From positions 1 to 31,458 of IMG/VR virus record IMGVR_UViG_3300017710_000031: a stretch of DNA of 31,458 nt, one strand, 5' to 3'. The notes under the pieces were generated by a model. The model saw only the letters and a program-made list of their open reading frames with translations. It had not been told where the DNA came from and made no database searches. This DNA comes from a virus. Of the stretch, positions 1 to 31,458 are shown piece by piece (positions within the stretch are counted from its first letter, which is position 1; the number at the start of each line of letters is the position of its first letter). The position numbers and the translations under genes were made by a program.

Positions 1-1587
1 GTCCCCTGCAAAGTTACCAACATAGGTGCCAAGTGTTGTGTAGTTACCAACAAAGTTTCCACTAGAAGTTCTTTGATAGGTACTCGTTCTGGTTGAATTA
101 CGAGTAGATGTTCTGGTGTAATCTGTGGGAGTTCCGACTTGAGTTACCTGATACCAAGCTAAACCCCAAGAAGAAGGTGCGGGATAACCTTCTGAGTACC
201 CTGTACCAGTGCCTCCTGTAAAAGAGTTTCCTCTATTATAGGTTTTTCCGTCAGTACCAGTGACAGATGTAAGATTATGAGTTCCAGTGTAACCACCATA
301 CTGTTGAAACACCATAGTACCACCCCAATAAACACGGAGAAGATAATCGTAAGTGGTGAATTCTTCGGGGTCTAAGGTCATAACAATCCAATAAGTCTTG
401 GGAGAAGAACTGCTTGTGGGCCCAGTGTTACCTGAACCAACATAGTTGCCAGTAAAGTTACCAGTAAAACCTAATAATCTGGAATAGTTGCCAGTATATG
501 ATGCCGTACTGGTTCTTGTAAAATCTAGGTTTCTACTACTTGTTCTGGTAGACGATCTTGTTGAGGTTCTGGTGAAGTCACCAACATAGTCACCAACAAA
601 AGCAGGAGAAAATGTATCTACACGCTCATTAGTAAATGTTGTTGTATATGTACTGGTACGAGAGGTTGTCGAACTTCTCAAATAGGTAGAAGCACGAGTC
701 CTTGTGTAGTCAGCACTATAAGTAGAAGTTCTCAGTCTAGCATATGTAGATGATCGACTGCGAGTATAACTAATATCACTTACTGATTGTCGAGTGTCAG
801 TCGCAGTTCCTTTCGCTGCCCATGTTCCTGAAAGTCCTCCATCAGTCGGAGTGCCATCAACAGATCGTCTTATTACATATGTACCAATGCCATCCGATGG
901 TAATAATGAGGAAATTCTATTCCTTGCTTTAACACCAAGACTATTCTTGACCTGATCTTCGGTCATTGCTTGAATACCTTGATAGGTACCAGAGTCACCA
1001 TTAGACCTTTTAATTGCAAAAGGAAGAACCTTTGTTGGTGCAGTCATGGTATCTCTTTTGTAGATATTGTATGCCAATGAATGACCATCAGTTCGTGTGT
1101 CAGTCATTACATTTGCAAGTTCTACCGAATAGTCACCACTTGGTGCAGAGGTTCCTAGTTGATATGTTCCGGGATAATCGGATGTGTATATTCTAGAATT
1201 GATTCTGTCAAGTAAAGCGTTTAACTTTGTGCTGTCCATCTCATCAATGATCTTTTGACCACTACTATCTCTCATTGAGATTGGAATACGATAATCAGCA
1301 GGAAGTCCCGCAGTGCCAGTTTTCTGTGCAATCAATGAATCAACTGTGGTTATAGTCAGTAGATTACTATGAGTTCCTACGGCAGAATCATATGATGTGT
1401 CCGAGAGAGTGCCCGTAGGGCGGTAACTACCAGATATATCGGTGCCTAATCGACTTACAGAAGAACTATCAAGAGATGCACAATGAAGTCCTACCTGATA
1501 TGCTAGGTAGTTCTCCTCGGTAGTGGACATCTGTTGCAGTTCTACTGGAGCAGATGAGTCTTTTAATTTTAATGGAACACTACTCAT
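1..1587 (-). CDS. Repeat-rich tail fibre-like structural protein (3' end outside window)
   Basis: This reading frame stays open for 529 codons from the ATG at 1587 to the left edge, so the C-terminus is missing. A GGAG lies 12 bases before the start. Residues 1 to about 260 are non-repetitive. From about residue 265 the protein becomes a low-complexity series of Arg-Thr-Ser-Thr-Tyr units (RTSTY, TRTST) alternating with YTGNY, FVGNY and FTGNF units. A globular stretch of about 100 residues follows (WIVMTLDPEEF, YWGGTMVFQQYGGY), then the same repeats resume at the edge. Repeats of this kind are typical of fibre or appendage proteins of marine T4-like phages. It is the last gene seen in the baseplate and fibre cluster, 18 bases after the preceding gene. 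Virion appendage role is inferred from composition and position; receptor binding is only a possibility. Confidence 0.75.
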   Translation of the reverse strand, partial: MSSVPLKLKDSSAPVELQQMSTTEENYLAYQVGLHCASLDSSSVSRLGTDISGSYRPTGTLSDTSYDSAVGTHSNLLTITTVDSLIAQKTGTAGLPADYRIPISMRDSSGQKIIDEMDSTKLNALLDRINSRIYTSDYPGTYQLGTSAPSGDYSVELANVMTDTRTDGHSLAYNIYKRDTMTAPTKVLPFAIKRSNGDSGTYQGIQAMTEDQVKNSLGVKARNRISSLLPSDGIGTYVIRRSVDGTPTDGGLSGTWAAKGTATDTRQSVSDISYTRSRSSTYARLRTSTYSADYTRTRASTYLRSSTTSRTSTYTTTFTNERVDTFSPAFVGDYVGDFTRTSTRSSTRTSSRNLDFTRTSTASYTGNYSRLLGFTGNFTGNYVGSGNTGPTSSSSPKTYWIVMTLDPEEFTTYDYLLRVYWGGTMVFQQYGGYTGTHNLTSVTGTDGKTYNRGNSFTGGTGTGYSEGYPAPSSWGLAWYQVTQVGTPTDYTRTSTRNSTRTSTYQRTSSGNFVGNYTTLGTYVGNFAGD

Positions 1588-1605
1588 GGTGTCACAATAC
1601 TCCGA

Positions 1606-2703
1606 TTAATTTAGTTGCGTTCCATTCTCATCAAATATTAGTGGTATGTCTGCCCTTAGTGCGTTGAGTGCATTTACAAAGTTATTCCTCTCTGCACCTA
1701 CGAATCCAGAAGAGTCTAATAAATTGAGTGAACCTAAAGTCTGGTTGACCACGACACCATCCGAATCCAGTAGGTCGATTTGTGCCTTGTTTGAATTGAT
1801 CGCATCTACGAGGGTTGCTTTGTTAGTTATTGTCGCAGTAAGGGAACCTAAATTACCTACCGCACTATCTAGTAGGTTTAGAGATTGTCCAATATTACCA
1901 GCGGTTGTGTTGTTTGCCGAACCAATCGCATCACCAACTTCGGTGTGTAATTCGTTTATCGCACCACGGAGAGTGGTTGCCGATGTAGCAAGAGAGGCGG
2001 CACCAATCTCTGCATCGTGTTCGTTGATCGCATCCGCAACAGTTGTCGCAGTAGTAGTCAATGACTGAGTGGGTTCAACAAAGGTATTGAGGGTATCAAT
2101 CTCTGCTTCCAGTTCCGCAATCGCACCTGATACTGTCGATGCAGTTGTACCCATTGCAACCGCACTGATTGTACCCAACTCTGCATCGTGCTCATTGATT
2201 GCACCTGTAAGAGTTTTGGCAGTGGTGGTCAGAGTAGTATGTGGTCTCGCACCAATGTCAGAATCTAGTTCGTTGATACCAGTTACAAGATCATTCGCAG
2301 TAGTCGAAAGATCAGTTGCAACTAGATTGTTTGATGTTCCTCGGATACCTACTTCAAGTTCGTTGATACCTGATACGATGTCATTCGCATTGGTAGTCAA
2401 GTCTGCCTTGGCATTACCACCACCCGCACCGTGAAGGTCACTATCAAGTTCGTGTAGTGCAGATACGATGTTATTGGCAGTAAAGTCAGCAAGGTCAGTT
2501 GCAACTAGATTGTTGGAGGTACCACGAATCCCCAATTCTAGTTCATTGATAGAACCAACTAAATCGGAATCTTCGTTTGTGTTTAAACCATTAGTGCCCC
2601 CTGTCGAACCGACATCATATGAGATATGATTCAGATTGGATACCAGTGTAGTAAAGGTATCCTGAATGTCAGTGGTGGTCACTTTTGAAGTTCTTGATGC
2701 CAT
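1606..2703 (-). CDS. Repetitive fibre-like structural protein, 365 aa
   Basis: The protein is built from tandem helical units of about 20-30 residues with the pattern TTAxxLVxxINELDSDIG or AINEHDAEIG. At least eight degenerate units span residues 40-330. One larger block (GTSNNLVATDL plus flanks) is duplicated 61 codons apart. Repeats ending in INELDxEIG or INEHDAEIG are common in fibres of marine T4-like phages and probably form trimeric coiled-coil shafts. No cysteine or enzymatic motif is visible. The start follows the small coiled-coil gene directly, and the upstream bases (AGAGAAACTATA) hold only a weak Shine-Dalgarno. The gene lies among fibre and baseplate genes. A structural fibre role is inferred; the exact T4 counterpart cannot be assigned. 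Confidence 0.75.
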   Translation of the reverse strand: MASRTSKVTTTDIQDTFTTLVSNLNHISYDVGSTGGTNGLNTNEDSDLVGSINELELGIRGTSNNLVATDLADFTANNIVSALHELDSDLHGAGGGNAKADLTTNANDIVSGINELEVGIRGTSNNLVATDLSTTANDLVTGINELDSDIGARPHTTLTTTAKTLTGAINEHDAELGTISAVAMGTTASTVSGAIAELEAEIDTLNTFVEPTQSLTTTATTVADAINEHDAEIGAASLATSATTLRGAINELHTEVGDAIGSANNTTAGNIGQSLNLLDSAVGNLGSLTATITNKATLVDAINSNKAQIDLLDSDGVVVNQTLGSLNLLDSSGFVGAERNNFVNALNALRADIPLIFDENGTQLN

Positions 2704-2909
2704 TATAGTTTCTCTACTAATTTATTGAGGAGTACTTTGAGTTCTTCAACATCTTGTTTTAACTCTAAGAACTCTTTATCTTTATTTTGTCGTGCAATCT
2801 TTATTGCTTTTGCTTTTTGTATCTCATCTTTATTTATATTAATAATGGCACCCGAATTTGGACATCTTGCCAAATTCGAGTTACCTTCAACTGGTATCCA
2901 ATTACTCAT
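2703..2909 (-). CDS. Small coiled-coil protein of the fibre cluster, 68 aa
   Basis: A 68-residue protein whose N-terminal third (IPVEGNSNLARCPNSGAIIN) looks globular. Residues 28-68 form a charged heptad-rich helix (ELKQDVEELKVLLNKLVEKL). Its ATG overlaps the stop of the 1733-residue gene by one base (TAATG), and its stop overlaps the start of the following fibre gene. It is therefore locked into the translationally coupled cluster, which argues that it is real despite its size. Small proteins of this form are found between fibre genes of marine T4-like phages. A trimerisation or fibre-assembly role is possible but unproven; I do not recognise a named family. Confidence 0.7.
   Translation of the reverse strand: MSNWIPVEGNSNLARCPNSGAIININKDEIQKAKAIKIARQNKDKEFLELKQDVEELKVLLNKLVEKL
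2831..2838 (-). promoter_or_regulatory. Possible internal late promoter (TATAAATA)
   Basis: The minus strand reads TATAAATA here, inside the small coiled-coil gene and about 128 bases upstream of the 365-residue fibre gene. It matches the T4 late promoter exactly. It also falls in AT-rich Ile-Asn-Lys codons, where it could arise by chance, so confidence is low. Confidence 0.3.
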
Positions 2910-5900
2910 TAGGTTGCCATTGCAATTGCACGGAAGTCTCGAATAAACGGTACTGCCGATGAGTTGGTACCTTTGAACACTAACTTAAACTGATAGTTAG
3001 TAAATTCATCTAATGATCCACTGTCACCACCAATCAAATAACGGTACTCACGGAAGTTTTCATTGTCTGGTGAAACCGTTGTTTCTGGTGCAATCAGTGT
3101 CCAGTTTGTAGTAAGAATATCCTCACCATCGTTACCAGTTCTGAAATACAATTCCAAGTCACTACTAGGAGGTCTTCGAGCGGCAAGTATCACTTTCATA
3201 CCAGTAGCAGGTTCATCCAAACTAGCAACACTACTAATGTGTTTCGCAAGTGAGGAACCACCGAATGCATTGGTCTCCGCAGAGTATGACAATGGGACAT
3301 TATATCCAACCAAGGTAGTTTCATTCTGATTGTCAATCTGATTTGATTCAGTTGTCAAAGATGCACCCTGTGTGTCAATTACAGGACTTACCGATGGTCG
3401 AGATGTTCCCATATCAACTTTAATCGATACTGATCTTGTATTAGCACCGAGGTTTGCTACCTCGTTTGTTGGGTTGGCAACCAATCGTGGAGCAGAGAAA
3501 TAGTTCTCGTCTCCAACAACAATATCAGTACTGTAGGCAGTTTCGGTTTGATACTTGGTTTCAAGTCCTGCAAGTGATTTACCAGTGATAAACTTACTGC
3601 TATAAACCAGTGTAGTATCATCTGGAACCAATGTAGTAAAGTTTGGTGAACAGATGTCGAATTGAAGTTGTTTATCAATCAGAATGTTCTCACCACCAAA
3701 TCTACCAGACGATGTTGCGGATGAATCAGCATTAAACTGAATACCGAATCCGTCTGCTTTGGTGATCGTTCTTGCACCATTGATAGAGGAACCTTTAACA
3801 CCATTGTAAGTTGTTGCAGGAGTAAGACCCTCAACATTTACTGTATCACCAATCGAAAATCCATGATTAGGAACAAGCATTACTACTGCATCACTGTCTG
3901 CACCTACATCAGCACTCATGTATATTGGGTTGTTATCCAGTATTTCTTTATCGACATCACGGTTCTCAAACACCGCAGTACCAGATGCCTCAAAGTTAGC
4001 AGTGAAGATTTTGAATGCAAGGTCTTTGGTCTGATCTGGTTCCCAAGTTGTACCATTCTGAGACTTGAATAATGATCCCATAGATGGTTGACGAGAGATT
4101 CTCTTCTCGGTAGAACCTAACTCAAACGCATAGGTCTCTGCGACATACGCATTGTATTCAACAGATTCCGCAAGAAGTACAATCGCATACTCTGTTTCGG
4201 GGTTCAAGAAGATTGGTTCTTCAAACTGGAATGTGGTCGGTGCCGCCTCTACCGCTGCTTGTGTCTGTGCGGAAGGAAGATTTACACCATTCGTTCCTGT
4301 AGCAGTCGGACTATTGAACACAACAGATTGTGCATGAATCTCAGTCGAACTTGGAGCACCATTGACCATTGGTCGAATCTGTAATTGAATCGGAACAGTA
4401 GAATCCTTGGAAGCAAAGAAAGTCTGAACCTTAGTTACAAAGATTCCATTAGGATCAGTTACAAAGAATGATTGTGCCAATGGGTCTTTTACTTGAACTC
4501 GTTCAGTCTGAGTCCACCTACGAGTTCTGATCTGAGTGACACGAGTAGAAGTAATAGTCTTCTGTCTAGTATCCAGAGTACCCTGTGCAGTATAGTTGAA
4601 CGATGCACTTGAAAGTGCGGTATCATTATCATTCTTGCTAATGTCAAGAAGTTTAAACTCACGAGTTCCTGCTCGGAAACGAGTTGTCTTATTGGAAGGA
4701 ATGAAGAACGAACCAATGATCTCACCCTTCGCATCACTGATTAATTCTTCTGTTCCTTGGGGGTGTGAGGTTGACTTTCTAAATCTATTACTGTATGATG
4801 CATCTGTTGCGATAGCACCATATCGATGGAATGTAGACTCAGTTTTACAGAATGCACTTACATCCTTACCATCAAAGAATGGGAAGAACTTAGTTTGGGG
4901 TCGTAGACCTTCTGCCTTGAAGAATACTTTTCGTGAACGAATGAATGGTAAGAATGTCAATGACACAGTTCGGTCACCAACTACCTTACGAATAGTCTTT
5001 GTACCCATAACCTGTCGTTGTGAGAAAGAACCAATAACATTGAAGTCTTCGTTTCGGGTACCACCATTGGCATTACCAACATTAACAGTTCTAGAACTTT
5101 CTTGGGTTACACCTCTCCAGTTCCATGCAGGACTTCCTCTCCAACCACTACCAACATTTGATTGGGTGCTTCCAAATCCAGTGACAGGAACATATGTGTT
5201 ACCATCATTCCAAAGGAAGTTTCGTCTCTGACTGGCAGTCATGCTCTGGAAACCACTACTAATGTTGCCTAGATTGACTTCAATGTTCTCTATTGCCGAG
5301 TTGTTGATTACATTGGCAGGAGTATACTTGGTCTGGAACCAGTTGTCGGTTGCGGGTGACATAGTAATGTTACCCTCACCTGTAATAACTGCGAATGGGT
5401 TTACATTCTCCGTACCAGATACAAGTGGTTGTGTGATAGTAGCAGATTCAGTATACTTCAAGTAAACAGTATCACCTTTCAAAATGGTGTTAGTTGACTT
5501 AGAAGAATCGTATGCAAGAATCACATCATCTTCTAGAGTAGGTACTGATAGCAGTCCTCGTGATGGATCAATAGCGGCACGATATTCGATGTTATCTGCA
5601 TCAGAGAATGCTCTGTTTGCAAAGTTGTCCACAAAGAAACCAGACTTGGTTCTTGGGTTTCCTGCCTCATCCAATACCATCAGATTCGCAGTGTCAACTT
5701 CAAGTAGACTTAGTGCAGTTGCTTCCTCTACCTTGTCGATTCGATCTTCCAGTTTAGAGATGTCTTTCATTGTAAATCGTTTATGCTTGAATGGCACAAC
5801 AACCACATCAGAATCATGCAGACCATATGGGTTATGTTCAAGAGTGAACAATGCCAAAGTGTTTTCGGGAGTTGCAGGAATCTGTGAATTGAATCCTGCC

Positions 5901-8110
5901 TCACCTTGAATATGTTTTACCTCACCTTGGGTACTAACAACAATCTTATCCGCACGAGGTAGATAGTATTCAATATCTGCCTGAACAGTATCACCATTGG
6001 TAGGAATCTCGGTTGAAGAGGCAGCGACAAATGCATTACTAGCATTCACACTGTTACGGAAGTCGATCACATCTCGTAGGTTTACAGATGTGTTTACTCC
6101 AGTTTGGAAAGTAGGAATGTCCTCGTAATCAACCTGACCACTGTAAGAAGTTACAGAGAAGAAGTCCCCTGTACCATGAGTGAAGTGTTTAAATTTAACA
6201 TAGACATTTCCACTTGGTGCAGTTGCACCAGTCTCAAGTACCATACGACCCAGACCGTAAAATCCTGATCGTTGACCATTGTCTAAGGTAAAGAGGTGAG
6301 AAATATCAGCACCACTAGAACTACCTAGTTTTACTTCCGAGACACTAACGATGTCAGTCACACCCAGATCAACATATTTAACAGTGCCATCAGTAGTTAT
6401 TGAGGTAGTGGCAGTTGCATCTGTAAGGTTTTTCAGACGAACAGTCGGGTTGCCTTTACTTACTTTGGCATAGACAGTGTGTGCTTCGTTTGCCAAAGAT
6501 GAAATGGTTGCAGTAATATTACCTGTACCACTCAATGTGATAGTCGGACTAGATACAACATCACCATCCGCATCACAAACAATCCACTGTGAAGTGTTAG
6601 AGAATGATTCTCCAGAAGTTGTCAAGGTGAATGCAAGGTTTGTACCACTCGCAGTACCAGTGAAGATTCGTTGAACTTCGTAAGAAATATCGGTCAATAC
6701 TTTGGGTCGAGGATTCGGTATTCCGAACATCATGTTTGTACTGCGAACTTCTTTCAGTACTGCCTGACTACCCTCAAGAACAAGAACACCACGATTGGTT
6801 GCGTTGGTACCAATAGACCTGATTTGTCTAATATTCTGTCCTGCGTTCATCTTGATGTCGAACAGGTAAACACGGAAGTTTGAACCATCTTCTTCGACAT
6901 ACCGAACTCGTGCAGTACCAATCACACCACCAGATGGATCGGTTGCACTTGTTGATAGATTTATTGTGGCATAGGTTCGAGTGTCAAGTAGACCTTTTAA
7001 TCCACTACAAATAAAGTACTGCCCATAGGCAATACCAGTAAATTGATTATTAACTGTTGCGGTTGTACGAGATTTTGTGATGTCAAGTGCTCTAGGTTTC
7101 TCGGTATCACCACGATGACCATTCACATATGCAACACCTTTTGATACTGTGGCAGTAAGTGTGGCATCAGAATCAGTGAAGTCAACTGTGAAAGGTTCTA
7201 CAACATAGTCACCAGACTCTTCTTTAGTTCTTGTAGCAACCAATTCATTGGGAGCATTGTAATCGTCAGTACCAGTTACTTGGTCAACAACTTTACCATC
7301 GACCACATCACAGTAGTATACAAAGTTTTCGTCAGAGGCAATATTTGCTTTGTCAATCAGAGTGAGTTGGATACGGTAACGATCCGCACCGGGACTGGAT
7401 AAGTTCGGAGTTGCCCCTTGGTTATCATATAATGCATCGGTGTCTGCGGTAGTTATAATGTCTTCTGTTATTTTAAAACCAACAGTCGCAGTTGGGTATC
7501 TGTTATATTTGGAAAGGACAATTGACTGACCCTTTGCAAATACAAAATGCCCACGAGTAAAGAAGTCACCTGTACCATTAGCAACCTTACAACCACGACC
7601 AGTAGGGAGATTAGTACCAACAGTGGATGCCACTTTTAAATTTTTTGCGGTGTTGTTGATGATTTCATCTGGGAAGAAACGAATACCATTTACATTTGAG
7701 TCAGCATTCTGACTGCTTGTATACTGAACAAACAATGTAGCAGGGTCACCATTTTCGGCAGGAATAACTTCTATTACCCTTGCTTCAACATTTGAAGTAG
7801 CACCAGTAAAGGTTGTTCCGACTAGAGTAGTTGTATCAGCAGGAAGTTCGTTATCTACCGCTCCTGTATTCAACTTGACAAACTCAACCTCATGGATCAT
7901 TGGTTCACCGGGATTGACAGCACCACCTTCCTTGAAAATGTTTCTACCAAATCTTCCTATTTCCTCTTGGATAATAGTTTGTAACTGATTGAGTTCCCTT
8001 GCTTGCAGAGCACGACCACTATTAAAGAGGATTCTGTGATAGTTATCACTATCTACAAAATCATCCTTGTAAGAGGAGGAGAATACATTGGATGTAAATG
8101 TCTTTGGCAT
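2909..8110 (-). CDS. Giant virion structural protein, 1733 aa (DUF4815-like N-terminus)
   Basis: This is the largest gene in the window. The N-terminal section (SSYKDDFVDSDNYHRILF, then GRALQARELNQLQTIIQEEI, residues 10-50) and the following several hundred beta-rich residues match what I recall of DUF4815, a family found in large structural proteins of marine T4-like phages. The middle holds a short coiled-coil stretch (DISKLEDRIDKVEEATALSL, about residue 785), followed by a Thr/Ser/Asn-rich beta-rich region with RTRRWTQTERVQVKDPLAQSF around residue 1200. It begins 11 bases after gp8, with AGGA nine bases before the ATG, and ends in a TAATG overlap. Its place after gp8 corresponds to the gp10 to gp12 region of T4, so it may connect baseplate to fibres. 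I could not align it to gp10; function is inferred from position. Confidence 0.75.
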   Translation of the reverse strand: MPKTFTSNVFSSSYKDDFVDSDNYHRILFNSGRALQARELNQLQTIIQEEIGRFGRNIFKEGGAVNPGEPMIHEVEFVKLNTGAVDNELPADTTTLVGTTFTGATSNVEARVIEVIPAENGDPATLFVQYTSSQNADSNVNGIRFFPDEIINNTAKNLKVASTVGTNLPTGRGCKVANGTGDFFTRGHFVFAKGQSIVLSKYNRYPTATVGFKITEDIITTADTDALYDNQGATPNLSSPGADRYRIQLTLIDKANIASDENFVYYCDVVDGKVVDQVTGTDDYNAPNELVATRTKEESGDYVVEPFTVDFTDSDATLTATVSKGVAYVNGHRGDTEKPRALDITKSRTTATVNNQFTGIAYGQYFICSGLKGLLDTRTYATINLSTSATDPSGGVIGTARVRYVEEDGSNFRVYLFDIKMNAGQNIRQIRSIGTNATNRGVLVLEGSQAVLKEVRSTNMMFGIPNPRPKVLTDISYEVQRIFTGTASGTNLAFTLTTSGESFSNTSQWIVCDADGDVVSSPTITLSGTGNITATISSLANEAHTVYAKVSKGNPTVRLKNLTDATATTSITTDGTVKYVDLGVTDIVSVSEVKLGSSSGADISHLFTLDNGQRSGFYGLGRMVLETGATAPSGNVYVKFKHFTHGTGDFFSVTSYSGQVDYEDIPTFQTGVNTSVNLRDVIDFRNSVNASNAFVAASSTEIPTNGDTVQADIEYYLPRADKIVVSTQGEVKHIQGEAGFNSQIPATPENTLALFTLEHNPYGLHDSDVVVVPFKHKRFTMKDISKLEDRIDKVEEATALSLLEVDTANLMVLDEAGNPRTKSGFFVDNFANRAFSDADNIEYRAAIDPSRGLLSVPTLEDDVILAYDSSKSTNTILKGDTVYLKYTESATITQPLVSGTENVNPFAVITGEGNITMSPATDNWFQTKYTPANVINNSAIENIEVNLGNISSGFQSMTASQRRNFLWNDGNTYVPVTGFGSTQSNVGSGWRGSPAWNWRGVTQESSRTVNVGNANGGTRNEDFNVIGSFSQRQVMGTKTIRKVVGDRTVSLTFLPFIRSRKVFFKAEGLRPQTKFFPFFDGKDVSAFCKTESTFHRYGAIATDASYSNRFRKSTSHPQGTEELISDAKGEIIGSFFIPSNKTTRFRAGTREFKLLDISKNDNDTALSSASFNYTAQGTLDTRQKTITSTRVTQIRTRRWTQTERVQVKDPLAQSFFVTDPNGIFVTKVQTFFASKDSTVPIQLQIRPMVNGAPSSTEIHAQSVVFNSPTATGTNGVNLPSAQTQAAVEAAPTTFQFEEPIFLNPETEYAIVLLAESVEYNAYVAETYAFELGSTEKRISRQPSMGSLFKSQNGTTWEPDQTKDLAFKIFTANFEASGTAVFENRDVDKEILDNNPIYMSADVGADSDAVVMLVPNHGFSIGDTVNVEGLTPATTYNGVKGSSINGARTITKADGFGIQFNADSSATSSGRFGGENILIDKQLQFDICSPNFTTLVPDDTTLVYSSKFITGKSLAGLETKYQTETAYSTDIVVGDENYFSAPRLVANPTNEVANLGANTRSVSIKVDMGTSRPSVSPVIDTQGASLTTESNQIDNQNETTLVGYNVPLSYSAETNAFGGSSLAKHISSVASLDEPATGMKVILAARRPPSSDLELYFRTGNDGEDILTTNWTLIAPETTVSPDNENFREYRYLIGGDSGSLDEFTNYQFKLVFKGTNSSAVPFIRDFRAIAMAT

Positions 8111-8121
8111 TATCGCTTATC

Positions 8122-9471
8122 CTAAATTTGAATTACGAGTTTAATATCTTCGGTTTGGTCACTTGCTCGTGATACTTTTGCACGATTATCAATATATAGC
8201 ACTTCTCCAGACATAATGTCAATTTCGGGAGTAGTGATGTGATTACTCGCTGCAGTTGTACCACTTCCTGCGGTAGAGGTAACTTGTTCCCCTGATTGGA
8301 AGGCAGTGAATCCAGTATCTTCGGTTTGGTGGAAGTGTAACTCGTTTGTTCCTACCTTGTCAACATATGCTTTGGCACCCGATACGGCACCAGTAATAAG
8401 TTCATCTGCAACAAATCCACTGGTTACAGAAGCAAAGTTTAGTTTCTTCAATGCAATGGCAGTTGTGTCTGTGAATAGTACAGAACTCGCAGAGTCCAAT
8501 GGGTTCTTCAATATACCAACCTGACGGAAGTCATTACCAACAATAAAGTCAGTTGATTCGTCACCACTAGGTTTAGTGTTTAACATGATGGCAGTAGAAC
8601 GGAGATCATCCCTCGGATCACCACCTAGTCCTAATGGTGAACCTAAAATAGCACGAACTTTTGCAGGTTTTGTTGGTGAACCACCACCTGTTACTGATAC
8701 AGTGGCATAGTCATATGCCGATCCAAACATCAATGTACCTGAACTATCAATCACAGTTACCTTGGATACCTGACCACCAGAGACCGTTGCCCCTGCCTTT
8801 GCCAAGGTACCATTTCCTCCAATCGTGATTGTTGGGGTATCGGTATATCCTGCACCACCTGAGTCAACCGCATAACCGATGATCTGTCCCACAATTGCAG
8901 CGTTCTGAATTGCCAGTTGCTCTACTTCGGATGCTGTTGATGAACCATCTGTGGCACCCTGTAGTTTTACTGGAATATAGTTAGCAGACATGAACTTGGT
9001 AGCATCAGAAGCACCAATAGAATACAAGAACTTCCAGATGTAACCATCCGCAGTATCGAAAGGAACACCATCAGTACCACCAGTCGGTTGAACTGTTGAT
9101 ACCTGTGCTTGTCCTGCAAGGTTAGTTCCTCGTTGAACACAAACATAAACTTGGTTGTTATCGTTCATCACATAGTATGTCTGAGTAGGATACCCAACCT
9201 GTGCATCATCATATGCAGAATAGATTGCACCCGATGACCAGTTATATCTTGGCACACAGAAAGTGAGGTCAACTAACTTCTTAGCAGACTGTAAACCCAG
9301 ACGAAAGTTTCTTTCTTCTCTTGCAGAGTTGACTGCGGTAGGTACTGTATCTGCTGAGTCCCACTGCTCAGAACGACCAATTACCGCATAGTAGTGAGTA
9401 CCAGAAGAATCCATATCGGTCTTCAAGTCTTGAATTACTTGCTTTTTAATTGGATTTGTTAAAATTGCCAT
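8122..9471 (-). CDS. gp8: Baseplate wedge subunit, gp8 homologue
   Basis: T4 gp8 is a dimeric wedge protein that joins gp7, gp10 and gp6. The match to T4 gp8 as I recall it is clear at both ends. Near the N-terminus there is YYAVIGRSEQW (T4 has FITFGRSEPW), then VPRYNWSSGAIYSAYDD, YVMNDNNQVYVC and ADGYIWKFLYSI (T4 GDGYVWEYLFEI). The C-terminus reads SGEVLYIDNRAKV followed by DQTEDIKLVIQI (T4 SGEMIYMENRPPI and DQTEEINILFTF). At 449 residues it is longer than T4 gp8 (334). The extra length is a glycine-rich insertion between about residues 195 and 280 containing two GGxGYTDTPTITIGG-type beta repeats. AGGA lies eight bases before the ATG. It is flanked by the gp9-like and giant structural genes, as expected for a wedge cluster. 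Confidence 0.88.
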   Translation of the reverse strand: MAILTNPIKKQVIQDLKTDMDSSGTHYYAVIGRSEQWDSADTVPTAVNSAREERNFRLGLQSAKKLVDLTFCVPRYNWSSGAIYSAYDDAQVGYPTQTYYVMNDNNQVYVCVQRGTNLAGQAQVSTVQPTGGTDGVPFDTADGYIWKFLYSIGASDATKFMSANYIPVKLQGATDGSSTASEVEQLAIQNAAIVGQIIGYAVDSGGAGYTDTPTITIGGNGTLAKAGATVSGGQVSKVTVIDSSGTLMFGSAYDYATVSVTGGGSPTKPAKVRAILGSPLGLGGDPRDDLRSTAIMLNTKPSGDESTDFIVGNDFRQVGILKNPLDSASSVLFTDTTAIALKKLNFASVTSGFVADELITGAVSGAKAYVDKVGTNELHFHQTEDTGFTAFQSGEQVTSTAGSGTTAASNHITTPEIDIMSGEVLYIDNRAKVSRASDQTEDIKLVIQI

Positions 9472-9507
9472 TATGTTGTTCCTATTATTCTATTCTACTG
9501 TTTAAAT

Positions 9508-10533
9508 TTAGTATGTGACTACACCATTGTTGGACACCAAGAACCACTTACTCACTGTAGTGTTCCACACTAAGATACAACCATCTCCCTGATCGAACTG
9601 TAAATAACCACCCGCAGAATCAGTACCCTGAATATTTGTACCAGTATTCTGTAGTTTTACTGTTCCTGCTCCGATATTAGAGAAGTATTGTACTTCACCC
9701 TGTATAGTTCCATCTGCAATGGTAGGACTGATTGTGCTACCTGAGTTGAAAATTGTTAGAGGTTCAGTCAGATCAACCGCAGTGGTTGATGCAATATCGG
9801 TTCCTTTTTCAAGAACCAGTTTGTTTTTAATTTCAATACCACCTGTACCCTTTGCGGCGAGTTCAAGAGATATATTAGTATCAGTACCCTCTACATTGAT
9901 AATAGGTGAATTACCTGTGGAGGCATTTTTGACCGTAATGTTGTTGACCGCACTGGCAGTGGTAACGAACTTGATGTGTTCATTACTGGCACTATCCAAT
10001 AATACTGCACCACCAGAAATACCACCAATCTTTACATTGTTTAGTGTTGGTAGATCAAGAGTCTTATTTGTCAATGTCTGAGTATGATTCTCAAATACTA
10101 CGGTGTCATTAGCACCCAATGCAGGAAGTGCAACATTGCGATTCGCAGAGATGTCACCGACTGTTATGTTGTAGGTGTGACTCTCATTAGCATCTTTAAT
10201 CTTTGGTGTTGTCAGTGTGGGAACAAGAATAGTCTTGTTGGACAATGTCTGAGTATCAGAATCTAGTACTATGGTACCAGTATCGTTGGGTAAGAAAATC
10301 GAATTATCGGCAGTAGGTTCTACTGCTATGAGGGTAGTCTCGTGTGCATCTGGTGACTGACCTTCAAACACTGCCCCTTGAGCAGTTAATGTTACTGTCG
10401 CAGTCGCACTATCACCACCAATGGCAGTATACAGTTCGGTGAAGTTTTCATTTATCTTCTGGGCGGCAGTTCGTAGGGTATCACCTGTACCATCGTTTGC
10501 TACTGTGCCTCTGTTTAATGTCTGTTTTGCCAT
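9508..10533 (-). CDS. Fibre or baseplate connector with gp9-like N-terminus, 341 aa
   Basis: The N-terminus (NRGTVANDGTGDTLRTAAQK then INENFTELYTAIGGD) resembles the start of T4 gp9 (NASTGDILFDGGNKINSDFN), the connector between baseplate and long tail fibres, and also many phage fibre N-termini. Two fibre-type repeats follow at about residues 91 and 150 (DTQTLSNKTILVPTL and HTQTLTNKTLDLPTL). The C-terminal part is a beta-rich domain ending GCILVWNTTVSKWFLVSNNG. A clear late promoter and an AGGAC Shine-Dalgarno sit directly upstream, so the gene can be expressed independently of gp6 and gp7. Position between the gp7-like gene and gp8 suits a baseplate-fibre connector. The gp9 assignment rests on the N-terminus only; a short fibre is the alternative. 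Confidence 0.7.
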   Translation of the reverse strand: MAKQTLNRGTVANDGTGDTLRTAAQKINENFTELYTAIGGDSATATVTLTAQGAVFEGQSPDAHETTLIAVEPTADNSIFLPNDTGTIVLDSDTQTLSNKTILVPTLTTPKIKDANESHTYNITVGDISANRNVALPALGANDTVVFENHTQTLTNKTLDLPTLNNVKIGGISGGAVLLDSASNEHIKFVTTASAVNNITVKNASTGNSPIINVEGTDTNISLELAAKGTGGIEIKNKLVLEKGTDIASTTAVDLTEPLTIFNSGSTISPTIADGTIQGEVQYFSNIGAGTVKLQNTGTNIQGTDSAGGYLQFDQGDGCILVWNTTVSKWFLVSNNGVVTY

Positions 10534-10555
10534 TTCATAGTCCTGTTGTTCTTAC

Positions 10556-10563
10556 TATTTATA
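10556..10563 (-). promoter_or_regulatory. T4-type late promoter for the gp9-like gene
   Basis: The minus strand reads TATAAATA in the intergenic gap. The predicted start, six bases downstream, is near 10550. This leaves a leader of about 17 bases that includes the AGGAC ribosome-binding site before the ATG at 10533. Confidence 0.8.
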
Positions 10564-10575
10564 AGAGTTTGTAAG

Positions 10576-11583
10576 TTATAATGTGAAACTTTTCACATAT
10601 TGATCAGAGTCCCCACTGAACCACTGATGCTGTTCTTGATCCATTGTCTCGAATGCAAAGTTATTACTCAAATCCATACCATTAGTCTGGAATTGATCTG
10701 AATCATCAAATGTTGGAGACCCTGCGATCTGTGCCTCTCTCAAAGATGAGTACTGATTCTCAATAGTTTGTATCTGCTCTAACGAGAAAGTATCCAGTGA
10801 AATGAGTTCTGGTCTAATTCTACTTAGAACCCCTGCCGAATCTATATATTCGTCATCTACAAGTGCTGTCATATCCGTATTCGTAAAGTCTCCGAATGAT
10901 GCTGATGCATGAACCGCAAGAGGTGGTGGTGGTTCAATCACGACCAATGGAGCAGTCAGAGCATCTTCTACTGCCGCTACAATCTGAATTTCCGAACCAA
11001 TAAACATTCCTGCGGGATGAGCAAACAACTTATACGGTTCTTTCCATTCCTTGAAAGACACATCTGTCTTGACAAGCAGTGCAAATGTCTGATATAATTT
11101 ATTATCAGTAAGGTATTTCTGGTTCTCATCACCGATAGTAGATTTCTCTTCCCCAATTTTAAATACATTTTGTTTTGTATAAATTACATCGGGGTCAACT
11201 CCAAAGAAGATTCTAAAAAACTGTTCAATAGAAAACTTGGTTCCCTTTGAACGATACAATTGGTTAGAATATTTTGCCGCTGCCCTTTTATCTTTGAATC
11301 CCTCAAAGTAAGATTGTCCTAACAGAAGTTCATCTTCGATATATGATAATAATTCTAAGTCTGTCTGCGTGATGTCTCGATTTAAAAATAAGTCGTGAAT
11401 CATCTTGGCAGGAGAATCATCCGTATGCTGAAAATCATAATAATGATTCAATAGACTAACAAGTTTAGGGTATTCTTCTTGGAAGAATCCCGGAAGAATA
11501 CTATCTACTGTATGAGTAGTAAATCCACCAAGTTCCCTTCGACCAATATCTGTTAGTGTTAAATCTTTCTTAGTGTGAGGCAT
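10576..11583 (-). CDS. Short gp7-like baseplate wedge protein, 335 aa
   Basis: The gene starts in a TAATG overlap with gp6, the position gp7 holds in T4. Several stretches resemble the C-terminal part of T4 gp7 as I recall it: a helical segment (LPGFFQEEYPKLVSLLNHYY), DKRAAAKYSNQLYRSKGTKF followed by SIEQFFRIFFGVDPDVIY (T4 has KRDAVARFF, then YSTKGIEASYKFLFKVLYNE), and LFAHPAGMFIGSEIQI (T4 FVHPVGFGF). T4 gp7 is about 1030 residues, so only about a third is present here. The C-terminal 120 residues (from about 215) are acidic and rich in FDDSDQFQ-type sequence. It is probably the wedge component contacting gp6 and gp53. The family assignment is moderately supported; cysteine is absent and no enzymatic motif is seen. 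Confidence 0.65.
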   Translation of the reverse strand: MPHTKKDLTLTDIGRRELGGFTTHTVDSILPGFFQEEYPKLVSLLNHYYDFQHTDDSPAKMIHDLFLNRDITQTDLELLSYIEDELLLGQSYFEGFKDKRAAAKYSNQLYRSKGTKFSIEQFFRIFFGVDPDVIYTKQNVFKIGEEKSTIGDENQKYLTDNKLYQTFALLVKTDVSFKEWKEPYKLFAHPAGMFIGSEIQIVAAVEDALTAPLVVIEPPPPLAVHASASFGDFTNTDMTALVDDEYIDSAGVLSRIRPELISLDTFSLEQIQTIENQYSSLREAQIAGSPTFDDSDQFQTNGMDLSNNFAFETMDQEQHQWFSGDSDQYVKSFTL

Positions 11584-13415
11584 TAGGTAGTAACTCCAGC
11601 GTCAATCTCAACCACAGATGAAGTTGTTTGTGTGGAGTCTATCTCTAGGATGTCTGATCTTAGAGGAGATAATGCACTTTCATTTGCAGGTTTTGCAATT
11701 ATCTTGACGAATCCATCAGCACCAATGATGCTATCGATCTGTAGACCCACAATAGAAACAGTGTCTCCAGTATACGAACCAACATTGTCCACAACAACTA
11801 CCGAATCTTCGTTATTGAATATTTCCAGTTTATTTGAACCTAACTTGTTTCTCAACAAACAAATCTTATTGTTGAGCACAAACGATGAAGAGGTAATAAT
11901 ATGATTTACATCATCGGGTATTGCCAATTCAACAGCATATCGTAATGTCTGATCTTCCACCTTGGTCAGAGACGGAATAAATCGTCTCTGAACAAATGTC
12001 TCTGAACGAGAGGATAAAATTGCAGGGGATATGTCATCAACGAGTGTCAACATATTAGATCGTCTATATGACTGTCCGAACTTACCAGTGTTATCAGCAA
12101 AATAAGTTCTAATAGTATTATTCACATTATCTTTGATAGTGTTCTCGGACAATGTGGTCAGACTTGGGTTGAACTGGAAGAATGTATTTGTTCCCACGAA
12201 AGTCTTGACAGGGTCAGAAAACTTGAGTTGGAAAGATGCAACTGATAATTGTTTTGCGAGGTCTTGGATTGAATCCTTTGTATTCTGTACGGTTACATCA
12301 TCCACATCTGCATTGAATAGAATCGACAAGAACACTGTACCAAACTCTGGTTCAAGTGCATCCTCACCACCAAAGGACTGGATGTCCTTGATCAAGGTAG
12401 AGAAGTTTCGTAGTACCAATGATGCATAGTCAACCGCAGTAACCATTCGGTTCTGAGTTGCATACTGGAATGGGGCATTCTGTCGAATAGATTCGTCAGT
12501 CTCTTTATCAGAACCACCTACTGCTTTTGAAACAGTCGATACAGTAAGATCATAATTAGACCCTGCAACAGACACAGTTGTCTGTGGTTCAAATACTTTC
12601 GCAGTATTTGCTTCTGCACCACTGGAAGCAAGGTATGTTACAGTAACCTTTGAACCAGTCTTAGGTGCTTGTCCTAGAGTATCACCATTACCAAACGATA
12701 ATTCAAATAAACCGTTGGGTGATTCTTTGAGAATGTACAATGTAGAGTTGGAACTAATGGTATTGGCATTAGTAATATTTGTGTATGGTAAGAACACAGA
12801 AGACGATGGTTGTTCATACACTCGAACAATCGCAGTAGAAGTATCCATATTCTTGTCGGGAATCATGTATACTTCGTTATCTTCGGCACGAGATACAAGG
12901 AAGGTTTTAACTCTTTCGGTACCTTCTAATACTTTAATATTCGTGTCACCAGTTGCAGTCTTGAATTTGTACAGACCATTACCATTACTATCTTCTTCTG
13001 CCGTGATGTCTTCTTGAGTTTGGAATACATAGTCGATGCCATCAACTGTTGCATTAAACTTGAATCCAGAGGGAATCTGTACGGTAGAAGTACGATCCGT
13101 AACACCAGAAAGATTCAATGAGACATTGATAAGTGCTTGGGCACAGTTCATCGAATCTGGAATGTATCCAATACCCTCGGCAAGAGATACCAAAGAACTA
13201 CGCAACTGTGCAGTCCCAAGGAAGGATTCGTTCAAGGCAAAGTTAGCAGTCAATCCATTGTAGTGGGTGTTATATGCAAGAACATCCAGAATGTTTGACA
13301 GACCAGATGCCTCAAAGTTATAATCCGAAAACTCATCTTTCTGTGCAAGAAAGGTTTTTAGGTTATTTTTGATCGCATCAAAATCTAACGCTGTTGATTT
13401 TATTGTTGTTGCCAT
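11583..13415 (-). CDS. gp6: Baseplate wedge subunit gp6 (baseplate J-like)
   Basis: T4 gp6 (660 residues) forms the continuous inner ring of the wedges and belongs with P2 gpJ-like baseplate proteins. This 610-residue protein has the expected N-terminus: an acidic helical start (LDFDAIKNNLKTFLAQKDEF), then NFEASGLSNILDVLAYNTHY and NGLTANFALNESFLGTAQLR. It continues with the beta-rich core (NGLFELSFGNGDTLGQAPKT, residues about 230-250) and the characteristic GSDKETDESIRQNAPFQYAT around residue 300, followed by VTAVDYASLVLRNF. It begins one base after the gp25 stop and ends in a TAATG overlap with the gp7-like gene. The neighbouring gp25 is its known structural partner. Confidence 0.92.
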   Translation of the reverse strand: MATTIKSTALDFDAIKNNLKTFLAQKDEFSDYNFEASGLSNILDVLAYNTHYNGLTANFALNESFLGTAQLRSSLVSLAEGIGYIPDSMNCAQALINVSLNLSGVTDRTSTVQIPSGFKFNATVDGIDYVFQTQEDITAEEDSNGNGLYKFKTATGDTNIKVLEGTERVKTFLVSRAEDNEVYMIPDKNMDTSTAIVRVYEQPSSSVFLPYTNITNANTISSNSTLYILKESPNGLFELSFGNGDTLGQAPKTGSKVTVTYLASSGAEANTAKVFEPQTTVSVAGSNYDLTVSTVSKAVGGSDKETDESIRQNAPFQYATQNRMVTAVDYASLVLRNFSTLIKDIQSFGGEDALEPEFGTVFLSILFNADVDDVTVQNTKDSIQDLAKQLSVASFQLKFSDPVKTFVGTNTFFQFNPSLTTLSENTIKDNVNNTIRTYFADNTGKFGQSYRRSNMLTLVDDISPAILSSRSETFVQRRFIPSLTKVEDQTLRYAVELAIPDDVNHIITSSSFVLNNKICLLRNKLGSNKLEIFNNEDSVVVVDNVGSYTGDTVSIVGLQIDSIIGADGFVKIIAKPANESALSPLRSDILEIDSTQTTSSVVEIDAGVTT

Positions 13416-13416
13416 A

Positions 13417-13866
13417 TTATCTTAACCTTGCTAGTGTGGTGGTGAATTCGACTTGTTCCTCAGTATTCACCACTTTGAATATTAGTACTACATCTATACT
13501 ATTGTTGTCTGGTGTGGCAGTTACTCTTAGAGAAATAACTTCTGCCCTTGGTTCATAGACTTCGATATTCTGTATGATATTTCTTCGTACCATAGAGGAA
13601 CCTTGTCTATCTGCTAATTCAAATAATGCTGATGTCATGTTACCACCAAAATTTGGATTAAATGGTTTTTCGTGAGAATTAGTAAGCACGAGTGTCTTTA
13701 TTGATTGTTTCACCGCACTTGCCCCAAACTTCTTGTAGATTTCTCCACTAGAGGGTTTTGCAGTGAAAGTTAAATCAATATCCGTATACTGTTTCTCCTT
13801 AGTCGATGTTATCGATGATGTTTGGAGATTAGTATCTTCTTGTGCGAATGATCTTCTTATTGCCAT
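13417..13866 (-). CDS. gp25: Baseplate wedge subunit gp25
   Basis: gp25 is the small lysozyme-fold wedge protein conserved across contractile injection systems, where it nucleates sheath assembly. At 149 residues it is close to T4 gp25 (132). Diagnostic motifs are HEKPFNPNFGGNMTSALFE (residues 65-83) and the family EPR signature within NIEVYEPRAEV (EPR at 105-107). The ATG at 13866 has no Shine-Dalgarno. Instead a perfect TATAAATA ends five bases before it, so transcription is predicted to start at the start codon itself. The stop lies one base from the gp6 start. Identity is secure; the mode of translation initiation is inferred. Confidence 0.95.
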   Translation of the reverse strand: MAIRRSFAQEDTNLQTSSITSTKEKQYTDIDLTFTAKPSSGEIYKKFGASAVKQSIKTLVLTNSHEKPFNPNFGGNMTSALFELADRQGSSMVRRNIIQNIEVYEPRAEVISLRVTATPDNNSIDVVLIFKVVNTEEQVEFTTTLARLR

Positions 13867-13871
13867 AGTTC

Positions 13872-13879
13872 TATTTATA
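13872..13879 (-). promoter_or_regulatory. Late promoter abutting the gp25 start codon
   Basis: The minus strand reads TATAAATAGAACTATG, the last three bases being the gp25 start. With T4 spacing (TATAAATA at -13 to -6) the transcript would begin at the A of ATG. The identical 16-mer precedes the gene at 24358. Confidence 0.75.
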
Positions 13880-13886
13880 TGACTTT

Positions 13887-14480
13887 TTAGTCACTTTCCT
13901 CTATTTCTACTAATTCGTTTTTACTTTGGAGGTGATTATTAAAATAAGTTTCGACCTTACCATCAAATAGAATATCAAAGGATTCTGGTGTTGTCGGGAA
14001 CTCAATCCCTATCTGTGCAGTAAGACTACCATCTGGATTGTAGTTGTCATAGTCAAGATAGAGTGCCTTGAACTTGATATAGTCTTTCAGATATTCTGCC
14101 ACATCAAAGGTCTTCTCCAAACTGATATTACCTTCCTGATCTACTATCTGATAGTAAACCAGTCTACCATCTGCTTTCTTTTGCATGGTTATATCGTTCA
14201 AGTCCCCTTCTCGGAGTTTATAGAGTCCTTCGGAAACGACCATACGAACATCGTTGAAGTTTACAGTATTACCATTGATGATACGCATTGCTTCTGCTTG
14301 GAGATACAAGTGTCGAGCAATCTGTTGTCTTGCCGTGTTGGTTACCACATGGTTAAACGGTGTCTTGTCACCATAGGCACCAAGGAATTTGGCAATTGTC
14401 ACACCGGGACCGAGTTTGGTTGCAGATGTAATCTGTCCCTGATTGTTAGGATTATATACTGGATCAACTAATATTATCAT
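13887..14480 (-). CDS. Conserved baseplate-cluster protein of unknown function, 197 aa
   Basis: The gene starts in an ATGA overlap with the needle gene and ends 20 bases before gp25, so it belongs to the hub and wedge transcription unit. The protein is mixed alpha/beta and acidic at its C-terminus (NELVEIEESD). The N-terminal part (GVTIAKFLGAYGDKTPFNH then TARQQIARHLYLQAEAMRII) and VVSEGLYKLREG faintly recall the layout of M15-type DD-peptidases. However, the metal-binding histidine and aspartate motifs of that family are not visible, so I do not assign the activity. Proteins in this position are common in marine T4-like phages. A virion structural role is the safest inference. Confidence 0.7.
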   Translation of the reverse strand: MIILVDPVYNPNNQGQITSATKLGPGVTIAKFLGAYGDKTPFNHVVTNTARQQIARHLYLQAEAMRIINGNTVNFNDVRMVVSEGLYKLREGDLNDITMQKKADGRLVYYQIVDQEGNISLEKTFDVAEYLKDYIKFKALYLDYDNYNPDGSLTAQIGIEFPTTPESFDILFDGKVETYFNNHLQSKNELVEIEESD

Positions 14481-15991
14481 GGTGTAAACCTCTTTCCTCT
14501 ATTCTCAATTGCATTACCAATAGGTTCAAATCCAAATCTAGATGATGGGGATTTCTTCACTGTTCGACCAATCTTGGGAGGTGATTTCATTTTGTATTTG
14601 CGATTGAGTCTTTCTTCGGAAACAAGTATTCCTCCAATTGCATCTCTGGATGCCTTGTTTCTAAATGCAGACCGAATCTCTTGGGTTGTCGGTATTTTAT
14701 TAAACACATCCTCATAGTCATCACTGAGTAATGTCTTGGTCAACATTACATCCCCACCATCGACCACAACAGTCCTAATCGCAAAGTCACCATTAGCAAC
14801 TTGACCGACTACCCAGTCTGGAGTAATGTGTGCTTGTGGTGGTTCTGTGTGACCACTCGGCAGTGCCATCTCTTCATCCGCAAACATTGGTACATGGAAA
14901 CTTGCCGCCAGTAATTTAGGTGGTGAGAATGTTCCTGCACCCAATGACCCTGCTGTTCCTGCTGTAACGGAAGTCAATGAATTCTTTGCGTTTGATGCGT
15001 AGTACGATCTCAATGCAAGGTCTGCCTTGTCAGCATGATTTGATTTGATTGCTTCGAGTGCCTTACCGTAGAAGGAACCAAAGAATACCGCACCTGAATT
15101 AAATGGTTTTGCACCCTCTCCACCTTGGAATACATTACCTGTGAAGTCAACCAACTTACCACCAATCGCACCTCTCTGTCCTAACACAGAGACATACTTA
15201 CCACCAGTAATATTGGCAACATCGGCAGATACCGCAAAGGATTCTTCACCTGACATGAAGACTGACGATCCTCCTGCGATTTCTATATTACCTTCAACCG
15301 CAGTAGTCTGATCCAATTTAACATCTACATTATGGTCACCAAGAATCACATCGGTTTGTGTACTCATGGTCTTGTTGATCTTACTCTTCTTGACAGTTTC
15401 TTCACGATTACCTGTGGTAATTGTTCGGTGATTCTCTAGGATATTCTCTCGTAGACTTCCTGCCACATTGAGGTTCATGTTGCCACCAACATCAATGTTA
15501 TAGTCACCAGTCACCTTCATGTTCAAGTTACCTTGATACACTAGATTACCATTACCCTCAATGATAACGGTCTGATCACCACCAGTGACTTCTACCTTAT
15601 TGTTTACGGCAGAAATGATAACAGAACCATCTGCTCTCATCTCCACCCCTGCACCTGTACGATGCTTGATCAGTACTCTTTCCCCACCGGGAGTGTCATC
15701 CTGTTCAATCACATGACCAGAAATAGTTTCCTGTACTTGGTTAAACGGATACTCGGATGGTCTCTGTGGTTCAATGCCCAAGGACACACCAATGTCACCA
15801 CCCCCAACATAGAGGTTGTTTATCTTAGAACCACGAGATGCCTTATTGATAGATGACCCAAAATTATAATCTCGTTTGGGGTATTCACCTGTAGGGTCTT
15901 GCATACCATCTTGAGCAACACCCAAAGTATTCTCTAGTCCCTCACCGAGTTTCTCAACTCGTAAATCATAATTGTCTTTTTTAGTTGTCAC
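14477..15991 (-). CDS. gp5 C-terminal-like beta-helix needle protein, 504 aa
   Basis: In T4 the C-terminal part of gp5 forms the trimeric beta-helix that pierces the outer membrane. This protein aligns with two separate T4 gp5 segments as I recall them: DPTGEYPKRDY near residue 32 (T4 DPTGQYPRR, the OB-lysozyme linker), and ETISGHVIEQDDTPGGERVL near residue 88 (T4 METESGHIQEFDDTPGQERY). From about residue 125 it continues into short beta-helix repeats (GNLNMKVTGDYNIDVGGNMN). The lysozyme domain that lies between these parts in T4 is absent. About 200 additional residues follow the helix. It uses a GTG start with GGAG seven bases upstream, overlaps the amidase gene by 11 bases and the next gene by ATGA. 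A hub-tip role is well supported. Confidence 0.82.
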   Translation of the reverse strand: MTTKKDNYDLRVEKLGEGLENTLGVAQDGMQDPTGEYPKRDYNFGSSINKASRGSKINNLYVGGGDIGVSLGIEPQRPSEYPFNQVQETISGHVIEQDDTPGGERVLIKHRTGAGVEMRADGSVIISAVNNKVEVTGGDQTVIIEGNGNLVYQGNLNMKVTGDYNIDVGGNMNLNVAGSLRENILENHRTITTGNREETVKKSKINKTMSTQTDVILGDHNVDVKLDQTTAVEGNIEIAGGSSVFMSGEESFAVSADVANITGGKYVSVLGQRGAIGGKLVDFTGNVFQGGEGAKPFNSGAVFFGSFYGKALEAIKSNHADKADLALRSYYASNAKNSLTSVTAGTAGSLGAGTFSPPKLLAASFHVPMFADEEMALPSGHTEPPQAHITPDWVVGQVANGDFAIRTVVVDGGDVMLTKTLLSDDYEDVFNKIPTTQEIRSAFRNKASRDAIGGILVSEERLNRKYKMKSPPKIGRTVKKSPSSRFGFEPIGNAIENRGKRFTP

Positions 15992-18116
15992 TATTCATCT
16001 CCGATGGACTTAGTGGTCTAGCATTCAATGGTTCATCAGTTCGATTTCTTTTTCTGAATACAGACTCGACATAATCCACAACATCAAAATATGGGTCAAA
16101 TTCGTTGACATCAAGATCATTGTGACCAAACACCTGACCACCGGGAAATCTACGATAATACCCACCCAAAAATTTCTCTAGTGTCGTAAACTGCTCTCGT
16201 GTAAATGCCTGAGAGGATCGATAGTCTGTTGGATTATCCTCACCAGTAGAAACATTGATACCACCAACCATCACAATACCAATAGAAAATCTGTCGTGAC
16301 CGTTTACTGGTGCGTGGTCACCCTCTATGTTTACTGGTCTGCCTCGTTGCAATCTACCATCCCTTCGTATAACATAATGGTATCCAATACCGTCATGCCC
16401 TAGATCAATATGTACATTATTTATCTCTATAGAACCTATGTCCTTATTGGTGTGAGTGTCCGTGGCATGAACAATAACCTCGGTCACATCTCGTTTCACC
16501 CTAGTAAATTCTGCATCTAGTTCTTCTACCGATGAAACATAGGTAAAGGCATCGTCTGGACTATTGCGACCATCCCACTTGTCGGTCATAACAGGTTCAC
16601 CTTCTTCATACAGACTCGCATCAATAATAACAGTGCCAGAGATGGTAGTGTCTAGTAAATTCATCTTTTCAGCAATCAACGAAATCTCTTGTTGGGCAAT
16701 CACAATCTCTTGTTCGGGAACACCTTGTGCCTTTGCCTTTTCGATCATTTGAACTTGCATCTCTAATGTAGAGGTTGTTCCCTCATCTGTAGCAAGGATT
16801 CCTTTCATACGATCTGATACATTATCAGATTTATCTGTCAGTGTCTTGATTGCTTCTTTTTTCTGTGTGGCATCTTGACTGGCAAACTGTTCGAGTATTT
16901 TCTTTCTTTCTCCCTCAGTGGTACTAATACCACCATCGACTAGAGTAGAGATAAATGTAGAGGCAGTACCAGAAAGACCTTCTCCCAGATTTTGTACCAC
17001 ACCAGAAAGTCCCTTGTCTGTACGACCATCAAATGCGGAATTGAATTCGTCTACTGCCCCAGTTGCTTCATCGATAGCACTCTTGACATTGGCAACATCA
17101 GATTCTACCACTGCTTTCATATCTTTTAGTGAATCTAGTTCTTCTTTTAGTGATTGAAACTCTTCTTTGTATCCTTTAATCCCAGTGTCATTCAAAACAG
17201 TATCTTTGGTAGTTTGGATGAATCCCTCTATCTTGTCTATCTGGAGGGCATCTTTTATTCCTGTTTCTATCTCACCTGTAACCTCATCAATTTTAGCATT
17301 GACCTTGGCAACCCCTGCATCGATCTTGCTTTGAATTGCATTTATCTTACCGTTTAATTCAGCAACAGGTGCGATTGAACTAAAAGTAGAAGTAAGATTA
17401 CTGGCAAAAGTAAGTGCACTGGTGACTGCCGAGATTGCACCCATTATTCCACCACCACCCGCAGATTTTGGTCTCAATGCATCCACAGTGGTAGTAAAGT
17501 CAATCAAAGACTGATATGCCTCGGACTTTTTGTCCTGTGCAATAGCAATACATTTGGAGATACTTTCGGCAGTACCATCACAAGTAACTGCTAATGCAGA
17601 AGTAGGATTACTTGATTTGATAGAAGGGAGACCTGTCAAGGCGGCAACCGTGGTACTAAGAGTTCCGAACCCTCGTGCTTCATCAGCAGAGTCTCGACCT
17701 ACACCTCTGTTTACAGAGACATTACCTGAACCATCAGAGTCAACAGACAATGAATTGAGAACAAGACTTCCTGCCGAATCTGTATCTTCCTTGAATCGTA
17801 GGAACTCACCATTAGAATCCACCACGGTATCTTTGGTGACTACAAGGACATTACCTTTCGCACCAGATGTAGGAAAATCATCGGTAAGTTTACCGACATG
17901 ACCTGTAATGACCTCTTCACTAGAGTTGCAAGTTTGCCCTAATGATTTGACCCCTCCAAGAATCTCACCATCTTGTTGACCAAGAGTCGTGTTTCTTTTT
18001 ACAAAGGTTTCATCAACAGATTCCGTAGTCTTCTCTTGGTATCTACTTGTCCGTAGACTGTTTCTTCGTTCTTCACCTTTCAGAACAGAATTTAATTTAG
18101 TTTTTGTTAATGCCAT
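15981..18116 (-). CDS. Hub-associated coiled-coil protein with C-terminal amidase domain, 711 aa
   Basis: Residues about 540-690 form an Amidase_2 domain (N-acetylmuramoyl-L-alanine amidase, T7 lysozyme type), which cleaves the bond between muramic acid and the peptide of peptidoglycan. Aligned with T7 lysozyme, the zinc ligands are His550 (VIVHATDT), His665 (VFGHNDL) and Asp674 (EFDPYFD, replacing Cys130 as in many Amidase_2 members). The active-site tyrosine is Tyr579 (GIGYHYVI), and IGIVMVGGIN matches T7 VGVCLVGGID. The first 200 residues are beta-rich and unidentified. Residues 210-250 are Ala/Ser/Gly-rich and residues 250-500 are largely coiled coil. It sits between the gp5 OB-fold gene (TAATG) and the needle gene. 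It probably digests the cell wall during injection. Catalysis is inferred from conserved residues. Confidence 0.85.
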   Translation of the reverse strand: MALTKTKLNSVLKGEERRNSLRTSRYQEKTTESVDETFVKRNTTLGQQDGEILGGVKSLGQTCNSSEEVITGHVGKLTDDFPTSGAKGNVLVVTKDTVVDSNGEFLRFKEDTDSAGSLVLNSLSVDSDGSGNVSVNRGVGRDSADEARGFGTLSTTVAALTGLPSIKSSNPTSALAVTCDGTAESISKCIAIAQDKKSEAYQSLIDFTTTVDALRPKSAGGGGIMGAISAVTSALTFASNLTSTFSSIAPVAELNGKINAIQSKIDAGVAKVNAKIDEVTGEIETGIKDALQIDKIEGFIQTTKDTVLNDTGIKGYKEEFQSLKEELDSLKDMKAVVESDVANVKSAIDEATGAVDEFNSAFDGRTDKGLSGVVQNLGEGLSGTASTFISTLVDGGISTTEGERKKILEQFASQDATQKKEAIKTLTDKSDNVSDRMKGILATDEGTTSTLEMQVQMIEKAKAQGVPEQEIVIAQQEISLIAEKMNLLDTTISGTVIIDASLYEEGEPVMTDKWDGRNSPDDAFTYVSSVEELDAEFTRVKRDVTEVIVHATDTHTNKDIGSIEINNVHIDLGHDGIGYHYVIRRDGRLQRGRPVNIEGDHAPVNGHDRFSIGIVMVGGINVSTGEDNPTDYRSSQAFTREQFTTLEKFLGGYYRRFPGGQVFGHNDLDVNEFDPYFDVVDYVESVFRKRNRTDEPLNARPLSPSEMNSDN

Positions 18117-18976
18117 TATACTATCCTATCCGTCAATCGTCTTGCTTGCAATTCTATTTGTCTCACAATGGAGGCATTGCCCAAATAGTATTTACCTACT
18201 ATGTGGCAGATACCCTTATTATCAAGTCTGTCGGATTGCAATAATCGTATGTTGGCAGATGACTGAGTACCATTTAACTCGTAGGCAATAAATGCTAGTT
18301 GGGTCATAAAAGTACCACTATTATTAGCAAACTTTTGAAGATCATCAAATCGTCTATCACTAAATCTTGCTAGACCTTTCGATTGTCTATTAACACCAGT
18401 ACGCATACCAGAGGCAATTGATAATCCTGCGGTCAGTCCGATTGCTTGTTTCTCGGTGTACCCCACATTCAAGAAGAACTTTACTGCTGTATTCTCTCGT
18501 TGGGTTTTTACTGTACTCGGAATATTCCCTGTTTCTTCGTTCCGAATATCAACTTCTTTTGGTTTGACTGTTTCCGCAATCTTTTCCCAGAGTCCTTCTG
18601 GTTTGTTATCTACCACAATATCTTCATCTATCTGACCCAATTGTACTGTCGTAGGAAACTCCACATGAGGAAGTGAACCTAACACGATGGGTGTCTGTGA
18701 GTTTACCCCATCCATGAACATACCAAATACCAATGCACTTGGTTGTAGTTGAGGCATTCTTCCGATACCAGATGCACCACCTTCGGTAGTAGGAACAACA
18801 CACTGTGCCCAAGGTAAGTCTGCTTGAGGAATTAGTCGAGTCGATTCTGTGTGTAATCCATGAACACGAATCTTCACACGACCCTCATAACCATATGGGG
18901 GTGAAGCATCCACAACAGTCGCAATGAACCATCGTGTATTGTCTCCATAGAACTCAGATAAAATTGGTTGAGGCAT
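18116..18976 (-). CDS. gp5: Baseplate hub gp5-like protein: OB fold plus degenerate tail-lysozyme domain
   Basis: Residues 14-102 match the T4 gp5 OB domain: NTRWFIATVVDASPPYGYEG, VKIRVHGLH, LPWAQCVVPTTEGGASGIG, VFGMFMDG and PIVLGSLPH. After a linker, residues 164-240 follow the pattern of the phage tail lysozyme family (Phage_lysozyme2): FFLNVGYTEKQAIGLTAGL, then GLARFSDRRFDDLQKFANNS, then TQLAFIAYEL. Where family members have the catalytic Glu of an AESGF-type motif, this protein has Ala188 (SIASGM), so it may be inactive. The beta-helix of T4 gp5 is missing and is encoded two genes downstream. TAATG overlaps link it to the gp27-like gene upstream and the amidase gene downstream. OB assignment is firm; the lysozyme assignment and its loss are inferred from remembered family patterns. 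Confidence 0.85.
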   Translation of the reverse strand: MPQPILSEFYGDNTRWFIATVVDASPPYGYEGRVKIRVHGLHTESTRLIPQADLPWAQCVVPTTEGGASGIGRMPQLQPSALVFGMFMDGVNSQTPIVLGSLPHVEFPTTVQLGQIDEDIVVDNKPEGLWEKIAETVKPKEVDIRNEETGNIPSTVKTQRENTAVKFFLNVGYTEKQAIGLTAGLSIASGMRTGVNRQSKGLARFSDRRFDDLQKFANNSGTFMTQLAFIAYELNGTQSSANIRLLQSDRLDNKGICHIVGKYYLGNASIVRQIELQARRLTDRIV

Positions 18977-20346
18977 TACGGAAGTTTCTCCAGTTTACAC
19001 ACATTCATAGAGACCGTATGTTGTGTCCCTTGGAAGGTATGTCTTGTGTCATAGATAAGAAAATTACCAGACTTTGCCTTATCGATAAGTTGATCTTCGG
19101 TTGCAACAGCAGAACTTTCCACATTATCGTTCACAACCTTTAAACTAACAATATCACCAACCGTTGCTTTCGAGATGATAAACCCTGCACCCTCTACTAT
19201 GACATTCATCATGTTTTTGTACATATGACCAAGAATTGCTTTACTCTCTACTTTCTTTTTAAACTGTGCGGTGTCATACTCATCGTGATAACTTTTCTTT
19301 CGACCATAGGTACCTGTCGAGGTCACCGTATGAAATTTGTGTGATTGATATTCATCAACCAAAGTATCTCCCAACTTAAAATCTCGATCAAAAACATTTT
19401 GATTCTTACCAATAATGTTCTGTAGTTCTAACTTATCTAGCACACCCCTTATACTATGATGATGCTTGGATACTTGACCAGTGTTTAGATTGGTATTGTT
19501 CAATGATGAACCCACCGCACCTTGCTGAATCAATTTAAGACTATTTCCTCTCTTGGCAATCTTGAGTGCTTTGATAGTGAAAGTTCTTTCAAATTCAGTC
19601 TGAGCATCTGCACTCGAAACATTGGCAGGGTTATATGTGTAGGGTAGTTTTGTGTTCCACGGTTTTTGTGATAACATGGAATCTAGATTACCCAAACGCA
19701 GATTGTTATCATGCATTGATGCATAGACAAAGAATGGAGAACCAGTTACTGTTGTTGCACGACTACACAACCACTTGATCGCATCGATGGGATGTAGATT
19801 AGGAACAATGCCTCTCATGTTAGTCTGTATTGGATTAGCAGTCTTACCATCGGGTAATGCAAGGTATGAAGTATCGATGTCCAGTTTCATTTCGGTTGCA
19901 AGCAACTTGATCATTATCTCATCAATATTGCCATTGAATGACTTACTAATCTTCTTGACAGATGACAGGAATGCGTGTTCGTCTAGTAATGTAAATGAAA
20001 CTATACTAGACTTTCCGTTGTCATTTGACTTGACAGAATCTTCGATACCTGTCATAATGAATGTACGAGACATCACCGTTTCCAAGTCGTTGTCCACCGA
20101 TGACATTTCGAGTGACAATCTCTCGGTTCCTTGAAAGTTCATCTTATCAAATATTGCTTTGTCATCCAGAATAACTACCGAACCTGTAAGATAAGGTTTA
20201 TCCAGACTCTCAAATAAATTTAATTCGACAATCGATACTCGAACATCTAATTTATTTACCCCTGCCTGACCACCAAGACGATCTGCTGTGATTGTTGCCT
20301 TGGTAATCTTATACTGTTGGGATTGTGTCGTTTTGTACTGACTCAC
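18976..20346 (-). CDS. Baseplate hub protein, gp27-like
   Basis: The 456-residue protein lies directly upstream of the gp5 OB gene, where the hub cylinder protein (T4 gp27, P2 gpD family) is expected. gp27-type proteins form a trimeric ring that caps the tube and holds gp5. Sequence features fit the family: an early beta-rich section (LDVRVSIVELNLFESLDKPY, then GSVVILDDKAIFDKMNFQG), a second tube-like domain (SSIVSFTLLDEHAFLSSVKK), PIDAIKWLCSRA near residue 187, and a final barrel (VGDIVSLKVVNDN, DTRHTFQGTQHTVSMNV). The start is GTG with AGGT just upstream, two bases after the gp53 stop. T4 gp27 is 391 residues. Similarity to gp27 is architectural rather than strong in sequence. Confidence 0.72.
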   Translation of the reverse strand: MSQYKTTQSQQYKITKATITADRLGGQAGVNKLDVRVSIVELNLFESLDKPYLTGSVVILDDKAIFDKMNFQGTERLSLEMSSVDNDLETVMSRTFIMTGIEDSVKSNDNGKSSIVSFTLLDEHAFLSSVKKISKSFNGNIDEIMIKLLATEMKLDIDTSYLALPDGKTANPIQTNMRGIVPNLHPIDAIKWLCSRATTVTGSPFFVYASMHDNNLRLGNLDSMLSQKPWNTKLPYTYNPANVSSADAQTEFERTFTIKALKIAKRGNSLKLIQQGAVGSSLNNTNLNTGQVSKHHHSIRGVLDKLELQNIIGKNQNVFDRDFKLGDTLVDEYQSHKFHTVTSTGTYGRKKSYHDEYDTAQFKKKVESKAILGHMYKNMMNVIVEGAGFIISKATVGDIVSLKVVNDNVESSAVATEDQLIDKAKSGNFLIYDTRHTFQGTQHTVSMNVCKLEKLP

Positions 20347-20348
20347 TA

Positions 20349-21098
20349 TTACCTGACCTGTTTGTGGAAGTTATTAAACTCACTCACTACTCTTTCAATT
20401 ACTGATGGTTTCAAAACAACAATCTGCTTCAATTCATCATTTCTGTTCTCCACACGATTACGATTGGTGATGGCAGTTGCACCAGAGGGTGCGTTTAAAT
20501 AGTCGTATATCGGTAAGTCTTGATGAACACCGTTGGCATCTTCGTAGTGATGAACTGCATTGTACTGTTCGGATTCTGCCACCAATTGTGCAGTATAGAA
20601 TGCTCCATCTTGTGCCGTGTATTGAATACTTTCGGTAGCAATAAATGCTTTACTATCTACTGTTTCAATAACAAGTTGACCCATATCAAGGTCTCGTTTT
20701 ATGATAGTACCAACCGTACCAGTTACACTTCCAGTCACAGTAGTTCCTACCGCAAAGTCCGATGCGAGGACATCATTACTTGTGACTGTTCGATGAGGAT
20801 ACTTTATTTTTATTTCGTCAAGAAGTTTTTGTGCTTCGATGGGCCATCCTGATTCACGGAGATGGTCGTTCATCAAATAGAATGTCCAGTAATAGTCCGT
20901 AGACCCATACAATTTATATGATAATGTGTCTGGTCGATCACCCGCAATAATTGTATGTTTGGAAGAGAAAGATACTGTATCTTTGAGACCATCTATAATA
21001 TCAACATATTGCGATAAATTGTTGAAAAGTACTGGTGATTCATTACTACCAAATCGATATGCAACTATACCAAAGTTTCTAAAATATTTTGTTCCCAT
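20349..21098 (-). CDS. gp53: Baseplate wedge subunit gp53
   Basis: gp53 attaches the wedges to the central hub and has a LysM-like fold. The signature segment at residues 55-78 (RPDTLSYKLYGSTDYYWTFY followed by LMND) corresponds to T4 gp53 RPEELANAIYGNPQLYWVLL followed by MCND, and is followed by a Trp-Pro segment (ESGWPIEAQKLLDEIK). At 249 residues it is longer than T4 gp53 (196). A beta-rich insertion at about 108-170 (VGTTVTGSVTGTVGTIIKRD) accounts for the difference. The start overlaps the gp48 stop (TAATG). The C-terminus ends in a helical stretch (SVIERVVSEFNNFHKQVR). Identification is good because both motif and neighbours agree. Confidence 0.88.
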   Translation of the reverse strand: MGTKYFRNFGIVAYRFGSNESPVLFNNLSQYVDIIDGLKDTVSFSSKHTIIAGDRPDTLSYKLYGSTDYYWTFYLMNDHLRESGWPIEAQKLLDEIKIKYPHRTVTSNDVLASDFAVGTTVTGSVTGTVGTIIKRDLDMGQLVIETVDSKAFIATESIQYTAQDGAFYTAQLVAESEQYNAVHHYEDANGVHQDLPIYDYLNAPSGATAITNRNRVENRNDELKQIVVLKPSVIERVVSEFNNFHKQVR

Positions 21099-22090
21099 TA
21101 GAATCCATCCTCTTCAACATCTCTTCTATTGAGAGTTCTGCTTTCTTGGAATGCCAATGTCATTTCTGTTTCTTGGAAGTTACCATCACTATGCATTGAC
21201 ATTGCAGTGTTATTATATGTTACACCCACATCTCGGAGGTAGCACGGTTTAATTTTTGTGGCAATAGGGTTACCTTTGTATTCAATGTCTATCTGAAACT
21301 TGTTTGGAAAACGATAACCGATAGAGATTGCACTTTCTCCCGGTAAGGGCAGAACAATGTTTTCTGGATATAGTTCTGTACGGAAAAGTTTGACGATTTC
21401 CTTGACTTCGTCTGCTTCCTTTTTTGATGTAGGAATAAACTTGAATACAAACGAGAACTCTCGGAGGTTTACTTGTTTGAATAGTACTCGTGTATTGGGG
21501 TTTGATGTAACACCAGCGGCAGACTTGAACGCACCTGTAACTTCATCTGGCAGTGCAGATACAAGTTTCACTGCACCTAGTTTTGCAACATCTTTATTCG
21601 CTGCACCTTTCAACCCTGCCGCTACAGTTTTCATACCACCATCAATCATAGAGGTAATCGCACCTCGACCACTAATCAATCCTTGTTCTGCGGCGGCACC
21701 CATTCCACCCAAGTCCATATTATCATACGCAACATTGTCACGATACTGTAGACCGATAGGGAGATAGAGAGATACTTGTCTATCCAAAGATTCCAATGGT
21801 CGATGTTTTATTTTGGTTGTAACTTCTTCGTTTTTCCCTTCAAATCCAGTTATCTCAGAACCATCACCACTACCAATACTAGACAAGAGTTCACCCAATG
21901 CAGCGAATCCTTCGGCACCTAATTTCTCAATGTTACCGAATACATCCCCAAGATCAGTTTCTTGTTCTTTCATCACATTAAAGATAATGCGACCTTGATA
22001 GTCTTGATTATCTCTAGGATACTCTAATTCTATCTTTGATCTGACAGATTCTTCACCTTCGGTAGTAATTTGTTCTGCTTCTTCGGACAT
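21098..22090 (-). CDS. gp48: Baseplate tail-tube cap gp48
   Basis: gp48 sits on top of the gp27 hub and, with gp54, starts tail-tube polymerisation. Supporting segments in this 330-residue protein are NPNTRVLFKQVNLREFSFVF (T4 has NRTKVFTWDLTPRS), a long helix EADEVKEIVKLFR, and the C-terminus TLNRRDVEEDGF (T4 ITLNRASLYAGTF). A Gly/Ala-rich helical region at 130-175 (GMGAAAEQGLISGRGAITSM) and an acidic N-terminus are also present. It is the first gene of the minus-strand cluster, with a late promoter about 45-50 bases upstream. The bases before the ATG (AGAGAAACTAAG) give only a weak ribosome-binding site. Confidence 0.85.
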   Translation of the reverse strand: MSEEAEQITTEGEESVRSKIELEYPRDNQDYQGRIIFNVMKEQETDLGDVFGNIEKLGAEGFAALGELLSSIGSGDGSEITGFEGKNEEVTTKIKHRPLESLDRQVSLYLPIGLQYRDNVAYDNMDLGGMGAAAEQGLISGRGAITSMIDGGMKTVAAGLKGAANKDVAKLGAVKLVSALPDEVTGAFKSAAGVTSNPNTRVLFKQVNLREFSFVFKFIPTSKKEADEVKEIVKLFRTELYPENIVLPLPGESAISIGYRFPNKFQIDIEYKGNPIATKIKPCYLRDVGVTYNNTAMSMHSDGNFQETEMTLAFQESRTLNRRDVEEDGF

Positions 22091-22101
22091 CTTAGTTTCT
22101 C

Positions 22102-22109
22102 TATAAATA
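22102..22109 (+). promoter_or_regulatory. Late promoter for gp4 and the plus-strand cluster
   Basis: The plus strand reads TATAAATA, predicting a start near 22115 and a 35-base leader that contains AAGG five bases before the gp4 ATG. It faces the opposite promoter at 22134-22141. Confidence 0.85.
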
Positions 22110-22133
22110 AGTAAGTTAGAAATTCATTATCTT

Positions 22134-22141
22134 TATTTATA
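22134..22141 (-). promoter_or_regulatory. Late promoter for the minus-strand baseplate cluster
   Basis: The minus strand reads TATAAATA, predicting a start near 22128 and a leader of about 38 bases before the gp48 ATG. With the promoter at 22102 it forms an inverted repeat (9 bp arms, 22102-22110 and 22133-22141). Confidence 0.85.
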
Positions 22142-22149
22142 AGGTTTTT

Positions 22150-22623
22150 ATGGCATATAGTGGTAGGTATAGAGTAAAAAATACCAATAAGTATGAGGGT
22201 GATCACACACAGGTGGTCTACCGATCTCTTTGGGAGAAACACGCATTTCGATGGTGTGACGAAAATCCCAATGTGAAACGGTGGTCATCCGAGGAGGTTG
22301 TCATACCCTATCTATACGAGGTAGACAATCGTTATCATCGGTACTTCATGGATTTAAAAATCGTTCGTGAGGATGGGTCTACATGGTTGATTGAAATAAA
22401 ACCAGACAAAGAACGCAAACCACCAACAGGTAAGAAGACCAAGAGGTATCTGAATGAAGCATTGACCTATGTCAAGAACCAGAACAAATGGAAGGCGGCA
22501 GAAGAGTATGCCAAAGATCGTGGATGGCACTTTCAGATATGGACTGAGAAGAATGAACCGTTGAAGTCTCTTATTCCCAAATCAACAAAACCGTTGAAAC
22601 CCTATACTCGAAGAAAAAAATGA
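22150..22623 (+). CDS. gp4: Head completion protein gp4 (nuclease-like fold)
   Basis: T4 gp4 (also called gp50/65) is needed to complete DNA-filled heads before tails attach and has a restriction-nuclease-like core. The match is strong: MAYSGRYRVKNTNKYEGD (T4 MAYSGKWVPKNISKYRGD), VVYRSLWEKHAFRWCDENP, VVIPYLYEVDNRYHRYFMDL and WLIEIKPDKERKPP. The PD-(D/E)XK-type residues Asp68, Glu82 and Lys84 are all visible. The length of 157 is close to T4 (about 150). Translation probably uses AAGG five bases upstream. The stop overlaps the radical SAM start (ATGA), so the two are coupled. It is the only head gene in the window. Confidence 0.93.
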   Translation: MAYSGRYRVKNTNKYEGDHTQVVYRSLWEKHAFRWCDENPNVKRWSSEEVVIPYLYEVDNRYHRYFMDLKIVREDGSTWLIEIKPDKERKPPTGKKTKRYLNEALTYVKNQNKWKAAEEYAKDRGWHFQIWTEKNEPLKSLIPKSTKPLKPYTRRKK

Positions 22624-24353
22624 AACATCATGGATTAATAATAACAGGTGCATCCTTTACATACCCTATAGGTAAAGGATTTGTTCCAGAACACGCAGTT
22701 TATGATGCCGGTAATTGGGAAGAAATGCCAGTTAGGGGAACTGGTGCTCATAGGATTGCAACTCATTTGAGGAACACTGGGAAGTGGGACATTGAGGTTG
22801 TGGACTATCTTGAGGCATGGGATGACGAGGAACTATTTCAATTCTTTGAAACTCGAATTACTAAAAATACCAAATGGATAGGGTTTAGTGTATTCTTCAC
22901 ATACTCAATACACTTGGCACAACCTATAGTAGTAAAACAAAATAGACTAATATTACACATCAAAGAAAAATACCCTTGGATAAAAATTGTAGTTGGTGCA
23001 AGCAAACTGGCAAATGTTATCCGACATGAACAAGTTGATTACTTTTGTATAGGCAATGGAGAACTTGGGATTGTTGCTTTGTGTGATTATTTTACTGGAG
23101 ATGCACCACACCCTAAAGTAAAAGTCAAAGTCAATCCTTTCAATCATATAGATTTGGAAGGAAGGCAGTATGTTATCATAGACTGTTTTAATGACTACCC
23201 TGCATTTCCTCATAAGAATCCACACACATCATACGAAGAAAGAGATTTCATACGAAGTAATGAAGTATTGACTATGGAGTTGTCTAGAGGATGTATATTC
23301 AAATGCACATTTTGTGACTTCTCCCCGTTGGGTGTTAAAGGTGACCATAGTAGACACGCAGAAAACTTTGAAGAAGAATTAAAAGAGAACTATGAGAAAT
23401 GGGGTGTAACCCATTACTGTCTTTCAGATGAGACCGCTAATGCAAGTTCTGAATATATATCGAAGTTTGCAAACATTGTAAGAAAACTTCCCTTTCAACC
23501 TCAGTTTCATGGATTCATTCGTGGTGATTTATTAATAAGACGAGCAAAACAAGACTGGGACAATATGATTGATATGGGATTCACCAGTCAATCTATGGGT
23601 ATTGAGACATTCAACCATGCGTCTGGCAAATCTATTAATAAAGGATTTTCCCCGTTACAGATGCAAGAAGGATTGCTTGCATCCGCAGAGTATTTTAAAA
23701 AGAACAGAAAAACTGGTAATCATTACAATCAAACATTGACAATGATTGCTGGTTTACCCCACGAAACATTTGAGACTCTGGATAGAGGTGGTGAGTGGTT
23801 AAATAAGTATTGGCACAATCAAGTCAATATACTCCCATTGCATATCTCACAACATATCACGGATGGTATTGATGCAGTTTCAGATATAGATAAAGACCCA
23901 TCCAAATATGGATATACATGGAGAGATTCAAGTGCTTTAGATAGAGTTATAGAGGATTATTATTATCAAAACTGGGAAGTGATGAGAGTATTAAAACCGA
24001 ATTATGGTCTACGAGATATGGTAGATGATTATCCAAATATCAAATTGGAAATAAGAGAAGAATCAAAAGAACGTGGAGAAGAAACAAATTCTCGTATATG
24101 GGTACATCCAAGTGGGGATTATGACCAGATTGATATGTTGGAATGGACTACCCTGTTTCAATCAGACAGAATAATCAAACTAGGAAGACCAGAAAGTCTG
24201 AATGGATGGCATATGGGTTGGTATAAACAACTAGGATATGACTTGAGAGAGACTTATGAGAAAAAATTACCCGATATAACAAAGAAGGATGTAGATAAAT
24301 ATTACGGTTTTCTTGAACGATACAAAAAAAACAAGTTAAATTGGTATAAATAG
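22620..24353 (+). CDS. Radical SAM enzyme with N-terminal B12-binding-like domain, 577 aa
   Basis: The radical SAM [4Fe-4S] motif CxxxCxxC is intact (Cys225, Cys229, Cys232 in SRGCIFKCTFCDFSP). It is preceded by the strand VLTMELSRG and followed by a TIM-barrel-like run (HYCLSDETANASS, QFHGFIRGDLL, GFTSQSMGIETFN, LTMIAGLPHETFETL). Residues 1-165 look like the Rossmann-type B12-binding domain of class B enzymes (WIGFSVFFTYS, WIKIVVGASKL, VDYFCIGNGELGI) but lack DxHxxG, so cobalamin may not bind. The substrate is unknown. It overlaps gp4 by ATGA. Compared with flanking genes it favours AGA for arginine and looks more AT-rich, suggesting later acquisition. Its last codons (Tyr-Lys-stop) encode a late promoter for the next gene. 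Enzyme class is well supported; the reaction is not. Confidence 0.88.
   Translation: MKHHGLIITGASFTYPIGKGFVPEHAVYDAGNWEEMPVRGTGAHRIATHLRNTGKWDIEVVDYLEAWDDEELFQFFETRITKNTKWIGFSVFFTYSIHLAQPIVVKQNRLILHIKEKYPWIKIVVGASKLANVIRHEQVDYFCIGNGELGIVALCDYFTGDAPHPKVKVKVNPFNHIDLEGRQYVIIDCFNDYPAFPHKNPHTSYEERDFIRSNEVLTMELSRGCIFKCTFCDFSPLGVKGDHSRHAENFEEELKENYEKWGVTHYCLSDETANASSEYISKFANIVRKLPFQPQFHGFIRGDLLIRRAKQDWDNMIDMGFTSQSMGIETFNHASGKSINKGFSPLQMQEGLLASAEYFKKNRKTGNHYNQTLTMIAGLPHETFETLDRGGEWLNKYWHNQVNILPLHISQHITDGIDAVSDIDKDPSKYGYTWRDSSALDRVIEDYYYQNWEVMRVLKPNYGLRDMVDDYPNIKLEIREESKERGEETNSRIWVHPSGDYDQIDMLEWTTLFQSDRIIKLGRPESLNGWHMGWYKQLGYDLRETYEKKLPDITKKDVDKYYGFLERYKKNKLNWYK
24345..24352 (+). promoter_or_regulatory. 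Late promoter inside the radical SAM 3' end, abutting the next start codon
   Basis: The plus strand reads TATAAATAGAACTATG. TATAAATA overlaps the final Tyr-Lys-stop codons of the radical SAM gene and ends five bases before the ATG at 24358. T4 spacing puts the first transcribed base at that ATG. No Shine-Dalgarno is present. Confidence 0.75.
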
Positions 24354-24357
24354 AACT

Positions 24358-24969
24358 ATGAGTAACATATTCAACAAACTAGAACTACAGGCATTCCGTG
24401 CAGGGATAACACCTCGCACCAAGGAAAGTCGTGAATGGTTTATGAACAAAGCAAAGAATATGAGGTCTATCAATCGTCAAGCATTGATAAAAGAAGACCC
24501 TCTTATTCAGAGAAACGCATTGAAGAATCTGTCGAGAACTGGACTGGTTGGTACGATGCAGATGTTCTTCTATGATCCCAAGACTAAGGACACACTTCCG
24601 TATTACGATTTGTTTCCCTTGATCATAGTGGTGGGCCCTGCCGAGGGAGGGTTCTATGGTTTGAACTTACATTATCTTCCACCAATACTTCGTGCAAAAA
24701 TGCTAGATGCACTGATGGAAACTGCCAACATGAAGGCAACCGATGATGCCAAGTTCCAGATCACATACAAGAAGTTACAGGCAGTCTCTAAGTTGAGATT
24801 CTACGAACCATGTTTTAAACATTATTTGACAAAACAAGTTAAAAGTAGGTTTGCAGAAGTACCCATGCCAGAATGGGAGATTGCAACCTTCTTACCGACT
24901 GCACAGTTCCGTAAAGCAAACTCTAAGAAAGTATACGCAGACTCAAGAAAAAGAATAGGTGGTAGATAG
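24358..24969 (+). CDS. Conserved marine T4-like phage protein of unknown function, 203 aa
   Basis: The protein is basic and compact, with no membrane segment or enzymatic signature I recognise. Distinct segments are FRAGITPRTKESREWFMNKA near the N-terminus, MQMFFYDPKTKDTLPYYDLF, FYGLNLHYLPPILRAKMLDA, FYEPCFKHYLTKQVKSRF and PEWEIATFLPTAQF. I recall similar proteins in cyanophages next to tail genes, without a confident T4 name. The gene lies between the radical SAM gene and the gp54-like tube gene. It begins with a promoter fused to its ATG and ends in a TAGTG overlap with the next start, so it is co-expressed with the tail-tube genes. A structural or tail-assembly role is inferred. Confidence 0.75.
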   Translation: MSNIFNKLELQAFRAGITPRTKESREWFMNKAKNMRSINRQALIKEDPLIQRNALKNLSRTGLVGTMQMFFYDPKTKDTLPYYDLFPLIIVVGPAEGGFYGLNLHYLPPILRAKMLDALMETANMKATDDAKFQITYKKLQAVSKLRFYEPCFKHYLTKQVKSRFAEVPMPEWEIATFLPTAQFRKANSKKVYADSRKRIGGR

Positions 24970-25670
24970 TGGCACTAGGAATAGATGATTTCAAATCACA
25001 GATTGGTAAGGGTGGTGGTATGGCAATGGGGAATCTGTTCAAGATTTTCCTACCACCTCTCACGGGTGATGCACGAGAGATGAATTTGTTGTGTAAGGTC
25101 GCAGAAATTCCCGGTAGACAAATATTATCAACCGAAAAGCAGATGGGTCTGATTACAAACAAGATCGCATACGGTCATGCTACTGCTGATATTACATTGA
25201 CCTTTTACTGTCTCAATGATATGAAAGTAAGAGACTATTTTGAGATATGGCAGAATCTAGCAGTCAATCAAGCAAATCAAGAGATTGGATATTATGACAA
25301 CTACACACATCCAGTCATTATCCAACATATTAAGAAGGGAACAGCATTCCCTATAGCAAAGAAAGAACTATTTGATGCAGGAAAGATACCTTCCTCCATC
25401 CGTGGCAGACTGCCGAGGATAGGCCCTCTGGATTTAGCACAGGGTCAGTTTGATCTGAATTTAGTATTCGGTGACGATATTACCTATACAGTTATGCTAG
25501 ATAAAGCATACCCAACGACATTGAGTGCAATACCGTTGAGTCAAGATGGTCAGTTACTTGAAGTGACAGTTGAACTATCATATAAAAACTGGAAGTCCAA
25601 AGATGGAGATGCAACCGATACTGGTTTCATTGAAGGTCTTGCAGGTGAACTAATTAGAAAATTTTTATAA
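24969..25670 (+). CDS. Tail-tube-fold protein, gp54-like tube initiator
   Basis: The 233-residue protein has the layout of the gp19/gp54 tube family: a glycine-rich start (FKSQIGKGGGMAMGNLFKIF), NLLCKVAEIPGRQILSTEKQ, a hydrophobic strand (DITLTFYCLNDMKVRDYFEI) followed by WQNLAV, and a C-terminal beta section (LLEVTVELSYKNW). T4 gp19 has the same order (NLFQVEISY, FQCKATALPAG, WTVTVMND, FVDWQSIA, FEVTLALDYW). Major tube protein would usually lie with the sheath gene. Next to the gp26-like and tape-measure genes, the minor tube protein gp54 that sits on gp48 is more likely. The GTG start overlaps the preceding stop (TAGTG). Fold is well supported; gp54 versus another tube protein is inferred from position. 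Confidence 0.7.
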   Translation: MALGIDDFKSQIGKGGGMAMGNLFKIFLPPLTGDAREMNLLCKVAEIPGRQILSTEKQMGLITNKIAYGHATADITLTFYCLNDMKVRDYFEIWQNLAVNQANQEIGYYDNYTHPVIIQHIKKGTAFPIAKKELFDAGKIPSSIRGRLPRIGPLDLAQGQFDLNLVFGDDITYTVMLDKAYPTTLSAIPLSQDGQLLEVTVELSYKNWKSKDGDATDTGFIEGLAGELIRKFL

Positions 25671-25688
25671 CATTATTTGGAGAATATA

Positions 25689-26405
25689 ATGGCATTACCT
25701 AAGTTAAATGTGACTAATACCTACAGGTTGACAGTACCGTCAACTGGAGTTGAGGTGTCATATAGACCCTACTTGGTCAAAGAAGAGAAGCAAATGATGA
25801 TTGCCAATGAAACTGGTGATCAGAAGCAGATGATGGAAGTGATGGCAAAGACCATTAGTGCTTGTGTGGAGGGTGAACTAAATGTCAAAGAATTAACTAC
25901 ATTTGATGTTGAGTATCTTTTTACACAGATTCGTGGTCGGTCTGTCGGTGAGACTGCCGATGTTGCCATCAAATGTGATGGTGATGAGTGTGGACACAAA
26001 ACAAAAATAAATGTAAATTTGATGGATGCAAAGGTTCAGATGAACGAGAATGACTCTCTAATTCCATTATCCGATGACATTTCGATTGAAATGAAATACC
26101 CTGCATATGGTGATGTTATAAAGAACTATAAAAAAGGGGAAGAAGAGTCTGTAGAGTTTGGTTTTACCATGATGGCAAAGTCTATAGAAGCAGTATTGAC
26201 CGAGGATGAGAGAATCGTTCTCAAAGATTTACCAGTAAAAGAAGTAAAAGATTTTATCGACTCTATGACCAGAAAACAGTTTGAATCTGTTGGAGAGTTC
26301 CTTGAAGATATTCCACAATTAACTCTAGATGTTGAATGGAGTTGTGAGCAATGTGGTAAGGATAATAAGCATAAGTTGTCGGGGTTACAGGATTTTTTTT
26401 CCTAA
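25689..26405 (+). CDS. gp26-like baseplate hub or tail-assembly chaperone, 238 aa
   Basis: I choose the ATG at 25689 (MALPKLNV) because GGAG lies six bases upstream; a TTG at 25677 has no ribosome-binding site. VEVSYRPYLVKEEKQMMIAN, TTFDVEYLFTQIRGRSVGE and the C-terminal GLQDFF match the T4 baseplate family that holds gp26 and gp51, as I recall it. These are hub assembly factors, and a gene of this kind just before a tape measure behaves like the tail-assembly chaperones of other phages. Cys96 and Cys101 (CDGDEC) plus Cys219 and Cys222 (CEQC) could form a zinc ribbon. The last codons run through eight T bases, where a -1 shift would extend the protein to 302 residues. Family assignment is moderately confident. 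Confidence 0.75.
   Translation: MALPKLNVTNTYRLTVPSTGVEVSYRPYLVKEEKQMMIANETGDQKQMMEVMAKTISACVEGELNVKELTTFDVEYLFTQIRGRSVGETADVAIKCDGDECGHKTKINVNLMDAKVQMNENDSLIPLSDDISIEMKYPAYGDVIKNYKKGEEESVEFGFTMMAKSIEAVLTEDERIVLKDLPVKEVKDFIDSMTRKQFESVGEFLEDIPQLTLDVEWSCEQCGKDNKHKLSGLQDFFS
26393..26399 (+). promoter_or_regulatory. Putative -1 ribosomal frameshift site
   Basis: Positions 26393-26400 are eight consecutive T. In the gp26-like frame the codons are GAT TTT TTT TCC TAA, giving the slippery heptamer T-TTT-TTT one codon before the stop. After a -1 slip the reading continues in an open frame for 65 codons to 26594. I did not identify a definite downstream pseudoknot. Confidence 0.65.
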
Positions 26406-26596
26406 ACCTCTCCCATGATAGTCTTGAGAATCACTTCAAGACTAATTTCTTTATGATGCACAACTACACTTATTCTTTGACTGAACTTGAGAATATGATG
26501 CCTTGGGAGAGGGAGATATATGTTACTCTTCTGCAACAATGGTTAGAAGAAGAGAAGCAAAGACACGAGAAACAGCAAGCACAGATGAGAAAGTAA
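26399..26596 (+). CDS. Frameshift extension of the gp26-like chaperone (-1 frame), 65 codons
   Basis: This frame is open from within the end of the gp26-like gene to TAA at 26594-26596, immediately followed by the tape-measure ATG. Its product runs LNLSHDSLENHFKTNFF, then MMHNYTYSLTELENMMPWER, then EIYVTLLQQWLEEE, a well-formed helical sequence. The only ATG codons (26453, 26456) lack a Shine-Dalgarno, and coding-like sequence continues upstream of them to the slippery run. It is therefore best read as the C-terminal extension of a fused 302-residue protein, like lambda gpGT. If translation were independent, a 48-residue protein from 26453 would result. I recall similar short sequences after gp26 in cyanophages. 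Reality of the coding sequence is likely; the frameshift is inference. Confidence 0.65.
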   Translation, partial: FLNLSHDSLENHFKTNFFMMHNYTYSLTELENMMPWEREIYVTLLQQWLEEEKQRHEKQQAQMRK

Positions 26597-28345
26597 ATGG
26601 CAAACGACAAACCTAGAACAAAAAGAGAGTTAGAGGAAGAGAAGCAGAGACTTCAAGGAGTCACTGAGGCACTTACTCAGCAACGTGATGCCTCACAGAA
26701 ACTGACCGAGGAATTGAAGAAAGGAACAGCACAGGCAGTCGATAATCATAAATCAAATATGGAACTTGCTAAAAAGGCAGAAGAAGCAGGAGATGAAGCG
26801 GCATCTCGTGATGCCACATTTGCAGGGTTGACAGCAGTTATTGAGTCACAGGCAATGGCGGCACTCGCACAAGTAGAAGATAATAAGGCAGCGAGACTGG
26901 AGGCAGAAAGAAAAGAATCAAAGAAACAACTCGATGAAATAGAGAACAAACGAGAAGCAAACGCAAAATTAGGTGTGGTCGGAAGATTCCGAAAAGGAAT
27001 GAAGGATGGGGATAAAGATTTAGGCAAAGGGATCAAGGCACCTAATTTTATCACCAAACTTGCTAAACTTGGTCTTGGTCTTGTTGGAGTCAAAGTCTTT
27101 ACTACGATGATACAGAACTTCGATAAAGTTAAAGCATTCACGAAAGAGAATATTGTCCCTGCATTGGAAGGTACTTTTAATTTTTTGAAGGATACCATGT
27201 ATCCATTTATCAAAGATAACTTCAAAGAAATATTCGATGGTTTGGTAAAAGTCGGAGCGGCATTTATTGCCTTCAAGGTTTTTGAAAAGATTTACAATGC
27301 AATTCTATTTGTGAAACGTGGTCTGTTGATGATCAATACAGGACTTATTGCTGTGGGTGTCGATCTAGGGAAAATGACAGCAGGAACAGGAAAAGCAGTT
27401 TTCGGTAAAATCTTTGGTGCAGTAAAATTCCTCGGAAGAGCATTTCTTGCCGTAAATCTTGCTATATTGAAATTTGCGGGTAATCTTATTACTATGGTGA
27501 CAAAGGGAGCAATCTTCCTTGTCTCACAGGCAATAAGATTCCTCAAGATGGCATTTGTTGCCGTACAACTTTTCACAATGAAACTGGCAACCTCACTGTT
27601 TGCTATGGTAGCATCTGGTGGCAAAGGTGCCTTGGTGATGTTGGCAGGGGCATTTAGTAAAATGAGACTTGGATTGTTAGCAATCTCAACATTCATTACT
27701 GCCACTATGGTACCTGCACTAATGGCAACACTAGCAACACTTGCAACTGTAATGGCACCACTCCTACCGTTTATTGCCGCTGGTGCAGCGATTGCGGCGG
27801 GTCTATACTTCCTTGTTCAATATGCCAAAGACTACAATGGATTTGACGATGCGTTCGATCTGATTGGTTTGGCACTGGCAGAAGCAAAGGATGGGTTCCT
27901 TCGTTTAGGTAATGCTATTATCAAAATGAGAAACTTCGTTACTGGACTGGTAGGTTCTATCGCAGAATATGCAGGATTTGAACCAGATATACTGGGCCCA
28001 CAAGTGGCACTATATGAGGTAAACAATGCTCAGAAGTTTAGGTCAGAGGTTCATCGGAAACAAGAACTAGCGGCACAAGAGGGTGAGAAAAAATTAAGTC
28101 AGTTAGATGATGATCCTTTCATGGAAGGACTGGATATGACTCAGTTCCCAGAACTGGCAAATCTTCAAGGTGATCTAAATAATGCTATGTCAGATGCACA
28201 GATGATGCTATCCCAGACCAATGTGTCCAATGTTGCAACCACGAACAACAGTTCCTCGAATCATATGTACAATAATCCTGATCCTGCCGTAGATAACAAT
28301 GATGGTTTGGATAGACTTGCACATCTGTATAGATTAGGGTATTAA
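26597..28345 (+). CDS. Tail tape measure / hub protein (gp29-like)
   Basis: Tape-measure proteins fix tail length and are ejected ahead of the DNA. This 582-residue protein is almost the length of T4 gp29 (590), which suggests a T4-length tail. Residues 1-125 are charged coiled coil (Glu, Lys and Gln rich). Residues 150-410 hold a series of long hydrophobic or amphipathic helices (KLAKLGLGLVGVKVFTTMI, MVPALMATLATLATVMAPLL) typical of the membrane-interacting part. The end is polar, with an Asn/Ser-rich linker and RLAHLYRLGY. The ATG adjoins the stop of the frameshift ORF (TAAATG) and has only a weak ribosome-binding site, so ribosomes arriving from the shifted frame may start it. The chaperone gene just upstream supports the call. 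Confidence 0.83.
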   Translation: MANDKPRTKRELEEEKQRLQGVTEALTQQRDASQKLTEELKKGTAQAVDNHKSNMELAKKAEEAGDEAASRDATFAGLTAVIESQAMAALAQVEDNKAARLEAERKESKKQLDEIENKREANAKLGVVGRFRKGMKDGDKDLGKGIKAPNFITKLAKLGLGLVGVKVFTTMIQNFDKVKAFTKENIVPALEGTFNFLKDTMYPFIKDNFKEIFDGLVKVGAAFIAFKVFEKIYNAILFVKRGLLMINTGLIAVGVDLGKMTAGTGKAVFGKIFGAVKFLGRAFLAVNLAILKFAGNLITMVTKGAIFLVSQAIRFLKMAFVAVQLFTMKLATSLFAMVASGGKGALVMLAGAFSKMRLGLLAISTFITATMVPALMATLATLATVMAPLLPFIAAGAAIAAGLYFLVQYAKDYNGFDDAFDLIGLALAEAKDGFLRLGNAIIKMRNFVTGLVGSIAEYAGFEPDILGPQVALYEVNNAQKFRSEVHRKQELAAQEGEKKLSQLDDDPFMEGLDMTQFPELANLQGDLNNAMSDAQMMLSQTNVSNVATTNNSSSNHMYNNPDPAVDNNDGLDRLAHLYRLGY

Positions 28346-28370
28346 AAAAAAGGGAGACCGTAGTCTCCCT
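28344..28370 (-). terminator. Rho-independent terminator for the gp32 transcript
   Basis: An 8-bp perfect stem (28351-28358 with 28363-28370, AGGGAGAC paired with GTCTCCCT) closes a four-base loop. Read on the minus strand the loop is UACG closed by C-G, the very stable UNCG type, and a run of seven T follows. It terminates leftward transcription before it enters the tape-measure gene. The plus strand has no T-tract after the stem, so rightward termination is doubtful. Confidence 0.9.
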
Positions 28371-28447
28371 ATAAACCTATCATGTCGGTTTTACCCAGTT
28401 CTACCTTTGGTTGCGACACTAGAATGTCTACCTAGTAGATTCCTGAA

Positions 28448-28567
28448 TTAGTCTCGGAAACCTTCACCCTTTACAAAGTGATGGAATCTGTGTGAGATTA
28501 CTGCGAACAGCAACCTCACAAGACTTGTCTCCGAATAAGAACCATTCTCAGTATACAAGTGATACAT
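28448..28567 (-). CDS. Small ORF downstream of gp32, 39 aa
   Basis: The ATG at 28567 lies two bases after the gp32 stop, and GAGGA at the end of gp32 gives good Shine-Dalgarno spacing of about six bases. The product is short and basic with a hydrophobic middle (MYHLYTENGSYSETSLVRLL, then FAVISHRFHHF). The coupling to gp32 and the placement before the shared terminator favour a real gene. I recall vaguely similar tiny ORFs in marine T4-like phages but cannot name a family. Function unknown. The remaining 77 bases to the terminator show nothing identifiable. Confidence 0.5.
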   Translation of the reverse strand: MYHLYTENGSYSETSLVRLLFAVISHRFHHFVKGEGFRD

Positions 28568-28569
28568 GA

Positions 28570-29493
28570 TTAGTCCTCAGCGGCAAGTTTAGCAAAGTAT
28601 GACAATGTGTCATCTTCACTACCCGATGCTTGGATCGTTGGTTCTGGTGCAGTGTTAGACACTACTACAGGTTCCGCAGATTTGATCGGTGCAGTCTCAG
28701 CAGTCTGGTTCAACAGATCGTTCTTTACAGTAGACCCTGCACCAGTCGATTGACCCAACACAACTTCTAGTCGTGATTTTAGATCATCGTATGACTTGTA
28801 CGAGGACTCTGCAACAAACTCTGACATATCGTGCAACTGATTATAAGTTGCTTCGAGTTTAGTCTCATCAGCATCAAACAATGCAGAAGTGGACTTGAAC
28901 TCCGATTTGTCATAGTTACGATACCCTGCAACATTGCGAATCTTCAACTGAAAGTCAGCACCCAACCAGAAGTCGAATGGATTCACTGGAGTTTCACCGG
29001 GAAACTGAGGTTGCATTACATCCATAATCTTATCAAAGATTTTCTTACCAAAGTCGTAGAGGAATACTTTACCTTCATTGGCAGGATTGGATGGATCAGA
29101 CACTACCATGATGTTTGCCACATAGTGTAGTCTGCGTTTTTGCTTACGAGCAATATCTTTATCTTCATCGATGCCAGAGTTCCACAAACGAGAGTTGTGT
29201 TCACTCACTGGATCATTCTGACCGAGAGTAGTCAAAGACTTCTCGACATACCACTGACCAGTGGGCCCTTTGAAGAAGTGATCAAAGTATCGAACCCAAG
29301 GTAATTCTTGTCCTTCAGCGGCAGGAAGGAATCGAATCTGTGCGAAACCATTACCATTGTCATCAACAGTAGGTTTCCAGAACCGTAGGTCTTCGTATTT
29401 GTTTTTGGATTGGTTTACCCCTGAGACTTCTTGTGCCGCTTGTGCGAGTTTAGAAACATCTAGGGAATTAGATTTGAGGTTTGCAAAAGACAT
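28570..29493 (-). CDS. gp32: Single-stranded DNA-binding protein gp32
   Basis: gp32 coats single-stranded DNA during replication, recombination and repair. The 307-residue protein (T4: 301) has a polar N-terminus, the OB-fold core ([40 protein letters not shown]) and the highly conserved run [20 protein letters not shown] followed by [14 protein letters not shown], which matches T4 [32 protein letters not shown] follows. The C-terminus is acidic ([16 protein letters not shown]), the usual protein-interaction tail. Unlike T4, the zinc-binding HX12CX9CX2C residues are gone: where T4 has CPVC this protein has DPVSEH, and it contains no cysteine. It has its own sigma70-type promoter and GGAG six bases before the ATG. 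gp59 does not separate it from gp33 as it does in T4. Confidence 0.97.
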   Translation of the reverse strand: [307 protein letters not shown]

Positions 29494-29503
29494 ATATTTC
29501 TCC

Positions 29504-29544
29504 GTATATTTGCGTATTAGTTGTATTATGAGTATTCATTGTAT
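29504..29544 (-). repeat. ATAC repeats with 9-base spacing in the gp32 promoter and leader
   Basis: On the minus strand ATAC occurs five times (29544-29541, 29535-29532, 29526-29523, 29517-29514, 29507-29504), spaced 9, 9, 9 and 10 bases. Three copies lie in the predicted leader RNA just before the GGAG and two lie in the promoter. A regulatory binding array is possible. Confidence 0.5.
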
Positions 29545-29566
29545 CATAATGTAAATAGAAAGTCAA
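29538..29566 (-). promoter_or_regulatory. Sigma70-type promoter for gp32
   Basis: On the minus strand TTGACT (29566-29561), a 17-base spacer and TACAAT (29543-29538) form a near-consensus promoter. Start is predicted near 29531, giving an AU-rich leader of about 37 bases. It shares TTGACTTT-N15-TAYAAT with two other sites at 30470 and 30951. Confidence 0.8.
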
Positions 29567-29620
29567 TACCTTTATTCAGTTTATTTTCTGCCGAATATTG
29601 GTATTTTCAATACCTTTATT
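29563..29620. repeat. Two 14-bp direct repeats upstream of gp32
   Basis: TCAATACCTTTATT occurs at 29563-29576 and again at 29607-29620, 44 bases apart. The first copy overlaps the gp32 -35 element and the second overlaps the end of gp33. The second also forms the right arm of a small inverted repeat (29600-29614). Possibly an operator; no factor is known. Confidence 0.4.
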
Positions 29621-29888
29621 TAGTATTTGGTAAACTTTCACTTTTTTGAAGGAAATTGAGTTTCATTGCTTCAAACTCAATCTTCTCCTTTATTGAGATG
29701 GCAATATATTTCTTGACATCTTCAATCTCTAGGTTGTTCTCATCACATAGATAAACAACCGTGTCCATGTATGACATAGACTTTGTTCTTACACAGTCCT
29801 CCACCATCTTGGTGAATTTCTTCTTGTTCATAAAGTTAGATTCTTGTTGTGAGGAATCTACTCCGCCCATCTGGAAATCAACCTTCAT
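29616..29888 (-). CDS. gp33: Late transcription accessory protein gp33
   Basis: T4 gp33 links RNA polymerase to the sliding clamp and, with gp55, enables late transcription from TATAAATA promoters. The helical core TKSMSYMDTVVYLCDENNLE followed by VKKYIAISIKEKIEFEAM matches T4 gp33 GMSYLEATTAFLEENSIPET and FAKFIPSGIIEKIQSEAI. I place the start at 29888 (MKVDFQMGG, 90 residues) because the open frame upstream lies entirely within the preceding gene. The ATG at 29870, with AAGG 11 bases before it, is an equally possible start (84 residues). The protein ends LNFLQKSESLPNTK, without the terminal hydrophobic clamp-binding motif of T4 (TLDFLL). Neighbouring gp32 supports the assignment. Confidence 0.78.
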   Translation of the reverse strand: MKVDFQMGGVDSSQQESNFMNKKKFTKMVEDCVRTKSMSYMDTVVYLCDENNLEIEDVKKYIAISIKEKIEFEAMKLNFLQKSESLPNTK

Positions 29889-30459
29889 AGTCTTTATCCA
29901 ATTCAAATTCTGCTTCGAGTTCACGAGTCCAGACTTGTGCAATGTCGGGATACCATGTTCCGTAATTACGTTTGGGGGTTCCATCGGGATAGTATGACAT
30001 AGCAATACACACCTTCTGGACTCTCCCCTCACGTTGTTCACCATAACGAAAATCAGACCATACACCACCACTGAGATACTTCTTCATGTTGGAGATGTAT
30101 ATTTCAAGGTCTTGGTACTTTGCTCTCTCCTTCGAGACCTTAGAGTCTTTATAACTCTTCATCCCTTTGAGTTCCTCGGTACAAGACTTCACCCACTGTT
30201 TGACTTTCTTCCAGTGTAGGAAATGATCTTCATCTAAATCCCTAATGCTGTGGTGTACCGACTTAGAACCATCGGCACCCCTTGCTTCCCTTGCCTTCGC
30301 AAGTCTTTCCACTGCCGCCTTCTTCTGTTCCTCAGACATTGGTTTTCGTCTGCGTTTAACTTTCTTTCTTTCAAAACCTAACGCATCCAGAGATGCTTGC
30401 TTCTTGCGTTCTCTGGTGAGTCTTGCTTTTTCAGTTGGTGTAAGTTTCTTTTTTGGCAT
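29878..30459 (-). CDS. Basic conserved phage protein upstream of gp33, 193 aa
   Basis: The N-terminal 65 residues are extremely basic and probably disordered or helical (LTPTEKARLTRERKKQASLD, then ERKKVKRRRKPMSEEQKKAA), followed by VERLAKAREARGADGSKSVH. The rest is a folded domain with DEDHFLHWKKVKQWVKSCTE, YQDLEIYISNMKKYLSGGVW and MSYYPDGTPKRNYGTWYPDI. I recall close relatives in cyanophages beside gp33, without known function. The basic region suggests nucleic-acid binding. A sigma70-type promoter ends about 11 bases before the ATG, and there is no Shine-Dalgarno, so the leader would be only a few bases. Its stop overlaps the proposed gp33 start by 11 bases, so the two are coupled and may work together in transcription. 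Confidence 0.78.
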   Translation of the reverse strand: MPKKKLTPTEKARLTRERKKQASLDALGFERKKVKRRRKPMSEEQKKAAVERLAKAREARGADGSKSVHHSIRDLDEDHFLHWKKVKQWVKSCTEELKGMKSYKDSKVSKERAKYQDLEIYISNMKKYLSGGVWSDFRYGEQREGRVQKVCIAMSYYPDGTPKRNYGTWYPDIAQVWTRELEAEFELDKDYEG

Positions 30460-30469
30460 AGTGGTATAT

Positions 30470-30498
30470 ATTATATATTATACAGCATTAAAAGTCAA
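30470..30498 (-). promoter_or_regulatory. Sigma70-type promoter for the basic protein and gp33
   Basis: Minus strand TTGACT (30498-30493), 17-base spacer, TATAAT (30475-30470). The predicted start near 30463 lies only about four bases before the ATG at 30459. Confidence 0.7.
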
Positions 30499-30747
30499 TA
30501 GGGAATCAACACGAAATGATCTCCAGTCCTGTAAATCTAAATCAAATACACGAACCGCAAGTTGGTTCTTCTCAGTATTTGCGTTAGCATCAGTCTTGGG
30601 CATCTTCTCAGATGGTATCTGATCGGATACCAGTGTTGCTCTCATTTCACGAACTTGCCCATCCTTCACTTTCGTGAATGACAGATTCACCACACCTTCT
30701 CGTAAGGTGTCAACGATCTCTTGATAGGTCATATCAATTTTCTCCAT
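30478..30747 (-). CDS. Small SH3-like (WYL_2/DUF2693-type) protein, 89 aa
   Basis: The start at 30747 (MEKIDMTYQEIVDTL) is chosen because GAGGT lies seven bases upstream. A longer frame from 30786 would overlap the preceding gene and lacks a ribosome-binding site. The pattern GVVNLSFTKVKDGQVREMRA followed by TLVSDQIP, then AVRVFDLDLQDWRSFRVDSL, matches the small Sm/SH3-like barrel family PF10902 common in T4-like phages, in which a late WRSFR motif follows an early FTKxxGxxRxMxxTL motif. Function in phages is not established; nucleic-acid or protein binding is likely from the fold. The overlapping stop and Shine-Dalgarno with the upstream small gene point to coupled translation. Confidence 0.75.
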   Translation of the reverse strand: MEKIDMTYQEIVDTLREGVVNLSFTKVKDGQVREMRATLVSDQIPSEKMPKTDANANTEKNQLAVRVFDLDLQDWRSFRVDSLLTFNAV

Positions 30748-30757
30748 TATATTTACC

Positions 30758-30952
30758 TCAAAAATTCCTTGGTGGAAGTGGTTCATCTACAAGAAAATCC
30801 TTGTAAGTGTAAAACTTCCATACCAAGAATGAAATGTCTAAACAGAATCCATCGGAAAAGTTTAGACTGACAGATGGGGTCAACCATATCTCTCTTTCAT
30901 ATGTCCACATATTACTAAATTGAAATATTCTACCCCAAATCTTAAATCTCAT
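30758..30952 (-). CDS. Small hypothetical protein, 64 aa
   Basis: The product is rich in aromatic residues with alternating polar and hydrophobic positions (MRFKIWGRIFQFSNMWTYER, then EIWLTPSVSLNFSDGFCLDI), suggesting a small beta-sheet protein. AAGGAGAAC stands 11 bases before the ATG, a usable ribosome-binding site. The stop TGA is embedded in the Shine-Dalgarno of the next gene, the usual arrangement for real phage genes. A sigma70 -10 element overlaps this ATG, so its mRNA must come from further upstream. I do not recognise the family and assign no function. Confidence 0.55.
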   Translation of the reverse strand: MRFKIWGRIFQFSNMWTYEREIWLTPSVSLNFSDGFCLDISFLVWKFYTYKDFLVDEPLPPRNF

Positions 30953-30979
30953 TGTACACTGTTCTCCTTATAAAGTCAA
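30951..30979 (-). promoter_or_regulatory. Sigma70-type promoter overlapping a start codon
   Basis: Minus strand TTGACT (30979-30974), 17-base spacer, TACAAT (30956-30951). The last two bases of TACAAT are the first two of the ATG at 30952, and the spacer includes that gene's Shine-Dalgarno. The predicted start near 30944 would serve the gene at 30747 rather than the 64-residue ORF. Confidence 0.6.
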
Positions 30980-30986
30980 GTATATT

Positions 30987-31458
30987 TTATGCTACTTTCT
31001 GTCTTTGTTGTGGGTGCCATTCTAAGAACCAACTAGGTACCTCACGATTAGTCCACTCTGCCATGTACCACTTCTCTTGGCAGTAGTAGTTTCGGTATGC
31101 CTTTACTGGATCATACATCTTACAGTAGTCTGGCATTGCCATTGCGAACTCAGTCATCTTACCGACTTGGTCAATGTTCTTTGGTGAGAACCACAACTGA
31201 CCTTTCAGTTTCTCTTCGGTCATGTGAACCTTACCATATCGTCTGGTGTACTCTTTGCACAACTCTCGGAAGTGTTTGTACAACCATCGGTAGTTGTTAT
31301 TGTTCTCACGAACCCAGATGTTGGATGGATGGTTGACATGGGATGCCTTGTACAAGAGTTGTTCTTGGGCAGTTGGTTTCAGTCTCCACCGTTTGATGTT
31401 GCGACCATTCTTGGTCTTATCAAGATACAACTCACCATCCAGAACACGATGTGCAGTA
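30987..31458 (-). CDS. Conserved phage protein, 5' end outside window
   Basis: The frame is open to the right edge; the codons there read TAHRVLDGELYLDKTKNGRN, so the N-terminus lies outside the window. A TTG at 31430 is within the frame and is not the start. Conserved-looking segments are ASHVNHPSNIWVRENNNNYR, WLYKHFRELCKEYTRRYGK, TEFAMAMPDYCKMYDPVKAY and RNYYCQEKWYMAEWTNREVP. I recall this family in many marine phages, usually hypothetical. The NHPxxxWxR-type segment recalls the pyrimidine-dimer glycosylase-like Pyr_excise family, but I cannot confirm a catalytic site, so no activity is assigned. Confidence 0.75.
   Translation of the reverse strand, partial: TAHRVLDGELYLDKTKNGRNIKRWRLKPTAQEQLLYKASHVNHPSNIWVRENNNNYRWLYKHFRELCKEYTRRYGKVHMTEEKLKGQLWFSPKNIDQVGKMTEFAMAMPDYCKMYDPVKAYRNYYCQEKWYMAEWTNREVPSWFLEWHPQQRQKVA

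Follow-up and report, generated by a model that had tools for sequence, protein, structure and literature searches.

Phage lambda makes gpG and gpGT as the short and long forms of one gene that lies just 5′ of the tape measure gene, with the additional part of the long form encoded by an extension that has no start of its own. A three-part signal directs the frameshift in Escherichia coli dnaX: a Shine–Dalgarno (SD)-like element, the heptamer A AAA AAG and a stem-loop. For phage T4, gp26 and gp51 are both listed as hub assembly chaperones, and gp51, which is required and absent from the particle, has been called essential and of unknown function (PMC3004832). Tail assembly chaperones of T4-like phages were identified by Vladimirov, Gautam and Davidson in 2022, a study known to us by its title and through two papers that cite it (PMC10885494, PMC12846349). 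According to these citations, there are T4-like phages in which a short chaperone gene and a fused long one take the place of a frameshift (PRFect, PMC10885494), and the same study is credited with −1 signals of the poly-T type in TAC-N genes of T4-like phages (PMC12846349). The Pseudomonas phage Adele and the Vandenendeviridae possess a conserved −1 frame with a GTTTTT motif 5′ of the tape measure gene (PMC12846349).

The locus described here belongs to a marine T4-like virus, IMG/VR virus record IMGVR_UViG_3300017710_000031; the whole stretch analyzed, 31,458 nucleotides, is referred to as the window. We consider it highly probable that −1 programmed frameshifting at this locus furnishes a tail assembly chaperone in a short and a long form. 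As in lambda, a single gene just 5′ of the tape measure gene (presumed in the window) would yield both forms, and the extension is startless. Unlike in lambda, the slip site is T TTT TTN and the gp26-like protein possesses a further domain past its TAC-like fold; a sequence relationship to gpG/gpGT is not expected. The arrangement of SD-like element, heptamer and stem-loop at the marine loci resembles that of dnaX, though the genes are unrelated and the heptamers differ. The Vandenendeviridae are a different phage group, and their locus is likened to that of the window by its layout. An earlier note on this DNA had regarded such gene logic as not generally described for T4-type phages; that statement is out of date, and the novelty of the present locus is modest, because T4-like chaperones and poly-T signals are attributed by the citing papers to the 2022 study. 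Relative to that study, as represented by its title and those papers, the additions made here are breadth (160/160 loci), codon-level evidence, two stimulators and a set of exceptions; these may overlap with its contents.

The gp26-like protein matched PF12322 (T4_baseplate; E = 4.9e-59, 200.1 bits against a curated cut-off of 24.5) and, in a profile search, phrog_150 (E = 3.1e-63). Its ATG is preceded, at a distance of 6 nt, by a GGAG ribosome-binding site at 25679–25682. The earlier reading of the 3′ end of the gene as GAT TTT TTT TCC TAA, set within a run of eight T, was confirmed, and that run is the sole T-run of at least seven in the window. The −1 frame is open from 26375; from the slip point at 26399 it reads FLNLSHDSL..., the predicted junction sequence being ...LQDFFFLNLSHDSLENHFK. 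As previously noted, this frame stays open for 65 codons and its stop (TAA, 26594–26596) abuts the ATG at 26597. The accompanying claim that the extension lacks a ribosome-binding site also holds: it has no start with such a site, and the first ATG in the frame, at 26453 and 50 nt past the gp26 stop, is preceded by ACTTCAAGACTAATTTCTTT and has no SD.

An open frame of 64 codons is expected from base composition alone with a probability of ~0.017, so that the length of the extension by itself proves nothing. Chance is excluded by homology to phrog_634 (E = 1.7e-27; “baseplate hub assembly catalyst”, the marine “gp51”) together with conservation of the frame in 160/160 loci. The “startless ORF” of the earlier note does indeed have no start of its own, but it is not anonymous, as it constitutes the C-terminal domain of the gp51 family. 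The extension also matched phrog_150, the gp26 profile, at the profile's C-terminal end (5e-8), a sequence match that hints at the existence of natural fusions. Profile searches with the 582-residue ORF downstream gave no match above noise; the attributes listed for it in Table 1 suggest a tape measure protein. In Cr30, the cassette is followed by one small gene and then by an ORF annotated as tape measure.

Table 1. Features of the chaperone cassette in the window, and the gp51-like regions of Ackermannviridae (numbered within the respective loci)
Feature	Position	Strand	Remarks
gp26-like gene, short product (TAC-N, G-like), 238 aa	25689–26405	+	PF12322, phrog_150
Degenerate SD-like CGGGG, where most relatives have GAGGG	26380–26384	+	weak in the window
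Slippery heptamer T TTT TTT, in phase with gp26	26393–26399	+	part of T8, 26393–26400
gp26 stop TAA, one codon past the slip site	26403–26405	+	
−1 frame extension, gp51/T-like C-terminal domain, 65 codons + TAA	26399–26596	+	phrog_634
Stem-loop past the slip site (3′), with 10 bp, a loop of 6 and a 19-nt spacer	26419–26444	+	
Downstream 582-aa ORF, presumed tape measure	26597–28345	+	position, length, helical/hydrophobic make-up
Ackermannviridae gp51-like regions	L106:3060–3290, L204:2180–2440, L205:2250–2460, L206:2255–2450		

To gather related loci, we searched by gp26, by the extension and by a motif from mid-extension, and added isolates; the 160 distinct loci counted are those with both domains on one strand. 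All 160 encode the gp51 domain in the −1 frame and carry T TTT TTN in phase, with no counter-example in the set. The same −1 frame and in-phase heptamer were observed in all 78 loci found by the gp51 extension motif alone. Conservation of the T-run, the −1 frame and the extension together lends support to the −1 frameshift, fusion and G/GT logic put forward in the earlier note. The heptamer is TTTTTTC in 101 loci, TTTTTTT in 38, TTTTTTA in 20 and TTTTTTG in one. Constraint is also apparent at the level of codons: i) the first Phe codon at the slip site is TTT throughout, and ii) the pre-slip codon, which encodes S, D, N, A, T, R or G, ends in T in every locus. A T-ending codon is expected in 61% of cases per cluster, corresponding to a probability of ~1e-21 over 88 clusters if these were independent; the loci are related, and the conservation probabilities are thus not independent. 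Counted from where the first slip codon begins, the gp26 stop codon starts 6 or 9 nt further on in 154 of the 160 loci. Among relatives, −1-frame stops occur as near as 4 nt 5′ of the slip codon, and entry into the frame must therefore take place within the T-run. The frameshift layout is kept by KVP40, nt-1 and phiAS5, all of which are filed, together with the T4-proper phages, in the Straboviridae.

Mapping the folding z-score in 40-nt windows, averaged over 88 clusters, revealed a minimum at about +6 nt from the heptamer (mean −1.86, 41% under −2) and values of ~0 elsewhere, through gp26. The stem-loop in the window has a minimum free energy of −11.5 kcal/mol (z = −3.75), and 0/200 shuffled sequences were as stable. 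In a covariation test on the window group, the rows of which were hand-picked relatives, two-sided changes were present in 6 of the 10 pairs, and 72% of cells were paired as compared to 28–47% when slid. The distance of the hairpin varies by clade, either 5–10 nt or ~20 nt downstream, and the 19-nt spacer of the window exceeds the usual length. A single helix shared by all loci was looked for and not found; as hairpins differ among clades, the claim for structure rests on the folding peak and on the window-group test. The variability of alignments A1 and A3 was too great for scanning, and the mixed alignment A5, in which gp26 C-termini were misplaced, was left out of folding. Upstream of the heptamer, an SD-like GAGG, GGAG or AGGA is present in 109 of 156 relatives (70%), as against 12% of control windows, and Glu at this position is encoded by GAG in 85/106 cases (80%) versus a background of 28%. 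The SD-like element probably stimulates frameshifting, and would do so weakly in the window.

The gp26 fold was modelled from an alignment using AlphaFold2 (pLDDT 93.6), a single-sequence prediction being unusable (pLDDT 32). In this model, residues 1–86 adopt a fold similar to that of 2ob9, the HK97 tail assembly chaperone (Z = 7.4, rmsd 4.5, 85 aligned), with which gp26 shares 13% identity and relative to which it is about twice as long. The same residues matched 3fgx with Z = 7.5, while the next unrelated rows scored Z = 2.9. Support from the model for a tail assembly chaperone fold in gp26 is moderate, since Z stays below 8 and Foldseek gave a weak E-value.

A model for the cassette emerges. 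Its layout, the heptamer and the conservation thereof, colinearity with T4 gp51, and selection acting on both codons and RNA structure are read from sequence, and we infer the occurrence of slippage, its rate and the chaperone role. Most ribosomes would stop at the TAA at 26403 and release a short tail assembly chaperone of 238 residues. A minority would slip one base back on U UUU UUU, aided by the downstream stem-loop, and read 65 more codons, furnishing a long chaperone of ~302 residues that ends in the gp51 domain. As lambda gpG/gpGT suggest by analogy, both forms may coat the tape measure protein and hand it over in tail-tube assembly at the baseplate hub.

The two T4 proteins are, like the marine cassette, members of PF12322, with gp26 corresponding to the short product and gp51 to the long fusion from end to end. 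In T2, gene 26 encodes 208 residues and gene 51 encodes 249; T2 gp51 matched PF12322 over residues 1–201 (4e-55) and phrog_634 over residues 147–246 (8e-24). Using hhalign, the predicted marine fusions aligned to T4-type gp51 over 242 columns with no gap at the junction (E = 1.5e-23), and the alignment to T4-type gp26 stopped at the junction (E = 1.3e-26). By these alignments, T4 gp26 can be read as the short form and T4 gp51 as its hard-wired long counterpart. While the cassette of the window occupies one strand, genes 26 and 51 of T2, 44RR, Thanatos and Acinetobacter phages are divergently transcribed, and no frameshift can thus join them. The proposal that the T4 gp26/gp51 family are chaperones made in two forms is supported by colinearity with the short and long products, with the refinement that T4 itself has its long form as the separate gene 51 and so does not use the frameshift. 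In the phylogenetic tree, T4 gp26 and T4 gp51 form two separate clades on long branches, and the duplication cannot be rooted.

Three other explanations were weighed against programmed frameshifting. In the first, termination–reinitiation (translational coupling) at a start codon near the gp26 stop yields gp51 as a small protein in its own right. Although annotators have assigned gp51 its own start, 51 of the 160 loci, the window included, possess no ATG, GTG or TTG before the conserved region. Reinitiation could make use of an ATG within ~14 nt of the gp26 stop in 79/160 loci; however, an SD is located 4–16 nt upstream for only three of these 79, and the window has no nearby ATG. Overlapping stops and starts (TAATG in KVP40 and nt-1, TGATG in Cr30 and RL2RES) would suit coupling, yet the heptamer is retained even in loci with TAATG, and T4 gp51 is continuous across the junction. 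We judge simple reinitiation unlikely and assign it a small probability. In the second, a fusion mRNA arises from transcriptional rather than ribosomal slippage on the T-run. The T8 of the window, a length found in 19/160 loci, would be compatible with such slippage, but the run is exactly six T in 122/160 loci, and six T are too short for efficient polymerase slippage, which argues against this explanation. Moreover, the in-phase X XXY YYZ register, the downstream hairpin and the upstream SD-like element are features of a ribosomal shift, and transcriptional slippage is likewise judged unlikely, its probability being very slight. Lastly, that the −1 frame is an untranslated relic of a split gene or a product of sequencing error, for which the missing annotation in some records might speak, is scarcely credible given that the frame, heptamer and conserved protein are common to 160 distinct records, isolates included, and that homopolymer errors would not respect codon phase.

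Exceptions to −1 frameshifting at a T-run heptamer were detected in two settings. In Ackermannviridae (L106, L204, L205 and L206), the −1 frame still encodes the gp51 domain, but T TTT TTN is absent and ACTTTTTCGCTAATG, ACTTTTCAAGTAATG or ATTTTCATTTAA is found instead. The gp26 stop forms TAATG in three of these, and BSP101 has no ATG there; non-canonical recoding or reinitiation is possible. In Synechococcus phage S-SCSM1 (NC_070962.1, L202:1475–1690), the heptamer is present and is followed by an insertion of ~11 nt that shifts the gp51 domain to +1; in −1, a stop is reached after a few codons. The insertion could represent a real loss, a bypass or a sequencing error. One tentative scenario, which we regard as possible rather than probable, is that the wider T4-like group inherited the frameshift cassette from its ancestor, that T4-proper escaped from it by duplication into gp26 and gp51, and that in Ackermannviridae the −1 layout persisted while the canonical heptamer was lost, so that recoding or coupling there relies on a non-canonical signal.

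If −1 programmed frameshifting holds true, annotation would need to be corrected across hundreds of marine T4-like genomes, in which gp51 either is called as a separate catalyst with a doubtful start, as in Melnitz-3 (47 residues), or lacks any annotation. The gp51 domain is unannotated in Synechococcus phages ACG-2014b (L201, KJ019132.1) and S-CAM8 (L203, JF974299.2), in both of which the −1 frame and heptamer are intact. T4 gp51 would become clear in evolutionary terms, as a tail assembly chaperone in its long form, and the need for two chaperone forms would become testable in T4 genetics. Frameshift, gene duplication and the heptamer-less arrangement would be natural variants of one short/long chaperone design.

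Elsewhere in the window, a radical SAM protein (PF04055, E = 1.3e-10) is encoded at 22620–24353, within the structural gene block. Its gene sits between a TnsA-like gene and that for the DNA end protector gp2, and overlaps the upstream gene by 4 nt. Where the TnsA-like gene sits, relatives have the head completion gene.
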